Shown one piece after another: positions 1 to 64,000 of a DNA stretch of 64,000 bases. The stretch lies in contig VBBQ01000025.1 of assembly GCA_005888755.1 (NCBI GenBank), forward strand, positions 26,256 through 90,255. Direction: 5' to 3'. A program made the translations under genes and the position numbers. The stretch is from Candidatus Bathyarchaeota archaeon. Lineage in GTDB: Archaea > Thermoproteota > Bathyarchaeia > 40CM-2-53-6. How positions within the stretch are numbered: position 1 is the first letter of the stretch; each line of letters begins with the position of its first letter. A model generated the notes under the pieces. The model ran no database searches. It was given only the letters and a program-made list of their open reading frames with translations, and was not told where the DNA came from.

Positions 1-520
1 GGATTTCCAGGCCCGCGGTTCCGTTTCCTGCCATCATTCGGACATCTGCGAAAGGGTGGATGAATACGGAACTGTCAAGTGGAGGATATCGATGAGTAAC
101 GACAACCTTCCAGACTTCGTCAAAGGAGACTTGGATGATTTTTGCGCCGAACCTTCTGATCGCTTCTAGCTTCGTCTCCGGAGCATTGTCTGGAACGATC
201 ACTGTACATGGAATCTTGTTTTGAAGTGCTTGCCAGGCGAGGGCCTGGGCCATGTTTCCCGCGCTGCAGGTGTAGACTCCACGCTTCCTTGCGTCTGGAC
301 CCGCGAGGGCGATGGCGTTGCTGGCGCCTCGGACTTTGAAGGAGCCGGTCGGCTGTAAGTTCTCCAGTTTCAGAAAGATATCTGCAGGCGCATCTTCAAC
401 GTTCAAACGGACGAGTGGAGTTCGTAGAACTGTCCCCTTGATCCGTTCTCTGGCCTCTTCGATGAGTTTCAGGGGTATCGCACCGCGGGTTTCCGAGCCT
501 GGAATGGTCTTCTCTAGCAT
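1..520 (-). CDS. Threonine dehydratase / serine racemase-like PLP enzyme, N-terminal part
   Basis: Only the first 173 residues are here; the gene runs off the left edge. It is a fold-type II PLP enzyme: the TGSFKVRG motif (residues 59-66) supplies the Schiff-base lysine K62, and the SAGN(M) loop at about 87-91 binds the PLP phosphate. The family deaminates threonine or serine to 2-oxoacids through enamine/imine intermediates. It is divergent from ridA, whose product clears such imines, which supports a dehydratase role. The C-terminal domain is out of view, so a regulatory ACT domain, and hence biosynthetic IlvA against catabolic or racemase type, cannot be judged. Confidence 0.88.
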   Translation of the reverse strand, partial: MLEKTIPGSETRGAIPLKLIEEARERIKGTVLRTPLVRLNVEDAPADIFLKLENLQPTGSFKVRGASNAIALAGPDARKRGVYTCSAGNMAQALAWQALQNKIPCTVIVPDNAPETKLEAIRRFGAKIIQVSFDEVWKVVVTHRYPPLDSSVFIHPFADVRMMAGNGTAGLEI

Positions 521-591
521 TAGTGACCAGCAGGCTGATGCTGGGTCTCAACTCTTAAACACCAACGGAGCAGGCCGACCAGCTGGGTCTC

Positions 592-984
592 ATGAAAAAG
601 GAAGCTGTGAAAACGGGTCCCGCGCCGCTCGGCCTCCCATTCTCGCCCGCTCTGAAGTATGGAGAGTTATTGTTTGTTTCCGGGCAAGGACCAATCGACA
701 AAAACGGGAAGGCAATTTCTGGAGATATCAAAGCACAAACAAAGGCTACTCTAGAGAATTTCAAGAGGATCATGGACGCTGCAGGGTCCAGTATGGACTG
801 TGTCCTCCAGACGACGATCTATCTCAAGGATCTAGCCGAATATTCTGCGATGAACGAGACCTACTCCAGTTTCTTCAATGACCCAAAGCCCGCGAGGACG
901 ACTATCCAGGTGGGCGACCTGCTCTTTGGGATGAAGGTGGAGATTCAGGGCATTGCTTATGTCCCTGACAGACAGAAGAAATAG
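592..984 (+). CDS. ridA: RidA family 2-iminobutanoate/2-iminopropanoate deaminase
   Basis: 130 residues, full length for the YjgF/YER057c/UK114 family. The conserved arginine (R102 in PARTTIQV) and glutamate (E117 in VEIQG) that line the trimer-interface active site are both present, as is the VSGQGP loop at 29-34. RidA hydrolyses reactive imines released by PLP dehydratases to 2-oxoacids and ammonia in the cytoplasm. It is divergent from a threonine dehydratase-like gene with about 70 bp between starts, and its 3' end overlaps the next gene by 26 bp, suggesting co-transcription. Confidence 0.93.
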   Translation: MKKEAVKTGPAPLGLPFSPALKYGELLFVSGQGPIDKNGKAISGDIKAQTKATLENFKRIMDAAGSSMDCVLQTTIYLKDLAEYSAMNETYSSFFNDPKPARTTIQVGDLLFGMKVEIQGIAYVPDRQKK

Positions 985-1351
985 CATCAGCAATCCTTCT
1001 CGGAGAAGGCGGTTCCTGAAGGACAGCAAACACCAGTTCCTCTATCTCACTACCGAAGGGTGGAAGACCAAGACACTCCACAGAATAGAAATCTGGTACG
1101 TCCGACACCGAGGACGATTCTACCTCATATCACAATACCGTGACGAGGCTCACTGGGTACAAAACATCAAGAACCATCCGCGAATCTCTTTCGAGGTGGA
1201 CGGCGACAAGTACGTGGGACTGGGCCGAGTCGTGGATGCTGGTGCTGAGCGGGAACTGGCCAAGATTGTAACGGAACTCATGGACGCCAAGTACCAATGG
1301 AACGATGGACTGATCATAGAACTCCGGCCAGAGCCAGGCAGTCAGCAATGA
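959..1351 (+). CDS. Deazaflavin/F420-type nitroreductase-like split-barrel protein
   Basis: About 130 residues. The core, with YLTTEGWKT followed by an SQYRDEAHW turn and NIKNHPRISFEV, matches the Ddn-type F420-dependent nitro/quinone reductase family, in which TTxGxKTG and the GG/NLxAxP segment contact the deazaflavin. The substrate is unknown. An in-frame TTG at 953 is possible, but the ATG at 959 is the simpler start; either overlaps the end of ridA, so the two are probably translationally coupled. Confidence 0.7.
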   Translation: MSLTDRRNSISNPSRRRRFLKDSKHQFLYLTTEGWKTKTLHRIEIWYVRHRGRFYLISQYRDEAHWVQNIKNHPRISFEVDGDKYVGLGRVVDAGAERELAKIVTELMDAKYQWNDGLIIELRPEPGSQQ

Positions 1352-1417
1352 CCAATCTCCACATTCGAGAGTTTACTCTTATATCGAGCATCCAGCTCGC
1401 TTTCTAGAGGAGTACAG

Positions 1418-1867
1418 TTGACGGTTTCAAGCCAGCTTTCAGTTGACAAGAACGTTGAGTTTGTCGAATTTCAGCGCCTGAAGGATTTGTCGGACAGCGG
1501 CGCGGTTGAAGCTCTCGCGAAAGAATTGGGGGTGGTTTATGTTACCGCGATCACGCGGGACGGCTGTTCAGGATGCATGGAACAGAAGCCACTGTTCCGA
1601 GAGCTCGCGCAAAAGATGAACTCCGATCTTGGCGGGAGGGTTCATTTCGCAAATGTTCATGTTCGCTATTCTGAGAACGATCGAGCCGAGTCCTGGGGTA
1701 GCAAGAGAATCTTTCGACATGCCGCTTATCCAACGTACATAGTTCACGTGAGATCCAAGAATGGCGTCCTTGAGGTTTACAGGGCGATCTATCCCAGTAT
1801 GGAGGAGCTGGAGAAGCAGACAAGGGAATCTCTGGACCTGGCGAAGTTCTACAAGGAAGCCGCTTAG
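1418..1867 (+). CDS. Thioredoxin-fold protein with CSGC motif
   Basis: 149 residues. A redox CxxC (C50-S-G-C53) follows a hydrophobic strand, and the AAYPTY segment (P105) provides the cis-proline loop of the thioredoxin fold. CSGC differs from thioredoxin's CGPC, so a disulfide reductase or oxidase role is likely but the partner is unknown. It starts with TTG behind a good Shine-Dalgarno (AGAGGAG, 1406-1412). No signal peptide is visible, so it is presumably cytoplasmic. Confidence 0.75.
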   Translation: MTVSSQLSVDKNVEFVEFQRLKDLSDSGAVEALAKELGVVYVTAITRDGCSGCMEQKPLFRELAQKMNSDLGGRVHFANVHVRYSENDRAESWGSKRIFRHAAYPTYIVHVRSKNGVLEVYRAIYPSMEELEKQTRESLDLAKFYKEAA

Positions 1868-1884
1868 AAGAAGCTGGAAAACAT

Positions 1885-2100
1885 CTAGGTCGCAGCTGCT
1901 TCGAGATTGTAGAGGCCTGCGAGAGCGTCTTGGATACCATTGTTGTCGAACAACCGGAAGAATCCGCCTAGGACGAGAAATAGGCCGCCGAGTTGTAAGC
2001 TGAGGACTGCTCGCTCGTAGCCGAGTGTCCGGGAACCTAGGAGTAGCGACGAGAGCGTCAGTGCCAGGCCGAGGAAGGCTACAAGCTTGGTCTTTAACAT
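1885..2100 (-). CDS. Small two-helix membrane protein
   Basis: 71 residues with two hydrophobic stretches (about 5-22 and 36-50) separated by a short polar turn, then a polar tail. I do not recognise a family. It is convergent with the thioredoxin-like gene (17 bp apart). The codon pattern and clean membrane topology make a real gene more likely than chance. Confidence 0.5.
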   Translation of the reverse strand: MLKTKLVAFLGLALTLSSLLLGSRTLGYERAVLSLQLGGLFLVLGGFFRLFDNNGIQDALAGLYNLEAAAT

Positions 2101-2200
2101 ACCAGCACTACAGCATCAATCACAAGATAGGGAATGCAAGATTCAGCTATAATGCTGACCCAACCTTCTCACGGAACAATAGTAAAAGCAAAGAATGGAG

Positions 2201-2428
2201 ATGAGCACTTTCACGTCGCGTGTTGCTCTGTGCAATACTCCCCTTTCCGGCGAGAGGATTTGCTGGTCTGGCAGGGTTTCCGGGCGAGTCCCGCGATTCA
2301 GGGCGTGATTCTGGCGTAGATGCCAGGGCGAAACTAGCGGTCTTATCGCCCTGTCACGAACGATCTCTCGGGCAGTGAAGGGAAGGCGTCCCAGATTCGA
2401 CATCAGGGCTGATAACGGGCGACTTTTT
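2201..2428. repeat. Intergenic conserved element, copy A (partner at 39638-39862)
   Basis: This 228-bp stretch has a diverged homologue of almost equal length (225 bp) at 39638-39862. Conserved blocks lie in the same order: GTCGCG-x-G-x-TGCTCTGTGCAA with a CCCCTTTCC run at the left, TATCG-xx-TGTC-CGAACGAT two thirds along, and ATCAGGGCTGATAA followed by GGCGACTT at the right end. The segments between blocks are diverged. Both copies fill gene gaps. Block conservation without a shared open frame suggests a structured RNA or a miniature mobile element. It does not match RNase P or SRP RNA signatures. Confidence 0.6.
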
Positions 2429-2552
2429 CCATGTATTAGGCGACTTCTTGCATCTCTTGTAGAGGGATCATGTACTATGGCGCGTTGTATGCCTCGGAAT
2501 AAGAGAGCGTCCAAGAAGGCGATTCGGTCGTGGGCGTTTCTTCAGGTATGTC

Positions 2553-3107
2553 TTACCGGAACTTGTCAGGAAAATGTTTGACAATACCCTTGTAGAGTGC
2601 ATCCGCGAGAGTCAATATCTCAGTGTAAATATCGTCAAAGGCTAAGATTGCGTCCTTCCATTTCTTGCCGAGTACTGCTACAGCCTCCTTCTTCGTCAGA
2701 TCAAGGTGCTGTTTCAACAAGTCGGAAACGTCGCGCCTTGGCCAGTTAGGGTTTGCACCGCTCAGGAATTTGGCAATCTCTTCTGCGTTATCAGACCATT
2801 GCTTGTCTTCTTCCTGGAATTTCTGCTGGTTTCCATTCTTTGCAGCTCCGACGAGCTCGACAGCGATCTTGATGTGCTGTTTCAATAAACCAGTGAGCTT
2901 GTTTCCGGCATCCTTTCCATAGTACTGGGAGACCGCGTCCCCTATGTGCTCCTGATTCTTGAGCAATCTCTCCGCAACGGCATCAGCATTTGACGCGCCA
3001 AGCCCAGCAGCAATAATGTACTCGCGCGTATAGAATACATGGTCAGACCAGAGCTTCCGCATCCCAACTGCAAGCGAGTGCTCCTTTTCATTCATAGTAG
3101 TCTGCAT
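2553..3107 (-). CDS. Conserved alpha-helical protein of unknown function
   Basis: 184 residues, predicted almost entirely helical with conserved histidines, aspartates and tryptophans (LWSDHVFYTRE near 19-29, two LLKQH repeats near 104 and 138, DDIYTEIL near 163). The two LLKQH segments suggest a duplicated helical-bundle unit. Similar four-helix proteins occur in soil bacteria and archaea with misleading transferred names; I assign no function. No signal peptide or membrane helix is seen. Confidence 0.7.
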   Translation of the reverse strand: MQTTMNEKEHSLAVGMRKLWSDHVFYTREYIIAAGLGASNADAVAERLLKNQEHIGDAVSQYYGKDAGNKLTGLLKQHIKIAVELVGAAKNGNQQKFQEEDKQWSDNAEEIAKFLSGANPNWPRRDVSDLLKQHLDLTKKEAVAVLGKKWKDAILAFDDIYTEILTLADALYKGIVKHFPDKFR

Positions 3108-3263
3108 AATCCGAACCGCTTCCGAATTTCACGATCCCGCGTATTTAAGCGCGAAACATGCAAGAACCCTGAGTCGTGGGTGCGCAAGTCCCACCGTGCA
3201 ATTTGAGAACGAGAGACCAATTGTCTATAGGCTTAAACCAGCAAGACGCGTTTTGTTTCTGTA

Positions 3264-3641
3264 ATGTCGAAACCTGTGCTGACTGTCGAGCTGAAAGCTT
3301 TGCAGGACCGCTCGAGCGAAGCGGCTCAATTTCTAAAATCCAAGGTCGAAGGGAAAATGAAGACCAAAGGAACGCAGCTCCAGATCGAAGGCGCAAAAAC
3401 CAAAGAAGTCAAACTGCTACTCCACAAGTTCCTCCACCACCAAGGGCTAAGCCACTACAGGGTCCTCAGCCAGAGCGGGGTCCTAGAAGTTACGCCGCCA
3501 GAGAAGCATGTAGTGCATGAACCGGAACGCGTAGGGTCCCCACCAACTGCACCTCAAACGACCCCATACTATTTCCCGCAAACACCAGTTCTAACGCCGG
3601 AGAAAAAGAAGAAGGCCAAGCCCAAACACAAGCACGAATAA
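3264..3641 (+). CDS. Small basic protein, possibly eL22-like, with lysine-rich tail
   Basis: 125 residues. Residues 1-75 form a compact alpha/beta-looking unit (KTKGTQLQIEGAKTKEVKLLLHKFLHHQGL, in two parts: a strand TQLQIEG and a helix KLLLHKFLHH). A proline-rich linker follows, then a tail of lysines (EKKKKAKPKHKHE). The strand-helix order and the SK/TK-then-LKKYLKKNNL-like pattern faintly recall eukaryotic ribosomal protein eL22; this is inference only. The basic tail fits RNA or DNA binding. Confidence 0.55.
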   Translation: MSKPVLTVELKALQDRSSEAAQFLKSKVEGKMKTKGTQLQIEGAKTKEVKLLLHKFLHHQGLSHYRVLSQSGVLEVTPPEKHVVHEPERVGSPPTAPQTTPYYFPQTPVLTPEKKKKAKPKHKHE

Positions 3642-3651
3642 CGCAGGAGCA

Positions 3652-4032
3652 CTAGTCGCCTTTTGCAGGCTCGCCTGCTTTCGATGGACCCACAATCTCC
3701 ACCACATACCCTTCAGGATCTCTGAAGCCAGCCGACCGCGTCCCCCACGGCCGATTCGCCGGAGGACCGTCGAACTTCACACCTTTAGACTTGAGAGACG
3801 AGTAAACCTCATCGACATCATGAACCTCCAGGTGCACCTCGATCGTTGAACGGGAGAGAGGCGGGGCCTTGGTGAGCCTATGAAAGGCGAGCCGGGACCC
3901 TTTAGTGTCAAACATGATGAAGTTCTCGTTCTCCTCGGCAACTGGAAGACCGAGAGTATCCTTGTAGAGCTTCTTCACCTGATCGAAATGGACTGCCCAA
4001 AGTGTCAGGTAAGACAGCTTGCTAAGCCTCAT
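3652..4032 (-). CDS. VOC superfamily (glyoxalase/bleomycin-resistance fold) protein
   Basis: About 126 residues in two beta-alpha-beta-beta-beta modules, with VKKLYKDTLGLPV near the N-terminus and the RDPEGYVVEIV signature near the C-terminus. The C-terminal glutamate of VEIV and the glutamate in IEVHLEV fit metal ligands of the family; an obvious first-strand histidine/glutamate ligand is not clear. The start is placed at the internal ATG (4032) because the 14 extra upstream residues lie outside the domain. The substrate is unknown. Confidence 0.78.
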   Translation of the reverse strand: MRLSKLSYLTLWAVHFDQVKKLYKDTLGLPVAEENENFIMFDTKGSRLAFHRLTKAPPLSRSTIEVHLEVHDVDEVYSSLKSKGVKFDGPPANRPWGTRSAGFRDPEGYVVEIVGPSKAGEPAKGD

Positions 4033-4103
4033 GAAACGGGTCCTAACTTGTCTAGCGAGATTGCGATTTAGCACATTCGGGAGCTAATCGAGGATTCCAG
4101 AAC

Positions 4104-4325
4104 ATGACTCTATTAGGAGCGGCGACAGTGGTAGGTGGTATTAGTTTGACAAAATTTATGATGTCGCTTCGCGACGAGAACTATCGCGTCCTAACAGGCG
4201 CCGCAATAGACCGAGGAATTTCCGTGCAAGAACTCCTCCGAGCCGTGATCATACCCGACTGGGTCAAAGAGACCCCCCAAGGAATAGTCGCCAACACCTG
4301 GCCCTCTATCAGGCCGCGTCGTTAA
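4104..4325 (+). CDS. Small protein of unknown function
   Basis: 73 residues. The middle (DENYRVLTGAAIDRGISVQELLRAVIIPDW) reads as helix-turn-helix and recalls short DNA-binding modules of the ribbon-helix-helix or MerR-like kind, but no strand signature is clear. The N-terminal 20 residues are hydrophobic and may not belong to the translated product. It precedes the DUF1059 gene by about 80 bp on the same strand. Confidence 0.45.
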   Translation: MTLLGAATVVGGISLTKFMMSLRDENYRVLTGAAIDRGISVQELLRAVIIPDWVKETPQGIVANTWPSIRPRR

Positions 4326-4403
4326 CCAAGGCAACGCCGCCAACTCGGTCTTCCTTATTACCATCTTATTAGGGACGACTACGAACGAGCCGGAGGAAGA
4401 AAC

Positions 4404-4565
4404 ATGGCGAAACAGGTAACATGCGACTGCGGCTTCATGCTACGCACACCATCTGATGATGAACTAGTGAAACATGTCCAACTTCACGCAAAAGACACTC
4501 ACAGCATGGATCTCACTCCAGAACAAGCCCTAGCACGGGCCGCTTCAGTAGAAGCAACAATATAG
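4404..4565 (+). CDS. DUF1059 family small protein
   Basis: 53 residues, ATG start behind a GGAGGAAG Shine-Dalgarno. The pattern fits DUF1059: CDCGF near the N-terminus, DDELVKHVQLHA with conserved histidines, then HSMDLTPEQ. The cysteines and histidines could form a small metal site, though its biochemistry is not known to me. It is under 60 codons and so easily missed. A GC-hairpin with a pyrimidine tract follows immediately. Confidence 0.82.
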   Translation: MAKQVTCDCGFMLRTPSDDELVKHVQLHAKDTHSMDLTPEQALARAASVEATI

Positions 4566-4575
4566 GCCTAAAAGT

Positions 4576-4606
4576 TCGGGGAACCCCGCCGGAAACCTCC
4601 TTCTTT
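4576..4606 (+). terminator. Hairpin plus pyrimidine-rich tract after DUF1059 gene
   Basis: A CGGGG-AA-CCCCG inverted repeat is followed within 15 bases by CCTCCTTCTTTATTT, the T-rich signal typical of archaeal termination. It lies 11 bp past the DUF1059 stop codon. Confidence 0.45.
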
Positions 4607-4753
4607 ATTTCACTGGTCAGCTAGCGAACCGACCTCTAAAGCATCACGTTAGCCACAAAGTATTGAACTTGGCCCAGTCACTTAGTCGGATCTAAACCCG
4701 GTCAGGGAACGATTTTCTTATCAGCGAGAATCTGCAGACTTGGTCTGAGCGCT

Positions 4754-5188
4754 TTGGACGTGGGAAATAGTGAATCGTTTCTTGGCGGATTCGCAAGCGG
4801 ATTTCTCGCGAGAGGCCTCACTCATATCGGATATGGAATTTACTTCACAACGAGCAGACTGATCGGCATAGACCTAGGCGCGAACGGCGGTAGTGCCTTG
4901 GGCGGCACAATGGCCGGCTTTATTCACGGGGAGCTCATGCCACAGCTCTCTCCAGAAGAGAGCGCCAAGACGATTACAGATCTCGAACGGATGAGGGACT
5001 TCGAGATGGAGAAGAATCAGATAAGTCGAATAGAACTCAAGAAACCGGGACTACTCGGAACCGGCCATATCGTAATTACGCCGAAAGAGGGGAAACCGGA
5101 GAAGATTACTCTGCGGCACCGGATAGCCTACGATAGACTAATGACACTCAGGCAAGCGTTCAGCCCTGAACTAGTGAGATCGTCTTAG
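4754..5188 (+). CDS. Protein of unknown function, glycine-rich N-terminus and PH-like C-terminus
   Basis: Up to 144 residues from a TTG start; a GTG at 4760 is equally possible. The N-terminal 60 residues are glycine-rich with amphipathic or weakly hydrophobic helices. Residues 90-140 look like a small beta-sheet module (strand ISRIELKK, turn, strand GHIVITPK, strand KITLRH, helix RLMTLRQAF), reminiscent of PH/GRAM-like folds. No catalytic motif is visible and I do not recognise the family. Confidence 0.5.
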   Translation: MDVGNSESFLGGFASGFLARGLTHIGYGIYFTTSRLIGIDLGANGGSALGGTMAGFIHGELMPQLSPEESAKTITDLERMRDFEMEKNQISRIELKKPGLLGTGHIVITPKEGKPEKITLRHRIAYDRLMTLRQAFSPELVRSS

Positions 5189-5214
5189 AACCTTTGTTCA
5201 TAGCAAGCGGATCG

Positions 5215-5331
5215 TTTGCAACTCCTCGTAAGTCTTAAGACAGTGCCACCGTAGGGGTTAGAATCAACGGGCGCGTGAGTGGTGCCTTCCACCCGTTGCG
5301 CCATACAAACCCCGGAGTAGGGAGGCAAAAA
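5215..5331 (+). promoter_or_regulatory. Structured leader of the S-component gene
   Basis: The 117 bp before the transporter start contain two competing stems: CAACGGG (5265-5271) pairs with CCCGTTG (5292-5298), while GGCGC (5270-5274) can pair with GCGCC (5298-5302). A strong GGAGTAGGGAGG ribosome-binding site follows just before the ATG at 5332. Alternative pairing upstream of a transporter fits a riboswitch or attenuator, but no known riboswitch consensus is complete here. Confidence 0.35.
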
Positions 5332-6030
5332 ATGCACGCATGGAATAGAACAGGTCAGACTCGTGTCACAACAATAGAACTAGCGCTAACCTCGACTCTC
5401 GCCGCTGTCTACATTGTTTCAGCATTCTTCGCCCTTACCCCGTTTATCGGTGGCCCGGGTTTTATCACACTAGAAATCGTTATGCTCCCGATCGTAGCTT
5501 TCCTACTCAGGCCAATTCTCGCCACGGTTGCCGTCCTCGTCGGTAGCATAGGGTCAGCATTCATCCAGACAGGCTTCTACTCTACCTTTGGGTTTGCAGG
5601 ACTATTGATTCCACTACTGGCCGTTGCGCTAGGGAGCATTGCCTTCCACTACGAATGGGGAGCAATCATTCCATGGGGGTACGTCTTGGCAGGCGCCGTC
5701 TACTATGTCCTATTCTCAAAAGGAGGAACTCTCTTTTGGCTAGCACCATATACCCTCGTGATAGCCTCCCTGCCAGCGGCGCTAAGAGTCAGAGAACCAT
5801 ACCGGCTAGGTCTACTCGCCCTTTACACAGCAATGTCCGAGCAGGTGACATTGAATGTCCTCAGCATTTCGCTTCTGAATCTCACAGGAGCCTTTTGGAC
5901 GGGCGTTACACCCCTCATGTTCCTTGAACGAACAATAGCGACCCTTGGAGCCTTCGCGGTCATCGTCGCCCTTAAATCCCGACTTGGAACAAGACTCGAA
6001 CTAGGACACGTCCTGAGGGAGGTGAAGTAG
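5332..6030 (+). CDS. ECF-type transporter substrate-binding (S) component-like membrane protein
   Basis: 232 residues with about six hydrophobic segments (roughly 17-38, 42-58, 60-80, 86-105, 112-128, 140-158 and later) and a short cytoplasmic N-terminus. The arrangement, with a glycine/proline-rich second segment (GGPGFITLEIVMLPIVAFLL in part), resembles ECF vitamin-transporter S-components. The energising T protein and ATPases are not nearby, which is usual for group II ECF systems. The substrate cannot be inferred. The ATG at 5332 has the best ribosome-binding site; the upstream in-frame start at 5275 lies in the structured leader. Confidence 0.6.
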   Translation: MHAWNRTGQTRVTTIELALTSTLAAVYIVSAFFALTPFIGGPGFITLEIVMLPIVAFLLRPILATVAVLVGSIGSAFIQTGFYSTFGFAGLLIPLLAVALGSIAFHYEWGAIIPWGYVLAGAVYYVLFSKGGTLFWLAPYTLVIASLPAALRVREPYRLGLLALYTAMSEQVTLNVLSISLLNLTGAFWTGVTPLMFLERTIATLGAFAVIVALKSRLGTRLELGHVLREVK

Positions 6031-6035
6031 AAGGC

Positions 6036-6236
6036 ATGTGCGTTACAGCAGTAGTGAAATGTTGGCACTGTGGAGAATGGTTCGCAAAACAGGCTGACCG
6101 TGGTGAGTTCGAAAACTGCCCGTTCTGTGGAAAGGGCTTCGAACAACTCAGCGTTGAGGCACAACGGGCTGTAAAAGCGACCCTTGCGCCATTCTTCGAA
6201 GTGCCTCATCTGAAAGAGAGACCCCTCACTGCATAA
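6036..6236 (+). CDS. Small zinc-ribbon protein
   Basis: 66 residues with one zinc ribbon: C9-W-H-C12 and C28-P-F-C31. The remainder is a short helix and a polar tail. It begins 5 bp after the transporter stop codon, so the two are very likely one transcript. Its role is unknown. Confidence 0.72.
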   Translation: MCVTAVVKCWHCGEWFAKQADRGEFENCPFCGKGFEQLSVEAQRAVKATLAPFFEVPHLKERPLTA

Positions 6237-6315
6237 GGTGAACGTTTTCTGGTCAAAATCGAGGCCCTTTTTTCGAAGGCCTCCTTTCCCTAATTTGAAT
6301 CGGTCAAAAATATTT

Positions 6316-7398
6316 CTAGGCGAGTTTTACCTGCTTACCTTCCGCAGGCTTTAGATCAGATAGCCTAACTCCAACTAGTCTCATCTTACGTCGATCTTTC
6401 TCGAACTCTCTGAATAACAACGTCACATATTCCCGGATGACTCCCAAGTCATCGACATATCCGGTGTGAGTTTTTTCCCGTGTAAACGTTACGAACCCTT
6501 CGAACCGGACCTTGATCCCAACAGTCCGATACCACAAACCTTCACCCAAGAGTCTGTCGTGAACCTCGTGACTCAGAGACTCTAACGCGTCACGGACCAT
6601 AGTCTTGTTCTGAATATCTCTCTCAAAAGTCTGCTCAACACTAATCGATTTCCGCAGACCCCTTTCTTCCACCGGTGTCTCCTCGATTCCGTTCGCTATG
6701 GCCCAAAGCCAGATACCACCTTTTCCAAACCAATCTGTGAGCTTCTTCGCCTCTACCTCGCGCAATTGACCTATAGTTTCGATCCCCTTTTCATGCAGAA
6801 ATTCAGTTGTCTTCTTTCCCACGCCGCTGATCCTACTAACGGGTAGCGGTTCGAGAAATTTGTCGACCTGTTCTGGCTGAACCGCGGTAAGTCCGTCTGG
6901 CTTCTGCATGTCCGAGGCCATCTTCGAAATGGACTTGCTTGGAGATATCCCGACGCTGACGGTAAGACCTTCTCGTTCTTTCAAGGCATCTTTCAGTTTG
7001 GAAGCTAGCAGTTTCGCGTCATCGTAGGTCTTGCATCTCTCGCTGACGTCCATGTATGCTTCGTCGATGCTGGTCTGTTCGAAAATATCCGCAAAGCCCC
7101 GCATGATATTCATCACTCTCTCCGAGGTTTCGCCATAGAGTTCGAAGTCGGGCGGGACATAGATTCCCCGAGGACATAGCTTCCAGGCCATACTGATCGG
7201 CATACCGGATCGAACCCCAAACTTTCGGGCCTCGTAAGAACAGGAGGTTACGACTCCGCGGCCCTTGCCATTTTTCGGGTCTGCACCCACAATCAATGGC
7301 TTGCCTTTTAGTGAAGGGTCCCGATGGATCTCGCAGGACGGATAGAAAGCGTCCAGATCGCAGTGAAGAATTATTCTCGACCTAGAGTTGGTAGACAT
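6316..7398 (-). CDS. dinB: DNA polymerase IV (Y-family, Dpo4/DinB type)
   Basis: 360 residues, close to the 352 of Sulfolobus Dpo4. The palm motifs are intact: HCDLDAFY (D14, D16) and SIDEAYMD (D112, E113) bind the two catalytic metals. A helix-hairpin-helix (ISGVGKKTTEFL) forms the thumb, and the C-terminal 110 residues are the little-finger domain. It performs translesion DNA synthesis. The C-terminus ends QVKLA and shows no clear PCNA-binding (PIP) motif. It lies 3 bp downstream of the retropepsin-like gene, so the two probably share a transcript. Confidence 0.96.
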   Translation of the reverse strand: MSTNSRSRIILHCDLDAFYPSCEIHRDPSLKGKPLIVGADPKNGKGRGVVTSCSYEARKFGVRSGMPISMAWKLCPRGIYVPPDFELYGETSERVMNIMRGFADIFEQTSIDEAYMDVSERCKTYDDAKLLASKLKDALKEREGLTVSVGISPSKSISKMASDMQKPDGLTAVQPEQVDKFLEPLPVSRISGVGKKTTEFLHEKGIETIGQLREVEAKKLTDWFGKGGIWLWAIANGIEETPVEERGLRKSISVEQTFERDIQNKTMVRDALESLSHEVHDRLLGEGLWYRTVGIKVRFEGFVTFTREKTHTGYVDDLGVIREYVTLLFREFEKDRRKMRLVGVRLSDLKPAEGKQVKLA

Positions 7399-7401
7399 TT
7401 T

Positions 7402-7791
7402 CTAGCTTTCGAAGTTGTAGGCAAAGCCCAGGTGTCTCGTGGGCTTCAACAAACCAGTTTCCGAATCGACTTTGAGCCCAAAGTCTTCGAGGAACTTCGC
7501 TCCCAATACGGGGGAGGCACCCTCGTAGGCCGCGGCTAGAGTTACGTTCTCGCGGCCGTGAGCCGAGACTATTATCGAATAGATTGGAGCCTCAACAATG
7601 CTACCGCCTTCCAGTTCCAGCTTCGCCTTCAGAGATTCTGATAAAGCACCCACCTCAAACAAGATATTAGCTGGCAGAATCGTGAAGAAGACCGTCGGGT
7701 CAATTGAAACTCCGGAAATATCTCTCTGGCCTTTCTCGCCTTTGACCGAAGCTCTCGTGAAAGCCGCGGACACAGCTCCAACCTGCAGCAT
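7402..7791 (-). CDS. Retropepsin-fold (clan AA aspartyl protease-like) protein, atypical active site
   Basis: 129 residues resembling the single-domain clan AA aspartic proteases found in bacteria and archaea: a SIDPTVFFTILP segment where VDTGASxTVLP is expected, a hydrophobic strand IYSIIVSAHG, and LGAKFLEDFGLKVDSETGLL, matching the usual LGxDFLxxxxLxVDxxxGxL close. The catalytic DTG/DSG is replaced by D-P-T, so the aspartate is kept but the glycine is not; it may be inactive or structural. It is the likely first gene of an operon with dinB. Confidence 0.66.
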   Translation of the reverse strand: MLQVGAVSAAFTRASVKGEKGQRDISGVSIDPTVFFTILPANILFEVGALSESLKAKLELEGGSIVEAPIYSIIVSAHGRENVTLAAAYEGASPVLGAKFLEDFGLKVDSETGLLKPTRHLGFAYNFES

Positions 7792-7892
7792 AGTAATGGT
7801 TTCCCTGCCAGATAAGCTTCAGAGTAGGCCGTGGCCTCGAAAACAGTCAAGTCCAGCCTGCTTCTGTTCTGCCCTTTTGAGATTTGGGCCTA

Positions 7893-8366
7893 TCATCTCA
7901 TGATAGAAGTGCCAATATACGCATAGGTTTCAGGTAAGCCCATTTCTTGCAGCGTCGAGTGACGACAATATCCATCGACAAGAAGATTTTCTTCACGCAA
8001 CAAAACTATCGGCCAAATAACTGCCCTGCGTGCCTCCAACGCTCTACGCAACTCCGACCGGCGTTCTTCCAGTCGCTCCGCGAACTTTCGACCAGTCTTG
8101 ACGTCAGAAGAGTTCAGGATCAGAGGATTCAGTCGCACATCGTTGATGTTGACAACTTCCAGCCTCCACTTCCGTTTTGGAAGCGAGTTAAGCAAGGCGT
8201 CGTCTCGTAGGTCCCATCCCATGCTCTCCAGATCTGCTTCGAGTTCCCGCCGGACCTCCGTGTTGATGAGATCATGGATATCATCTGAATCCTCAAACAC
8301 TCGATATTCGATGCTGCCAAGTCGACGCACCGTTGTCAGGTTCTCCATTATAGGACGAACTATCAT
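7893..8366 (-). CDS. ParB/Srx-fold nuclease-like protein
   Basis: 157 residues. The C-terminal half has the ParB N-terminal-domain pattern: INDVRLNPLI, then WPIVLLREENLLVDGYCRHSTL in two parts (a strand PIVLL and the DGYCRHSTLQEMG box), then the closing strand TYAYIG. In ParB/Srx proteins the GxxRHxA/T box binds nucleotide. No C-terminal helix-turn-helix domain is present, so it is not a full partition ParB. Annotate as a ParB-like domain protein. It is divergent from the DP2 gene with 186 bp between. Confidence 0.7.
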   Translation of the reverse strand: MIVRPIMENLTTVRRLGSIEYRVFEDSDDIHDLINTEVRRELEADLESMGWDLRDDALLNSLPKRKWRLEVVNINDVRLNPLILNSSDVKTGRKFAERLEERRSELRRALEARRAVIWPIVLLREENLLVDGYCRHSTLQEMGLPETYAYIGTSIMR

Positions 8367-8552
8367 AGTGTCGAGGCGCCTTCGACAGGGGAACAGTCGG
8401 CCATTGTTGCATCTCTAACTGCTCCGGTCCCACTCTTAAGACTCGCTCCTCAGACAAGCTATGCGATCGCCTAGCCTAGAAACAGTTTCGGTCATCTCAA
8501 CAAGAAATCGACCGTTAACCCTTTTACGGTAGCCGAGGGTCGAAGGTCCGTC

Positions 8553-11500
8553 GTGCAAGTTCTAGAGAACAGGCCCAACCAAACCTATCCGGAAAAGATC
8601 GAGGAAGAATACCATCGGCAATACAGAATCGCCTCAGAGGCCCGGTCGAAAGGACTTGACCCTTCGTGGAAGGTTGAATCACAAACAACCTATGATCTAG
8701 CTGAGCGTGTGGAGAAATCAGTCGGGCCAATCGGAGTCGCAACTCGAATCCGAGAATTGAGCAAACTAATCTCCCGTGAAGAGACAGCGCTGAAGATTAG
8801 CGAAGACATAGTTCTGGGCCACTTCGGAAGCCTTGAGCCTGAAGACGCCGCCGAACAGGCAATTCGTACAGCGCTAGCGGTGTTGGACGAGGCCGTGACT
8901 GTGGCGCCAATTCAAGGAATCCACGACGTCAAGATCCGAACAAACGTGGATGGATCGAAGCACCTAGCCGTCTACTTTGCAGGCCCAATGCGGGCGGCCG
9001 GTGGGACGGAGATGGGCTTGACCATGATCGTCGCCGACTACGTACGTCGACAACTGAACATTCCACCTTATCATGCCTCAGAACAGGAAGCGATGAGATT
9101 CGTCGAAGAACTACGTTTGTACGAGCGATCTATCGCCCGTTTCCAGTATCGAAACCCCGATAGCGTGCTCAAAGACGCGATCATGCGTCTAACCGTCGAG
9201 CCAAACGGAGTGGAAACAGACCCCGTCGAGGTGACAGTCAACCGGAATCTGATGAGGATAGAGACCAACCGGGTCAGGGGCGGAACACTGCGAGTGGTAA
9301 ATGATGGACTGCTAGGAAGATCAACCAAGGTTCTGAAGATTGTTGAGAAGCTTGGCTTGGAAGGCTGGGGATGGCTGGCTGTGATGAAGACCTCGTCATC
9401 AGAAGGAGAAGAAGCGAAGGAGTTCATGTTCATGGAGGATGTTGTCGGTGGCCGCCCAATCTTCGCTTTTCCTGGAGCGGCGGGGGGTTTCAGAATTCGA
9501 TATGGCCGTTCGCGAAACACTGGAATGGCATCCGTTGGTGTTCACCCGGCCACGATGGAGGTTCTAGGGGGCTTTCTGGCGATAGGGGTCCAGATGAGAC
9601 TGGAAAGGCCGGGAAAGGCAGGCATCGTCAACGCAGTTGATAGTATCGAGCCTCCTGTTGTGAAGCTCATCGATGGTTCAGTGATGAGGATAGATTCACC
9701 TCAAGAAGCAAAGGCGCTGCGGGACAAGATTCAGAAGATACTATTCCTCGGCGACCTAATGGTAGGATATGGGGAATTTCTTGAGAACAATCGGGCGCTG
9801 GTCCCGTCAGGGTTTGTCGAGTCGTGGTGGGCGCAGTTATTAGAAGAGAAGCTCTTGGAACAGGAAAATAGGAACAAAGCACAACAATTGCTGAATATTT
9901 CGGCAGAACGATTGCAGGACTTCGCTAAGAGCCCGTTCTCCGTTAGACCACGGGCGAGCGAAGCAATTGGACTATCTCAGACCCTCGGGATTCCTCTGCA
10001 CCCGGCGTACATACACTTCTGGAGTCAGGTTACCGTTGAAGACATACACTATCTCCGCGAGAAACTAATCCACTACCTAGACGACTCCTGCGTTCTTCCG
10101 TATGATGAAAAGCTGAAGGACATTCTCGAACAGGCTCGAATGCCCCACAAGATGGTTGCCGGTGCAATCCAGCTCCTAGACGATGATGCCCTAGTTCTCC
10201 AAACGATTCTGAATCTCGGGGCCCCATCGACAACGGTCAAAGGAGAAAACTCGCTAGAAGCGTTGAGCATGCTAGCAGGATTCCCAATCAAGAACAAAGC
10301 GCCCATCTTTGTCGGGGCACGCATGGGACGCCCAGAGAAGGCGAAGGAAAGGATCATGACTCCAAGGGTCCACGGCCTATTTCCAACCGGCCAAGCAGGC
10401 GGCCCACGCCGTGATGTGATTGAAGCATCGAGGAAATCGGTCGTAACCTTGGAACTAGTAGACCGAAATTGCTCGCAGTGTGGTCGGTGGGAATCGAAGC
10501 TCAGATGCCCAAGCTGCGGACACGAAACGCGGATGAGTGTAAACTGTTCAAAATGCGGCCAACCATCGCACGATTCCTCCTCCAATTGCAACGGATCGCT
10601 CGTCGCCTACCGGAGCGTCAACCTAAACCTAGTCGAAATGCTGGAAGAAGCAGTCAGGAGGCTCAAGCTGGGAAAAATGGAAGGATTGGTAAAAGGAGTG
10701 AAGGGTCTCATCAACAAGACGCGAATGCCCGAGCCCCTGGAGAAGGCGCTGCTACGTGCCAAATCAGATGTCTCCGTGTTCAAGGACGGAACCCTGCGGT
10801 TTGACGCATCAAACGCAGTCTTAACCCAGTTCAAACCCGGGGAAATTGGGCTGAGCCTTGAGAAAGCCCACGAGATAGGTTACGCGAAGGACACGGACGG
10901 TTACGAACTCTCAGACTCGAAACAGTTGTGCGCTTTGGAGATACAAGACCTCGTTGTCTCGGAGGCTTGCGGCGAGTACCTGTTGAAGGTCTCCCGGTTC
11001 CTAGATGACCTCCTCAGCTCTTACTATGGAATGGACAAGCTCTACAAGGCGTCGAAAAGAGAGGACCTCATCGGGCATCTGGTCGTCGGGCTATCACCTC
11101 ATACATCCGTCGGCGCAGTGGGAAGAATTGTCGGATTCACCAAAGCAAGCGTCTGCTACGCCCACCCGCTATACCATGCTGCGAAACGGAGAGACTGCGA
11201 CGGAGACGAAGACTCCGTGTCCCTTTTGCTCGATGTGCTGTTGAACTTCTCCAGGGAATACCTTCCAGACAGGATTGGGGGGTTAATGGACGCCCCACTA
11301 CTCCTCGCTCCACTCCTAAACGCGACCGAGGTGGCGCGGCAAGCATTCAACATCGAAACAATCACCGCTTTCCCCATCGCTTTCTACGAAAAAACACTGG
11401 TCGGAGCGAACCCTAAGGAGATCGAGGATCTCGTCCCAACCCTCAACAACGCCCGGGAGTCTTCGTCGGGCAACTGGAACATTGGATTTACCCATCCGAC

Positions 11501-11960
11501 GGAAGATCTAGACCGAGCGCGGTTGACAAGCGCCTACAAGGAACTACCGACGATGCTGGAGAAGGTCAAAGAGCAGCTCGACCTCGCGGACAAGATCGTG
11601 GCTGTGAAGGGAGAAGAGGTAGCGAGGAAGGTCCTTGGCACGCATATTCTACGAGACTTAGTAGGGAACTTGCGAACGTTCACGTCGCAGAGATCGCGAT
11701 GCTCAAAGTGTAACTGGAAACCGCGTCGCGCACCATTGAAAGGAGTCTGCGTGAAGTGCGGAGGCAAGCTGGGACCCACCGTATTCAAAGCAGGGGTCGA
11801 GAAATACCTCCAAGTCGCCTTTGACATGGTCAAACGGTACAATGTCGGTGAATACTACCGTCAGAGACTCGACCTGATCAAAGTCGAACTGGACGAGACA
11901 TTCAGACCGGCTGTGGAAGATAGGACGCAAACGAAGCTCTTGGTGGGAGATTTCGCTTAG
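8553..11960 (+). CDS. polC: DNA polymerase D large subunit DP2
   Basis: 1,135 residues, the normal intein-free length of archaeal DP2, the catalytic subunit of the replicative family D polymerase (two-barrel fold like RNA polymerase). The active-site DCDGDED motif lies near 882-888. Zinc-binding clusters occur near 639-670 (CSQC, CPSC, CSKC) and 1050-1075 (CSKC, CVKC). The N-terminal 300 residues contain the conserved YFAGPMRAAGGTE box at about 140. Start is GTG at 8553. The small subunit DP1 is not in this window. Its presence argues against Crenarchaeota. Confidence 0.98.
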   Translation: MQVLENRPNQTYPEKIEEEYHRQYRIASEARSKGLDPSWKVESQTTYDLAERVEKSVGPIGVATRIRELSKLISREETALKISEDIVLGHFGSLEPEDAAEQAIRTALAVLDEAVTVAPIQGIHDVKIRTNVDGSKHLAVYFAGPMRAAGGTEMGLTMIVADYVRRQLNIPPYHASEQEAMRFVEELRLYERSIARFQYRNPDSVLKDAIMRLTVEPNGVETDPVEVTVNRNLMRIETNRVRGGTLRVVNDGLLGRSTKVLKIVEKLGLEGWGWLAVMKTSSSEGEEAKEFMFMEDVVGGRPIFAFPGAAGGFRIRYGRSRNTGMASVGVHPATMEVLGGFLAIGVQMRLERPGKAGIVNAVDSIEPPVVKLIDGSVMRIDSPQEAKALRDKIQKILFLGDLMVGYGEFLENNRALVPSGFVESWWAQLLEEKLLEQENRNKAQQLLNISAERLQDFAKSPFSVRPRASEAIGLSQTLGIPLHPAYIHFWSQVTVEDIHYLREKLIHYLDDSCVLPYDEKLKDILEQARMPHKMVAGAIQLLDDDALVLQTILNLGAPSTTVKGENSLEALSMLAGFPIKNKAPIFVGARMGRPEKAKERIMTPRVHGLFPTGQAGGPRRDVIEASRKSVVTLELVDRNCSQCGRWESKLRCPSCGHETRMSVNCSKCGQPSHDSSSNCNGSLVAYRSVNLNLVEMLEEAVRRLKLGKMEGLVKGVKGLINKTRMPEPLEKALLRAKSDVSVFKDGTLRFDASNAVLTQFKPGEIGLSLEKAHEIGYAKDTDGYELSDSKQLCALEIQDLVVSEACGEYLLKVSRFLDDLLSSYYGMDKLYKASKREDLIGHLVVGLSPHTSVGAVGRIVGFTKASVCYAHPLYHAAKRRDCDGDEDSVSLLLDVLLNFSREYLPDRIGGLMDAPLLLAPLLNATEVARQAFNIETITAFPIAFYEKTLVGANPKEIEDLVPTLNNARESSSGNWNIGFTHPTEDLDRARLTSAYKELPTMLEKVKEQLDLADKIVAVKGEEVARKVLGTHILRDLVGNLRTFTSQRSRCSKCNWKPRRAPLKGVCVKCGGKLGPTVFKAGVEKYLQVAFDMVKRYNVGEYYRQRLDLIKVELDETFRPAVEDRTQTKLLVGDFA

Positions 11961-11975
11961 AAAAGGGCTGGAAGC

Positions 11976-12239
11976 GTGACACCGCCCTACCATCCACGTG
12001 CCTACATCTCCGGAATGAGAAACGTCAACCGAGGGCTAGCATCGAGATCAAAGATTATTGAGACCATGGAGAAAGGAAAGACACGAGTCATCGAGATTAG
12101 CGAGAAGACTGGCCTTACTGAAAGCTGTGTTAGTCATCACCTGAAGCTTCTCCTCAAACAAAGAGTCGTCTCAGCTGCGGCCGTTGGGCGGGGAAACCGG
12201 TGGACCCTGACAAAGTACGGACAGGAAAAACTGGGTTGA
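11976..12239 (+). CDS. ArsR-like winged helix-turn-helix regulator
   Basis: 87 residues: helices around IIETMEKGKTRVIEISEKTG, the recognition helix TESCVSHHLKLLL, and a wing ending RGNRWTLTKYG. It starts with GTG 15 bp after the DP2 stop and is very probably co-transcribed with it. A one-domain DNA-binding protein with no sensor region; its target genes are not evident. Confidence 0.8.
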   Translation: MTPPYHPRAYISGMRNVNRGLASRSKIIETMEKGKTRVIEISEKTGLTESCVSHHLKLLLKQRVVSAAAVGRGNRWTLTKYGQEKLG

Positions 12240-12304
12240 ATGCCCGCTTACTATGAAGCCCACTCACCAAAAAAAAGGGGATGGTCGATCCTGTACGATT
12301 GGGG

Positions 12305-12883
12305 CTAATCGTCGCCTTGGTCGTTCTCGCTCTCGTTCTCGTGCTCGTGTACTAGCTGGCCTCTGATCTCGCCCATTGGATTTGCTTTGGTGTGGACGTT
12401 GACGTACGTATTGTCTGAGAGGAGGGCTTTGACGAAGTCGTCCCAGCTCGTGATCGTTGGACTGGCTTTGGTGTTGAGGTCAGCTGCGGTCCTAGTCCCT
12501 TCAGCCAGGGTCTTGCAACCGTGCGGCGAGGAGAAGAGCGGTTGGCTAGTGAAGAAGGGAATGATTACAGGCCCATTAGTTCCTGCCGCGCCTACGTGGA
12601 TGTGCGATGCTGTCACGTTGACGATGTCGCAGACTATCACGCGGAAGTCGATCGCGGTGCCATTGTCAACAAGTCTGACGGTCGCCATTCCGAATGCCTC
12701 TGTGGTTACGGGACCTACCTGCTGGTTCCCAGTGAGGTCGATGTGGAATGTGACTTGATGGACCTTGTTGTGTTCGTCGGACGTTTCATGCCCCTGGTGT
12801 TCCGCAATTGCTGGGGCTATTTGGAGCGTGGCTACGAAGACCGCTAGAGAGACGAGGAGAACTATCGATAATGCTTTTTTCAA
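12305..12883 (-). CDS. Secreted CHRD-domain protein
   Basis: 192 residues from a TTG start behind a clear GGAGG site (bases upstream of 12883); an upstream start at 12943 would add 20 non-signal residues. Residues 2-27 form a signal peptide (KKALSIVLLVSLAVFVATLQ then APAIAEHQGHE). The domain matches CHRD: HIDLTGNQQVGPV, SHIHVGAAGTNGPVI, and VNVHTKANPMGEIRGQL. CHRD domains occur in secreted or surface proteins; in chordin they bind ligands. The C-terminus is a glutamate/aspartate-rich tail. Confidence 0.88.
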   Translation of the reverse strand: MKKALSIVLLVSLAVFVATLQIAPAIAEHQGHETSDEHNKVHQVTFHIDLTGNQQVGPVTTEAFGMATVRLVDNGTAIDFRVIVCDIVNVTASHIHVGAAGTNGPVIIPFFTSQPLFSSPHGCKTLAEGTRTAADLNTKASPTITSWDDFVKALLSDNTYVNVHTKANPMGEIRGQLVHEHENESENDQGDD

Positions 12884-13030
12884 ACTAAAACCTCCGTAGC
12901 TCCCGTATCTTCCAGGATAAGGATTTATGATTTTTCTAGTCAAAGCGACTCCAGGATAGACAAGGATAGAAAAGGCTGTTCATAGAATCCTAGTAATGAG
13001 CCAATGTTCTCGCGAGGAATGCTTGGTCCA

Positions 13031-13792
13031 TTACTGAGCTGGCACTATGGAAGCTGGTTCCTTCTGGATCTTCACGGTGGCAGAGACAGCTCGGTCGTCA
13101 GCATTCTCCACGACGAAGAACCATTTCCCCTTCGAAGTCGCAGTAAATTCCAGCGTCGCTTTTTCGACGCCCTCCTCGCCTGTCTCGCTCCAGAATTCCT
13201 CGCCCTGATCTAGGTTGTCCAGATTGTCTTCATCGAGGAGATAGACGCTGACAAGGCCGGTTGCAGTGACCTCGCCTGAGAAATCCTCCCCAGCGTCCAG
13301 CTCTACATCATACTCCGTATAATCGCCCTTGGCAATTGTCGGGTTGAAGTTTGGACCCTCCTTGACAGGCAGGGGTCTTGGCGTAGGCGCTACCTTTGGC
13401 AAACCGGGTTTCGGTGTGCTAACTGTAGGAGCTGAGAGTTTAGGGCCAACTTTCGGTCCGAGAGTCCTAGCTGGCTCTGATTTGGGCGGCGTCATTTGAT
13501 CGATTCTTGCGGATGACGAATGGCTTGGAGGAGAGTGTTTCTCTGCAGTTCGATGTTGTGGAACCTCGGCCTCAGTTTGGGAACGATGCGTTGTCGCAGG
13601 AATCTTCGGGGAGAGGCGCGATGTCATAGGCCCCCTAGGCGGGCTGATATTGGCCAGCAACGGGAGCACCAACGAGAGAAGGATCAGAACACCCGCAATC
13701 GGCCATGATATCACCTGAACAAAGGCCACAATTGTCACGACTATCGCGACCACATTGCCGAGGAGTAGCAGGGGTCTAGAGCCCATGGCCAT
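13031..13792 (-). CDS. Membrane-anchored protein with proline-rich stalk and C-terminal beta-sandwich
   Basis: 253 residues. Two N-terminal membrane helices (about 8-25 and 28-46), a 90-residue Pro/Ser/Lys-rich linker, then a beta-rich domain (about 155-247) rich in acidic residues with a strand order ending KWFFVVENADDRAVSATVKI, which recalls pre-peptidase C-terminal or GOLD-like sandwich domains. It is likely displayed at the cell surface. It belongs to the run of envelope genes between 12.3 and 16.8 kb. Function unknown. Confidence 0.68.
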   Translation of the reverse strand: MAMGSRPLLLLGNVVAIVVTIVAFVQVISWPIAGVLILLSLVLPLLANISPPRGPMTSRLSPKIPATTHRSQTEAEVPQHRTAEKHSPPSHSSSARIDQMTPPKSEPARTLGPKVGPKLSAPTVSTPKPGLPKVAPTPRPLPVKEGPNFNPTIAKGDYTEYDVELDAGEDFSGEVTATGLVSVYLLDEDNLDNLDQGEEFWSETGEEGVEKATLEFTATSKGKWFFVVENADDRAVSATVKIQKEPASIVPAQ

Positions 13793-13919
13793 TACCGGAA
13801 TGACCTGAGGTATCTTGGCCGGTTCAAAATGGAATTGTAACCCGGAAAGCTCGAGGGTGGGGGTGCGGGATTCTTCTATTTCAGTAATTCTTCGCGTCGA
13901 GTTCCCTAACTTGGTCCCA

Positions 13920-14303
13920 TCACTCTAGCGGGACAAAGCCCTGATCTCCTAGCTTTGCCTTCGCCTGCTTGAGGGTCCAGGCTCTTGCGAAATATGACAA
14001 GGCGATAGCCGGAAGCAGAACCAAGCTGACAAGCACTAACAGAGAACTGAGCGTAATCTCGCTGGAAGCTCCGGTGGGCTGTTTGTTCATCGTATCTGGT
14101 TGGGTTGATTGGATTGATGAGGTGGTTCCCCTAGGATTGGAGCCAGAAGTTGTCGGAGTCTGAGTCGAAGGTGCGAGAACCCCGGGCAGAATGACCAGCC
14201 CAAGGCCGATCAGCAAACCCAGCGTCAGACTTAGTCCAGCTCTCGTCCGTCTCCCGAGCCTCAAATTTCGAACCCTCTGCTCCCCTTCTTCCATGATACT
14301 CAT
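13920..14303 (-). CDS. Two-helix membrane protein with Ser/Thr-rich external loop
   Basis: 127 residues from the ATG at 14303. A short basic cytoplasmic N-terminus precedes a membrane helix (about 22-42), then a 50-residue Ser/Thr/Gln-rich loop likely outside, a second helix (about 83-105), and a lysine-rich cytoplasmic end. The open frame extends upstream to 14549, but that part is arginine/cysteine-rich and overlaps the next gene, so it is not used. Function unknown. Confidence 0.6.
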   Translation of the reverse strand: MSIMEEGEQRVRNLRLGRRTRAGLSLTLGLLIGLGLVILPGVLAPSTQTPTTSGSNPRGTTSSIQSTQPDTMNKQPTGASSEITLSSLLVLVSLVLLPAIALSYFARAWTLKQAKAKLGDQGFVPLE

Positions 14304-14352
14304 GGGCTTTGGCTCCGCATAATCCCACGGGTTAGAACAGCCCGATCCGCTA

Positions 14353-14799
14353 TCAGAACGGCCTCGACCTCCACGCCCGCAAGGTCTCGCTCCACGAAAC
14401 CGCAACCGCGGAGATGCCGAAGACAAATGCCATGATATTGTGTGTGGAAAAATCTGGTGGATAGATGATAGGGTACAAGGCGAGCATGACCGTGAACATG
14501 GTAGAGTAGAACAGGTATCGTGGAAGCATAAATCCCAAAACCCCGACAAAGTTCTGCAAAACCCCGACCTTGACCAGCTCGATCAGATGATATTCGCCGG
14601 TCGAGTCCTTCTCTAGGAGTCCCAGATCCTTCAGTTTTTCCAGATGATGCAGGGCAACACTGGGGCTACTCAAACCCAAGGCTCTCTGAACAAGCCTAAC
14701 ACCGACAACCTGCTTCTTTGACCCGAGAATATGCCAGTAGACACGCAAAGTCACGCCTTTCAGCTCGGACTCGATAACTCTCTCTCGTTCTTCCGCCAT
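14353..14799 (-). CDS. Winged-helix regulator with C-terminal membrane segments
   Basis: 148 residues. Residues 10-75 form an ArsR-like winged helix (LSSPSVALHHLEKLKDLGLL is the recognition helix and following turn). Two or three hydrophobic segments follow (about 84-103, 105-120, 122-138), anchoring it in the membrane. Membrane-bound one-component regulators of this type are frequent in archaea beside surface-protein genes. It is divergent from the beta-propeller gene and is the obvious candidate regulator. Confidence 0.8.
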   Translation of the reverse strand: MAEERERVIESELKGVTLRVYWHILGSKKQVVGVRLVQRALGLSSPSVALHHLEKLKDLGLLEKDSTGEYHLIELVKVGVLQNFVGVLGFMLPRYLFYSTMFTVMLALYPIIYPPDFSTHNIMAFVFGISAVAVSWSETLRAWRSRPF

Positions 14800-14870
14800 G
14801 AATCCTCGATCCTCCTGAGGGTGAGGGAACTCCTTTGGTTCAATTCAAGCTTACCCGTGAAAACGAGGGC

Positions 14871-14886
14871 GTTCGGGTTTCCGAAC
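14871..14886. promoter_or_regulatory. Palindrome between the membrane regulator and beta-propeller genes
   Basis: GTTCGG-GTTT-CCGAAC is a perfect 6-bp inverted repeat with a 4-base centre, placed between the divergent regulator (start 14799) and propeller gene (start 14946). It is a plausible operator for the winged-helix protein. Confidence 0.4.
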
Positions 14887-14945
14887 ACCATGTTCTAAAC
14901 ACTGGGATTAAGCCCACGTCCCACCCTACCATATGACGAACAAGC

Positions 14946-16838
14946 ATGATACTCCGCAAAGCAACAACAGCATACCTACTCATCCTCACCAGCCTCACAC
15001 TCATCCCGGTCTCCGTCTATCTCACAACTCCAACAGCCCATGCAATGATCCCGTTCACTTCTTACCAAGACCTGCAGGAATTCGTTCACGGGGGCGGATG
15101 CCGCACCACCGCGCCTAGCCTGGACAATCGAGGCGGTCTTACTACCGGTCTAGCAACAACGGGCCCCGCCTCCCAATCGAACGGTGCTTCAAGTCAGAGT
15201 CCGACCCATTCTGAAACGAATCAGCAGGTGTCTGGCGTTGATGAACTAGACACAGTCAAGAACGACGGCCAGTACATTTACACGATAACAAACAACACCG
15301 TCGCCATAGTCCAAGCGTACCCCGCAACAGATGCAACCCTTGTCTCGAAGGTCACTGTCAACGGAACTTTGCAAGGAATATTTGTAGTCGGCAACAAGCT
15401 TGTTATCGTAAGCGAAATTCCAGGATTCCCATATCCGTATTATGGAGGAGGCGCAAAGGTTCCTGCACTAGGCATTGGTGCTCCTCAACCCAGCAACATT
15501 GCAACGATATACCCTATTCAATTCTCAGGGACCACTTCGCTCTTCGTTTTCGACATCAGCGACCATGCCGGCCCGGTGCTCACGACCAGGGTTGAGGTAA
15601 ACGGGACCTTAGCCGGTGCTCGTCTTATCGGAAATTACGTCTATGTTGTCGCAACACAGCCTGTTTTCTGCTACGGCGAGATCTTGCTCCCGGAGCAGAT
15701 CATCAATGGTCAAGCGGTAAAAGCTATGCCTGTACAAGTCTATCACTCGGACATCATCGACCAAGGGTACAGCTTCACCACGATCCTCGGGTTTGATACG
15801 ACAGAGAACAACCCCCATCCTGCTGCGAAGATCTATCTGATCGGAACGACTAGCACGATCTACGTTTCTCTGCACGACGTCTACCTCACACAGCCAGTGT
15901 GGAGCCAGAGCCAGCAAACAATAGTTCACCGTATCAGCATCGACGGCCTCGCAATCAACTACCAGGCTACAGGCGCAGTACCCGGACACGTTTTGAACCA
16001 GTTCTCCATGGACGAATACAATGGATACCTCCGCATCGCAACAACCAACTGTTGCAGCCAGAGTGGCGATCCCACGCCCCTCGCATACACGCCAGTCAAC
16101 CAGCAAGAGACAAACGTGTACGTTCTCGACAAGAGCCTCCACACCACCGGAAAACTCGAGGGACTCTCTCCGGGCGAACAGATCTATTCTGCCCGGTTCA
16201 CGGGCGACAAAGCGTACCTTGTCACCTTCAAGCGAACAGACCCACTCTTTGTCATTGGCCTCCGGGACCCCGCGAAACCCACGGTGCTCGGCCAACTCAA
16301 CGTGACAGGCGTCTCAGACTACCTACAACCATACGACGAGACACATCTTATCGGAATCGGCCAGTCAGGCACGGACGTCGTGTGGGAGAACGCGGTCCGG
16401 TTCACAGGTCTCAAGATCAGCCTCTTCAATGTCACAGACCCCAAACAGCCAACTGAGACAAGTCGATACCTGATCGGTGGTCCCGGAACCAGCTCGCCTG
16501 CAATCACGGACCACAAAGCAGTCCTATTTGACAAGACACTCAACCTCCTCGTGATCCCAGTCGAGATAACCGCACAACCGCAGGACGCAACGTACTGGTA
16601 CTCTTACCAGCCTATCTGGCAAGGAGCCTACGTCTTCAATATCACACCCGACAAAGGCTTCGTCTTCAAGGGCGGAATAACACAACTGCAAAGCGGCCAA
16701 CTACCAACATGGCAGGACAACAACCTCTTCATCACCAGAACACTCTACATTGGAAACGTGCTATACACCATCTCAAACAACATGGTGCAAATGAACAGTC
16801 TCACAGACCTGTCAGAACTAGGCTCAGTCAGCCTATAG
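14946..16838 (+). CDS. Secreted beta-propeller domain protein
   Basis: 630 residues. A signal peptide (about 1-33, ending near TAHA) precedes a low-complexity Ser/Gln/Thr segment and the hallmark QQVSGVDELDTVKNDGQYIYTI of the bacterial/archaeal secreted beta-propeller family (PF09826), here given in part. Repeated strand pairs of the type VVGNKLVIVSE, IGNYVYVVATQ, KAYLVTFKRTDPLFVI mark the blades. It is probably exported and cell-surface or extracellular; a binding role is inferred from the fold only. A strong T-rich terminator follows. Confidence 0.88.
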   Translation: MILRKATTAYLLILTSLTLIPVSVYLTTPTAHAMIPFTSYQDLQEFVHGGGCRTTAPSLDNRGGLTTGLATTGPASQSNGASSQSPTHSETNQQVSGVDELDTVKNDGQYIYTITNNTVAIVQAYPATDATLVSKVTVNGTLQGIFVVGNKLVIVSEIPGFPYPYYGGGAKVPALGIGAPQPSNIATIYPIQFSGTTSLFVFDISDHAGPVLTTRVEVNGTLAGARLIGNYVYVVATQPVFCYGEILLPEQIINGQAVKAMPVQVYHSDIIDQGYSFTTILGFDTTENNPHPAAKIYLIGTTSTIYVSLHDVYLTQPVWSQSQQTIVHRISIDGLAINYQATGAVPGHVLNQFSMDEYNGYLRIATTNCCSQSGDPTPLAYTPVNQQETNVYVLDKSLHTTGKLEGLSPGEQIYSARFTGDKAYLVTFKRTDPLFVIGLRDPAKPTVLGQLNVTGVSDYLQPYDETHLIGIGQSGTDVVWENAVRFTGLKISLFNVTDPKQPTETSRYLIGGPGTSSPAITDHKAVLFDKTLNLLVIPVEITAQPQDATYWYSYQPIWQGAYVFNITPDKGFVFKGGITQLQSGQLPTWQDNNLFITRTLYIGNVLYTISNNMVQMNSLTDLSELGSVSL

Positions 16839-16863
16839 CATAACGACCAAAAAACCCCTTCCA

Positions 16864-16884
16864 GTTTTTCTTTTTTTCTCTCTT
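16864..16884 (+). terminator. T-rich terminator after the beta-propeller gene
   Basis: The run GTTTTTCTTTTTTTCTCTCTT lies 25 bp past the stop codon, an archaeal-type oligo-T terminator. Confidence 0.6.
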
Positions 16885-16955
16885 AGCCAGTTGCTGGTCT
16901 CACATGGACCAGTTAGGCAGTACGGGTTCGAGAATCGAGGACGAGTTCTGACTTA

Positions 16956-17300
16956 CTAGATGTTCCAGCTTCGTTTAAGGACAGGCTTGATCCGGATATA
17001 GGTTCCGGGTCCCATGTATCCGGTATGCTTGACGATGTCCGCTTTTCCTTGTATCTTAATCCCGCGCGGCGCCCAGGGTTTCATCGTCTTGAGATCATCC
17101 ACAACGAACGAGGCTCGAGGATTCTCAAGTACGTTCTTGTACTTCATGGTGTTCATGACGTCCCGGCCGCTGACATAGACGTACTCACCATCGGTATCGA
17201 AGCTGACAGCGGCAACATCCGGCCTTCCTGACTTGGACGATGTTCCGATTCTGGCTAGCGGCTGAGATTTCAGATACGCAATCTCTTTCTCACTGAACAA
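16956..17300 (-). CDS. PPOX-class F420/FMN-binding split-barrel oxidoreductase
   Basis: 114 residues. The N-terminal FSEKEIAYLKSQPLARIGT and the GRPDVAAVSF strand, followed by VYVSGRD and the basic NPRASFVVDD turn, are characteristic of PPOX-class F420-dependent enzymes related to pyridoxamine-phosphate oxidase. Start is TTG at 17300. The cofactor (F420 or FMN) and substrate are not determinable from this sequence. Confidence 0.8.
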   Translation of the reverse strand: MFSEKEIAYLKSQPLARIGTSSKSGRPDVAAVSFDTDGEYVYVSGRDVMNTMKYKNVLENPRASFVVDDLKTMKPWAPRGIKIQGKADIVKHTGYMGPGTYIRIKPVLKRSWNI

Positions 17301-17395
17301 TAGTCACAGCTCTTGATAGGAGATCATCTTCGTCTTCGTATAAGGCTGTCTCGCTGTCATCAAGCTTGCGGACGTTTGTGACAGGGAAGTCTGAA

Positions 17396-18223
17396 TTATT
17401 TCTGGAACTGTGCCATGCTGCTTTGTAAAGGTCCGGGTTCCTTGGACAATTCTTTCCAGTCAAGTTCGGCGAGTCCTGCGAGCCGTCGGAATTCGTTCAC
17501 AGACCCGGGCCCGAAACCGGCGAAATGGTTGTTGAAGAAGATGAAGCCCTGTTTGAACAGACTCGACTTTTCCTCTAGAGCAGTGTACCATTTCCGCATC
17601 GTCTCCCCCTGGTCCCTCTGTTTCTCGCCAAAATTTGTTATCGAACGATCGCCCACCATCCGCAAATACGCCACATTAGAGGTGGCCTCAGGTGGAGCAG
17701 AAGCATACTGGTTCTCGGACCAGACTAGGCTGACTTTGTTTTTCTTCAGCAGCTCGTAGGTGTCGGGCTTGAACCACGATTTGTTACGGAATTCAATAGC
17801 ATGGACATAGCTCTTGTCAGTTAGTGCGAGAAAGGTCTCCAGAGCCTCCTTGTCTTTCTTGTAGTTGAACGAGGGCGGGAGCTGAATCACCAATGCTCCG
17901 AGTTTTTCTCTCAACTCGGACATTGCCTTGTAAAACCGTTCTAGTTGCGCCTGACTGTCTCGCAGTTTCAGCTCGTGCGTTATTTTCTTTGGAAATTTCG
18001 CCGTGAAGAGGAAACCCTCAGGGGTCATACGTTTCCAATTGGCGACCATGAAAGGAGAAGGCGTCCGATAGTAACTCGAATCAATTTCGACGGCATTGAA
18101 AACTTGTGAATACATCCGAAGATAATCAGCAGGCTTCGTGTCCCTAGGATAGAAGGGGCCGACCCAGTCCTGGTAGGACCAGCCGCTGCACCCGATTCTC
18201 AGCTTCTTTGGATCAAAAGACAA
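17396..18223 (-). CDS. DUF72 family TIM-barrel protein
   Basis: 275 residues, typical length. The family marks are present: IGCSGWSYQDWVGPFYP at the N-terminus, FNAVEIDSSYYRTPS, FTAKFPKKITHE, and a C-terminal FIFFNNHFAGFGPGSVNEF. DUF72 proteins adopt a TIM barrel and are often near DNA-repair or redox genes, but the reaction is unknown. A divergent paralogue lies at 32987-33697. Confidence 0.92.
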   Translation of the reverse strand: MSFDPKKLRIGCSGWSYQDWVGPFYPRDTKPADYLRMYSQVFNAVEIDSSYYRTPSPFMVANWKRMTPEGFLFTAKFPKKITHELKLRDSQAQLERFYKAMSELREKLGALVIQLPPSFNYKKDKEALETFLALTDKSYVHAIEFRNKSWFKPDTYELLKKNKVSLVWSENQYASAPPEATSNVAYLRMVGDRSITNFGEKQRDQGETMRKWYTALEEKSSLFKQGFIFFNNHFAGFGPGSVNEFRRLAGLAELDWKELSKEPGPLQSSMAQFQK

Positions 18224-18276
18224 AGGGTCCTGACAGTGCTCTAGGAGGTTGTTAAAAGACTCTTGACCGCCAACAC

Positions 18277-19101
18277 CTAGAACATAGGTGTGTTAGAGAA
18301 CACGATACCCTGCTGCGTGATCTGGTAGAAGTATCCTCGTGAAGGTGTCGGATTACGCCCGATTCTCAAAACCTTCAACGTGCCCCCTTTCAACAAGACC
18401 TCTCCCTGTCGTTTCCTCATCTCGATTACGCCGTCCGCCAGGTTCGCGGTCGCGTTTTCCACGTTTACATCTACGACCTCCGTATGTAAGACCGAGATCG
18501 TTACTGCTCTCGCGATCTGTGTTGCAAAACGCATCACCTGAACATACTGGTAGACACGTCTTGCTTCCGCTAGAAGGAAAAATGGTGTGATGGAGTCCAT
18601 CACGATTACCTTAGGCCCGACGCTTGGCTTCATCGCAAAGCTTCTCCCGAGGGCGAGGAGATCCTGAAACTTCAACGTCTCTTCCAAGATATCACCCGGC
18701 TCCATTTTGGGAAGCGACTCGGCTAGCTTCTGAGCTCCGAGCGAGAACATGTCGACAAATTCGAGACGTCCTTCCTCTTCGATCTTCGTCACCGCGATGT
18801 GATGGTCCTCGAGACCTAGCTTGACCACATCAGCGGGATCGTCTATGCAGTAGTAGAGGAGCTGGCACCCTTGACGAAGGAAATTCGCAACTAGTTCTCG
18901 GACGAGAGCAGATTTGCCGCTTCCAATCGGGCCCATCAGCGCTACACTGGACGGCCGAGGGAAACCTCCTCCGCTGACCTTGTCAAGAATAGGGATGCCC
19001 GTTGGCTGCACTGCCTCTATTCTATGATCAACTGGGGACGGTTTCAAAGGTCGCTGTTTTCCTTGTCCACCAGACAAGTGCTCTAGTTCGAAAGGGGCCA
19101 T
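18277..19101 (-). CDS. KaiC-like RecA-superfamily ATPase
   Basis: 274 residues, one RecA-type domain. Walker A is GPIGSGKS (57-64) and the Walker B strand is KVIVMDSITPFF. The sequence opens IPILDKVSGGGFP, the usual beginning of a KaiC domain. Single-domain archaeal KaiC homologues are common signalling ATPases with poorly known partners; this is not a clock protein by inference. It sits between DUF72 and PAP2 genes on the same strand. Confidence 0.88.
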   Translation of the reverse strand: MAPFELEHLSGGQGKQRPLKPSPVDHRIEAVQPTGIPILDKVSGGGFPRPSSVALMGPIGSGKSALVRELVANFLRQGCQLLYYCIDDPADVVKLGLEDHHIAVTKIEEEGRLEFVDMFSLGAQKLAESLPKMEPGDILEETLKFQDLLALGRSFAMKPSVGPKVIVMDSITPFFLLAEARRVYQYVQVMRFATQIARAVTISVLHTEVVDVNVENATANLADGVIEMRKRQGEVLLKGGTLKVLRIGRNPTPSRGYFYQITQQGIVFSNTPMF

Positions 19102-19133
19102 GTAACTTGGACCTGTATCCTAAAGTGACAGTA

Positions 19134-19784
19134 TCATTTGCTCGACCGGAGTTTCGCCAGGCCCAGAACGAACGTCCCGCAGAATATTCCCAGAAAGACT
19201 CCGCCGAGAACGTCACTTGGGAAGTGCAATCCCAAGATTACCATTGAGACCCCTGTAGAGATCGCGAGGACAATGAAGGGAATACGCCAAGCTGCATACC
19301 TAGACCATATCACGGTGGCGACCGTAAAGGCGTTTGTCGTATGTCCCGAAGGGAATCCAGGATTGGTAGGAATTTCACCGCGCGCAGATATTCCGAGTGA
19401 AGGTATCTGGAATGGTCTTGGAAGGTTGAACGCCGCTTTCAACAGGTCCGTCAGAGCCATTGCTGTAACGATCGCCACGGCCAGTATCAGCGAACTGGTC
19501 CATTCATTGCTATCTTTGCGGAAGACATAGAGCCAGAAAACCAGTGGGACCCAGATGAGATCACCCACTGTCGCTATTCCATAGATTAGAGGTACAAGGG
19601 TATTACCGGATATGAGATTGTAGAGGGCATTAGAGAGGTACATGTCTGCAGATGTTCCGAGTATCCGGAGACCAAGCAACGCAACGACGAATCCTATGAT
19701 ACAAGCTAGGATTACTCGTTCTGCGGCCCGCAGGCTCTTGACCCAGGACCTTAGGTCCAGCCCTGCTCTTCCTAGTAGAGACAT
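19134..19784 (-). CDS. PAP2-family membrane phosphatase, one catalytic arginine replaced
   Basis: 216 residues with about six membrane helices. The three phosphatase motifs are mostly intact: K116-x6-R123-P124, PSGH (145-148), and S180-x6-H187-x3-D191. The third motif normally reads SRxxxxxHxxxD; here the arginine position is methionine (M181). The histidines thought to form and release the phosphoenzyme remain. The family dephosphorylates lipid phosphates such as isoprenyl diphosphates. Activity with the altered residue is uncertain. Confidence 0.88.
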   Translation of the reverse strand: MSLLGRAGLDLRSWVKSLRAAERVILACIIGFVVALLGLRILGTSADMYLSNALYNLISGNTLVPLIYGIATVGDLIWVPLVFWLYVFRKDSNEWTSSLILAVAIVTAMALTDLLKAAFNLPRPFQIPSLGISARGEIPTNPGFPSGHTTNAFTVATVIWSRYAAWRIPFIVLAISTGVSMVILGLHFPSDVLGGVFLGIFCGTFVLGLAKLRSSK

Positions 19785-19872
19785 CTGGAAGAGCCTAGTT
19801 GATCAGTTGTCATAATGTGAGTGGCCTGAGCCCTCACTTTTATTAGCACCGCACGGGCGGTCTCGTTCTCCC

Positions 19873-20769
19873 ATGCTCATACTAGGCGGCTCCGCGAGCC
19901 AACCGCTCGCGGAGAAAGTCGCAAAGGAACTCGGCCAAGAAGCTGGGCAGTTGGAAATCAAACGTTTTCCGGACGGCGAAAAATATCTCCGAATTCATGG
20001 TGACGTCAAGGATCAGGACGTCGTAGCGGTTCAGTCTCTCTATCGAACACCTGATGAGTACATATTCGAACTTCTCCTGTTGATCGATACGCTCAGAGAC
20101 ATGGGGGCCCACTCTATCACGGTCGTAGCCCCATACCTCGCCTACGCTCGGCAAGACTCTCGATTCTATCCGGGGGAAGCAGTCAGCTCTGCATCGGTAG
20201 CTAGGCTTCTAGAAGCTGCGGGAACAACATCGTTCCTTACAATTGACTGCCACCTTCACAGGCTGGGAGATGTTGCGAAGGTCTTCAAGATCCCGGCCCG
20301 CAACCTCACCGCAATGCATGAACTGGGAAAGTACGCACGAGATCATTTCAAACCACACAACCCTATCGTGATCGGGCCCGATGAGGAGGCTGGCCAGTGG
20401 GCTGCGGTCGTGGCGAAGGAGCTGGACGCTGAGCACACGGCGTTTCGGAAAGTACGAGTTCGAAAAGAGGGCATGACTGCTTCAAAGGTGGAAGTTGATA
20501 CGGGAGGTGTGGAGTTGAAGGGCCGAGACGCAGTTTTCGCTGACGACATCATCAGCACGGGTGGAACTATAGCGGAGGCGGCGAAGGCTTGTAAGAAAAA
20601 GGGAGCGAGACGCGTCTTCGTGCTCTGTACCCACCCTGTTCTCGCAGACGGTGCCCTCGACCGGATCAAGAAAGCTGGAGCGGTGAAAGTGATCGGCACT
20701 GATACGATGCCGAGCCCGATAAGCAAGGTGTCGGTCGCACCTGTCATCGCTGCAGCGCTGAAGAGCTAA
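19873..20769 (+). CDS. prs: Ribose-phosphate pyrophosphokinase (PRPP synthetase)
   Basis: 298 residues. Family hallmarks include KRFPDGEKYLRI near the N-terminus, YLAYARQDSRFYPGEA, and the PRPP loop DDIISTGGTIAEA near 223-236. It converts ribose 5-phosphate and ATP to PRPP for nucleotide, histidine and tryptophan synthesis. A TATA-like CTTTTATTAG lies about 28 bp before the ATG, implying a very short leader. It is followed by a PfkB kinase on the same strand. Confidence 0.97.
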   Translation: MLILGGSASQPLAEKVAKELGQEAGQLEIKRFPDGEKYLRIHGDVKDQDVVAVQSLYRTPDEYIFELLLLIDTLRDMGAHSITVVAPYLAYARQDSRFYPGEAVSSASVARLLEAAGTTSFLTIDCHLHRLGDVAKVFKIPARNLTAMHELGKYARDHFKPHNPIVIGPDEEAGQWAAVVAKELDAEHTAFRKVRVRKEGMTASKVEVDTGGVELKGRDAVFADDIISTGGTIAEAAKACKKKGARRVFVLCTHPVLADGALDRIKKAGAVKVIGTDTMPSPISKVSVAPVIAAALKS

Positions 20770-20830
20770 AAGCACATTTCCACCTGCGATGACGCGGCGT
20801 TGTCCACTGTGACGGGGAGAGAGGCATAGT

Positions 20831-21778
20831 TTGCTGCCGGACCTCGTTGTTACTGGAGCCTTAAACTGGGACGTCAACCTCTTCGTCAAGCGTCTTCCCC
20901 GACCCGGAGAAGAAGTGGTCGTGGAGAAGGTTGACCGGGTCCCGGGAGGAAAAGGCGGGAATGTCTCGGTTGCAGCATCTCGAATCCTCGGCCAGAGAAA
21001 AGTGGCCTTGCTGGCCTGTGTCGGAAAGGATGAGATCGGCAAGAGACAGTTGTCGATTCTCAAACAGGACGGAGTGGACACGTCTGCAGTCCAGACGTTG
21101 ATCAAACTTGAGTCGGGACAAGCATACATTACAGTTGACGAGAAGGGTAGGAACAATATTGAGACCCATTTCGGGGCAAATGCTGGGCTGAAGCGGGACC
21201 ACATCATGCTCCCAGAGGTCCAGAATCTCTTCGGTAATTGCCGGATGATGGTCGTCATAGACCCACCGCGACACGTCGCCGGGAGAATCCTCTCGGAAGG
21301 ACGCCGCCTCCGACGATCCGTCCTCTGGCATCCAGGCGTCTTGACAAGATTCGGAATGGAAGAGTTTACTGGCGAAATGGAGGGTTTGGACTATTTGGTC
21401 CTCAATGAACATGAGGCGCTGGCATTTTCCGGAACACGCACTCTAGCAGAATCTGTCTCCGCTTTCAATAAGGTCGCGCCGAAAATGAGGATTATCGTTA
21501 CGTTAGGAGGCAAGGGGTTCGCGTTTTATGATAAGGGGAAGCAGTTGAGGATGAAGAGTGTCGATCTAGCGAAAATGGGACGGAAGATCGTTAACACAAC
21601 AGGTTGTGGAGACGCGTTTGTCGGAGCGTTCGCAGCCTACAAGGTCCTAGGCCTTGCAGACATCGAGGCGCTGAAGCACGGAAACATGGCAGCAGCCCTC
21701 AAGGCGGGTAAACCAGAAACCAGGGGAAGCCCGACCCGGAAAGAGCTTGAAGAGTTCTACCAGAAATATCCGGCCTAG
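20831..21778 (+). CDS. PfkB family sugar/nucleoside kinase
   Basis: 315 residues, TTG start behind GGGGAGAGAGG. The N-terminal VPGGKGGNVSVAASRI and the C-terminal anion-hole motif NTTGCGDAFVGAFAAY, with catalytic aspartate in GCGD, identify a ribokinase-like enzyme. It lies 61 bp after prs on the same strand, which suggests ribose or nucleoside phosphorylation feeding PRPP synthesis, but the substrate is an inference from context. Confidence 0.93.
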   Translation: MLPDLVVTGALNWDVNLFVKRLPRPGEEVVVEKVDRVPGGKGGNVSVAASRILGQRKVALLACVGKDEIGKRQLSILKQDGVDTSAVQTLIKLESGQAYITVDEKGRNNIETHFGANAGLKRDHIMLPEVQNLFGNCRMMVVIDPPRHVAGRILSEGRRLRRSVLWHPGVLTRFGMEEFTGEMEGLDYLVLNEHEALAFSGTRTLAESVSAFNKVAPKMRIIVTLGGKGFAFYDKGKQLRMKSVDLAKMGRKIVNTTGCGDAFVGAFAAYKVLGLADIEALKHGNMAAALKAGKPETRGSPTRKELEEFYQKYPA

Positions 21779-21890
21779 CTTTCCATCTCAACGGACGGTT
21801 CTGATCATATGTTTAGTTCCAATAAGAGTCTGTAGGGTTCACTTTAATTGGCAGAATGGCAATCGCTCCCTAACGGAGTATCGATGTGTT

Positions 21891-22997
21891 GTGAGTACTG
21901 TCGAGGTCGCAAAGTGGGATCAGGCTGTCGCATGGCTGTTAAAGAATGAGAATCCGAGCGTTCGATACTGGGCGCTCAAGGATATTCTCGGAAGATCCAA
22001 GACAGATACCGATGTTGTAGCAGCGTTGAATGGGATCCCATCTTGGGGTCCCGTTGCCGAATACTTGAGCGAACAACACCCAGCAGGATACTGGGGCGAT
22101 GCGGAAGACGTGTACTGGCCCAAGTGGAGGGCAACTGTTTGGGCGCTGATATTGTTGGCTGAAATGGGTGTCCCAGGGACGAATCCCTCGATCAAGAAAG
22201 GCAGCGAGTATTTTCTGCGGGTCATGGATGGGCAGGACCGTTCTTGGCCCCCACCGAAGTATCCGGACGAGGATTTGCGAGGATGGCGTTTAGTCTGGGA
22301 GCCCTGTGTAACGGGCAACATGGCACGGACGCTCGCTGAGTTCGGGTTTGAGAATGATCCTCGGGTGCGCGAGATGTTCGAATGGCTTGTAAAGCACCAG
22401 CGTGATGATGGAGGATGGAACTGCGACACGGAGGGACGAGACGGTAAGACGGTTCACCATAGCTCGTTCATGTCGACGATCGAACCCTTGTGGGCGTTTT
22501 CTTCCCTCGATCCTCAGAAATGGCCACGTGGCGGACGGGAAGCGGTGGAAAGAGGCGTGGAATTCATGCTTATGCACCACCTATTCAAGAGCGACAAGTC
22601 CGGCAAGGTGATTCAGCCGGAATGGACCGAATTGCATTTCCCTCTATTCTACTTCTATGACATTCTCCATGGATTACGAGTTGTGACAGCGCTTGGATTT
22701 GGTCGACAAGAGAGGACCAAAGATGCCGGGGAGTTGTTGCTGTCGAAACGGTTGCCGGATGGGACTTGGCCGATGGAAGCCACATACATTCGATCGCTGC
22801 GACGGAATTTCGTGAAGGACGCGAAGACGGGACAATGGAGTTCCGTGCAGGAGGAGGGCATTGACCGCTCCAACGTGTACAAGAGCACTGGAAAAGGAGT
22901 GGAGGTTCCGAGCATTTACGCAAGCTTGGGCGAGGTGGGCAAGGCCAATCCCTGGGTGACCCTGAACGCCCTTCGAGCCCTTAAGGGCCGCGAATAA
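21891..22997 (+). CDS. Alpha/alpha-toroid (terpenoid cyclase/prenyltransferase-like) protein
   Basis: 368 residues from the GTG at 21891 (GGAG at 21875), chosen because the upstream in-frame part is not domain-like. Repeated helical pairs with QW-type loops (HQRDDGGWNCD, RLPDGTWPME, GYWGDAEDVYWPKW) mark the toroid of squalene-hopene cyclases and prenyltransferases. The DxDD acid motif of cyclases is not evident, so it may be a non-cyclising relative. No signal peptide is seen. Its substrate is unknown. Confidence 0.72.
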   Translation: MSTVEVAKWDQAVAWLLKNENPSVRYWALKDILGRSKTDTDVVAALNGIPSWGPVAEYLSEQHPAGYWGDAEDVYWPKWRATVWALILLAEMGVPGTNPSIKKGSEYFLRVMDGQDRSWPPPKYPDEDLRGWRLVWEPCVTGNMARTLAEFGFENDPRVREMFEWLVKHQRDDGGWNCDTEGRDGKTVHHSSFMSTIEPLWAFSSLDPQKWPRGGREAVERGVEFMLMHHLFKSDKSGKVIQPEWTELHFPLFYFYDILHGLRVVTALGFGRQERTKDAGELLLSKRLPDGTWPMEATYIRSLRRNFVKDAKTGQWSSVQEEGIDRSNVYKSTGKGVEVPSIYASLGEVGKANPWVTLNALRALKGRE

Positions 22998-23154
22998 CGG
23001 ATCACACAGCACAGCGACCGGTTGAATCGCGGATTGTTAGAATCGGCGGTTTTCACGAAGGAAGGAGGAACTGGGATGAGCCGGTGAACGTGGGAAACTC
23101 GGCGTTTCACGAAGGGCGGGGCGCGGGAAAAAACCGCCCCAGGGGGTCACATAA

Positions 23155-23239
23155 TAGTTATCAGAAAAAAATAGTTACAGAAAAGAAAAGCTACGTAAGA
23201 ACAAAAGTTACGAGAAAAGAAATGTTTCGAAAAAGATTG
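23155..23239. repeat. A-rich tandem repeat, 17-bp period, five units
   Basis: Five adjacent 17-bp units begin at 23155, 23172, 23189, 23206 and 23223. The consensus is TAGTTACAGAAAAGAAA with the AGTTA-type head and A/G-rich tail best kept; the last unit is degenerate. The array lies between the toroid-protein gene and a small membrane-protein gene. Its composition contrasts with the surrounding 50% GC DNA. Confidence 0.65.
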
Positions 23240-23368
23240 TGCTGTATGGTCCTTTCAAATCGGCACTAGCGTCGAACGTGTCCAAGCATATCGATGGATG
23301 TGTGCATCTAGCTACCCTGCTAGATAACGACTCGATTGTGTCTCGGACGGCCCGAAGTGGGCTCTGCC

Positions 23369-23650
23369 ATGGGCTTCCTGGTAAGGTTCGAGAGAATCGT
23401 CAAGTCGTTGATGAGCCTCGTCTTAATCGTAGGCTTTGCCGGCACCCTCTTCCTTCTATTCATCTTCCTCACCACGCCTCCAATAACGACGATTACGGAA
23501 ACGGGTGTTGGGGTCCAAGGCATCTACACCTACAAGATTACGAATATCCCCGTTCAGGGGGTTCCTTTCTTCTGGGTCTTTACAAGCCTGATCTCATTGT
23601 CTGCAGGGCACACGTACAAGTCTTGCCAAGCATCTCTTCCTCCACGCTAA
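23369..23650 (+). CDS. Small two-helix membrane protein
   Basis: 93 residues from the ATG at 23369. A basic N-terminus (VRFERIVK) leads into a hydrophobic helix (about 11-34); a polar loop of 25 residues with Thr/Val/Gly follows, then a second hydrophobic stretch (about 64-78). Positive-inside topology is reasonable. No family is recognised. Confidence 0.5.
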   Translation: MGFLVRFERIVKSLMSLVLIVGFAGTLFLLFIFLTTPPITTITETGVGVQGIYTYKITNIPVQGVPFFWVFTSLISLSAGHTYKSCQASLPPR

Positions 23651-23728
23651 GGGCAATCATCCGCCCACGGCGGTAGCAGACCCGAACTATACTTAGAAAG
23701 CACCACTGGAGTGCAGATACAGGACAGT

Positions 23729-23893
23729 CTAGCTCTTCATTTCCGATTTCGCGGTGGACGGGACTTTCTGCTCCTTCCAAGTCGATCCGCAAACGTGGCA
23801 GTTGTGATACCTAAACTCGTCCGTTTCTCCAGATGAACGGCTGCAAGGACCCGTGGTGCTGCAGACGGGACACGTGTGGGTTGTCTGCTCCAA
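23729..23893 (-). CDS. Small zinc-ribbon protein
   Basis: 54 residues from a TTG start. Paired metal knuckles C8-P-V-C11 and C32-H-V-C35 flank a polar loop with a further cysteine (C17), giving a compact zinc ribbon; a short basic tail follows. It lies 22 bp downstream of the M24 peptidase and is likely on its transcript. It is below 60 codons. Function unknown. Confidence 0.6.
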   Translation of the reverse strand: MEQTTHTCPVCSTTGPCSRSSGETDEFRYHNCHVCGSTWKEQKVPSTAKSEMKS

Positions 23894-23914
23894 CGTATTG
23901 GTCGATTCCGAGTG

Positions 23915-25111
23915 TTATCCGACCCTGATTATGTCTTCCTGTGGCTTAGATAGTTGTCGGTAGCCGCTCGCCGTGACCAGGACATCCTGTTCCAGATTGC
24001 ATGTTCCAAGCTTGCTTGTGACTGAAGGTTCGATCGTAAAGACCATGTCCTTCTGAACCGGCTTCTCCACCTGCTTACCGTACCTGTTCGGCCACCTTGG
24101 ACCGAGTAGCGGCCCGATCTCATGGGTACTCCGGCCCAATACGTGTCCCAGAGCATGCTTGTACTCCGGATAGCCTTTCTTGACGATTAGTTTTCTGCCG
24201 GCACTATCGATCTTGTAACCTACAGTCCCTGGCTTCAGGGTTGCGAGAGCGGCATCGTTTGCAGCTCTAGCAGTCTCGAACATGCGCTTCACCGAGCTAG
24301 GAATATTTCCGGGCCCAACGAAGTAGACTCGCTGGATGTCACTACAATAGCCTTCATAGTTGACTCCGAAATCGAGTTTGACGAAATCGCCGTTCCGAAT
24401 AGTGGTGTTGTGATAGCCTATGTGGCCCATGGGATCGCCTCCAACGTTCACGGATGGACAACGGTCAAAAGCCCAGGCGGTCGATAGCCCCCTTTGGGCG
24501 AGAAGTTTGTGCGCGAACTCGTGTACATACCTGTCCTTCTTGCCGGGTCTGATAGCACTCTCGACCTCGTCATAGACCTTCTCGCACTCGACTATCGCTT
24601 TCTTTAACAGTTCAACTTCCTCAGGGACAAGCCTCGCACGCAACGCAATAGCCAAGTCCTCCCCTGACACGAACCGTTTGGAATATCCCTTCAGTGCCCG
24701 TTTGAGATATGCTTCCATGCCGCTCGTTATACCATCTGCAGCGCCTTCGTCGTAACTTGAGTTGACGGCGATGCTCTTCGGCTTCCTTCTTCCGATTATC
24801 TGTTTCAGTTTGGGAGCGGCGCCCTCGCTTGCGTATCCAACGACCTCGTCGTAGAACTTGTTCTGCTTGATCGTGTCGACCTCCAGGCTTCCGACAACAG
24901 CGGTCTTTGTTCCATCTTGGTCGATTATCGCCGCGGACCTCCATGTCAGATCGCTGAACCTAAGATCCTGAGCTAGTGGATCCTCATTCCCTTCCCGGGT
25001 GAACGTGATCCAGATGTCTATTCCCTGTTCCCTCATTGTTTGCTGAATCCATTTCAGCTTCTTCCGGAGAAATTCCATCTTGAGGGGGACTTTGTCGAGC
25101 TTCACGAGCAA
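23915..25111 (-). CDS. M24 family metallopeptidase (Xaa-Pro dipeptidase-like)
   Basis: 398 residues: an N-terminal creatinase-type domain (about 1-155) and a C-terminal pita-bread domain. All five dinuclear-metal ligands are present: D in KLDFGVNY, D in CSDIQRVY, H in ALGHVLGRS, E in FTIEPSV and E in NLEQDVLV. It probably cleaves Xaa-Pro dipeptides or related amides in the cytoplasm. In-frame ATG codons at residue 12 and near 26 are alternative starts; residue 12 (MEFLRKKL) is credible. Confidence 0.92.
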   Translation of the reverse strand: MLVKLDKVPLKMEFLRKKLKWIQQTMREQGIDIWITFTREGNEDPLAQDLRFSDLTWRSAAIIDQDGTKTAVVGSLEVDTIKQNKFYDEVVGYASEGAAPKLKQIIGRRKPKSIAVNSSYDEGAADGITSGMEAYLKRALKGYSKRFVSGEDLAIALRARLVPEEVELLKKAIVECEKVYDEVESAIRPGKKDRYVHEFAHKLLAQRGLSTAWAFDRCPSVNVGGDPMGHIGYHNTTIRNGDFVKLDFGVNYEGYCSDIQRVYFVGPGNIPSSVKRMFETARAANDAALATLKPGTVGYKIDSAGRKLIVKKGYPEYKHALGHVLGRSTHEIGPLLGPRWPNRYGKQVEKPVQKDMVFTIEPSVTSKLGTCNLEQDVLVTASGYRQLSKPQEDIIRVG

Positions 25112-25267
25112 TCACCCTCACGAGAGTCGACTTATTGCTTTCTGTTCCGACGACTTTTACACGCGTCACCCGTGAGGATAGAACTCCAACCATGGGACCT
25201 CTTTACCGTGGAGTCAAGCTCGACCGAACGCCAAGGCTATTAGTACTGGACTCCTGAAATCAACACG

Positions 25268-25854
25268 ATGCAAACGGAGCACTACTCGACCAGCCAATTC
25301 GCCAAGGACGTCGACACGATCTTCCGGAATACTCAAACGAGTCAGAAGTTCTGAGACATATCAAACTGCTTCTTGAGAAACTCATCCAGAGCCCCGGATC
25401 GATTCCATCCGAAGCCTTCACGCCGAGAAAGGACAGATTCGCGATGAACCTCATTCATATGCCAAGGGACGAGGCGTTCTCCATAATTGGAGGAGTCTGG
25501 CATCCTGGCCAGACAACTCCAATCCACGACCACCTCACATGGGCGCTTATCGGGGTCTATGATGGCGAAGAGCGGGAAGCGCTGTTCCGCAGAACCGACG
25601 ATGGTTCAAATTCCAAGATTGCGAAGATCGAGAAGGTTAGCGAGAAGATCAACACCAAAGGACACGTGACAGTTCTGGGCCACCGTGGCATCCACAGAGT
25701 CGACAATATTTCAGGAAAATCCACAACGAGCATTCACGTCTATGGCCGTGATATCGGCTATGCGGAACGACACAGCTACGACCCGGTTACCGGAGAGATA
25801 GGTAGGTTTGTTTCTGGATACTGCAACGTCCTCCGAGACACAGAACGATTCTAG
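25268..25854 (+). pseudogene. Cysteine dioxygenase-like cupin gene, frameshifted
   Basis: The body from 25444 (ATG) carries the thiol-dioxygenase cupin motif: VWHPGQTTPIHDHLTWALIG supplies the two iron histidines (part shown), with a third histidine in GHRGIHRVDN. The N-terminal helix region typical of the family is split: ATG at 25268 reads through STSQFAKDVDTIF and stops at 25352, while the continuing family-like sequence (EVLRHIKLLLEKLI) is in another frame with no start codon. One base change near 25320-25340 restores one reading frame. Either a recent pseudogene or a sequence error; a shortened protein from 25444 is possible. Confidence 0.75.
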
Positions 25855-25870
25855 AAGTTCTCCGCAGACG

Positions 25871-26059
25871 TCAACTCCTTGAAACCAAGACTTCGTTGCT
25901 TCTCAGTCTCATGACTTGACGTTGTGCCTCAAGCTCGCCGGGGAACTGTCCGAGCAGAAAACGTTTGAGGGGCCATGGCATCCGCAAGGTCGTTTTTTCA
26001 TATACGATGAATAGTGCCCAGCTGAACGAGAAGACAAATCCCGTTAGCTCTTCACGCTC
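25871..26059 (-). pseudogene. Possible remnant of a small membrane protein
   Basis: The frame is open from 26059 to a TGA at 25871 and reads like protein: a hydrophobic stretch (TGFVFSFSWALFIVY) followed by a basic, proline-containing cytoplasmic-type tail (RMPWPLKRFLLGQFPGEL). No ATG, GTG or TTG precedes the hydrophobic part, so it is either a remnant, or uses a rare start. It follows the O-methyltransferase stop directly. Confidence 0.25.
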
Positions 26060-26075
26060 CTAGTTCCGTGGTAGA

Positions 26076-26663
26076 CTATTCTAGTTTCTCACTTATCTCC
26101 ATAGCGTCTTTGGTAGTGTCCGAGAATTCTAGGAGAGTTTCAATTGTCCGGCTCTTAAAGAGACCCTTGTTTCTGACATATTCTAGATAGTCTTGCATTT
26201 GATCCTTGAATATGCCCACGTTGTCTGCGACGATGACGCTGCCCTTGTGAAGATTTTTCTCGACTGCTTTCAGATAGGCTAGATATTCTGTCTTCTCAGC
26301 GTCCAAGAAGACGAGATCGAAGGTTCCCGAAAGCTTCCTCAATTCTGCTGTTCCATCTCCTTCTATCATCTTGATCCTCTCTTCCATGTTTGCCCGCTTG
26401 ATGTTCTTCGTGGTTATGCGCACATGTTCCGGGCTCTTCTCGACCGATATGATCTCGACTCCAGGGTGCGAGTTCTTGGCCATAAGTACGGCAGAATAAC
26501 CATAGAGAGCTCCGACCTCCAGAATTCGTTTCGGCCGAGTCTTCTTCACGATTTCCGCAAGAATCTTTCCCTTGACGGGGCCGATAGATGGGATGAACGA
26601 ACGTTGTCCAATCGCCTCGATTTCTTTGAGGACAGCGTCCGCGGGGTCCAACTGCTTCTTCAA
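26076..26663 (-). CDS. O-methyltransferase, COMT/CCoAOMT-type class I SAM enzyme
   Basis: 195 residues. SAM-binding motif I is LEVGALYGYSAVLMA; the acidic EKSPEHV follows at the end of strand 2; the metal/active aspartate is in FLDAEKTEYLAYL; and VADNVGIF gives the post-strand loop. The layout matches the small cation-dependent O-methyltransferases. The acceptor is unknown. Confidence 0.88.
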   Translation of the reverse strand: MKKQLDPADAVLKEIEAIGQRSFIPSIGPVKGKILAEIVKKTRPKRILEVGALYGYSAVLMAKNSHPGVEIISVEKSPEHVRITTKNIKRANMEERIKMIEGDGTAELRKLSGTFDLVFLDAEKTEYLAYLKAVEKNLHKGSVIVADNVGIFKDQMQDYLEYVRNKGLFKSRTIETLLEFSDTTKDAMEISEKLE

Positions 26664-26758
26664 TGCCTAAACTCTCCTACCAAATTGGCAAGCTATACTC
26701 TACGAAAACACACCAAGGTCTCGCCCTTAAATGGGCTTCTCGTTAGGCTCTCTTTCCT

Positions 26759-27223
26759 TCAGAGAAACAGTTCTTTGTAACCAGAGTGCCCGGTTTCCAT
26801 GTGGTGTTCGTCAAGCTCGAACTTCTTACCGGGAGAGCTACGAAAATCGCACTCAGCGCATTCGAAGATGTGAAGTAGCTGGCCTTCTACATTCTGCCTA
26901 CTCCCACCTTGAGAGCTTTTCTCGGCTGTTTTTGACTGGCGTTTCCGAACTTCCTCTAGCTTCTTGACCGCCTCAGGTCCACCGATTTCTTCTATCATCT
27001 GAAGCAAGAGTTTCCGTTCTACTATCTTGTCGTGCACCGTAGCTGTAGATGTGAATTTGTCGAAAGCTGACTTACCGGGAGCGGAATCACCTGGATGCTC
27101 GATCTCGAACATCTCTTGCTCTACCTCTAGAATTTCCCGTATGAAGAGGTCCACCTCTCGTTCCTTCGCTTTCTCTTCAATCAGCTTCGCGATTTCGTCT
27201 TTGTCGAGGCGGGCCTTGGTCAT
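26759..27223 (-). CDS. Coiled-coil protein with C-terminal C2H2 zinc finger
   Basis: 154 residues. The first 100 are charged and helical (DKDEIAKLIEEKAKERE and similar), probably a coiled coil. The last 35 hold one finger: C121-A-E-C124, 14 residues, H139, 5 residues, H145 (approximate numbering). A single C2H2-type finger on a helical arm suggests nucleic-acid or protein contacts. I do not recognise the family. Confidence 0.65.
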   Translation of the reverse strand: MTKARLDKDEIAKLIEEKAKEREVDLFIREILEVEQEMFEIEHPGDSAPGKSAFDKFTSTATVHDKIVERKLLLQMIEEIGGPEAVKKLEEVRKRQSKTAEKSSQGGSRQNVEGQLLHIFECAECDFRSSPGKKFELDEHHMETGHSGYKELFL

Positions 27224-27277
27224 AGCCCCGTCCTTAGACGAATCGGGGACTTCAACATTCAGTAACCCCTCTGCTTT

Positions 27278-27568
27278 ATGAGAGAGAACTCATGCTCCGA
27301 ACCCAGGTTGCGAAAGAGCAGGCTCGAGTCTCCCCGACATGCCTTCGTTAACTACCAGTTTGTGGTTACGACCTTTGCTGCGGCAGTAGCGACCATTATC
27401 ATAGGTTTGTTCGGTGCCTTGGACAAACCTACACCGAATCTCGCGTCTCAGAGTCTTATTGCTATAGCTGCTTTTTCTTGCAGGGGCTTCTATTGTAATG
27501 ACTTCGACATGAGACAAGCGCTGAAGGGGGTTCCCGAGATGGCGAACAAACTCGCGGTCATTTTGTAG
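27278..27568 (+). CDS. Possible small membrane protein
   Basis: Up to 96 residues. Residues 28-47 (YQFVVTTFAAAVATIIIGLF) are a clear hydrophobic helix and a second (about 56-67) follows a short polar loop. The C-terminal part becomes unconvincing; reading one base out gives a more hydrophobic second helix, so a frameshift is possible. The N-terminal 25 residues may not be translated. Confidence 0.3.
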   Translation: MRENSCSEPRLRKSRLESPRHAFVNYQFVVTTFAAAVATIIIGLFGALDKPTPNLASQSLIAIAAFSCRGFYCNDFDMRQALKGVPEMANKLAVIL

Positions 27569-27732
27569 GCGCTGCGTGAAATACTACTGCGAGAAGCACC
27601 ACCACGAGCATAGGGAAGGGAAGTTTGACGGTTAGGGAGACTAATGGAACCCTTCAGCCAGTCAAGTACCGGTCTCTCGGGGCAAATCGATACAACAACC
27701 GAAGAGGTGTACTACCGCCTGCGGATAACTCT

Positions 27733-27807
27733 AGGTTTGTGATGATTGCTAGAAGAATTGCTATAATCTGATGTTTTGTGTGAAGGGAAAACGACCTGAA
27801 AAGACCT
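27733..27807 (+). ncRNA. Candidate box C/D guide RNA
   Basis: A C box GTGATGA (27739-27745), a D' box CTGA (27768-27771), a C'-like GTGTGAA (27778-27784) and a D box CTGA (27796-27799) occur in order. The flanks AGGTTT (27733-27738) and AGACCT (27802-27807) can pair as a 6-bp terminal stem (one G-U). The C-to-D' spacing of 22 is long for archaeal sRNAs. It lies in a 390-bp gap upstream of panD in which I see no other gene. Confidence 0.3.
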
Positions 27808-27960
27808 CTTTCCCCGCCTTTCCTATGTTCAAGCCATTGATTGACAGCCTTGTAAAGTCATATCCGGTGCCTACCTAGTTCTCTAGAGAGACAGTAGCCC
27901 CGGTTCAAATCTAGCGAGTCATAAGGGTCTTCATAGGAAAAGACAGGGGAAACGGCAAGA

Positions 27961-28359
27961 TTGCAGCTGAGAATGCTCAAGGGCAAGATTCACAGAGCAC
28001 GAGTGACAGGTTCGGATCTCAACTACGAGGGAAGCATCGAGATAGACTCGTCTCTAATGGAAGCGGCTGGCATTCTCCCGTTCGAGAAAGTCGATATCTG
28101 GAGCATTACAACCGGCGAAAGGTTCTCCACCTACGCGCTCCCCGCCGACCCGCGAAGCGGAATAATCGCGCTCAACGGAGCCGCTGCCCGAAAAGTACAG
28201 CCGGGAGACGAGATCATTATCACAGCCTTCGTATCGATGAACGAGAAAGAGGCCGAACAATGGAGTCCGAAGATCGTCTTTGTCGACGAGAAGAACAGGT
28301 TCAAACCTATTACTCATGCTCTCAGAACGCTAGCCCACCCGCGAAAACTAGCCCACTAA
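27961..28359 (+). CDS. panD: Aspartate 1-decarboxylase, bacterial pyruvoyl PanD type
   Basis: 132 residues. The TTG at 27961 is chosen because it aligns exactly with bacterial PanD: the self-cleavage site is Y22-E-G24-S25, with K9, R54, T57 and Y58 in the family positions and NGAAARKVQPGDEIII following. Cleavage at G24-S25 makes the pyruvoyl group that decarboxylates aspartate to beta-alanine for pantothenate and CoA. Many archaea instead use a PLP-dependent MfnA-type enzyme, so transfer from bacteria is likely. No PanM-like maturation factor is adjacent. Confidence 0.95.
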   Translation: MQLRMLKGKIHRARVTGSDLNYEGSIEIDSSLMEAAGILPFEKVDIWSITTGERFSTYALPADPRSGIIALNGAAARKVQPGDEIIITAFVSMNEKEAEQWSPKIVFVDEKNRFKPITHALRTLAHPRKLAH

Positions 28360-28396
28360 GCACGTCGAACAGGCAGCCGGAAAAACTCCCGCTCCG

Positions 28397-29023
28397 TTAA
28401 TCTTGTTTCTGTGCAGACGCTAGGAACATCGGGATCTTCACCGCCTTATCGTCTTGCGTGCTAGAGCAGCAAGAAGACAACGCATCAACATTTACCTTCT
28501 CTAGTCCCATGTCTTTCAACATAGCGGCAATGTCCTCCATTTTGAACCCAAGCCATAGGTCTGCGTGCTCCTTCCGGAGCCATTCGTGGGTATGTTCTTG
28601 GAGGTCGGAGAAGGCGATTCTCCCTCCCGGTTTGAGCACTCTGGACATCTCTGCGACCGCTGCCTTTGGGTGAGGGCAGTGGTGCAATACCATGTTGCCG
28701 ATCACCACATTGACGGACGAACCTAGCAACTGCATACGTTCCACATTTCCAATTCGAAATTCCACTTTTCCTTTCCCCAGTTTCGCAATTGCTTCATCGC
28801 TCATCCCCCTTGAGAAGTCGAGGGCGATGACTTTTCGGGCGATCATCGCAGCTGCTTCCGTCAGAAACCCCGTTCCAGCGCCTACGTCTAGAACGGTGTC
28901 GTCAGGACTGATTCGAGCCGCGTTCAACACAGCGTCCCGTACCTCTTCGCCATAGAAGCTCTTTCTCATCACATCCCATTGAGGAGAGACAAGTTCGAAG
29001 TAATCCCGCACTCTACGCGACAT
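28397..29023 (-). CDS. Class I SAM methyltransferase (UbiE/ArsM-like)
   Basis: 208 residues. Motif I is LDVGAGTGFLTEAAA, motif II LDFSRGM, then GNMVLHHCPHPKAAVAEMSRVLKPGG, the usual post-I to IV/V layout. The C-terminal HEWLRKEHADLWLGF box is typical of methyltransferases linked to ArsR-type regulators, and an SSCCSS cysteine pair lies near the end, which could bind a metalloid or thiol substrate. The substrate is not proven. Confidence 0.85.
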   Translation of the reverse strand: MSRRVRDYFELVSPQWDVMRKSFYGEEVRDAVLNAARISPDDTVLDVGAGTGFLTEAAAMIARKVIALDFSRGMSDEAIAKLGKGKVEFRIGNVERMQLLGSSVNVVIGNMVLHHCPHPKAAVAEMSRVLKPGGRIAFSDLQEHTHEWLRKEHADLWLGFKMEDIAAMLKDMGLEKVNVDALSSCCSSTQDDKAVKIPMFLASAQKQD

Positions 29024-29110
29024 GGACGTCTAGACCGTCCAGCTAGAATCAGTTAAAGAATGCGCAAGCGTACATTTGTTTTCCAAGATACGATGTTTGG
29101 CTGATGAAGC

Positions 29111-29800
29111 GTGGTGGTTGAATCTGATTTCTACAGGGTCCGGCTTCGATTCAAACGCCTCTTCGCCGACCCCACAATCTTCGAGGACCAGAAGAACGCC
29201 GTCCGACGGTTTCTCATATCCCCACATCTCCCAAGCAGCCAGGATGCCATCTATCAGATAACAGACTATATTTCGCCCTCTGATAATGTCGGGAAGTCCC
29301 CTGACATTGCCGGGACCGCCAGGTACATTCACCGCGGAAGGGTCATTCGTTCAGAGTACCTAGAAAACGCGAACGTGACATTGGAGTATGCAGATTTCGG
29401 CAGCGGTCTCTCGCCCAGTGATCATCAGAGACTGTGGAAGAGACAGAAGTGGGGACGAATGAACTTCGACCTCGAGGAATTTCACCATGAGCACTTGATG
29501 ATCGAGATACCTGCTGTTGCTGAGCTCTATGAAATGCTGCGCACTAGAGCTGACCCGACTGCGCTTGTAGATGTAGAGCTTCCAGATCTTCCAGACAACT
29601 TTTTCCGCTCAGCAGTCGGCTACTTGGAAACTCGATTGAAACAACTTGCCGAACTGGAACACCTGACGATCGACATCTATGTTGCCCGAGACCTGCTTGC
29701 TGAGGAGAAGGCGGCCTTGGAGAAGAGACTGACTCGTCCGTCGACGCAGTCTACGATCTACATCATGTTGTCGAAAGCCGAAGCAACCGCGCAGCTCTAG
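29111..29800 (+). CDS. Protein of unknown function
   Basis: 229 residues from a GTG start. The sequence is soluble and mixed alpha/beta with many acidic and aromatic residues (FHHEHLMIEIPAV near 132-144). The last 50 residues are helical. No catalytic motif or family is recognised. It is convergent with the next gene (24 bp between stops). Confidence 0.6.
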   Translation: MVVESDFYRVRLRFKRLFADPTIFEDQKNAVRRFLISPHLPSSQDAIYQITDYISPSDNVGKSPDIAGTARYIHRGRVIRSEYLENANVTLEYADFGSGLSPSDHQRLWKRQKWGRMNFDLEEFHHEHLMIEIPAVAELYEMLRTRADPTALVDVELPDLPDNFFRSAVGYLETRLKQLAELEHLTIDIYVARDLLAEEKAALEKRLTRPSTQSTIYIMLSKAEATAQL

Positions 29801-29824
29801 CGTTGTTTGCTCAAGGCAGAAAAT

Positions 29825-30223
29825 CTATGCGACTTGCTTGTAGGATTCGACGAACTCTGGATCGATTACTCCCGAAATAACTTTCTCCGAACCGTCGGGA
29901 AGTATTACCGGCGTACCTGCAGCGTGGTAGGGGAGCTCGAATCTTTCCAGTTTCTCGGGAGATTCGACTTCGAAGAGTTTTCGGCAGGCTCCGTTCTGGT
30001 AATGGAAGCAGTAGATTTTCTCGACACGTCTCTCTCCAAATCCGCCTGCTCTCCCTCCGGCGGCATGGCCTTCTTCAGGAAGTTGGAGAATGTAAACGGA
30101 ATTTTCTCCTTGAAGCGTTTTCAGATCGACCGGGCTTTGGGCGACCAGTATCCGACGGCCTTTCTCGGAAATGAGATGCGAGAGCTCTTCCAGAGGGGTC
30201 ATGCTAACCTGAACCTCTTCCAC
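29825..30223 (-). CDS. Thioredoxin-like-fold protein of unknown function
   Basis: 132 residues. The C-terminal AAGTPVILPDGSEKVISGVID resembles the cis-proline and following strand of thioredoxin-fold proteins (GTPxxxxPDGxxxxGxxD); part is shown. Cysteines occur singly (YCFHYQNGACRKLFEV), not as CxxC, so a classical dithiol reaction is not supported. The assignment is tentative. Confidence 0.5.
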   Translation of the reverse strand: MEEVQVSMTPLEELSHLISEKGRRILVAQSPVDLKTLQGENSVYILQLPEEGHAAGGRAGGFGERRVEKIYCFHYQNGACRKLFEVESPEKLERFELPYHAAGTPVILPDGSEKVISGVIDPEFVESYKQVA

Positions 30224-30260
30224 ATGTAGAGATAAGCTCTGTTAATTTGTCGTCGGGCGT

Positions 30261-30600
30261 CTCTCTGACGTATTAGTCAGGTTTAAGCCCTTGAATCCCT
30301 TGTGCTGGCTGTTAAGTCTGACTGGCAATACTGTGTTCCATCATGCGAGGTGCTTCGTTTGCTGGAGTTGTTCAGGAGGATGGTTAATGAGTCTCTGCGG
30401 ATAGGTATAGCCAACGATGCATCGTCGCTGAGAGCTCTCGCTACTCTCCTACAACCAGCTCGCCCAGTACGATTCTCCAAGCTACTACAAGCTCTGCGCA
30501 ATATCAGGCGCCGCTGGAATACTAGCGGCTAGGAAGAAGTCTATCCGGAGAGGTTACTCCACTAGGACCCACGAAGAGTTAACAGAATCTAGAAGTATCT
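30261..30600 (+). mobile_element. Internally deleted TnpB-element derivative
   Basis: About 340 bp closely matches the intact TnpB element at 58.5-59.8 kb. The left part (from CTCTCTGAC at 30261 to about 30570) aligns with the 5' flank and first 100 codons of tnpB, with in-frame breaks. After ACTAGGACCC the sequence jumps to AGAGTTAACAGAATC (30575-30589), matching AGAGTTAGCGGAACC at the 3' end of the full element. Both ends are kept and the middle is lost, the structure of a non-autonomous (MITE-like) copy. Confidence 0.75.
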
Positions 30601-30608
30601 ATGCGCGC

Positions 30609-30872
30609 TCAGAGGAAGCTGATCGTCGCGTCCTTTCTGCCGATTCGGACCAGTTTTTCGATCTCTTTGCTGTCTTCCTCGTTGAGTGGGGTGTAGAGCC
30701 GGTTGTCGTTGTCGTTGCCTGAGTATCTGCCGGCTATGAGATATGCGTCCTTGTTCGATTCTTTCAGTACAGTGACACGGTTCAGCGCGTCCCTCGCAGT
30801 GTAGAGATAGAGAGGGCTTGGATCGAACTTCTGAACGTCCTTCTTGGAAAGCTGCTTTTTTTCAATAGGCAC
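30609..30872 (-). CDS. Small protein of unknown function
   Basis: 87 residues, soluble and charged, starting with MPIEKKQLSKKDVQ. A beta-rich centre (TVLKESNKDAYLIAGRYSG) is followed by an acidic helix. No motif identifies it. It abuts the TnpB derivative, whose insertion may have removed neighbouring sequence. Confidence 0.45.
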   Translation of the reverse strand: MPIEKKQLSKKDVQKFDPSPLYLYTARDALNRVTVLKESNKDAYLIAGRYSGNDNDNRLYTPLNEEDSKEIEKLVRIGRKDATISFL

Positions 30873-30960
30873 TGATTGAGTCGCCCGCGGCCTACCACGA
30901 CCGTGATCTTAGTTAAGTCTTCACGACAAAGGGTGCCCCCTATATCGAAGCGCTATTGGT

Positions 30961-31281
30961 ATGGCTCAAATGTCGAACGTCGACCCGAGTCGCTCTGATC
31001 GAAAAATGAAAATGCCCATGCTCGTATTGGGAGTGGTAGTACTAGTCGCAGGTCTCGGAACCTGGGGCTACCTTTACTCAATGAACATACACCATACAAT
31101 TCAGCTCGGAGGCTTAGGCCTGGCAGTCTTGGGCGCGATTATCGCTGTTGGAGGCGCTATGAAGACGGTAAGTGTCGGAGCTACCACAGGTGCAGGACAG
31201 TTCGCCTGTGCAAAGTGCGGTGCCAAGTTCGGCTCGGAAGCCGCTCTGAACCAGCAGACCAAAGACAAACACGGAATGTAG
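30961..31281 (+). CDS. Two-helix membrane protein with C-terminal C2H2-like finger
   Basis: 106 residues: two membrane helices (about 19-39 and 48-68) and a cytoplasmic finger C83-A-K-C86 followed by F90, L96 and H104. The spacing is C2H2-like, but the first expected histidine is glutamine (Q98 or Q99), so zinc may be bound by three ligands or a neighbouring residue. A membrane-tethered zinc finger is unusual; function unknown. Confidence 0.65.
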   Translation: MAQMSNVDPSRSDRKMKMPMLVLGVVVLVAGLGTWGYLYSMNIHHTIQLGGLGLAVLGAIIAVGGAMKTVSVGATTGAGQFACAKCGAKFGSEAALNQQTKDKHGM

Positions 31282-31373
31282 CCCACTCAAGCCGCCTCCC
31301 TGCAGAAAAGACGACTTCAGCAAGCTTCTCTCGAATTGTCCCTCATTTTCTTAGGGTTCTAGCATTCAAGAGT

Positions 31374-31853
31374 TCACCGAATTTTGGCTAGGCGTTCCAA
31401 ATCTTCGCCGGTAATCTGCATTACACGCCAGTGCTCTCGGAATCTGGCACCTTGGCGCTGGTATGCTTGGATGGCCAACGCGTTCCAGTCAAGCACTTCC
31501 CATCGTATGCCATAGCAGTCTTCATCGAGCGCGATGCGGGCGAGCTGGATCATGAGCGCTTTGCCGATGCCTCTGCCGCGGAACTCTGGTCGAACGTAGA
31601 GATCTTCAAGGTAGATTCCTGCCTTTCCCTGCCAGGTCGAATAGTGGTGGAAGAAGAAGGCCATTCCCACAGGCACACCGTTCCACTCTGAGATTATCAC
31701 TCGAAACTTGGGATTAGAGGTGAATCCATCGCGACGCAGGTCATCTTCGGTGGCATGGACGGCATTAGGCTCCCGCTCATATTCAGCTAGTTCTCGTATG
31801 AATGAGAGAATGGTAGGTATGTCTTGAGGATCTGCCTTTCGAATATGCAGCAT
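31374..31853 (-). CDS. GNAT N-acetyltransferase, diamine acetyltransferase-like
   Basis: 159 residues in the GNAT fold. IRKADPQDIPTILSFIRELAEYE opens the family of spermidine/spermine-type acetyltransferases (part shown), and LYVRPEFRGRGIGKALM is the acetyl-CoA pyrophosphate loop. The closing VLDWNALAIQAYQRQGARF is standard. It probably acetylates a polyamine or another small amine; the substrate is inferred. Confidence 0.87.
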   Translation of the reverse strand: MLHIRKADPQDIPTILSFIRELAEYEREPNAVHATEDDLRRDGFTSNPKFRVIISEWNGVPVGMAFFFHHYSTWQGKAGIYLEDLYVRPEFRGRGIGKALMIQLARIALDEDCYGIRWEVLDWNALAIQAYQRQGARFREHWRVMQITGEDLERLAKIR

Positions 31854-31987
31854 GGCGATTAGGAGTTGGACTCTAAGATTTCAATCATTTTCTGGAGAAT
31901 GATTTAAGCACCGAGCGGGCAGACCCCTTCATAGCCTCAGCTAGAGTTGGTCAGAGAATCGAAGATTCGAGAAGTTTCAGTCTCTTG

Positions 31988-32290
31988 TTAGACCTTGAGC
32001 TGGCCTGATCTTCGGAGAGATTCAACTTGTCCTTGGGTGTACCTGAACATGATGTCACCGCGCTCTGGTTGGAAGTCCCAAGGAGCGACCAGGACTGTAT
32101 CGCCCATCTTGATCCAGACACGGCGTTTCATTTTTCCCCGAATTCGACACACTCGGGTGACGCCGTCCGCGCATTCGACCAGTACTCTGTCATAGCCCAG
32201 GAGATTCTTGACGGTCCCGTAGAGCTGGCCTGGACCAGGTGTGAGCATCTCGCTGAGGTTGGCCTCGCTGAGGACCTTTCGCTTACCCAT
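31988..32290 (-). CDS. eif1A: Translation initiation factor aIF1A
   Basis: 100 residues, an S1/OB-fold factor. The core VLVECADGVTRVCRIRGKMKRRVWIKMGDTVLV (given here as VECADGVTRVCRIRGK and RVWIKMGDTVLV) is the IF1/eIF1A signature. The protein binds the A site of the small ribosomal subunit during start-codon selection. It is monocistronic. The long eukaryotic C-terminal tail is absent, as expected in archaea. Confidence 0.96.
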   Translation of the reverse strand: MGKRKVLSEANLSEMLTPGPGQLYGTVKNLLGYDRVLVECADGVTRVCRIRGKMKRRVWIKMGDTVLVAPWDFQPERGDIMFRYTQGQVESLRRSGQLKV

Positions 32291-32359
32291 ACTATCATCC
32301 TGCTAGAGCGTAGCGGTAATATTAAAGGTCAAAATGGAGAATCGTAATCCTAGGACCTC

Positions 32360-32920
32360 CTAGTTTTTCCATTTGACTGAGCAGCCGAAGGGTCTTGTCT
32401 CCTGGACTGAAGGCTTGTGGCCTGCGAGGATCGCGTCCAATGCGTCCCTGAGATCCTTGGTTTTCACCGATTCAGGGTTTCGGTTGTCATCGATTCTACC
32501 CTTGTATCGAAGTCGCCTTTGCTGGTCAAACGCGAAAACGTGCGGCGTACAAATTGCGCCGTATTTCTTGGCGATTTCTTGCGTATCGTCTCTCAAGTAG
32601 GGAAAGTTGAAGCCACGTTCTTTAGCCCTCTTGATCATGTTCGGATAGCTGTCTTCCGGATAGCCGGTGTCGTCGTTACTGTTTATCGCCACTAGGGTGA
32701 CTCCTTTCGCTGAATAATCCTTCTGGATCTGAACCATCCGGTCTTCGTAGGCTTGGACGTAGGGGCAGTGATTGCAGCTGAAGACGACTACCACCGCTTG
32801 CTTGTCTGAGAGGCTCTTCAAGCTGTGAGTCTTGCCATCCACTCCCTTCAATTGAAAATCGACAGCCGACGACCCAAGTGGAAGTCCGACTGATTCAAGG
32901 GTTGTAGGTAACGTAGGCAT
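32360..32920 (-). CDS. AhpC/TSA-family thioredoxin-like protein
   Basis: 186 residues. The peroxiredoxin-like active site is VVVFSCNHCPYVQAY with C-N-H-C in place of CxxC of thioredoxin, followed by YGAICTPHVFAFD (cis-Pro). This is the redoxin subfamily with NHCPY, found in many bacteria and archaea. It is presumably a cytoplasmic thiol peroxidase or reductase; no signal peptide is present. Confidence 0.86.
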   Translation of the reverse strand: MPTLPTTLESVGLPLGSSAVDFQLKGVDGKTHSLKSLSDKQAVVVVFSCNHCPYVQAYEDRMVQIQKDYSAKGVTLVAINSNDDTGYPEDSYPNMIKRAKERGFNFPYLRDDTQEIAKKYGAICTPHVFAFDQQRRLRYKGRIDDNRNPESVKTKDLRDALDAILAGHKPSVQETRPFGCSVKWKN

Positions 32921-32986
32921 AGTCGGATTGGAACGAGGAAGGCCTTAGAAACCTTTCCGACTGTGATTCATTGAGGCCCGGCCGAA

Positions 32987-33697
32987 TTGAAAACACAGGC
33001 GATGGTAGGCGTTTCAGGTTTCAGCTATGCTGGGTGGAAAGGAAACTTCTACCCGCAGAACCTGAAGAGTGAAGATTTCCTGTCCTATTACGGTCAACGG
33101 CTCAACAGTGTGGAAATCAACAGTTCCTTCTACGCTCCTCCGAGCGTTTCGATGGTAAAATCGTGGGCTGGCAGGACCGGCGACAATTTCCGGTTCTCTT
33201 TCAAAGCGCCAAGACAGATCACGCATATCCTGAAACTCGGGAAAGGATCGGTTGAAGCGACAGAGAGACTTGGGGTGACATTGAGATCTCTTGGAGAGAA
33301 GAACGGTCCGGTTCTGTTCCAGCTTCCGCCATATTCGAAACAGGACTTGAAGCTGCTGGAAGATTTCCTCGCGAACACTTCCAAAATGCGAGAGAGAGTG
33401 TTCGAGTTCAGACATGAATCTTGGCTGAACGATCTCACATATTCAACTCTAGAGAAACACGACGCCGATTTCTGCATTGCAGAGACCGAGGATATGAAAC
33501 CAGTCTTCAAAGTGACAGGAAAAACGCCGTATTTCAGGCTGCGAAGAGAATCATACGATGAGAAAATGATTGATGACTGGACTGAGCAGATTAGGGAAAC
33601 GAGTCGGGGGAGCGAGTCTGTCTATGTCTATCTGCGCCACGACGAAACTGGAGACAATGCCGCTAGGGCGTTGAAGATTCTAGAATCGTTAGCTTGA
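32987..33697 (+). CDS. DUF72 family TIM-barrel protein (second copy)
   Basis: 236 residues, shorter than the copy at 17396 because the C-terminal segment is compact. It keeps GVSGFSYAGWKGNFYP, LNSVEINSSFY, FSFKAPRQITH and FEFRHESW. Start is TTG at 32987. It is divergent from the redoxin gene by about 66 bp. Function unknown. Confidence 0.9.
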   Translation: MKTQAMVGVSGFSYAGWKGNFYPQNLKSEDFLSYYGQRLNSVEINSSFYAPPSVSMVKSWAGRTGDNFRFSFKAPRQITHILKLGKGSVEATERLGVTLRSLGEKNGPVLFQLPPYSKQDLKLLEDFLANTSKMRERVFEFRHESWLNDLTYSTLEKHDADFCIAETEDMKPVFKVTGKTPYFRLRRESYDEKMIDDWTEQIRETSRGSESVYVYLRHDETGDNAARALKILESLA

Positions 33698-33744
33698 AAA
33701 GAAAGACTCGTAGTCGCCCCACGCAATCGGCTTGAAAGATTATC

Positions 33745-34221
33745 TTAGGTCGTCTTTGCAGCTGCTTTCTTGAGTTCTTCGTAGTTGGGTTCCTTGGTCG
33801 GGTCGTCGCTGACCCATTTGTAGACAACGACTCCATTGTGATCTAGTATGAAGACGGATCTCTTTGCGACCGTGTATCCTTTGAGGTTGCCGAAGTTTTC
33901 GTGGTAGACATTGTAGAGTTTTACAACTTCTCTGTTGTAGTCAGAGAGGATTGGGAAGTTGAGGTTGTTGTTCTGTGCGAAGGCTTTGTTCGTGAATGGA
34001 TCGTTGACGCTTATTCCCACGACCTGTGCGTTGATCTTGTTCAGCTCTTGCATGTTGTCCCGCAAGGTGCACATTTCACGGGTACATACCGAGGTAAATG
34101 CTCCCGGAAAGAATGCGAGAACTGTCGCACTATTGGGTTTCAGAAACTCGTTAACGCTGCGAGGTTTCCGGTCGGTGTCTGGGAGTGTGAAGGTTGGAGC
34201 TTTTTCGCCCTGGCTGACCAT
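33745..34221 (-). CDS. Peroxiredoxin
   Basis: 158 residues. The peroxidatic site is FPGAFTSVCTREMC, with the catalytic cysteine in SVCT and a second cysteine five residues on, plus a conserved arginine in the C-terminal half (AKRSVFILD). This is the BCP/AhpE-like thiol peroxidase group, reducing hydrogen and organic peroxides. Length is typical of one-domain forms. Confidence 0.93.
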   Translation of the reverse strand: MVSQGEKAPTFTLPDTDRKPRSVNEFLKPNSATVLAFFPGAFTSVCTREMCTLRDNMQELNKINAQVVGISVNDPFTNKAFAQNNNLNFPILSDYNREVVKLYNVYHENFGNLKGYTVAKRSVFILDHNGVVVYKWVSDDPTKEPNYEELKKAAAKTT

Positions 34222-34340
34222 TCTCAGTCGAGTTGGCCAAGTGTTTGTGGACGTTTCTAAACCTTACAATCTGTGACAGGAAGGTTGAGTCCAGAAAGGG
34301 CAAGAGGGGTCTGGTGAGCTCTAAAAATAAAGTTGGGGAG

Positions 34341-34362
34341 CCTAGGAGTGTCTTCTAGGCCC
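34341..34362 (-). terminator. Hairpin after the Ser/Thr/Asn-rich protein gene
   Basis: GCCTAGGA and TTCTAGGC form an 8-bp stem (one G-U pair) with a 5-base loop, directly past the stop codon of the gene ending at 34364. It may stop transcription or protect the 3' end. Confidence 0.35.
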
Positions 34363-34363
34363 A

Positions 34364-34879
34364 CTAGTCGCCGTTGCCTTGATCGTCCGAGTTGTCCTTA
34401 TCTTTGTCGTCCGCGCAACCGCTAGCATCATCGGTGTCGTGGCCGTGAGAGTGAAGCCCGTGACTGTTGGCTGTGTCGTTATCGGTCTTGGTGGAGTGAG
34501 TTGCGTCGTGCAACGGGTTGTGTTTGCCTAGAGCTGCCATGAACCCATGCGCTTTCGCAACAATTGACTTGTCTTGTTTGTCCTGTTTGTCATGTCCTTT
34601 TGCAAGATGTTTGCCTTCGTTAGTGTGGCCGCCCGGCCCTGTGCTGTCCTCAGAAGTACACGTTGTCGGGCTGGTGTCAGTTGAACAGTTACTGGTACAA
34701 GTCGAAGCTGGGGTTGTCGTCGTGGTCCCCCCGTTGTTGTTATTGCCGTTTGTGTTGCCGCCGTTGCTGCTTGAAGCTTGTAACGCTGGACCGTGTAGAA
34801 GGAAGGGCACGAGGAAAGCGCCAATTCCCGCGACGATTAGGGCGATAGCGCCCACTTTGCGTTTGGTCGATGAATCCAT
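34364..34879 (-). CDS. Signal-anchored Asn/Thr/His/Asp-rich protein
   Basis: 171 residues. A basic N-terminus and one hydrophobic helix (about 10-29) act as signal or anchor. The rest is low complexity: Asn/Gly and Thr tracts, several cysteines (TCTSNCSTD), then many His, Asp and Lys residues, ending in an acidic run. Such tails may chelate metals or calcium, but this is inference. No fold is expected over most of its length. Confidence 0.6.
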   Translation of the reverse strand: MDSSTKRKVGAIALIVAGIGAFLVPFLLHGPALQASSSNGGNTNGNNNNGGTTTTTPASTCTSNCSTDTSPTTCTSEDSTGPGGHTNEGKHLAKGHDKQDKQDKSIVAKAHGFMAALGKHNPLHDATHSTKTDNDTANSHGLHSHGHDTDDASGCADDKDKDNSDDQGNGD

Positions 34880-35026
34880 TTTTTTCCTATCTCCCTTTTC
34901 TTGGAGTTGAAAGCCCGATTGAGAGGGCCGAGTATATGATACAACGATTTGAACACCCAGAAAGGTGTCAAACTGTAGCGGCTGCTCTAATTGATCTTTG
35001 GGTGTTTGGGAGTGTGAGATTTCGAC

Positions 35027-36310
35027 CTATAGTACTCGGAGAAAGAGATAGAGGATGATAAGGTTCGGAATCGTTACGAGAAGTCCGACCTTTGAGAATT
35101 CAACGAATCCGAATCCTGACCCTCGACTCTCCGCTTCTTCTAATACAATCACATTGCTGGCTGCGCCTAGGAGGCTGATGCCTCCAGCCAGCGTGCTGGC
35201 ACCGGCCAGCGCCATCCAAGGTTTGACATCGGCCCCGGTGAAGCCTGCGGCTTGCATAGCTTTGATGTAAACTGCGACAAACGGAACGTTGCTCAAGAGC
35301 TGGCTGAAGAATGCGCTCGCCAAAATTATCGTGACGATCGAGAGCCCGGGATCCGATTTGCTGAGAACTGGCAAGTAGATCATTAGGCTTTGGAGAGCGT
35401 TTGATTCCCAGAACGCTTGCATCACGATGAAGAGGGAAATGAAGAAGAGGATAATTCCCCAGTCAACTGATCTTAGGATCTCGCTTCGTCTTCCACTGCC
35501 GAGGAATACGATCGTGGCGCCGAGGAGTGAGATGGTTCCGAGGTTGAAATTTCCCTGAACCCCAAACAGCCCGGCGATGCCGACTAGGAAGAAGCCTAGC
35601 ACAACTATTCCTGCAGCCCATCCAGAAAGCTTTGCCAGCTTCCGATCTTTGATCGCTTCTCTAGGATTAGCCTGGAGTTGTGTTAATGTCGAGTTTGCGA
35701 ATTCTTTTCTATAGTACCATCTGAGAATTAGATAGGTCGCTCCGAGCCCTGCCAAGGTCGGCGGGGCAAGATAGTAGAGAAAATCCAGCATGGGGTTTGG
35801 AATTCCTGTTGACAGGGCGATCAGAAGGTTCTGCGGATTACCGATGGCGGTCATTGTGCTTCCAATGGTTACTCCGAGGGCGAGCGTGATGAGAAAGACT
35901 CCAGGTCTGATCCGCAATTGCTTGGCCACACTCAGCATGATTGGTGTGGCCATTAGCGCCAACGTGTCGTTCACCAGGAACGCCGACATCATGCTTATTC
36001 CGACTAGCACCAGGCCGAAGGCTTTCTGCGGCGACTTTGCAACGCGCAGCAGTCTTAAGGTAAGGTACTCTAGGAGTCCGGAGAGATCCATCGCGGCAAC
36101 CACCGAGAACATTCCGAGGAGGAAGAAGATCACGTTGAGATTGATTGATGCGTAGGCGTCTCCTAGCGGAATTGACCCTGAGAAGATCATTGCGACGGCT
36201 CCTGTCATCATGATGGTCCAGACGGGGATGCGAAACCACCGGAGGTTTCGTAAGACTATCAGGACGTAAACTGCTACGAAGATAGCGATTGGGAGATAGA
36301 AGAGGGTCAA
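35027..36310 (-). CDS. ArsB/NhaD/CitT-type (ion transporter superfamily) permease
   Basis: 427 residues with 11-12 membrane helices. Family marks include FLLGMFSVVAAMDLSGLLEYL, FLVNDTLALMATPIML and TIGSTMTAIGNPQNLLIAL, the NxxT/GNPQN-type loops of the ion-transporter superfamily (ArsB, NhaD, DASS). Its substrate (arsenite, sodium/proton or carboxylate) cannot be told; there is no arsenic operon around it. Confidence 0.88.
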   Translation of the reverse strand: MTLFYLPIAIFVAVYVLIVLRNLRWFRIPVWTIMMTGAVAMIFSGSIPLGDAYASINLNVIFFLLGMFSVVAAMDLSGLLEYLTLRLLRVAKSPQKAFGLVLVGISMMSAFLVNDTLALMATPIMLSVAKQLRIRPGVFLITLALGVTIGSTMTAIGNPQNLLIALSTGIPNPMLDFLYYLAPPTLAGLGATYLILRWYYRKEFANSTLTQLQANPREAIKDRKLAKLSGWAAGIVVLGFFLVGIAGLFGVQGNFNLGTISLLGATIVFLGSGRRSEILRSVDWGIILFFISLFIVMQAFWESNALQSLMIYLPVLSKSDPGLSIVTIILASAFFSQLLSNVPFVAVYIKAMQAAGFTGADVKPWMALAGASTLAGGISLLGAASNVIVLEEAESRGSGFGFVEFSKVGLLVTIPNLIILYLFLRVL

Positions 36311-36453
36311 CTCAGGCAGAGATCCGACGGGATTCCTTCCAGTCTAAACAGTGTGGAGCTGCTACGAATTTCTCATCAAGCCGGACTCTCTACGAGAGGT
36401 GAGATTCAAATCTAGGCTCTTTTCAGGCCGGGCTCCACTCTGCGCCAGATGCC

Positions 36454-36849
36454 TTACAGTTCTTCGAGCATCTTCTGGGACCAGAGGAGTGAAGCCTCCG
36501 GTTTCTTCGGGGAATCCTTGTCCTTTTTGACTTTCGGCCTGGTAGGAGGTTTCTCTGGTATGGATGCCTCTGGAATCAGGCCTTTGTTGGGAAGAACTGG
36601 TTTGGGGCCTGCAGGGTCTTGGCCCTGTCCGATAACAGCGCCTGCTGGATCGCGTAGGATACCGTTCTCGTAATAGGCCTTGTAGTGGCCGTTGTAATCG
36701 TAGATGAACCCGTCATCGTCCATCCAGGCGATGTTGTGGCCATCAAAGTCCACAATTCGATGGTCTTTCAGTAGCCTATACCTTGCTGTCCCATTCTCAT
36801 CCCATATCACATCGATTTCTTCTTCTTCGGCTTCTGGTCCTAGTTCCAA
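36454..36849 (-). CDS. Protein with beta-flower-like repeats and basic C-terminal tail
   Basis: 131 residues. Residues 20-75 hold repeated strand-turn units each with an aromatic and D/N-G turn (VDFDGHNIAWMDD, IYDYNGHYKAYYENG, LRDPAGAVIGQ), the pattern of the 4-fold beta-flower domain. The C-terminal half is Pro/Lys-rich and unstructured. It is soluble and lacks a signal peptide. Function unknown. Confidence 0.6.
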   Translation of the reverse strand: MELGPEAEEEEIDVIWDENGTARYRLLKDHRIVDFDGHNIAWMDDDGFIYDYNGHYKAYYENGILRDPAGAVIGQGQDPAGPKPVLPNKGLIPEASIPEKPPTRPKVKKDKDSPKKPEASLLWSQKMLEEL

Positions 36850-37022
36850 GTTCGTCTCCTCAACCGGTTATGTGTCAACCTAAGAAGGTTACCGATGATA
36901 TTGATAGCAAAGTAAAGAACTTGGTGTGATGCGACATTGACTATCTGAGCACTTCGCTGTCTAACCCGATCACGGTCCAACGTAGATATACTAGTCCAGA
37001 CGCAAGATCGCACTGAACAGGA

Positions 37023-37151
37023 TTGCCGCGTCAGTCAAGGACTTTCCGTATTAGGAATCGGCAGAAGAAGACGAACAGGTCTAGAAAGCGTACTGGTTCT
37101 AGTCGAAAGATAAGCAACCCTTTCAAGAGCAAACTCAAGAGCACACATTAG
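37023..37151 (+). CDS. Possible very basic 42-residue protein
   Basis: In an otherwise empty 340-bp gap a TTG-started frame encodes 42 residues with about 16 Arg/Lys and no acidic residue (MPRQSRTFRIRNRQKK at the start, FKSKLKSTH at the end). The composition resembles small ribosomal or RNA-binding proteins. There is no good ribosome-binding site and I do not recognise it, so chance remains possible. Confidence 0.25.
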   Translation: MPRQSRTFRIRNRQKKTNRSRKRTGSSRKISNPFKSKLKSTH

Positions 37152-37190
37152 CCGAAGAATCACTCCCTTGGCGAGAGGGACACGAATGTG

Positions 37191-38618
37191 TTAGCTACCC
37201 ATTTTGCTAAAGTTGTCCAAGAACGTAACGAAGGACTTCTCCATTGAAGCCAGGCCACCTGTCGGCCCTTTTTCGTCTATGACAATGTACTCGTTAGGTG
37301 AGTGTTGCAGAGCTCCGTGGCCGAGTCCTCCGATCACCACTGGAAGGTTGAGGGGTTTTCGGTTGAAAAGTGCAAAGGGTGCGCTTCCCGCGATCGTAGG
37401 CCACAACTCCGGATCTTTTCCCAATTCCTTGTAGGATTTGATTACGGCTTGGGCGGCTGGGCTTTGATAGCTTGTCCGCGACCATCCGTACCCTGATTCC
37501 ACGACGCGTATCTGGATATCCTTGAAGCCGTAGGCGTCCAGATGGTTTCTGATCATCGGCATCACGTCATCCTTCCTCATGTTCGGTACAAGTCGAACAT
37601 CGATTTTGACCGTGATCTTGTAGGGGAGCAGAGTCTTTGTTTCCGGTCCCGTGTAGCCGCTCACTATGCCGTTGATGTTGAGGGTTGGATCGAAAAGATA
37701 CTTCTTCAACGCCTCTATTCCGTGGCTGTCGCCGATGAACCTGTCAATCTTCAACTCCTCCCTGACGGCAGCATCGTTGAAGGTCTTCTCCAGCTTCGGG
37801 AGAAGCTCACGGTCCTCTTTGCTGGGAACCTGAGCGTGGCGATAGAAGTCCTGGATGGTCACCTTGTTGCCATCAGGACCCGTCATCGTGGCTAGTGCCT
37901 GGATCATTCTCCAAGCTGGGCTGTCAACCCAGGCCTTGTTGCTTCCATGTATTCCAAACTCCTTAGGGCCTTTTCCCCAGGTTGCGCCGTCGAGTTCGAG
38001 TTCGAAGTAGACGATCCCCTTGACCCCCAGATACATTACGACTTTACCGGTGCGGTCTTGTGAGCAGAATGGAAAGAGGACAGCTTTGGCTTGTTGCAAT
38101 TCCTTCTCGTGTTTTGTGATGAACTCGGGGAGGTGGCGGCTTCCGAGCTCTTCCTCTCCTTCAACGACGAATAGAAGGTTGACAGGCAGCTTTTGGCGGG
38201 TTGCTTTGATCGACTCGCAGGCATTCAGGAACCCGCTGAGTTCTCCCTTCGTGTTAACCGCTCCTCTGGCCACAAGGCATCGACCGAAAGGAGCAACATC
38301 CTCCAGCGTACCTGCTAGAGGATCTACGCGCCAGCCCGGCTCGTCAACAGGCATCGTATCATACATCATATAGACAACGATTGTCTTCTCGGCTCCCGCA
38401 TCATAACGGGCATAGACGACCGGGTTTCCAGCGGTCTCTTCGACGCCGCCTATGCAGCCCAGGCTCGTGAGATATTGCATGACAAGGTTCGCGCACTCCC
38501 GGATTCCCTTGTTCTCTGGGGATATGGAGGGTTGGCGGACTAGTTCCTGGACTTTGGCTGTGTGTTGTGGGAGGTTCTTGTCGATGTGGGCGAAGACCTT
38601 TGCGCGATCCAGTGGCAT
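37191..38618 (-). CDS. M20-family metallohydrolase-like protein, altered metal site
   Basis: 475 residues, with catalytic and lid domains of the M20 (ArgE/DapE/carnosinase) fold. Catalytic glutamates E155-E156 in VVEGEEELGS and the C-terminal histidine of GALQHSPNEY are kept. Two usual ligands differ: the HxD motif reads M85-Y-D87 and the bridging aspartate of RGxxDxKG reads N122 (ARGAVNTKG). A subfamily with these changes may act with different metals or on other amides. The substrate is unknown. Confidence 0.85.
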   Translation of the reverse strand: MPLDRAKVFAHIDKNLPQHTAKVQELVRQPSISPENKGIRECANLVMQYLTSLGCIGGVEETAGNPVVYARYDAGAEKTIVVYMMYDTMPVDEPGWRVDPLAGTLEDVAPFGRCLVARGAVNTKGELSGFLNACESIKATRQKLPVNLLFVVEGEEELGSRHLPEFITKHEKELQQAKAVLFPFCSQDRTGKVVMYLGVKGIVYFELELDGATWGKGPKEFGIHGSNKAWVDSPAWRMIQALATMTGPDGNKVTIQDFYRHAQVPSKEDRELLPKLEKTFNDAAVREELKIDRFIGDSHGIEALKKYLFDPTLNINGIVSGYTGPETKTLLPYKITVKIDVRLVPNMRKDDVMPMIRNHLDAYGFKDIQIRVVESGYGWSRTSYQSPAAQAVIKSYKELGKDPELWPTIAGSAPFALFNRKPLNLPVVIGGLGHGALQHSPNEYIVIDEKGPTGGLASMEKSFVTFLDNFSKMGS

Positions 38619-38679
38619 GGTGTTGCCTTAGAGATTGGTTACAGTATAAGCGTTGAGAGGAGGCGTCTGCGAATAAGGG

Positions 38680-38994
38680 CTAGACTGTCGCGGAGGCAAA
38701 CCGGTATGACTGCTGGAGAATCCTCATCACATGGCGGAGATCCGGTCTGGTCCCTAGTTTGAGGATAACCCACCCTTCTCGGTCGTGAACTTCCGGGGAA
38801 CGGGCAACCGTGCCTTGGCTGATCATGACCTCTTTGAGGTCGGGCGGCAACCGCAGTTCTATACGGTCTGGACCGTGAATGTGCGCGAAGGATTTGCCGC
38901 CCACATGCAGCTCGACCTCTTCATCTCCATGGTCCTTCATCTCGACGCCTGGGACAAGAAGCATCTCGCCAGTGATCATATCCAGTAAGCTCAT
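38680..38994 (-). CDS. Luciferase-domain (DUF5519-like) protein
   Basis: 104 residues from the internal ATG at 38994. The pattern VGGKSFAHIHGPDRIELRLPP, then a polar helix, VHDREGWVILKL and a final helix RHVMRILQQSYRF, matches the small domain named luciferase domain, common in actinobacteria as a stand-alone protein (part shown). It has no known light-producing activity in this form. Function unknown. Confidence 0.66.
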   Translation of the reverse strand: MSLLDMITGEMLLVPGVEMKDHGDEEVELHVGGKSFAHIHGPDRIELRLPPDLKEVMISQGTVARSPEVHDREGWVILKLGTRPDLRHVMRILQQSYRFASATV

Positions 38995-39050
38995 GGCCGC
39001 AAGACCTAAGGCCATGCACGCGACTTATTCCTTTCTAAACCACAGTTGAC

Positions 39051-39584
39051 TTAACGCGTCGAGCCGGGACCATCATGCTTTCTGGGGAGATTGATGTATC
39101 TCCTGAGTCGTGGCCAGCCTGTCTTGGCGTATCTGAGCCGTTCGGGGTTGTTCTTGACCCACTTGAGCATGTGGAAGAAGCTTCTCGCACGTCTATCATC
39201 GCGCTCTGCGATTGGCTCGTAGCCTAGGTTCCTGATCTCGTCCAGGTAAGCGGTCTCCACGTTGTTCTGGGCGTCTCCAGTAATGACCGCGGTCTTGACT
39301 CTTGTCTTTCCGTATTTCTCGGCTAGGTGGGGTCGTGTCTCGTCGAAGAGGAAGCTGCTGCATATCTCGATCTCTTCATTCTCGCCCAGCCTCATCTGGT
39401 ATAGGAGGTTCAGTGCGAGTTCGGTGGCTTTTTTCTGGTACATCTTCTTCCCAAAGCTAGGTGTCTGGAAGAAGGATACAGGGATCATGTCGTAGTGAAA
39501 CTCTCCAGTCTCCTTTCGATGCACACCGACGACGACTCCATGCAAAAGGTCGCCGACACCCGCGTCGTCGATCTGAACAGTCAA
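39051..39584 (-). CDS. Conserved protein with N-terminal DDAGxGD motif
   Basis: 177 residues from a TTG at 39584. It begins VQIDDAGVGDLLHGVVVG, where the acidic strand recalls an RNase H-like or other metal-dependent phosphoryl-transfer fold, and contains a histidine/aspartate-rich C-terminal half (AYLDEIRNLGYEP, FFHMLKWVKNNPE). I believe it belongs to a widespread prokaryotic family without assigned function. The frame stays open to 39884, but that part lies in repeat copy B. Confidence 0.7.
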   Translation of the reverse strand: MTVQIDDAGVGDLLHGVVVGVHRKETGEFHYDMIPVSFFQTPSFGKKMYQKKATELALNLLYQMRLGENEEIEICSSFLFDETRPHLAEKYGKTRVKTAVITGDAQNNVETAYLDEIRNLGYEPIAERDDRRARSFFHMLKWVKNNPERLRYAKTGWPRLRRYINLPRKHDGPGSTR

Positions 39585-39637
39585 TGCTCTAAGACTACTT
39601 CTGTCGCGACTCTGACATAAGCGTGATTCATGGGCAT

Positions 39638-39862
39638 CTGCTCTTTTGTGTCGCGAGATGCTCTGTGCAACACCCCCTTTCCCCGGGGGACCGACTCCGT
39701 GCCGGGCAGTGATTCTGGGCGAGACAGGCTGATCAGGGCACAATCCAGGCTTGTATGGGAAGGCAAAGATAGGGGTTCTATCGGCGTGTCCCCGAACGAT
39801 TCCAGGGAAGCGTAGCGAGCCCCCTCGCACTCTCAGGATCAGGGCTGATAATAGGTGACTTC
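39638..39862. repeat. Intergenic conserved element, copy B (partner at 2201-2428)
   Basis: Homologue of the element at 2201-2428 with the same block order and nearly the same length. It includes a CCCCC-TTTCCC-GGGGG-type hairpin near 39672-39690 and ends in GATCAGGGCTGATAA. It lies between a conserved gene and padR, overlapping no supported coding sequence. Blocks conserved, spacers diverged. Confidence 0.6.
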
Positions 39863-39911
39863 TCATCTTAACACTGATACGCACGGGGTTATCGGGTTAG
39901 GGACGGGAATC

Positions 39912-39956
39912 CTTATATGTCGATATCGGATATCCAATATCGGAAAAGCGATATCG
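39912..39956 (+). promoter_or_regulatory. TATA box and ATATCG operator array of padR-1
   Basis: A TATA-like CTTATATG (39912-39919) is followed by perfect palindromes CGATATCG at 39921-39928 and 39949-39956, with GGATATCC (39928-39935) and AATATCGG between. The last one ends one base before the ATG at 39958, implying a near-leaderless mRNA and repression by occlusion. Confidence 0.65.
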
Positions 39957-39957
39957 A

Positions 39958-40380
39958 ATGTTTCGTGGATTTGGAATGTTCAGAAAACGCGGACTCAGAC
40001 CATGGGTCCTCAACATCCTCAGCAGATCGCCCAAGAACGGGGCGGAGATAATGGACGAGATCGAGAACATGAGCCAGGGATGGTGGAGACCCTCCCCAGG
40101 ATCCGTCTACCCGATGCTGGAAGAAATGGTCCAAGACCGACTCATCAAGAAGAGAGAAGACGGCAGATACGAGCTAACAACCAAAGCGAAAGAGGCGGAA
40201 GACGAGTGGCCCTTCAGCCACCACTTCACAGGCCCCCGATCAATAGACGCGATGCTAAACGAGATCACCGGCTACATATCCTACTTCGAAGACCTGACAA
40301 AAACAGACCGATCAAAACTGGAACCGTTCAAAGACAAGATAAGAACAATAACAGAACGATTAACAACGCTGTCCAAGTAG
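39958..40380 (+). CDS. PadR-family transcriptional regulator
   Basis: 140 residues. The winged helix has the PadR pattern: LRPWVLNILSRSPKNGAEIMDEIE, SPGSVYPMLEEMVQDRLIKKREDGRYELT (given in part), then a C-terminal dimerising helix. PadR proteins usually repress in response to small ligands. The ATATCG palindromes directly upstream suggest self-control. A second PadR with a related operator is 1.3 kb away, beyond thrC. Confidence 0.9.
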   Translation: MFRGFGMFRKRGLRPWVLNILSRSPKNGAEIMDEIENMSQGWWRPSPGSVYPMLEEMVQDRLIKKREDGRYELTTKAKEAEDEWPFSHHFTGPRSIDAMLNEITGYISYFEDLTKTDRSKLEPFKDKIRTITERLTTLSK

Positions 40381-40403
40381 CGTACCAGAATCACCGACCG
40401 TAG

Positions 40404-41552
40404 CTAGAACTGTTCAAGGGTCTTGAGCCCGGACCCGGTGGCTATCACAACGACCTCTTCCGACCTATCAATCATCTTCTCCCCGTAGAGATAGGGCAGG
40501 GCGGCGAGTGTTGCTGCGCTCGAGGGCTCGAGGAGAAGACCCTCAGCCTTGAGAGCTTGACCCATAGACTTGCGGATCTCCTCGTCTGTGACGGACAAGG
40601 CTATGCCGTCAGATTCTCTGAGGCTGCGAAGAATCCACTTTCCCGCCAGAGGCTTAGGTATTCTCAGGCCGAAAGCGATCGTTTCAGGATTCTTCCATTC
40701 GTCCACGTCCTCTTTCTTCGAGTTGTAGGCCCTGACGACTGGTGCGCAGCCCGCAGGTTGGACCGCTACAAACCTTGGTCTCTTTTTGACCCATTCGATT
40801 TTTTCCAGAATAGAGAACATCTTCCACATCCCAACCAGTCCCACACCACCTCCAAGTGGGTAAACGATCCAGTCAGGGGGCCGCCAGCCGAGCTGTTCAC
40901 AAATCTCCAGGGCCATCGTTCCTTTGCCGTCATGGCGGTATGGTGTGACAAAAGTCGAGGCATTGTAGCTTCCTTCTCTATTTGCAACGGCTTCCGCTTG
41001 GCGTCCCGCATCCGTTATAGTACCATCGACCAGGGTGACCGTTGCTCCAAGTTTCCGAGAAAGCTCGACCTTTGCCGGATTTGCTTGCCGGGGTAGAAAC
41101 ACGCTACAATCAATGTCAGCAAGATGTGAGTAGAGCACAAATGAGCATCCTGCGTTGCCCTCCGACGATAGAACGAGATCTTTGACGCCTAACTTGGATA
41201 GAGTTGTGACTGCGAGGGAGGCGCCTCGGTCCTTGAACGTCCCTGTTGGGTTTCTTGTCTCATCTTTTACCCACACGTTTCCTTGGAATGAGTTCAGCTT
41301 TCGGAGGGGAGTGTCTCCCTCTCCGGCAGAGACAATCTTGTCCGTTGCATCGACTGGAAGGAAGTCCCTGAATTTCCACATTGATGGGCTACGGTCCAGA
41401 TTGCCCGTCGATTTCTCGCTGAGAATCTCTGGATTGATTATTGTATCCAATAGTCCAGCACACTTTCGGCATTTCTGGAGAATCTCGTCTTTTGGATAGC
41501 GGGCATGGCATTCTGTGCACTTTAGCCCCTGAAATGCGCCCTGCTGGATCAA
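40404..41552 (-). CDS. thrC: Threonine synthase
   Basis: 382 residues. An N-terminal zinc ribbon (CTECHARYP and CRKCAG, C12/C15 and C28/C31) precedes the fold-type II PLP core, with the lysine in PTGTFKDRG and the phosphate loop SSEGNAG. It converts O-phosphohomoserine to threonine. This is the archaeal/plant-like form. It is divergent from padR-2, which has its own operator in the 93-bp gap. Confidence 0.93.
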   Translation of the reverse strand: MIQQGAFQGLKCTECHARYPKDEILQKCRKCAGLLDTIINPEILSEKSTGNLDRSPSMWKFRDFLPVDATDKIVSAGEGDTPLRKLNSFQGNVWVKDETRNPTGTFKDRGASLAVTTLSKLGVKDLVLSSEGNAGCSFVLYSHLADIDCSVFLPRQANPAKVELSRKLGATVTLVDGTITDAGRQAEAVANREGSYNASTFVTPYRHDGKGTMALEICEQLGWRPPDWIVYPLGGGVGLVGMWKMFSILEKIEWVKKRPRFVAVQPAGCAPVVRAYNSKKEDVDEWKNPETIAFGLRIPKPLAGKWILRSLRESDGIALSVTDEEIRKSMGQALKAEGLLLEPSSAATLAALPYLYGEKMIDRSEEVVVIATGSGLKTLEQF

Positions 41553-41610
41553 CTAGGCCTTGGGAAGGCACCAGTGCGATAGCCTCTTAAGAGGCGCTTG
41601 TATTGAAACT

Positions 41611-41634
41611 CGATAATATCGAATCTCGATAGTT
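41611..41634 (+). promoter_or_regulatory. TCGATA/TATCGA operator before padR-2
   Basis: The perfect palindrome TCGATA-A-TATCGA (41611-41623) is followed by a half site TCTCGATAG (41626-41634), ending 11 bp before the ATG at 41646. It resembles the ATATCG array of padR-1. It lies between divergent thrC and padR-2 and could affect both. Confidence 0.55.
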
Positions 41635-41645
41635 CCCGTGAAAGA

Positions 41646-41969
41646 ATGACAAGAGCGGTCAATGAACGGATGGTGAAAAGCTTCCTCGACCTCTTCGTGC
41701 TATCCCTCCTCGATAACGGTGGAAAACATGGGTATGAGATTATGCGAGAACTGAAGGTCAAGACCGGCGCTCACATCGGCGCGGGGACGCTTTACCCGCT
41801 GCTATACGAGCTGGAAGAACGCAGGCTAGTCTCGGGCGAATGGATGTCGCCAACACGGAGAAGCAGACGTGTCTACAGAATTACGGACCAGGGAGAAAGG
41901 TATCGCAATCAATCATTTCAGGGAATAGATAGATTACTAAAGACGTCGACTTCGAATTCAAACCATTAA
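41646..41969 (+). CDS. PadR-family transcriptional regulator
   Basis: 107 residues, the short PadR form: LDLFVLSLLDNGGKHGYEIMREL, then GAHIGAGTLYPLLYELEERRLV and the wing RSRRVYRITDQGERY. The C-terminal dimer helix is brief. The stop overlaps the 3' end of the convergent V4R gene by 4 bp. Confidence 0.9.
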   Translation: MTRAVNERMVKSFLDLFVLSLLDNGGKHGYEIMRELKVKTGAHIGAGTLYPLLYELEERRLVSGEWMSPTRRSRRVYRITDQGERYRNQSFQGIDRLLKTSTSNSNH

Positions 41970-42511
41970 TCAGATGTCCTCTTCGACTGTTCTGCAAGTC
42001 GAGTAATCTCCGCAGGTTCACCGATTACCGCTTCGCAGAATCTGTCTCCTTTTCCCTGACAGGAGACTTCGAGCGACTCGCATTTTCGGCCGAAAACCTG
42101 TTCCATTGCACCTGTCAGAATCCCTCGGCCGAAATGACATACGGGAGTCTTCCCTTTTCGGTTCCGGACCGAGACGCCGTTTGTCCATCGTATCCTGGCA
42201 ATCTTCTTCTCGAGATCAAAGTTGACAATGGAGACTTTCCCCCAGCCACCGAGGGTACCTAGACGATCGGCAATCTGTTCTAAGCCACCGGATTGTTTGA
42301 TGTTGAACCCGGATTTTTTCGCGATACTCATGTACTGAGCCCCTCCTTGCTTCCCGATACTATACTGGAAACTGGTGGCGGTGATCGGTCCGAAGCTTTC
42401 GGTCAACTTGTCCTCAATCGAATGAATTAGCGCTACAGGAATGAAGAGAAACCGTTCGTCGAAGGCGGTGATTATTCCTTTCGCCTCATCGATATGTAAC
42501 GCTTGTAACAC
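41966..42511 (-). CDS. V4R (4-vinyl reductase) domain protein
   Basis: 181 residues. The C-terminal half fits V4R: CHFGRGILTGAMEQVFGRKCESLE then CQGKGDRFCEAVIG, with the conserved cysteines and histidine that may bind a small ligand or metal (parts shown). V4R domains sense or carry small molecules in regulators and in chlorophyll and methane pathways. This one has no DNA-binding domain. It is convergent with padR-2. Confidence 0.85.
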   Translation of the reverse strand: MLQALHIDEAKGIITAFDERFLFIPVALIHSIEDKLTESFGPITATSFQYSIGKQGGAQYMSIAKKSGFNIKQSGGLEQIADRLGTLGGWGKVSIVNFDLEKKIARIRWTNGVSVRNRKGKTPVCHFGRGILTGAMEQVFGRKCESLEVSCQGKGDRFCEAVIGEPAEITRLAEQSKRTSD

Positions 42512-42642
42512 ACTGGGTTGGCGGTCAGGCTTATTGGCGGTGCCCAGAGGAGTTTCCCGAGATCGCCGATCTTGAACTGGTTAAAGGGTCTTGCGAAAAG
42601 ATCAGCTTTCAACTCTGACTGTCCTTGACGCGGATCCGGATC

Positions 42643-43287
42643 TTACGAATATCGATGCGTTGACAGAATCTTCAGGTCCGGCTGAGGACTTGCTGGCAAA
42701 GATGCTCCCGGTTTCGGCTTCTTTCTTTGCCTTAACACTAGAAACACAACTAAGACTACGACCACCGCCGCCACTCCGAGGCCAGTGAGCAAGATTGTCA
42801 CGAAGCCGGAGAGGAGAGATCCGATAGTCTGGGATACATTGACGGTGATACTTGTGACAGCGGGAGCCGCGGTGTGCCATCCAGAGCTGTCGCTGTACTG
42901 CCAAGTGGCGGTACTTGTAACATTGTGGTTGCCGATGAAGGCCCCCGTCGGAATGAGAACCGGGGTATCGACCTCCTTGTTCATGCTGGCTGTCAGGTTG
43001 AACGGAAGCCCTGAGGTAACTTGACGGGTTCCGTTAGACCAGAAATCCGACGCGAACGAAACTCCAGTAACACGTATCGTCAATAGGCCCGTGTTGGTGA
43101 AATTGCTGATTATCGAGACGACTCCACCGGCAAATGGTATCCCACTATAACCCAGATCATACTTCATGGTGAACGATATACCATACGTGTGAACCGTAGG
43201 AATGGTGAGAATTGGAAGAACAATCAGTGCGAGCAGTATCCCAGTTCTAAGCATCAAGTTCCACTTTGGCGATTGAAGTGCGTTCAA
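42643..43287 (-). CDS. Type I membrane protein with extracellular beta-rich domain
   Basis: 214 residues. A signal helix (about 12-30) leads into an external domain rich in Asn-x-Ser/Thr sequons (about eight), then a membrane helix (about 165-187) with a short basic cytoplasmic tail. The domain is strand-rich, Ig-like by appearance. Archaeal N-glycosylation at the sequons is plausible. Function unknown. Confidence 0.68.
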   Translation of the reverse strand: MNALQSPKWNLMLRTGILLALIVLPILTIPTVHTYGISFTMKYDLGYSGIPFAGGVVSIISNFTNTGLLTIRVTGVSFASDFWSNGTRQVTSGLPFNLTASMNKEVDTPVLIPTGAFIGNHNVTSTATWQYSDSSGWHTAAPAVTSITVNVSQTIGSLLSGFVTILLTGLGVAAVVVVLVVFLVLRQRKKPKPGASLPASPQPDLKILSTHRYS

Positions 43288-43301
43288 TGATTCTCGAATT
43301 C

Positions 43302-43997
43302 CTAAGGGGAAGTATCCTGTTGTCCGGGTTTTTGTCCTTCGCTTCTTTGTTCCCGAGAGAAGGCGTTTCGAATTCTGCTTAGTAACCTGCTTCGAAGACT
43401 GTCTTTGTGTCCGAGAAGTCTCTTCTCCCAGTCAACTCTGATGATGAGGTACGCTGTGGAGAGAACGAGTGCTGCTGAAACGATCGAGGCGTAGACGTTC
43501 TCTCCAAGGAACTGGTCGACGATTGTCAATTGCCTGGCGACATAGAGGACTGATAGAATCCAGACGAATTTGCCAGTGTAGAGAGCCACGTAAGATTTCA
43601 GAGGGCTGTATCGAATAATTCCCATAGGAATGAACGCGGCGTCAACTAGTGGAGAAGCTGCGAAGAGGACTCCGACAAGGAAAGTGCTTCCGCCCAAGAG
43701 TTTTCGGAGAGAGTCAAACCTCTCCTGTTTGCGAATCGCTCGTCGAGCGCCGTATCCAAGAGCATAGCTGACAAGTTTTCCAGTGGCGGCTCCAAGGGCT
43801 GCAACAGCTGCGATCTGGATGATTCCAACATAGCTTTCATCCAAAACGACCCCGATTATTACTACCAAGTAGGGCGTCGGAAAGAACGGGATGAGATTAC
43901 CAGCGATACTGACAACAAAGACAAAGAGGAGCGTGGCAAGAAGACCCGAAGGGTGGGTGGACAAAAACCCCAAGACCCAACCAATCAGATCGACCAT
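43302..43997 (-). CDS. DedA/VTT-domain membrane protein
   Basis: 231 residues with about five membrane segments and two partly buried hairpins. The VTT-like core includes IPFFPTPYLVVIIG and AALGAATGKLVSYALGYG, where a proline/glycine-rich re-entrant loop sits in DedA proteins. DedA members are proposed lipid (undecaprenyl or archaeol carrier) flippases linked to proton motive force. It is 14 bp downstream of the type I membrane protein gene. Confidence 0.72.
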   Translation of the reverse strand: MVDLIGWVLGFLSTHPSGLLATLLFVFVVSIAGNLIPFFPTPYLVVIIGVVLDESYVGIIQIAAVAALGAATGKLVSYALGYGARRAIRKQERFDSLRKLLGGSTFLVGVLFAASPLVDAAFIPMGIIRYSPLKSYVALYTGKFVWILSVLYVARQLTIVDQFLGENVYASIVSAALVLSTAYLIIRVDWEKRLLGHKDSLRSRLLSRIRNAFSREQRSEGQKPGQQDTSP

Positions 43998-44137
43998 GAT
44001 GCGAGATCAAACGTGTCCTACTAGGAGGGGGTTGAAAAGCTATCTGCCGAGACGAGTGTGGATGAACTCGCACGAGACAAAGTTCTTCTGAGCGGAATTG
44101 TCACATCGGCTACCCGTGGTTGGAAGGGACTGATAGG

Positions 44138-44455
44138 ATGAGACCGAAGGATGTTTACTCGAAAAAGATCACCTCAGAAGAGGAACAGGGTGGCTACGTG
44201 ATCGTCCTGAAGGACAGGCTCTCCTTTTTCCCCCGTTTGGGCCGGAGATTCCAGGTGATACAGAACGGCCGTTCGCGGAGAGCCATGCTGGAATCTTACC
44301 CCTGCTCCTGTAGAGGGCCTGAGCTCCCCCACTCACACTTTTTCGTCAGAGTCAAAGCGTTGAAGTCAGGCGACAGGGTTACCGTTCGGAAAGATTCGAA
44401 AAGCGGAACCCGCTATCGTCTCCAGATCCAAAACCATCCTCGAAGAAGTACCTGA
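44138..44455 (+). CDS. Small basic protein of unknown function
   Basis: 105 residues from the ATG at 44138; an in-frame TTG lies at 44120. A beta-rich protein (YVIVLKDRLSFFPRLG, FQVIQNGRSRRAML) with a C-S-C pair and H-S-H near 78-90 (PCSCRGPELPHSH), possible metal ligands, and a basic C-terminus. It precedes the RNase J-like gene by 41 bp on the same strand. Not recognised. Confidence 0.5.
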   Translation: MRPKDVYSKKITSEEEQGGYVIVLKDRLSFFPRLGRRFQVIQNGRSRRAMLESYPCSCRGPELPHSHFFVRVKALKSGDRVTVRKDSKSGTRYRLQIQNHPRRST

Positions 44456-44496
44456 AGCTCTATAATCAGAATACTAGGAAATAGTCCGATGAGAGT

Positions 44497-45822
44497 TTGT
44501 CCATGATCGAGATCACTTTCTACGGGGGAGCTGGCGAGATCGGTGGAAATATGATTCTCATCCGTGACGAAGACTCGAAGGTCATGCTTGACTTTGGCAT
44601 GAGCCTGGGAGAAAGAGGACGATTCTTCTCCGAACCCTTTCTCTCACCTAGAAACGAAAGCGGACTGATCAGTCTCGGAATCATTCCCGACATCGCCGGC
44701 CTATACAAGGGAGGAGGGGAAGTGCCTGCGGACGCTGTCTTCCTTAGCCATGCCCACATCGACCATTCAATGTCTGTCTCCCTCCTCAATCGGCAGATAC
44801 CGGTCTACTGTGGAGAGTCTACGAAGATGATTCTTGAGGCTCTGTCGACAGCTCGTCCAGGCGGTTTCGAGAACGATCTTGAAGGGATCCAGTTCAAAAC
44901 TTTCCGAACTGGAGACCGGATGAAAATGGGAGGAATAGAGATAGAGCCGGTTCACGTGGACCACAGTATGCCAGGTTCCTATGGCTTCATAGTTCACACG
45001 TCTATCGGACCCCTTGCGTACAGTGGGGACTTTCGGGCTCACGGACCGAGATCCGACATGACACAAGACTTTGTCGATAAAGCGGAGGAGTCGAAAACAG
45101 AATTGTTTCTTTGTGAAGGCACAAACCTGGTCCGAGGCGACTTGCAGTCCGAAGCGGAGGTTGTTGACAAAGTTGATCATGTGGTCCGGAAAACAAGCGG
45201 GCTAGTGCTTGCAAATTTTTCGACCGCAGACGTGGACAGGCTGAGAACTTTTTACGAGATTGCCAAGAAGAACAATAGGGTCCTAGGTGTCTCATTGAGA
45301 CAGGCTCATCTGCTTCAAGCACTCGTCAAAGACACACATCTCTCTATTCCAGACGTCTCTCACGACCCCAATATTGTCGTCTACCAGCGATCGAAAAAGA
45401 CCTACTTTAACTGGGAAAAAGAGGTCATGAAGAATAGCACCGTGAAAACGTCGAAAGATGTGAAAGAGAAGCAGGGAAAGTACATTCTAGCTGCCAGCTC
45501 CTACGATATGAACGAGGTCTTGGACATCAAGCCTGACGCGGGTGGAGCGTTCATCAACAGCAGCTCGGAACCGTTCAATGAGGAAATGGAGATCGACCAC
45601 GAACGCTTCGTCAACTGGCTCAACCATTTCGGGCTGCCAATGTATCAGATTCACAGCTCGGGACACATGATGCCCACGGAGCTACGCGAGACGATCGCAA
45701 AGATCAGTCCCAAGACGCTTGTCCCAATCCACACAGAACAACCACACCTTTACGAATTGTTCATCAAAGACCTTGCCAAAGTGTACCAACCTATCAAGGG
45801 AACCACGTGGACAGTCGCCTAG
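44497..45822 (+). CDS. MBL-fold/beta-CASP ribonuclease, RNase J-like
   Basis: 441 residues. The zinc motifs are SHAHIDHS (85-91), HVDHSMPGSYGF, YSGDFRAHG, and the beta-CASP domain ends with IHSSGHM and VPIHTEQPH (motif C). The family includes archaeal RNase J, a 5'-3' exoribonuclease, and endonucleases. The sequence is shorter than CPSF-like archaeal aCPSF1 and lacks KH domains, so RNase J-like is preferred. It may act with the small gene upstream. Confidence 0.88.
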   Translation: MSMIEITFYGGAGEIGGNMILIRDEDSKVMLDFGMSLGERGRFFSEPFLSPRNESGLISLGIIPDIAGLYKGGGEVPADAVFLSHAHIDHSMSVSLLNRQIPVYCGESTKMILEALSTARPGGFENDLEGIQFKTFRTGDRMKMGGIEIEPVHVDHSMPGSYGFIVHTSIGPLAYSGDFRAHGPRSDMTQDFVDKAEESKTELFLCEGTNLVRGDLQSEAEVVDKVDHVVRKTSGLVLANFSTADVDRLRTFYEIAKKNNRVLGVSLRQAHLLQALVKDTHLSIPDVSHDPNIVVYQRSKKTYFNWEKEVMKNSTVKTSKDVKEKQGKYILAASSYDMNEVLDIKPDAGGAFINSSSEPFNEEMEIDHERFVNWLNHFGLPMYQIHSSGHMMPTELRETIAKISPKTLVPIHTEQPHLYELFIKDLAKVYQPIKGTTWTVA

Positions 45823-45851
45823 ACATCGTTAGGACCGGAGAACTGTGTGGC

Positions 45852-46448
45852 TCAAAGCTGCTTTCTTACGATTGCGAAACGTTCTAGCTGGCGATGGATC
45901 TTGAAGCCGGCTTTGAGATACATGTTCAAGGATCCCTTGTAGTTCTCTTCGGCCCACGGAGTCTCCCAAGCTCGTTTGATCGGATTGGTCGTTGGGTAGC
46001 CCTCTGCAACCTGTAACTTGTCTAGACGGAACTTGTCGCAAGCAGCGTTTAGAAGCGCAGTGCCTACTCCTTTTCCTCTATGTCCGGGGGTTACGAGGAA
46101 GCACATGATCGAGCCCACGGGCTCAGCAGAATTGTCTATGGCAGCAGCGTATCTCCGCATGTTCAGGAAGTTGGACCGCGGCTGTGCGTTGCACCAGCCA
46201 ACCACTTTCCCCTCTACGATCGCCAATAGACCGTATGCTTTTCCTGATCTTATCCGTTCGGCCCGAGCGGCACGATGAGCCGGCCCGGCGGTAGCGTCCC
46301 ACGAGTCATCGGGCGTGTCGTAAAATCCGCAGTAACAGTCGGACCATTCTGGAAAATCGGTGAAGGCATCCTTGTCGAAGAAGCGAAGGTAGTCGTCAAG
46401 CAGTTCGGGGGTCAGCTCTCGAACCTCAACCTTCAATGCGCAGCTCAC
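45852..46448 (-). CDS. GNAT-family N-acetyltransferase
   Basis: 198 residues. The acetyl-CoA loop is FLVTPGHRGKGVGTALLN, followed by a helix and YKGSLNMYLKAGFK, the standard GNAT C-terminal motif B. The N-terminal half (FTDFPEWSDCYCGFYD) is typical of a subfamily found with soil archaea and firmicutes. Substrate unknown. It is convergent with the RNase J-like gene (29 bp). Confidence 0.82.
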   Translation of the reverse strand: MSCALKVEVRELTPELLDDYLRFFDKDAFTDFPEWSDCYCGFYDTPDDSWDATAGPAHRAARAERIRSGKAYGLLAIVEGKVVGWCNAQPRSNFLNMRRYAAAIDNSAEPVGSIMCFLVTPGHRGKGVGTALLNAACDKFRLDKLQVAEGYPTTNPIKRAWETPWAEENYKGSLNMYLKAGFKIHRQLERFAIVRKQL

Positions 46449-46513
46449 AACCGGTTCGTACTTCTCTGAGAGTATAAGGGGGGTCTTTGGGGAATTGTTA
46501 GAGTAACAGGGAA

Positions 46514-47473
46514 TCAGCTCTCTAATCGGTCGCTTTCCGAGGGACTATGCCTTGTTTTGTATGTAGTGATCACAACTACTGCGATGACTATCATTGTAGA
46601 TGCGAGGAGGGTCCGAAGGGTCAATTGTTCACCAGCAAGGAAATAGCCGAGGAAGACGGCTACTATCGGGTTGACGTAGGCGTAGGTGGACGCCCTCGCA
46701 GTCGTCGTCTTTGTCAGCAACCAGACATAAGACGAGAAGGCTATCAGAGAACCGAATACTAACAGATAGAGGAATGAGATGAGAGATAGAAACGATATCT
46801 TGCTCGGCTGAAAACCGACCCACTCCTGAGAAACCAATGAAACCAAGAGGAGGAGAACTCCGCCTGCTAACATCTCCATTCCACTGCCCAACAGCGGGGT
46901 CTTCGGAAGAGACGCCTTTCGAGAATAAACAGAACCAATAGCCCATGAGAGCGAGGCGAAGAGCAGGACCCCAACCCAGAGAGGGTTCAAACCACCACCG
47001 GCAAGATCACCTGGTCCTACTAGCAGAATAACTCCCCCGAAGCCTAGGACCAGGCCGAGAACGACTTGCGGAGTTGGGACGACCCGGTTCTTTTGTAACA
47101 GCTCTAAGAGGGCCATCCAGATTGGAACAATCGTAATCAGTACCGCGGTCAAGCCAGAGGGAATCACTTGTTCGGCCTTGGTCACTCCCCCGTTTCCCCC
47201 AAGCAATAGCAATCCGCCGATGATCGTCGCGGCCTTCCAATTAGCCCGGGTCGGACGCTGAGCGCCTCTCAAACGCATCCAAGTGTAGAGCGCTCCCCCG
47301 GCAATCAGAAAACGGATCGCAGCCATTAGAAACGGAGGGAAGGTCTCGATGGCGAAACGTATCGCCAAGTAAGTGGATCCCCAAATCGTGTAGATCGATA
47401 GAAACGCAAGCGCAATCTGAAGTCGCAATGACAGCACTGGCAAAGGCAGAGACCTCGTGAAGGGCGGCGACAT
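46514..47473 (-). CDS. EamA/DMT-superfamily exporter
   Basis: 319 residues with ten membrane helices as two EamA repeats. TIWGSTYLAIRFAIETFPPFLMAAIRF opens the first repeat (part shown), and SYVWLLTKTTTARASTYAYVNPIVAVFLG closes the second. Such YedA/RhaT-like proteins export amino acids or metabolites. The substrate is unknown. The start is separated by about 100 bp from the VOC remnant on the other strand. Confidence 0.9.
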   Translation of the reverse strand: MSPPFTRSLPLPVLSLRLQIALAFLSIYTIWGSTYLAIRFAIETFPPFLMAAIRFLIAGGALYTWMRLRGAQRPTRANWKAATIIGGLLLLGGNGGVTKAEQVIPSGLTAVLITIVPIWMALLELLQKNRVVPTPQVVLGLVLGFGGVILLVGPGDLAGGGLNPLWVGVLLFASLSWAIGSVYSRKASLPKTPLLGSGMEMLAGGVLLLLVSLVSQEWVGFQPSKISFLSLISFLYLLVFGSLIAFSSYVWLLTKTTTARASTYAYVNPIVAVFLGYFLAGEQLTLRTLLASTMIVIAVVVITTYKTRHSPSESDRLES

Positions 47474-47571
47474 AAACGACCCGGATAAACTATCTACTGT
47501 AATGTGACGGGATCCCTCGCCGATAGGAGCTCATTTGCTATACAACTTGCACCTTCCGAACCGAGAGTCGT

Positions 47572-47941
47572 TTGCTCAAACAGATTGACTACGTGATGAT
47601 CGGAGTGTCAAATATGGAGCAATCGGTAGGATTTTACAAGGACATACTCGGCATGCCCCTCAAATATCAGACAATGAGTGGACTGAGTTCCAGACCCGGC
47701 CACTACTCTCGCACTTTACCTATCAAAACTCAGGGTCCCCCCTGCAACACCGCAGAGGGAAATCGTCGCGGGAGCATCAACGATAGGGTTCACCGTTACC
47801 GACCTTGACAAGACCTACTACGAACTCAAGTCGAAAAATGTGAGATTCGTCATGGAACCGAAGTTGCGGGAAGAGGAAGGAATCAAACTGGCCGTCTGCC
47901 TCGACCCTGATGACCTGGAAATTTCCATATCGGAACCGTGA
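47572..47941 (+). pseudogene. VOC-family protein gene with two frameshifts
   Basis: A glyoxalase-like protein is spread over three frames: IDYVMIGVSNMEQSVGFYKD to LKYQTM (TTG at 47572), then WTEFQT near 47680, then ATTLALYLS through TIGFTVTDLDKTYYELKSK and VCLDPDDLEISISEP to a TGA at 47939. Missing single bases near 47675 and 47698 would rejoin them. Two breaks within 30 bp in an otherwise family-like sequence suggest decay, or local sequence errors. Confidence 0.8.
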
Positions 47942-47998
47942 AACAGCCAATCAGGGCCGAAACGCCTACCAGCTAGATAACGACACTTCCGTTCTTAT

Positions 47999-48427
47999 TC
48001 AGCTTCCATTTGCTGGCATGCCAGCAAAGCTCGCGATCATGGCGAGGATCCCGAGAAGGAAACCTAGCAGAAATGGAACAGACCCTACGAACACCAGGAA
48101 TCCCAAGATCCCTCTCCTCTCTCTTTCCAGAGACACACCCAGCAGGGAGAGACCTCCGGATACAAGGAGCAATGGATAGACAAGCAGCACCCAGCTGTAA
48201 CCGACGAGCAAACCACCGGTTAACAAGAAAGCAAACCAAAAAGGAAGAGACAGATATCCGATGAGCAAAGAAAAACCCCCGGGTATGCCTTCGAAGAAGA
48301 ACGAAAGACCACCGGAAATCATCCCGTAGGTCCCAGCGATCAATCCAAGCCCTCCCCCAACAACGCCTGACAAGGCTGATAGTTTCAAAGGACGATCCAG
48401 ATCATTCCACAACAGCCGTCCTGCCAT
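47999..48427 (-). CDS. Glycine-rich multi-pass membrane protein
   Basis: 142 residues with four hydrophobic segments (about 17-42, 47-70, 72-97, 106-132) and a GxxxG-rich first helix. A short basic N-terminus is likely cytoplasmic. No family is recognised. It is divergent from the acetyltransferase gene at 48440 with about 13 bp between annotated starts, so one of the two starts is probably downstream. Confidence 0.6.
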   Translation of the reverse strand: MAGRLLWNDLDRPLKLSALSGVVGGGLGLIAGTYGMISGGLSFFFEGIPGGFSLLIGYLSLPFWFAFLLTGGLLVGYSWVLLVYPLLLVSGGLSLLGVSLERERRGILGFLVFVGSVPFLLGFLLGILAMIASFAGMPANGS

Positions 48428-48439
48428 CGCCCGACCTCC

Positions 48440-49015
48440 GTGAGACCCAGACGATCTGAAGTAGCGCGACTGTGCTTAACTTCTTATCGGAAGGGAGGCA
48501 CCAACAAGGCTGCTACCCTCAAGGACGGACGCGAGATAATTCTGACGTTGTATCGCCTGGAAGACAAAGAAGCACTTGTTTCCATGTATGCAGGCATGTC
48601 ACCGGAGGCCCTCAAGTGGGGCATGCCACCATACGATCGCGCGAGGATAGAGCGCTGGACCTCCGACTTGACAAACAACATCAACCTAATCGCGCGATCA
48701 GAAGAAAGAGTTGTTGGTCACCTGTACATGTTCAGGACGCCCTACGAACGACGCAAAGGGGTCGCAGATCTCCTGATCTACATTCACCAAGACTTTCAGG
48801 ACCTAGGGCTCGGAACAAGGATGATGGGGAAAGCGATCGAGATAGCGAAGGAGCGAGGGTTCCACCGACTCGGACTGACCGTGGTCGCGGACAATGAGAG
48901 GGCGATCAATGTCTATGAGAAGGTCGGCTTCAAGAGGGAAGGAATTGCGAGAGAGACTTTCTACGGGGACGACCATCGCTACCACGACGAGGTCGAGATG
49001 GGCCTCCTACTCTAA
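48440..49015 (+). CDS. GNAT-family N-acetyltransferase
   Basis: Up to 191 residues. After about 25 residues that may not be translated (a start near 48490 would avoid overlap with the neighbouring promoter), the GNAT domain runs GREIILTLYRLEDKEAL to VYEKVGFKREGIARE. The acetyl-CoA loop is IHQDFQDLGLGTRMM. The family is RimJ/RimL-like and may acetylate proteins or amino compounds. Substrate unknown. Confidence 0.82.
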   Translation: MRPRRSEVARLCLTSYRKGGTNKAATLKDGREIILTLYRLEDKEALVSMYAGMSPEALKWGMPPYDRARIERWTSDLTNNINLIARSEERVVGHLYMFRTPYERRKGVADLLIYIHQDFQDLGLGTRMMGKAIEIAKERGFHRLGLTVVADNERAINVYEKVGFKREGIARETFYGDDHRYHDEVEMGLLL

Positions 49016-49018
49016 CGG

Positions 49019-49719
49019 TCAACTAGCGGTTCCAATGTACAAGCCGCGGCCTATAAGTCCCTCAGGATCGTAGCTTGTTTCAAGCTTTGCCAATCGAAAC
49101 GCGTCCAGATATTCATCGTGAGTGAAGAGTCCCTAACTCAAGCCGTTCCACAAAATGCTCAACTCGTTTCGGTGTGGCGACGAGATGATGCATGTCCATG
49201 ACGGACAGCTTTCCTTTAGTCTCACTGATGTTCATTCGAGCAATCTTGAGTTCAGGTTGGTCGACGAAATTGGCGTGAACCGATCGCTTCCGCCATTGTT
49301 GAGGCGTTAACCAGGGTTCCACCATCAAGACCCCGCCGGGCTTGAGTGTCTGGAGATGTTTCGAATCGCGAGACGCAGTTTCCCCTTGGTTTTCAAGTGG
49401 CCAATGGCGCTGAAGAGACAAGTGATCGCATCGAATCGCTTGTTGAGCTTGAATGTGACCATATTACCCCGATGAAACACAATGTCAGGGTGTTTCTTCC
49501 TGGCGAGTCTCAGCATTTGCTGGTTGATGTCTAGCCTTCGACTGTGTAGTCATTTTTCAGATAGGTAATGTGGCTGCCGGTTCCACAGGCAACTTCGAGC
49601 TGATTGTTGCCCCGGGAACGTTTGTGTTTCTGGATTAACTCATGAAGCTTTGCTGCTTCTTTCTCGTAGTTCTTGAACGAGTAGATAGCATCGTAGAATT
49701 CGGCTGAGCGATCGTACAA
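49019..49719 (-). pseudogene. SAM methyltransferase gene with three frameshifts
   Basis: Four pieces of one class I methyltransferase lie in order on the minus strand. ATG at 49719 encodes AEFYDAIYSFKNYEKEA and motif I LEVACGTGSHI; a TAG at 49531 interrupts it. INQQMLRLARKKHPD to SAIGHLKTKGKL continues in another frame, LKPGGVLMVEPWLTP in a third (from about 49350), and [13 protein letters not shown] to the C-terminus in a fourth step after an extra base near 49130. Removing or adding single bases restores one 230-residue protein. Confidence 0.82.
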
Positions 49720-49770
49720 TTGCCGATAAAACGTGGGCCAACAGTCGGCACAGATATGGCTTGGGTAGAC

Positions 49771-50394
49771 CTAGGGATGGAGAGGTAGAACCATCGCGTC
49801 CTCAGAAGCTATCAATCCGATCGTGACTAGCTGAGTAACGACTTCCAGTATCTGCATCCGAATTTCAGTAGGTGAAACCTTCTTTTCCACAGCGAGTTCT
49901 GCTGTTAGCTCGTCGATTGTCTTGTTTCCATCGCTTTTCTCCCAGAGGCTGGCGATATCATCGTTTCCGAGGTATCGCGAATTCGCCTCATTGATCAGGA
50001 CAATGGTCCCGTCAGGGTTCTTGGCGATGTGCCCTTTTTTCCTGGGCTTGAAACTTGCAGGGTTGAACTCGATAGTGACTGGTTCCTGGTTCGCTTGTAG
50101 ACGTTCTCGCGCTGCAGCGCTCATTTTGTCAGGGGTCCATGGCGGGTCCCAGACAATGTCGACATCGGCGTGCGTGACACCGGGTATCTTCTCGATAAGT
50201 TCCTTGACCTGGTGACTCAGGTAGGCGCTCGCGGGGCACCCCATGGCCGTGAGGGTCATGCGAACTTTCACAGTATCCTTGTCGATCGCAACGCCATACA
50301 CTAGCCCAAGATCAACAATGTTGACTGGTATCTCCGGGTCGTAACAGTTCCGGAGAACATCCATCACTCGACCGACAGAGAGTTCTTCGCTCAA
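49771..50394 (-). CDS. DUF59 (MIP18/SufT-like) domain fused to a PqqD-like domain
   Basis: 207 residues. Residues 1-100 are a DUF59 Fe-S assembly domain: YDPEIPVNIVDLGLVYGV (18-35) and the TAMGCPAS loop with the conserved cysteine (C53). Residues 115-200 resemble PqqD peptide-binding domains: GTIVLINEANSRYLGNDD, then helices with TIDELTAEL and ILEVVTQLVTIGLI. DUF59 proteins assist Fe-S cluster insertion; PqqD folds bind precursor peptides for radical SAM enzymes. No radical SAM gene is in the window. The pairing is unusual. Confidence 0.78.
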   Translation of the reverse strand: MSEELSVGRVMDVLRNCYDPEIPVNIVDLGLVYGVAIDKDTVKVRMTLTAMGCPASAYLSHQVKELIEKIPGVTHADVDIVWDPPWTPDKMSAAARERLQANQEPVTIEFNPASFKPRKKGHIAKNPDGTIVLINEANSRYLGNDDIASLWEKSDGNKTIDELTAELAVEKKVSPTEIRMQILEVVTQLVTIGLIASEDAMVLPLHP

Positions 50395-50467
50395 CGGCTT
50401 CGACCAAAGAATCTGATCGCTAACGAACCTAATAGAGCTATTCGACCGGCAGGGCTGCTGGGGCAGG

Positions 50468-50959
50468 TCACGCGAAGATGACCCGCGTGGGTATGAAGAG
50501 GTTCAAGTCCCATACGTGTATGTCGCAGGAGGAATACGGAGAAGTATACAGGAACCCATTCGATGACCATGACGAGAGATTCTGGTTTTCGAGAACCAGT
50601 GAATAGTATGTCGAGGCCGGGGCTGTCCAGTTGAAACTCACAAAACCGGTACCGTTGAGACGCCATTGCCCTGTCGAACGGGGTCCGACCGTCCAAAAGA
50701 CACTGCCGGTCTTAGGGTCAGTCAAATTGATCTTCACAGAACCAATGGTGACATTGAACCTCCACATGTAAGAGTGAGACTGTGTCAGAGACAGATTGAA
50801 GGTCGGCGTCCCACTGGCGACCGAAACGGTGTCATTGAAAATTAGGGCGGGCGTGTATGGGCTTGGACCTCCTGGCTTGCGCGGAAATGCAAATGGATGG
50901 GAACCGGGAAAGGGCACAGGCAATATCCTGACTAGTAGAACGATTAGTATGAGAACCAA
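50468..50959 (-). CDS. Signal-anchored beta-rich extracellular protein
   Basis: 163 residues from a TTG; the frame is open further upstream to the previous stop codon, so a rare start is possible. An N-terminal hydrophobic segment (about 2-14, longer if extended) anchors it. The rest is strand-rich with many Asn-x-Ser/Thr sites and aromatic residues, resembling a jelly-roll or Ig-like domain. The gene ahead (start 51340) ends about 45 bp upstream. Function unknown. Confidence 0.55.
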   Translation of the reverse strand: MVLILIVLLVRILPVPFPGSHPFAFPRKPGGPSPYTPALIFNDTVSVASGTPTFNLSLTQSHSYMWRFNVTIGSVKINLTDPKTGSVFWTVGPRSTGQWRLNGTGFVSFNWTAPASTYYSLVLENQNLSSWSSNGFLYTSPYSSCDIHVWDLNLFIPTRVIFA

Positions 50960-51004
50960 GCTACCGATGCCTAGAATCCTTTTGGTCTCGTGGGAGACTA
51001 TGAT

Positions 51005-51340
51005 CTAATCCTTCCTCTTTTGTTTCTTCGACTTCTTGCCTGGGTATCGTTGGCCTAGTTCAGCGAGCTCGTTCTGCCAAGGACGCATTACGTATTCGCC
51101 GACTATCCCGCCTCCCTCAGGATTAGGAAAGCTGACCGGATGTTTCTGGAATTCCTTTTCGTTTTGTCGCTGGTTTTGGAGGAGATATAGAATGACGACT
51201 TCTGAGCCTGCCCAGATTCCGGCTAGAAGGATCCAGTTGGAGACCGGGTCAAGATTGTAGACGAGAACGATTAAGCCAGTGGCTATGAAAGCGAAGAAAA
51301 CGGATCCGATCGCCTCGCCTGTCCTCGGGCGGAGCAGCAA
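51005..51340 (-). CDS. Two-helix membrane protein with basic C-terminal tail
   Basis: 111 residues: two membrane helices (about 10-29 and 36-56), then a cytoplasmic region with a PNPEGGGIVGEYVM turn and a strongly basic end (GKKSKKQKRKD). The next gene downstream encodes an anchored external protein, so both may be one envelope unit. Not recognised. Confidence 0.55.
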   Translation of the reverse strand: MLLRPRTGEAIGSVFFAFIATGLIVLVYNLDPVSNWILLAGIWAGSEVVILYLLQNQRQNEKEFQKHPVSFPNPEGGGIVGEYVMRPWQNELAELGQRYPGKKSKKQKRKD

Positions 51341-51413
51341 TACTCTCCCCTAAACACGTGGACGATCGATGCTAAGAAGATTACTGAGACTAGCCTCTGT
51401 CCCGGCCCATGTG

Positions 51414-52205
51414 TCAGAGTATTCTGTTGAGCCTGTCAAAGGCCGCAGGGAGAAGCCGGTTTTCAGCATCGATCAGAGGTCGTAGTTGCCCCGATTTCAA
51501 CAGCCTCGCTATCGCCGTTCCCGTTGCCAGCTTTCCGTGACGCCAGCTCCGAAGAAGAGGACCATACTCTCCTTTCAGACTCTTAGTGACACTCTTTACC
51601 ACACTCTGACCTTTCTCCGACTTGCTCTCCACCTCGACCTCAAAGAGACGAATCTTCTGATCGTCAAAGTCGTAGAGCACCGAGTCCACATCCAGTTCAG
51701 CGAGAGTAGGAGAACCCTCAGGACCTGACGATATGCTTCGAACTTGACGTTGTGTCTCCCGATGCTGGATGGGAACCAAACCCTTCGCCTTCAACACCTC
51801 AATTGGGCCAGAAGGGATTGCCTGATCGACGGGACCAGGGGATTGCGGGGGGAGTTTCAGCTCGGAAACCACTTTTTCAACGGCCTCGGGAGACCACGGA
51901 ATCTCCATTTCGGCCCTGACCATTCCGCCCCAGAGAGTTCGTCTCGGATGAGTCTTCATGGTTATCCAAAGGTCTTGGTTGTCCCTTCGTATTCTCAGAT
52001 TCAGCTTGCGATGCGAGAGAAAATGGTTTGGCGTGTCGAAGTACGTGTCAGAGAGAAGTTTAGTCGTTGCACCAACTAACCGATAATCTCCAACGCTGGT
52101 CTTCTCAGCGATCTTCCTGACAATTTCCTCAGGATGGTCTGACAGTATAAGGAGGATCGATTCGATCTCTCTGCCAAAACCAAGAGCCCGAGGTAGCTTG
52201 ACCAG
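51414..52205 (-). CDS. CYTH-domain protein (triphosphate tunnel-type), uncertain start
   Basis: About 263 residues if CTG at 52205 is used; the frame is open from 52250. No ATG, GTG or TTG lies in frame before 51959, so gene callers would cut off the N-terminus. CYTH signatures are clear: YFDTPNHFLSHRKLNLRIRR (54-73, approx.), the acidic pair AEMEIPW, and DVDSVLYDFDDQ followed by FEVEVESK. The first-strand ExExK is degenerate (EIESI), losing the lysine. CYTH enzymes bind triphosphates or polyphosphate in a tunnel. It is divergent from sixA and begins the polyphosphate-type cluster. Confidence 0.8.
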   Translation of the reverse strand: MVKLPRALGFGREIESILLILSDHPEEIVRKIAEKTSVGDYRLVGATTKLLSDTYFDTPNHFLSHRKLNLRIRRDNQDLWITMKTHPRRTLWGGMVRAEMEIPWSPEAVEKVVSELKLPPQSPGPVDQAIPSGPIEVLKAKGLVPIQHRETQRQVRSISSGPEGSPTLAELDVDSVLYDFDDQKIRLFEVEVESKSEKGQSVVKSVTKSLKGEYGPLLRSWRHGKLATGTAIARLLKSGQLRPLIDAENRLLPAAFDRLNRIL

Positions 52206-52323
52206 CCTAGTCCACTCACCGTTTCGAAGGAGAGGCGTAGTTACTGAACTTTATCTGACTCAACGACACTCGCCACGGGGACAATTGACAGAGTCCAAGA
52301 GAACGGGGAGACAACGGCGCGCA

Positions 52324-52902
52324 TTGTCGAACGACAAAGAGATCGACAGCAATAAGCCAACTTCACCAACACCTGCTCGGACCACATCAAAGACAACACC
52401 TCCTACCAAGATAGACCTATTCATCCTAAGGCATGGAGAAGCAGGCAACCGGATGACAGTTCTCGAGGAAGACTCCAAACGACCCCTGACACCGGAAGGC
52501 CGAGCCGAGATGCGGAAAATAGCCAAGTCATTGAAGGCAGTCGGACTGCAAACCAATCACATCTACACGAGTCCATTGATACGAGCCCGAGAGACCGCCG
52601 AAGTTACTGCAAAGGTTCTCAATATCCCAACGCTGGAAGAGTGGGACGAATTGAAACCAGATGGAAGCAAGGCAACACTCTATCGCAAACTGGAAAGACT
52701 CCAACAAAACTCCACACTAATCCTTGTAGGACACGAACCTTATCTGACTTCTATGATAGGGGAGATTATCGGGGCCACGAGTCCTAAAATTGTTCTGAAA
52801 AAGGGAGGGGTGGCAAAGGTCCGGATAACGTCATTTACTCCTCGGATTTCCGGGGAACTTCGCTGGCTCCTCACACCGAAAATCATCACTAAGATGTCTT
52901 GA
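52324..52902 (+). CDS. SixA-type histidine phosphatase
   Basis: 192 residues from TTG 52324; an earlier in-frame TTG at 52198 overlaps the opposite CYTH gene. After a polar, Thr/Pro-rich N-terminus, the branch 1 histidine phosphatase domain has LFILRHGEAG (catalytic His), SPLIRARETA and VGHEPYL. Length and motifs match SixA, which removes phosphate from histidine-phosphorylated proteins. In archaea related enzymes lie beside CHAD and Ppx genes, as here. Confidence 0.86.
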   Translation: MSNDKEIDSNKPTSPTPARTTSKTTPPTKIDLFILRHGEAGNRMTVLEEDSKRPLTPEGRAEMRKIAKSLKAVGLQTNHIYTSPLIRARETAEVTAKVLNIPTLEEWDELKPDGSKATLYRKLERLQQNSTLILVGHEPYLTSMIGEIIGATSPKIVLKKGGVAKVRITSFTPRISGELRWLLTPKIITKMS

Positions 52903-52971
52903 TAAAGCCAAAACGAATCACTATGACCCCGCCGAAGTGAAACCGAAAACGACGGGCGGTCCTAGCCAAGT

Positions 52972-54435
52972 TTGAAAGTCTCGGTGATAGACTTAGGCTA
53001 CAACTCGCTAAAGCTGGTGAATTACGAAGTTAGGCGGGACAAATCGTTCGTCGCGTATGGACAGCAATCGGTCCTCTCGAAAGTTGGAGAAGGAGTCGAT
53101 CAAACAGGCTTCCTAGGCGACAAACCCATTCGACGTACCCTCAAAACTCTGAAGCAGTTCCGCGCCATCGTGGACCTCGAGCAATCAAACCATGTCCTCC
53201 CAGTTGCCACTAGCGCCGTTAGGGAAGCTGGGAACAGAGAGGAATTCCTCAAACTAGCCTACCAGGAGACTGGGTTCAAGTTCAAAGTTCTATCCGAAAA
53301 AGAAGAAGCAGTATACGCTTTCGAAGGAGCCAAGAGCGCCACCAGCGTTCACGCCGGCTTGTTCTTCGACCTTGGAGGAGGAAGCCTGGAGATAGTCATC
53401 TACTCGGAACCCACGATCAAAAAAATCCTTTCAGTTCCTCTCGGAGGACTAAGGCTAACTGACCTTTACGCAAAACCAGATGGATCTTACACAAAGAAAA
53501 ACTATGCACGGATGAGAAAAAGGATTCTCGAACTCCTGCCGGACAAGAAGCATCTTCCGGCTTCGAAAAGTCTTGACCTGGTTGGGGTCGGAGGCTCCGT
53601 ACGCGCACTCGCAAGGTATGACCAGATGCGCCGCAAGTACCCTCTAAACAAGCTGCACAATTATTCGATGAAAAAGAACGCCGTGGAATCAGTACACCGA
53701 GCCCTACGCAGAATGAGTCTAAGAACAATCAGGAAAAACCCAGCAATAGGCCAAGAGAGAAGCCAATCAATCATCGCCGGGTCCCTGGTAGTTCACCTGC
53801 TGATGGAGAAGATCGGCTTCCGCAAACTCATCGTCAGTACACACGGTCTCAGAGACGGAGTACTCTCAGCCTTCCTCGAAAACCCCAACGCATACCGCCA
53901 AGGACTGCTAGACAAAGTCCTTAGCCGCGAAGGAACGCCAGCACACGCGAAAGCCCCCGCCCAAGAAAAACTGGCCAGGTCCCTCTTATCCCATAGAAAC
54001 CTGACAAAGAGAGAGTTTGCGATACTCTCCGAGGCGCTCGATCACGTATTGCCAGATCTTCCGGTCTACAGTCCGGAGACCCTGTTCTACATCGTATTGG
54101 AGGCTGACAGCATACTGCCGCACCAGGATCAGATCATCCTGGCATTGTCCGTCGCGAGAGCAAATGGAATGAGGAGGACAGATTGGGCTCAGACAAGCTA
54201 CAAGCGGTTACTAGACAAGAAAAGCATGGAGATGGTCAAGAAGGTCTCAGTCCTGATACAACTTGCGCAACTCCAGCAGAAAACGGACATCCATCTATCC
54301 ATGAGGTCTGAGCGCGGCATCCCCCGCCTTCGCATAACCCAAGGTAAGCAACACGTTCCAAAAGTGCTCATGAAGGATATTCTGAGAGACCTCGAAGACC
54401 TTGAAGGCGCATTCAATCTTCAGCTCGCCATGTAG
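52972..54435 (+). CDS. ppx: Ppx/GppA-family exopolyphosphatase
   Basis: 487 residues, TTG start. The ASKHA fold motifs are VIDLGYNSLKL (5-15), the phosphate loop DLGGGSLEIV (about 131-140) and HGLRDGVL near 301. The C-terminal 170 residues are helical, the HD-like extension usual in long Ppx forms. It hydrolyses terminal phosphates from polyphosphate or (p)ppGpp-type molecules; polyphosphate is favoured by its neighbours. CHAD starts 49 bp later on the same strand. Confidence 0.94.
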   Translation: MKVSVIDLGYNSLKLVNYEVRRDKSFVAYGQQSVLSKVGEGVDQTGFLGDKPIRRTLKTLKQFRAIVDLEQSNHVLPVATSAVREAGNREEFLKLAYQETGFKFKVLSEKEEAVYAFEGAKSATSVHAGLFFDLGGGSLEIVIYSEPTIKKILSVPLGGLRLTDLYAKPDGSYTKKNYARMRKRILELLPDKKHLPASKSLDLVGVGGSVRALARYDQMRRKYPLNKLHNYSMKKNAVESVHRALRRMSLRTIRKNPAIGQERSQSIIAGSLVVHLLMEKIGFRKLIVSTHGLRDGVLSAFLENPNAYRQGLLDKVLSREGTPAHAKAPAQEKLARSLLSHRNLTKREFAILSEALDHVLPDLPVYSPETLFYIVLEADSILPHQDQIILALSVARANGMRRTDWAQTSYKRLLDKKSMEMVKKVSVLIQLAQLQQKTDIHLSMRSERGIPRLRITQGKQHVPKVLMKDILRDLEDLEGAFNLQLAM

Positions 54436-54484
54436 CCTCCAAAGAAAACCTAAGTAGGCTCACTTCTCGAACCCAGCCCTTCCC

Positions 54485-55279
54485 TTGATTACTCGCGACT
54501 CCTTCGCGAAGGAATACGACAAATTCCTGAAAGCGCTCACTCGGAGAGTCAAGGCCTACCTCAGAGACCCAAACGCCGAAAACGTCCACCGACTTCGAAC
54601 ATCGACGCGTCGCCTGCAGGCCGCCTTCGCATTGCTTCCCAAGGCGAGCCGGAAGCAGACCAAGGCACAGAAAGCCATGGCCCGCATCAAGGAATTGATG
54701 AAAGTAAACGCTAGTGTGAGAGATCAAGACATTATTCTCTCGAAACTCTCAACGTACAAGCAGAATCCTACATACGAACGGCTCGTAGAGGATTTGAGAA
54801 AATCACGAAAGTCCCACCTGGAGCAAGCGAAAGAGTTAGCATTGGCCGTTCAGAAAAACCCGGGACCTCGCGTAAAACCGAAAGATCTTTCCGAACCCAC
54901 GCTCCAGAAGAGACACGACAAAGTTGTAAGAAAACTAAGCTCGAAGATTACAAGTGAACTCCCGCTAGTAAGGGAAGATCCCTCGAAGGTGGAGCAATTG
55001 CACGTTGTTAGGAGAGACTGTAAACAACTCCGTTATGTTCTAGAAATGAGCGAATTCTCGAGACCACCGAAACCGCTGGTGGCTCTCCGATCTTGGCAAG
55101 ATCTACTTGGTACGATACGCGACCATGATGTGATGATTGAGTATCTTCAGGAACTCAGAAAGTCGCCGGAGATCCTAGTCGCATTAAACACCGAAACTGA
55201 GGGTCGAGGTAACAGCTATCGGAAATTCGTCGAGGCTTCGAGAGAAAATCCAGTTTCCCCGTTTGCTGCCAAGCTTTGA
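54485..55279 (+). CDS. CHAD-domain polyphosphate-binding protein
   Basis: 264 residues from a TTG. Two helical repeats carry the conserved basic H/R faces: NVHRLRTSTRRLQAAF (33-48) and LHVVRRDCKQLRYVLEM (about 172-188), with GTIRDHDVMIEYL following. CHAD domains bind inorganic polyphosphate through such basic surfaces and are habitually coupled with CYTH and Ppx proteins. It is convergent with the VTC-like gene (7 bp between stops). Confidence 0.94.
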   Translation: MITRDSFAKEYDKFLKALTRRVKAYLRDPNAENVHRLRTSTRRLQAAFALLPKASRKQTKAQKAMARIKELMKVNASVRDQDIILSKLSTYKQNPTYERLVEDLRKSRKSHLEQAKELALAVQKNPGPRVKPKDLSEPTLQKRHDKVVRKLSSKITSELPLVREDPSKVEQLHVVRRDCKQLRYVLEMSEFSRPPKPLVALRSWQDLLGTIRDHDVMIEYLQELRKSPEILVALNTETEGRGNSYRKFVEASRENPVSPFAAKL

Positions 55280-55286
55280 GATCGTT

Positions 55287-56561
55287 CTAGTTCGGCAGGC
55301 TCATCAGCCACTGGTTCTTAGTCAGGATCGTGGGTTCGAGTGAGTACTCTTCTATGAGATAGTTGGCCACGGACGCCACATCATTGATACTCCGGGTCTC
55401 AGCCCTCGGAGAAGGTGAGGTCAGAACGTCCTCCACCTCCAGCTGGTAGAGTTCGTGTCCTCGATGCGTGCTTCTATCCATCATCACCGCATACTCTCTG
55501 TTCCCCCCGTCCCGTTCGACCATGAAGTATTTCCTTCTCCTCGTGAGAATCTTGTAGGGCATCTTCAACATGTCCGATTGAATGGGCTCCTCGATCTCCC
55601 GCCTCTTGATCACGTTACCTAGTCGATAGGGGTCCTGCACGACTTGAAAGTCCTCCTTGATCGTCGCGGACCTTGCTTGACCACTGGTTTCAAACCTGAC
55701 GTATTCATGTGTGGGCACCTGGACGTAGTGGTAGAGCCTGCCGGTCTCCATAACGCTGGGGTAGGAGTTGGAGAGTCTGAAGCCTTCGATCTTGCCTTCG
55801 GAAAGATCGGATCTTATTCTGGGGAAAATGTCCTGGTCTTCTGAGTCAAGAGCAAGTTTGGCTTTGATCTCCGTGTTGTGACTTGGTTCTTTGTAGGCCT
55901 CGCCTGATTTCCTTGCTCGGTCCTCGATGAGATTAAAGATTGTAGCCTTCTTGGAAATGCCTTGTTCTGCATTCTCTCTCCTAAGGAGACCGTGAATTTT
56001 TCTGACGAGTGGAGAACTTGTTCTGCCCGGCGGGATCTTTAGCTCCACAATTGCCTTACTCGAGGCCCCAAGCGTTGTCCCTGTGAGTCCCTCGAATGTG
56101 AAGTACCGGACATCTTCATCCATTGTAACCCGTACGCCTCGATCGCTTTCAAGAAAGTGGTTTCTAGAATAACTGGCGGCGGCATAGATGCCCAGTTTGT
56201 GTGGAATCCGGACACGGCCGAGCTGGCGCACTCGTTTTACCCTCGACAAGATTTCTCGGAGGGGCAACATCTCGTTCCGTCGTTTGTACCTGATGAACCG
56301 GCCGTGTTCCGACCGGGTGTTCTTCACCTCGAAGATCCACTTGTCGCCTAGCTTGAGCTTGAATCGTTCCTTGAACGGTTTTTGCTCGTATCTTCTTCCT
56401 CTGATCGAGTAGGTGAATGGGACTTCGTGCTCGTCATTGTTGAAGTACAGTGTTTGGTTGACAGGGTTGGGAAAACTGTTCAGGCTCATTAGCTCGAAGA
56501 GGTTAAGCTTGAATCTCTGAGCCTTGTGAGCATCTATGTAGTACCGAATTTCGGCCCTCAC
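55287..56561 (-). CDS. VTC-type polyphosphate polymerase-like protein with a second CYTH-like half
   Basis: 424 residues from GTG 56561; the frame continues upstream without a normal start. Residues 1-215 resemble the VTC domain: RAEIRYYID (E4), a Lys/Arg-rich strand set FKERFKLKLGDKWIFEVKN (63-81), YSRNHF, RGVRVTMDEDVRYF (141-154) and AIVELKIPPG (170-179). Residues 228-424 appear as another CYTH-like unit starting TEIKAKL and containing YQLEVEDV. VTC enzymes make polyphosphate from ATP. No SPX or membrane domain is present. Confidence 0.72.
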   Translation of the reverse strand: MRAEIRYYIDAHKAQRFKLNLFELMSLNSFPNPVNQTLYFNNDEHEVPFTYSIRGRRYEQKPFKERFKLKLGDKWIFEVKNTRSEHGRFIRYKRRNEMLPLREILSRVKRVRQLGRVRIPHKLGIYAAASYSRNHFLESDRGVRVTMDEDVRYFTFEGLTGTTLGASSKAIVELKIPPGRTSSPLVRKIHGLLRRENAEQGISKKATIFNLIEDRARKSGEAYKEPSHNTEIKAKLALDSEDQDIFPRIRSDLSEGKIEGFRLSNSYPSVMETGRLYHYVQVPTHEYVRFETSGQARSATIKEDFQVVQDPYRLGNVIKRREIEEPIQSDMLKMPYKILTRRRKYFMVERDGGNREYAVMMDRSTHRGHELYQLEVEDVLTSPSPRAETRSINDVASVANYLIEEYSLEPTILTKNQWLMSLPN

Positions 56562-56787
56562 CTGGCTTCGCAGATGTCGCAGCTCCTCAAACCATTGTTT
56601 TCCCGAGAAACGTTGGGAAAGAGGATTTTCAAAACGCGCGCCTCATAAAGTAGCTGAGCCTTTGAACCGGTATTCGCGAGTACCCCCTCTAAACCGATGC
56701 CTCCGTAAACTCCAGAGCCTCCTTTTTGGCTTGTACCTCCCGATTCGCTGCCGGCGGCTGCCCCGATTTCGCGAAGGCCCAGACGAT

Positions 56788-57246
56788 CTACTTGCTGTCT
56801 GGGGTTTGGACTCTCAAAAGTCTCCGAACGGCTCTTCTATCTGGGACAATGCTGAGATTGGAGACATCAGATTCCCAATACACCTGCTCAGCCTCCTTAG
56901 ACTCGATTCTACCGTTCCACTTTTCAACATGGTAATAGTGAATTCTCTGCCTCTCACCGTTTGTTGCCCTAGCCAGACTCTTCTGGACAAGTCTCGCTTT
57001 CTCGACCTCAATTCCAAGCTCTTCCTTCAGCTCTCTTCTCAGAGCATCCTCTAAGTTCTCACCAGTGTCCACGTGCCCTCCGGGGATCTCTACGCATCCC
57101 GGATCGGCCTCATCATTGGCGCGTCTCTTCTCCACGAGGAATGTCCTCCTCTCCATCAATATTCCAGCCACTACGTCGGCGATCTTGCCAGGGGTAGGCT
57201 TCGCTCGTTCGGGCATAGAGGTTTGAGAGTCGACGCTCCAACTCAA
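56788..57246 (-). CDS. Nudix hydrolase
   Basis: 152 residues. The Nudix box GGHVDTGENLEDALRRELKEELG (56-78, shown in two parts: GGHVDTGENLED and RRELKEELG) is complete. After it come the strand KARLVQKSLAR and YYHVEKW. The family hydrolyses nucleoside diphosphates linked to X, and some members act on diphosphoinositol or polyphosphate. The last residues and the next gene's start suggest loose operon structure with the RHH gene upstream. Confidence 0.92.
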   Translation of the reverse strand: MSWSVDSQTSMPERAKPTPGKIADVVAGILMERRTFLVEKRRANDEADPGCVEIPGGHVDTGENLEDALRRELKEELGIEVEKARLVQKSLARATNGERQRIHYYHVEKWNGRIESKEAEQVYWESDVSNLSIVPDRRAVRRLLRVQTPDSK

Positions 57247-57284
57247 TACGTCTAACTGACGAAATTTTGAGTGGAAAATGGATT

Positions 57285-57563
57285 TCAGCTAACCGGATTC
57301 GCGGAGCCAGATTGTTCTCCCTCCGCAGAGGAGACGATTCCGGGTCGCTCTTCAGCACGTGTTGCGGGGTCCGAATTTGAGCGTGATAGCTCGTCCTTTG
57401 GTTGCTGATCTGTCTTGCGAGCTTCATGTTCCTCGCACCACTTGGTGAACGCTTGGACAGCAGCCTGGCTCAGAGAACCCCGGCGGTATCCATAGACGCT
57501 CATAGCCAGCATCCTGAATCTCTTGTCAAGTTCTTTGGGTAGGTACACTTTCAGTTCGGCCAT
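57285..57563 (-). CDS. Ribbon-helix-helix-like DNA-binding protein
   Basis: 92 residues. Residues 1-47 fit an RHH unit: a basic strand AELKVYLPKELDKRFRMLA, turn, and helix SLSQAAVQAFTKWCEEH. The remaining 45 residues are disordered, Ser/Glu/Asp-rich. It lies upstream of the Nudix gene on the same strand (38 bp) and may regulate the polyphosphate-type cluster, which is inference. Confidence 0.62.
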   Translation of the reverse strand: MAELKVYLPKELDKRFRMLAMSVYGYRRGSLSQAAVQAFTKWCEEHEARKTDQQPKDELSRSNSDPATRAEERPGIVSSAEGEQSGSANPVS

Positions 57564-57701
57564 TGGGCGGTCATCTCCTTCTCACTATAGGGACAAAGGG
57601 ACGTGGCTAAGCATGGAGTGTAACGCTTAGAGTCGGCGAAGAGTTCCGCCACCGGCTAATCCGGGGCGGGTCTAGGTGAGTCTTGGAAAAGTGGTTTTGA
57701 G

Positions 57702-58193
57702 ATGCCTGCCAATACACATGACCCGTTCGGCGACTTTCGGCCCGTATTGCCATCGATCATACGACTCCTCGCAGGAATCATTGTCCTCATCGTGGTCCAG
57801 AGCATCGTCCTGGGCTTCCCAGGAATCACCCAAACAGTCCCCGGAACAACGTTCAGCGTCGCAAGCTTCGCGATCTTTACGGTCGGACTAGTAGTTGCCG
57901 CGGTCGTCTTGAAATACGGAACACAATTGGCCAGCGCAGTTTCCGACACCTACAAGACTTACAGGGCCTACGCGCCCATTCTGGCTTGGATCTTCCAAGT
58001 GATGGCTCTATACATCCTCTACAGTGTCAGCAAGACAATGGTGATCGGTTTCTTCGCCAGCACACCGTGGGCGTACCCATTGATCTTCCTTGCAATGGCT
58101 CTCATACCGACCGTCAAAGTAGTCGTAACAGTCCTACACGCACTCGAAGGCCAGAACGCCCACAAACAAACCGTCACTAGAGACCAGTTCTAA
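57702..58193 (+). CDS. Four-helix membrane protein
   Basis: 163 residues with four hydrophobic segments (about 17-38, 47-68, 88-108, 117-140). The loop between helices 2 and 3 is charged and Tyr-rich (SDTYKTYRAYAP). No signature is recognised. A TATA-like region is not obvious. It is divergent from the RHH gene. Confidence 0.6.
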   Translation: MPANTHDPFGDFRPVLPSIIRLLAGIIVLIVVQSIVLGFPGITQTVPGTTFSVASFAIFTVGLVVAAVVLKYGTQLASAVSDTYKTYRAYAPILAWIFQVMALYILYSVSKTMVIGFFASTPWAYPLIFLAMALIPTVKVVVTVLHALEGQNAHKQTVTRDQF

Positions 58194-58341
58194 GACCAAC
58201 GAATGATATACTCCTAAGCGGGCGACCGCTGAAGGTCCAAACTCCAATCTTTCTTTCCGTATCAGTTTCGGGTTTTCTCGTCCAACTCGATCGGTAGGTC
58301 TAGATTCATATCAATCACGAGCTATCTGCGAGGGTTAGAAA

Positions 58342-58518
58342 TTGTCCAGGACAAGAAGACGGACAGTAAAACCACCAGGGTTCAGGGGAAGGTTCTACCA
58401 ACCTCCTCGAACCAAAGCAGGCGGCCCTCGGAAATGTGCGAGATGCGGCAGGGTAACGGTGGTTTCCAAACATGGACTCTGTTCCGACTGCAAGAGAATT
58501 CTTGGCAAATGGGTGTAG
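58342..58518 (+). CDS. Small zinc-finger protein
   Basis: 58 residues from a TTG start. A basic N-terminus (MSRTRRRTVK) with prolines precedes a metal knuckle pair C34-x2-C37 and C48-x2-C51 (CARCG and CSDC), ending in a short basic helix. It lies directly upstream of tnpB and is below 60 codons. The basic arm plus zinc ribbon suggests nucleic-acid binding. Function unknown. Confidence 0.55.
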   Translation: MSRTRRRTVKPPGFRGRFYQPPRTKAGGPRKCARCGRVTVVSKHGLCSDCKRILGKWV

Positions 58519-58545
58519 GGGTTCCGGTAACTTATCTTCGGATGG

Positions 58546-59850
58546 CTCTCTGACATAAATGGGAGGGTTTGGTTCTTGCCATTGGTTGTTAGCCGTCAAA
58601 TCTGTCTGGCAACGCTATGCTCCAACACGGGACATTCTCGGATTACTGGAAATGTTCAGGAGGATGGTCAACGAATCCATACGGATAGGTCTAGCCTACA
58701 ACGTGTACTCGCTGAGAAACCTTTCCCTGCTCTCGTACAACCAGCTAGCCCAGTTTGATTCTCCCAGCTGCTACAAGCTCTGCGCTATAAGCAGAGCAGC
58801 AGGAATACTAGCCGCTAGGAACAAGTCTGTCAAGAGAGGTTTTCCTACTAAGACCCCGTACGCGGTTAGACAGCAGCTCGTGTCATGCTACGGCTTCAAG
58901 AGGAACAACGAAGGACTTGAGATCCCCGTATCAAGAGGAAAACGTCTCAGCATACCCCTGACCAAGCACACGCTAGATGTCATCTCTCAACCCGGGGTCA
59001 AGGTTCGCTCCTTTACCCTCAGCCGGAACAAATTGAACCTATGCATCTCCCGCGATGTCGTTCTAGTAGAGTGCGCGTCTACCGTCGGCGTAGATCGTAA
59101 TCTTCGCAACCTCACAGCTGGGAACGACCAGCAGATACGCCACTACGACCTCTCAGAGACTGTGAGAATAGCCAGAACTACAGTGCGGATAATCGCTTCT
59201 TTGAGACGAGATGATACCAAGATAAGAACGAGAATCGCGTCGAAGTACGGGGGACGCAGAACCTCGAGAACCGGCCACCTACTCCATAACCCCACAAAAG
59301 CAATTGTCGCGCTAGCGATGCAGCAGAAAGAAGCAATAGTTCTCGAGAACATTGAGGGCATTCGATCTCTCTACCGGAAGGGTAACGGTCAGACCAGAAA
59401 GTATCGGGGCAGAATGAATGGGTGGAGTTTTGGCGAGGCTCAGCGACAGATAGAGTACAAAGCCCGATGGGTCGGACTACCGGTTATCCGTTTGTCTAGG
59501 CGTGAGACCAGAGGTTCCAGTGTGTCTTGTCCGAGATGCGGGGAGAGACTCCAATCGGACAAACGACTGAAACGCAATCTCTGGTGCAGCAACTGTCGAG
59601 TAGTCATGGACCGGGACAGGGTAGCAGCCATTAACCTGGCTCGGCGGGGACGGGTGAGGTTCGCACGTTCCCGGCCTCCCATCATCGAGGCGCAAGGCGG
59701 GGCAGTTGAAGCCGTGAAGGGGAACCCGACGCCTACGGTAATCCCCGGAGTCGATGCTCCGAAGCTAACTCAATCAACAAAGAGTTAGCGGAACCGGTGT
59801 AGGAATTTCTATATCTGCCAGCTTTAGTTTCGCCCATCTCAGAGCTGAAT
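58546..59850 (+). mobile_element. IS605-superfamily element with tnpB only
   Basis: The unit holds tnpB without a Y1 transposase (TnpA). Its left flank from CTCTCTGAC (58546) and its right end near AGAGTTAGCGG (59780) are shared with the deleted copy at 30261-30600, which helps set the limits. The right boundary is approximate. The 3' part of tnpB and the following about 100 bp are where the guide (omega/re) RNA is encoded in related elements. Confidence 0.65.
58559..59788 (+). CDS. tnpB: TnpB RNA-guided nuclease
   Basis: 409 residues, intact. The RuvC residues are D179 (VGVDRNL), E263 (VLENIEG) and D351/D353 (VVMDRDRVAA), with the zinc ribbon C324-P-R-C327 and C343-S-N-C346 between the last two. 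In related IS605 and IS1341 elements TnpB is a guide-RNA-directed DNA endonuclease that maintains the element. No TnpA is linked, so mobility would need help in trans. Confidence 0.95.
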   Translation: MGGFGSCHWLLAVKSVWQRYAPTRDILGLLEMFRRMVNESIRIGLAYNVYSLRNLSLLSYNQLAQFDSPSCYKLCAISRAAGILAARNKSVKRGFPTKTPYAVRQQLVSCYGFKRNNEGLEIPVSRGKRLSIPLTKHTLDVISQPGVKVRSFTLSRNKLNLCISRDVVLVECASTVGVDRNLRNLTAGNDQQIRHYDLSETVRIARTTVRIIASLRRDDTKIRTRIASKYGGRRTSRTGHLLHNPTKAIVALAMQQKEAIVLENIEGIRSLYRKGNGQTRKYRGRMNGWSFGEAQRQIEYKARWVGLPVIRLSRRETRGSSVSCPRCGERLQSDKRLKRNLWCSNCRVVMDRDRVAAINLARRGRVRFARSRPPIIEAQGGAVEAVKGNPTPTVIPGVDAPKLTQSTKS

Positions 59851-59898
59851 TGGGAAAGCTCGAAATAGACCGCTAGAATCATACTCAGAAGCACAATC

Positions 59899-60402
59899 AT
59901 GTCCCAGGAGAAGCGGCTTAGGTTCCGAATCAAGACCCATAGCCAAGAAATAGAGCTCGAAGGAGATTTCGAATACGTCCGCGACAAGTTCGAGAACTTG
60001 GTCGAGAGCTTAAGTCTCAAAGATGGAATATCACAAACGAAGCCAGAACCAGTTCAGACCATAGAACCATCTGAACCCTCGGACTTGCTAAAGGGAATAG
60101 TACAGTTTAGCGGAGAGGGACGCCCCTATCTCACTGTCCCGGCCGATTCCCTGTCAGCAAAAGAAGCTCTCGCGCTCGTACTTTACGCGACCCACCCAAA
60201 GACGTTCGGAGACGACGAACTGAGCACCCTCCTCGGATCCTCATGGAAGACAACCAGCGGAGCCGTCGTAAGAGCAAGAGCGAGCGAGCTGAAACGCGAA
60301 GGCAAGCTGATCGCCGAGAAAGGGTCCTATGTACTATCCGGCGCTGGGGTCCAATGGGTCACGGGAGAAGTTATACCTGGCCTCAAGAAAACGATCCAGT
60401 GA
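59899..60402 (+). CDS. Protein with C-terminal winged-helix-like domain
   Basis: 167 residues. The N-terminal 50 residues are a beta-strand/helix unit (RLRFRIKTHSQEIELEGDFEYV in part), followed by an acidic linker and a C-terminal 85 residues that look like a DNA-binding fold (SAKEALALVLYATHPKTFGDDELSTLLGSSWK, part shown, then VVRARASELKREGKL). It directly precedes the methyltransferase gene (73 bp). It could be a controller of the restriction genes, which is inference. Confidence 0.6.
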   Translation: MSQEKRLRFRIKTHSQEIELEGDFEYVRDKFENLVESLSLKDGISQTKPEPVQTIEPSEPSDLLKGIVQFSGEGRPYLTVPADSLSAKEALALVLYATHPKTFGDDELSTLLGSSWKTTSGAVVRARASELKREGKLIAEKGSYVLSGAGVQWVTGEVIPGLKKTIQ

Positions 60403-60475
60403 AGAGCAGCTTTCCAACGCTCTTATGGCTCGATCAAGTTTAATCTAGCACGAGAAATGTGCCAGAGATGGTATT

Positions 60476-61417
60476 TTGCAAGTACAAGAGACGGCGAACC
60501 CTCCAAAACTGATGGGAATGCACCTCGTAACCGAGGACGAATACCGTAGGTTTGTTGCCGAGAAGCAACACGTGAAAATAGAAAATGTGGAAGTAGAGAT
60601 AGGTAGACCGTGGCGAATCAAAGAATTCGGGCCACCAACGGATTACAAACCGGAAGAATTCACTGTTTGGAGCTTCCCAAGTAGGGGGGACTGGGCGACA
60701 CACTTAGGAAACTACCGAGGAAACTGGAGCCCATACATACCAAGAAACCTGATAACAAAATATTCCAAGCCGGGGGAACTTGTCCTGGACCAAATGTGTG
60801 GGAGTGGAACCACCCTAGTAGAAAGCAAACTCCTGGGCCGCGACGGAATAGGAGTGGATGTCAACCCAGACGCCGTCATGGTTGCGCAAGACCGGCTGAG
60901 TTTCGACTACAACCCCCTTGATAGACCGCGTGTCGTAGAGACCCGGACATACGTAGGTGATGGACGAAACTTAGATTTGATCGGTGAGGAGACTGTTGAC
61001 CTGATTGCCACTCATCCACCCTATGCTGGAATCATCTCGTACAGCGGAAAACGGATATTGGACGACCTTTCGCGTCTGAAGCTTCCTGCCTACATTGATG
61101 CGATGAGGAAGGTCGCGGCCGAATCATACCGAGTTTTGAAAAACAACCGATACTGTGGAGTACTGATTGGAGACACACGAAAGGGACGCCACTACATTCC
61201 GATCTCGCTTGGAGTTTTGCAGGCATTTCTGAGCGTGGGCTTCATCCTCAAGGAAGACATAATCAAGCTTCAACACAAGACGATGACAACTCGACAGAGA
61301 TGGCGGGGACATAGTTACGACTTCTATAAGATCGCTCACGAACATCTCTACGTATTCAGAAAGCCAGCGCTCGACGAAAAAACAACATCTCTGAAGTACA
61401 GTAAGAAATGGTGGTAA
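60476..61417 (+). CDS. Site-specific DNA methyltransferase (N4-C/N6-A type)
   Basis: 313 residues. SAM motif I is LVLDQMCGSGTTLVESKLLG (about 102-121) with acidic VDVNPDA next; the catalytic motif IV reads THPPYAG, a variant of (D/N/S)PPY with histidine. The order (motif I before IV) is that of several small N-methyltransferases. No target-recognition domain stands out. The facing gene is a probable endonuclease, so a type II restriction-modification pair is likely. Confidence 0.85.
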   Translation: MQVQETANPPKLMGMHLVTEDEYRRFVAEKQHVKIENVEVEIGRPWRIKEFGPPTDYKPEEFTVWSFPSRGDWATHLGNYRGNWSPYIPRNLITKYSKPGELVLDQMCGSGTTLVESKLLGRDGIGVDVNPDAVMVAQDRLSFDYNPLDRPRVVETRTYVGDGRNLDLIGEETVDLIATHPPYAGIISYSGKRILDDLSRLKLPAYIDAMRKVAAESYRVLKNNRYCGVLIGDTRKGRHYIPISLGVLQAFLSVGFILKEDIIKLQHKTMTTRQRWRGHSYDFYKIAHEHLYVFRKPALDEKTTSLKYSKKWW

Positions 61418-61445
61418 TCGGTCGATGAAGGTTAGCGTCTTTGGA

Positions 61446-62192
61446 TTACCGAGAAACCGATCTCGGTTTGACCAAAGAGAAGATAGGACCATGACTCTTC
61501 CCAATTCCGCTTGAGATGAATAGATCACGTTTGACTCTCTTACTCAGAGTAAGATAACTCGGGTTGGGAGCGGGAGCGTACCCATGAAACAAGGTTTCAG
61601 GAACGGTCTCATACCAGGTTCTGGCCTCTAAGAGTGAAAAGCTGACTAACAAGTCCCTGTCTACACGTAGTTCTTGCAATAGACGATTTTCAACTTCGTC
61701 TGTTTGTTGGTTGCCCTTGACAAGTTCCACGTATTCCAAGTAGAGTGGGTTTAGCTCGGTTTCATTGTTGAGCAGGGCGAGGAAGTAGTAATAGACCTCA
61801 TCGGCATAGCTTGTAAAGAACCAGCCAGGTACATCTGCTCTTTCTCTAACTGGTAGAGTCCCATTTGCTGAAACCGTCCTCGATCTATCATACTGGAGCT
61901 GGCTGATTGTTTCAAACAAAATGAAACCACTGTCAGGATTGCATAGACCCCTTATCTTGCGCGAGGGATCGGACCCGTAGTATGAGTCAACCTTGAGATC
62001 AATCGTCCTTTTCTTGGCGTTTGGGAGATTGAGAACAAGGTCGATCCCTTTATCGTAGAACTCGGGATTGGAATGAACGTCCCGAAGATCCCTGCTATCC
62101 TTGTCCTTCGTTAGGTAGCGTTTGACTATGGCCATTCCAAACCATTCGAATTTCTTTGCAACCCGAGTAGTGTGAACGGAAAACTCTGCCAA
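61446..62192 (-). CDS. Probable PD-(D/E)xK restriction endonuclease
   Basis: 248 residues, no family recognised. Residues 47-67 (YDKGIDLVLNL, then KKRTIDLKVD) place D51 and D65-x-K67 on a strand pair at the spacing of PD-(D/E)xK nucleases (aspartate in place of the usual glutamate). The rest is mixed, with a helical C-terminal half. It is convergent with the methyltransferase (28 bp between stops), the commonest layout of restriction pairs. The recognition site is unknown. Confidence 0.6.
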   Translation of the reverse strand: MAEFSVHTTRVAKKFEWFGMAIVKRYLTKDKDSRDLRDVHSNPEFYDKGIDLVLNLPNAKKRTIDLKVDSYYGSDPSRKIRGLCNPDSGFILFETISQLQYDRSRTVSANGTLPVRERADVPGWFFTSYADEVYYYFLALLNNETELNPLYLEYVELVKGNQQTDEVENRLLQELRVDRDLLVSFSLLEARTWYETVPETLFHGYAPAPNPSYLTLSKRVKRDLFISSGIGKSHGPIFSLVKPRSVSR

Positions 62193-62258
62193 GAAAGATC
62201 AGAATGTGATCAGAAACTAAAGAGACTTATCTCTTACGAGATTACTGTTGGAAACCCC

Positions 62259-63560
62259 CTAGGTAGAACTGGTGGGAGCCTTGCCCCCAACACTAGCTGA
62301 ACTCCCCAATTGGCTGTTGCGATACAGGAGGTATCCGCTCGTTAAGCTTAGGCCAGAGAAAATTATGGCTGCAGAGTAGAAAACTGCTTGGACCCCGCCT
62401 AGGTCGTCAGCTATTCCAGCTAGTATGAGTCCCGCCGCTATTCCCCCGCTAAGCATGAGACTGTACAGCCCCATGGCCGAGCCCCGAGATTCTTTGGCGG
62501 CGTTGTCCCCTATGAACGCGAGGATTGAGGGAACCAGGGCTGACCCGAGAAAGAACAAGACTCCGGCAACGATGCCGATGGGTCCGACTTTGTTGTAGGA
62601 GTCAATCCAAGGCGTGCCGGGGGGAATGCTGATCAGCGGTCCGAAGATCTCAGGAAGAACCAGAAGGAACCCTATCTCACCCAAGGCACCAAGAGCCATG
62701 ATCTTCGTTCGGCCGAATTTGTCAGACAACCGCCCGAATAGGATAGCTCCTGCTCCGAGAAGCACAAGCACGAGAAGGATGGCCGGTGCAGACTGGGAGA
62801 GATCTGTCTTTCCCATCCGGGCGATAATCCTAGGCAAGAAGATGTAGAACCCCAGTACAACCGTGAGAGCAAACCATACCGGAAGGATGGCTGCTACATC
62901 GCTTGTGAGGCTGGAATACATCTCCTTGAGACTTCTTCGTTCATGGGCGATGTGGGCAGGTTCCCGAAGGATGAGAAACACGGCAATAGCTGAGACCCCG
63001 AGAATTGCAGAGACGACTAGAAAACTTGCTCCGAGGTCAGCGGCGAAGACGCCGCTGAATACAAAACCGAGAACTATGCCTACCCCATAACCTGCGAGGT
63101 TGGCAAGATCGAATCCGCCCATACTAACTCCGCGGTTCGTTACAACCGTCAGGTCGGTGATCATCGTTAGAGAGGCAACTGTTACCATCGCGGCGGCTAG
63201 GCCTTCTAGGCCGTGCGCACCACCCACCAGCACAAGATTGTTGGATAGGCCGATTAGTAGGCTCAGGATTGCAATAAGCCCTAGACCCACCACGAACACC
63301 TTTCTTCGCCCCTTGCGATCCACGTACGCCCCCACCGGAAGAGCTGAAACTCCTTCGACCACTGGATAGATTGCTGTAACAACACCCGCGAACGCCGATT
63401 GAGTTTTTGGAATCGGAAGATAGAGAGGAAAGAGAACCAAGATGACGCCAAACCCAATCCGAGTGAGAAAAACGGCGATGTACAGAATGGAAAGTGTCTC
63501 TAGCTTGGACAACCACCCGGAATCTTGTCCGGGACCTTGCGTTTGAGACTCTGATGTCAA
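62259..63560 (-). CDS. Major facilitator superfamily transporter
   Basis: 433 residues with twelve membrane helices. Motif A is GAYVDRKGRRKVFVVG after helix 2 and GRLSDKFGRTKIMALG in the second half. The substrate is unknown; the architecture fits drug or metabolite exporters. It lies downstream of the gap after the restriction genes and is read toward them. Confidence 0.92.
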   Translation of the reverse strand: MTSESQTQGPGQDSGWLSKLETLSILYIAVFLTRIGFGVILVLFPLYLPIPKTQSAFAGVVTAIYPVVEGVSALPVGAYVDRKGRRKVFVVGLGLIAILSLLIGLSNNLVLVGGAHGLEGLAAAMVTVASLTMITDLTVVTNRGVSMGGFDLANLAGYGVGIVLGFVFSGVFAADLGASFLVVSAILGVSAIAVFLILREPAHIAHERRSLKEMYSSLTSDVAAILPVWFALTVVLGFYIFLPRIIARMGKTDLSQSAPAILLVLVLLGAGAILFGRLSDKFGRTKIMALGALGEIGFLLVLPEIFGPLISIPPGTPWIDSYNKVGPIGIVAGVLFFLGSALVPSILAFIGDNAAKESRGSAMGLYSLMLSGGIAAGLILAGIADDLGGVQAVFYSAAIIFSGLSLTSGYLLYRNSQLGSSASVGGKAPTSST

Positions 63561-63849
63561 CTGGTCTACACGTTTCTGTGATTCGGCAAGGTCAAAGGGG
63601 TGAGCGGTTAAGACCTTTCGATACCTTGGACCTGATTGTCCCCTTTCGTCCCCAATCTTTCATTATGGGTCTAGAAAGCTTAATTCAGCTATGAAAAAGT
63701 GTCGTGCTTGCCGAGGCCCCGCCGAGGAAACGCCGAACTCCCGCGAGTAGAGCTCACGTCGTGTAGAGATAGTCTGTTGCCGAGAAACATAGCATTAGTT
63801 TCTGTTGGGTCTACTCAACTATAGTGAGCCCCTTAGAGATCCCGTTCAT

Positions 63850-64000
63850 ATGGTAGAAACCACCCCTCTTCACCCTGACACTTTTCTTAGCAACTCGGAC
63901 AAGCATCGAGGGACTCATTTCCCGTCTATTACCAGCGACGATGTTTGTTTGGAGACAGGTATAGATGTTGGCGATGGAACACATATAGTCTACAAGACAG
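63850..64000 (+). CDS. Start of a gene cut by the window end
   Basis: An open frame from ATG 63850 runs to the right edge (50 codons). The sequence (for example HRGTHFPSIT and DVGDGTHIVY) is acidic and soluble with no recognisable motif yet. The 290 bp before it, back to the MFS start, hold no supported gene. Confidence 0.4.
   Translation, partial: MVETTPLHPDTFLSNSDKHRGTHFPSITSDDVCLETGIDVGDGTHIVYKT

Follow-up and report, generated by a model that had tools for sequence, protein, structure and literature searches.

The locus lies in a 64,000-nucleotide stretch of DNA (hereafter the window) from the genome of a soil member of the Bathyarchaeia (G000; 2.0 Mb, 95% complete). Six genes of phosphate-related protein families lie there within 5.8 kb, all of them at or near the positions reported in an earlier note on this DNA. 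The genes encoding SixA, Ppx and CHAD proteins are read in one direction (+), and the VTC gene, on the opposite strand, meets the CHAD gene head-on across a gap of 7 bp. The Nudix gene sits behind the VTC gene, while the CYTH gene is divergent from SixA. The individual features are:

51414–52205, minus strand: CYTH-family triphosphate-tunnel protein, 263 aa (PF01928; start-codon comparison), a peripheral, lineage-specific neighbour
52198–52902, plus strand: SixA-type histidine phosphatase (TIGR00249; conserved domain from about 52405)
52972–54435, plus strand: Ppx/GppA exopolyphosphatase, 487 aa, TIGR03706-like (PF02541; tree)
54485–55279, plus strand: CHAD domain polyphosphate-binding protein, 264 aa (PF05235)
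55287–56561, minus strand: VTC-type tunnel protein, 424 aa, predicted polyphosphate polymerase (PF09359; Vtc4p fold match; residue alignment)
55896–56561, minus strand: VTC half, residues 1–222 of the 424-aa protein (Pfam, fold, alignment)
55290–55883, minus strand: second half, residues 227–424 of the 424-aa protein (CYTH-like by motif only)
56788–57246, minus strand: peripheral MutT-like Nudix hydrolase, encoded upstream of the VTC gene (PF00293)

Searches with Pfam and NCBIfam models return matches to SixA, Ppx-GppA, CHAD, NUDIX and VTC, and to CYTH after extension of its gene. SixA scores 92 bits against TIGR00249 (cut-off 74.5) and carries both the RHG and the GHE motif, although its annotated N-terminus is probably too long, with the conserved domain beginning near 52405. 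Ppx matches PF02541 at 148 bits and thus belongs to the broader Ppx-GppA family; its score against TIGR03706 (244 bits, E 1.7e-72) lies below the curated cut-off of 307 bits, and we therefore do not give it the name of that model. The CHAD protein matches PF05235 at 81 bits (gathering score 25.6), a domain that binds polyphosphate (PMC6537752), and the Nudix protein matches PF00293 at 59 bits. For the small CYTH gene the family assignment of the earlier note stands, but its reading frame (51414–51959) proves to be truncated. The gene reaches about 52205, where the window has a CTG start codon and its relatives have ATG, GTG or TTG at the equivalent position. The match to PF01928 (53 bits, cut-off 23.2, E 4.7e-14) appears only in this extended form. 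In all 10 orthologues of this small protein ExExI replaces ExExK, with loss of the lysine. A scan of the locus for promoters and terminators gave chance-level results, and an Rfam search returned zero matches.

Comparison with related genomes, all of them metagenome-assembled, reveals a conserved core. SixA, Ppx and CHAD, with the convergent gene for the 424-aa protein behind them, recur in 12 of the 18 genomes of the window's genus; the cluster is real, beyond a chance grouping. The ten closest genomes have most of the gene neighbourhood between SufT-PqqD and MTase in common. In two more distant genomes (G002 and G012), the four core genes are still together between different flanks and encode proteins 40–58% identical to those of the window; the G012 module is divided over contig ends, with the break inside CHAD. 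The small CYTH and Nudix genes adjoin the module in a close clade of 10 genomes only and are not beside it in the neighbourhoods of G002 and G012. Because these two genomes keep only the SixA, Ppx, CHAD and VTC genes together, we take these four as the functional core and place the CYTH and Nudix genes, which had been counted as members of the module, at its periphery. The 424-aa protein itself was absent from the other relatives searched outside the genus. A scan of contigs for its relatives recovered only loci corresponding to these genus genomes, and in a sample of 398 genomes of the phylum it was found in the genus alone, with none placeable outside.

The first half of the 424-aa protein had been proposed to be VTC-like, and this assignment holds. 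PF09359 matches residues 2–178 at a modest 27.8 bits (cut-off 23), and the same model matches 10 of 11 orthologues, with a best E of 1.4e-8. An AlphaFold model built from a shallow alignment has a pLDDT of 47 overall and is better over residues 1–200. With this low-confidence model, Foldseek ranks 3g3t first (E 1.6e-5), and VIA-align of residues 1–219 aligns 190 residues with Vtc4p (3g3q) at Z 12.0 and an rmsd of 3.5, the top seven rows all being Vtc4/VTC entries. The margin over other tunnel proteins is small, with Z 10.7 for YgiF and 10.3 for SaTTM. Searched alone against PDB sequences, the protein had zero matches, and hhalign and shuffled-score tests with family profiles for CYTH and VTC lent weak support to the VTC half; significant profile-profile scores are lacking because the lineage profiles are too shallow.

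Most tunnel residues are kept: when the protein is aligned with Vtc4 and with seven remote VTC domains from archaea, E78, K80, R133, R144 and D148 fall opposite Vtc4 E279, K281, R361, R373 and D377, of which K281, R361 and R373 are tunnel residues, and E173, assigned by motif, lies in the strand equivalent to that of Vtc4 E426. All six residues are invariant in 11 orthologues. The counterparts of the key RxR pair of Vtc4, R264 and R266, are ambiguous, being R54/R56 by topology and K68/K70 by MAFFT. R264, R266 and E426 are the residues that were mutated to inactivate yeast VTC (PMC9911596). The first-strand motif is the VTC-like RxEx(R/K)Y and not ExExK. The protein has no SPX domain by Pfam and no hydrophobic membrane segment (maximum KD19 0.66). 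The best reading is that the VTC-CYTH protein is the predicted polyphosphate polymerase of the window's lineage.

The second half (residues 227–424), which the earlier note had called CYTH-like, retains that name by motif only. Pfam, PDB-sequence and profile-profile searches all returned zero matches for it, its fold could not be predicted with confidence, hhalign and shuffled-score tests against CYTH and VTC profiles were not significant, and fold searches with a dedicated low-confidence model (pLDDT 42) returned no usable match. In the divergent G002 and G012 orthologues this half contains TEIEAK, an ExExK motif, which reads TEIKAK in the window protein, and it has a C-terminal acidic strand, HELYQLEVED. 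The motif and the acidic strand are suggestive of a CYTH-like fold and nothing firmer. This half is probably a further tunnel domain.

Of the 12 genomes with the VTC gene, 11 also have a PPK2 gene at another site, versus 0 of the 6 other genus genomes (Fisher p 0.0004), a co-occurrence among related genomes and hence not independent evidence. The PPK2 loci are apart from the module and, in the window's own genome, near a PhoU-like gene. This PPK2 belongs to TIGR03709, and its nearest score is to the model of ADP-polyphosphate phosphotransferases, a class that mainly consumes polyphosphate. PPK2 also synthesises polyphosphate in some species, and the VTC protein need therefore not be the sole synthase.

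Across the Thermoproteota, the Ppx-CHAD modules appear to share a “synthase slot” that is occupied by PPK1, by VTC-CYTH or by a pair of thymidylate-kinase-like genes. PPK1 occupies it in other Bathyarchaeia (f11), where it lies beside Ppx and a fusion protein that joins CHAD to a calcineurin-like phosphoesterase and Ppx domain III, and VTC-CYTH occupies it in the window's genus. The kinase pair is found in Sulfolobaceae-like and other families, as well as in two members of the window's genus, G009 and G011, which are without the VTC gene and have two thymidylate-kinase-family genes after Ppx. CHAD adjoins the pair in G011, and the G009 contig stops inside the second kinase. The same arrangement has been published for Sulfolobales as SixA-PPX-dTMP kinase-CHAD (PMC10892726), and we met it again in three further families among those examined in the phylum (f25, f57 and f38). 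In f38, ProC adjoins the module at one locus (L187), as in PMC10892726, and a short CHAD-like open reading frame, identified by eye from its translation, follows the pair. In f57, the pair lies beside pst-like phosphate-transport genes (named by eye from translations), and CHAD was not detected beside it. PPK1 was found in none of the 14 kinase-pair genomes tested, and PP_kinase in none of the 18 genomes of the window's genus.

In a maximum-likelihood tree of Ppx, the VTC-type sequences form a single clade (99/96) that lies within the kinase-pair rows, and G009 and G011 are its sister (100/100 for the 14). The simplest history compatible with this tree would be that VTC-CYTH took the place of the kinase pair once. 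Since the two types also occupy different chromosomal sites, such an exchange would have happened within a moving module and not as an in-place swap. G016 shares its site with G011 but has lost SixA, Ppx and both kinases there, and a remnant of CHAD is left.

Could the pair simply be the housekeeping dTMP kinase? We do not favour this reading, as all but one of the 14 genomes with the pair (13 of 14) encode, apart from it, a canonical dTMP kinase with a better family score; the exception is G011, which is 52% complete. The VTC-type genomes tested have only the separate thymidylate kinase. One copy of the pair retains a Walker A motif, GxDGSGKS(T/S), and a DRY motif; the other usually carries R instead of K, and in f38 it also has DG in place of DR. 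In structure PPK2 resembles thymidylate kinases, with S. tokodaii 2PLR among those nearest to it (PMC4748334), and 2PLR is also the solved structure nearest to the active pair copy (E 2e-104 for that of f38). Given this closeness, a nucleotide-kinase role of the pair may apply. Since 2PLR was deposited as a Sulfolobus tokodaii “probable thymidylate kinase”, we put forward a polyphosphate-kinase role as a proposal only. Tentatively, and judging it somewhat less probable than its opposite, we suggest that the pair, made up of a catalytic and a degenerate copy, could be the polyphosphate kinase still missing for Sulfolobus and for other Thermoproteota, replaced in the window's genus by a Vtc4-type polymerase.

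From gene content, conservation, domain and fold matches and phylogeny, we infer the activity of each enzyme of the module, and we consider it probable that SixA, Ppx, CHAD and VTC-CYTH form a cytosolic polyphosphate module with the VTC protein in the synthase position. The VTC half would polymerise polyphosphate from ATP in the cytosol, and the second half would pair with it in one chain, as Vtc4 does with the non-catalytic tunnel of Vtc2/Vtc3. CHAD would hold the polymer, Ppx would break it down to phosphate, and the PPK2 encoded elsewhere would use it for charging nucleotides, with SixA as a putative fixed accessory. The joint role in making, holding and degrading polyphosphate that was originally proposed for these genes is well supported as an inference. 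Both outcomes that the earlier note had named as refuting it, a lack of synteny in relatives and of a VTC match in the 424-aa protein, failed to appear.

Alternatively, the 424-aa protein could be a tunnel phosphohydrolase, either a tripolyphosphatase or a short-chain polyphosphatase; the module would then do no more than bind and break down polyphosphate, with PPK2 as its source. Most CYTH/TTM tunnels are indeed hydrolases (PMC8233210), the second half of the G002 and G012 orthologues has the CYTH-type ExExK, and PPK2 accompanies nearly every VTC gene. However, the N-terminal half is nearest to Vtc4 and not to triphosphatases, if by a small Z margin, its first strand is VTC-like, and the accompanying PPK2 is nearest to a class that mainly consumes polyphosphate. 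We therefore regard a phosphohydrolase as unlikely.

Two further readings are far less probable. Were the genes unrelated neighbours, with phosphate-themed names but no common pathway, one would point to the adjacency of CYTH and Nudix in a single close clade and to the VTC gene on the opposite strand. For the core this reading is already disfavoured and very improbable, since the four core genes stay linked between other flanks at the divergence of G002 and G012 from the window, SixA-Ppx with CHAD recurs across Thermoproteota and in the published Sulfolobales clusters (PMC10892726), and G016 has lost SixA, Ppx and both kinases together. The earlier note had also suggested signalling through histidine phosphorylation, for which we found nothing beyond SixA itself. 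SixA lies next to Ppx across Thermoproteota and is fixed in every examined lineage with the kinase pair or VTC, as a signalling unit would have it; yet a histidine kinase or phosphotransfer domain was not found among the cluster proteins scanned. These genomes also lack PPK1, an enzyme that works via a phosphohistidine, and we give signalling very little credence.

Crenarchaea accumulate polyphosphate, and their synthase is not known (PMC7831078, PMC6864096, PMC10892726). Comparison of the slot yields two directly testable synthase candidates, the VTC-CYTH protein of soil Bathyarchaeia and the Sulfolobus kinase pair. If the former is correct, a Vtc4-type polymerase would work in Archaea, outside its eukaryotic SPX and membrane setting; if the reading of the kinase pair is also correct, the window's genus would represent a natural replacement by such a polymerase. 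The association of SixA, Ppx and CHAD is already known. According to the open-access literature searched, the Vtc4-type polymerase candidate in the module, its fused second half and the nomination of the kinase pair are new.

Similarly to the window, the Sulfolobales SixA-PPX-dTMP kinase-CHAD cluster (PMC10892726 Fig. 2; PMC6537752) groups SixA, CHAD and a related Ppx, but the window has one VTC-CYTH gene in place of two thymidylate-kinase-like genes, and PPK2 elsewhere. With the eukaryotic VTC complex (Vtc4, Vtc2/3, Vtc1) the window shares a Vtc4-type tunnel and presumably the cooperation of two tunnel-like domains; its protein, in contrast, lacks SPX and membrane segments, joins both halves in one 424-aa chain and is encoded beside Ppx and CHAD. 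The VTC domain is also common to single-domain bacterial and archaeal PF09359 proteins. Those of other Bathyarchaeia are about 230–260 aa long and beyond the reach of the profile of the window's VTC half, and the five neighbourhoods of such single-domain genes that we scanned there gave no match to Ppx, SixA or CHAD. In YgiF, a CYTH-CHAD inorganic triphosphatase, a tunnel domain and CHAD are likewise linked to polyphosphate, whereas in the window the two are separate genes and the tunnel is of the VTC type. Finally, the PPK1-CHAD-Ppx clusters of other Bathyarchaeia likewise place a synthase beside CHAD and Ppx, but there the synthase is PPK1 and CHAD is part of a fusion protein.

Among the loci compared with the window, each read in its own coordinates, pairs of thymidylate-kinase-like P-loop kinases occur within SixA-Ppx(-CHAD) modules:

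L065 (the site in genome G011), 4589-6123: kinase pair within the module
L175-L179, L181, L182, L185-L188 and L193: kinase pairs within the modules

One kinase of the pair keeps the Walker A lysine and the other copy usually carries arginine; a canonical dTMP kinase is also present in 13 of the 14 kinase-pair genomes tested. Comparison of L065 with the common site in G016 (L068, 7317-8024), which has the same neighbours, reveals that SixA, Ppx and both kinases are absent from G016 at this position, where a CHAD remnant lies between the neighbours.

At L181 (2192-5970; family f57), genes read by eye as putative pst phosphate ABC transporter components adjoin the SixA-Ppx-kinase module. In f11, which comprises other Bathyarchaeia, Ppx and PPK1 adjoin a gene for a 779-aa fusion of CHAD, a calcineurin-like phosphoesterase and Ppx domain III (L189, 5112-7448).

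The VTC-CYTH gene of G006 (L059, 7044-8148) is broken by stop codons and its middle part is gone, reflecting either decay or an assembly error. Within the window, 49771-50394 encodes a single 207-aa protein, a fusion of SufT-like FeS_assembly_P and PqqD domains kept in close relatives, and 58559-59788, on the flank of the module, carries a TnpB-like gene that most close relatives lack in the same interval and that is probably a recent insertion.

Finally, homologues of the window CYTH (37-39% identity) are found in G012 and G018 (L196, 7387-8205; L198, 4282-5082). A putative thiL (thiamine-monophosphate kinase) gene, read by eye, lies nearby in both genomes, which hints at a link to thiamine triphosphate.
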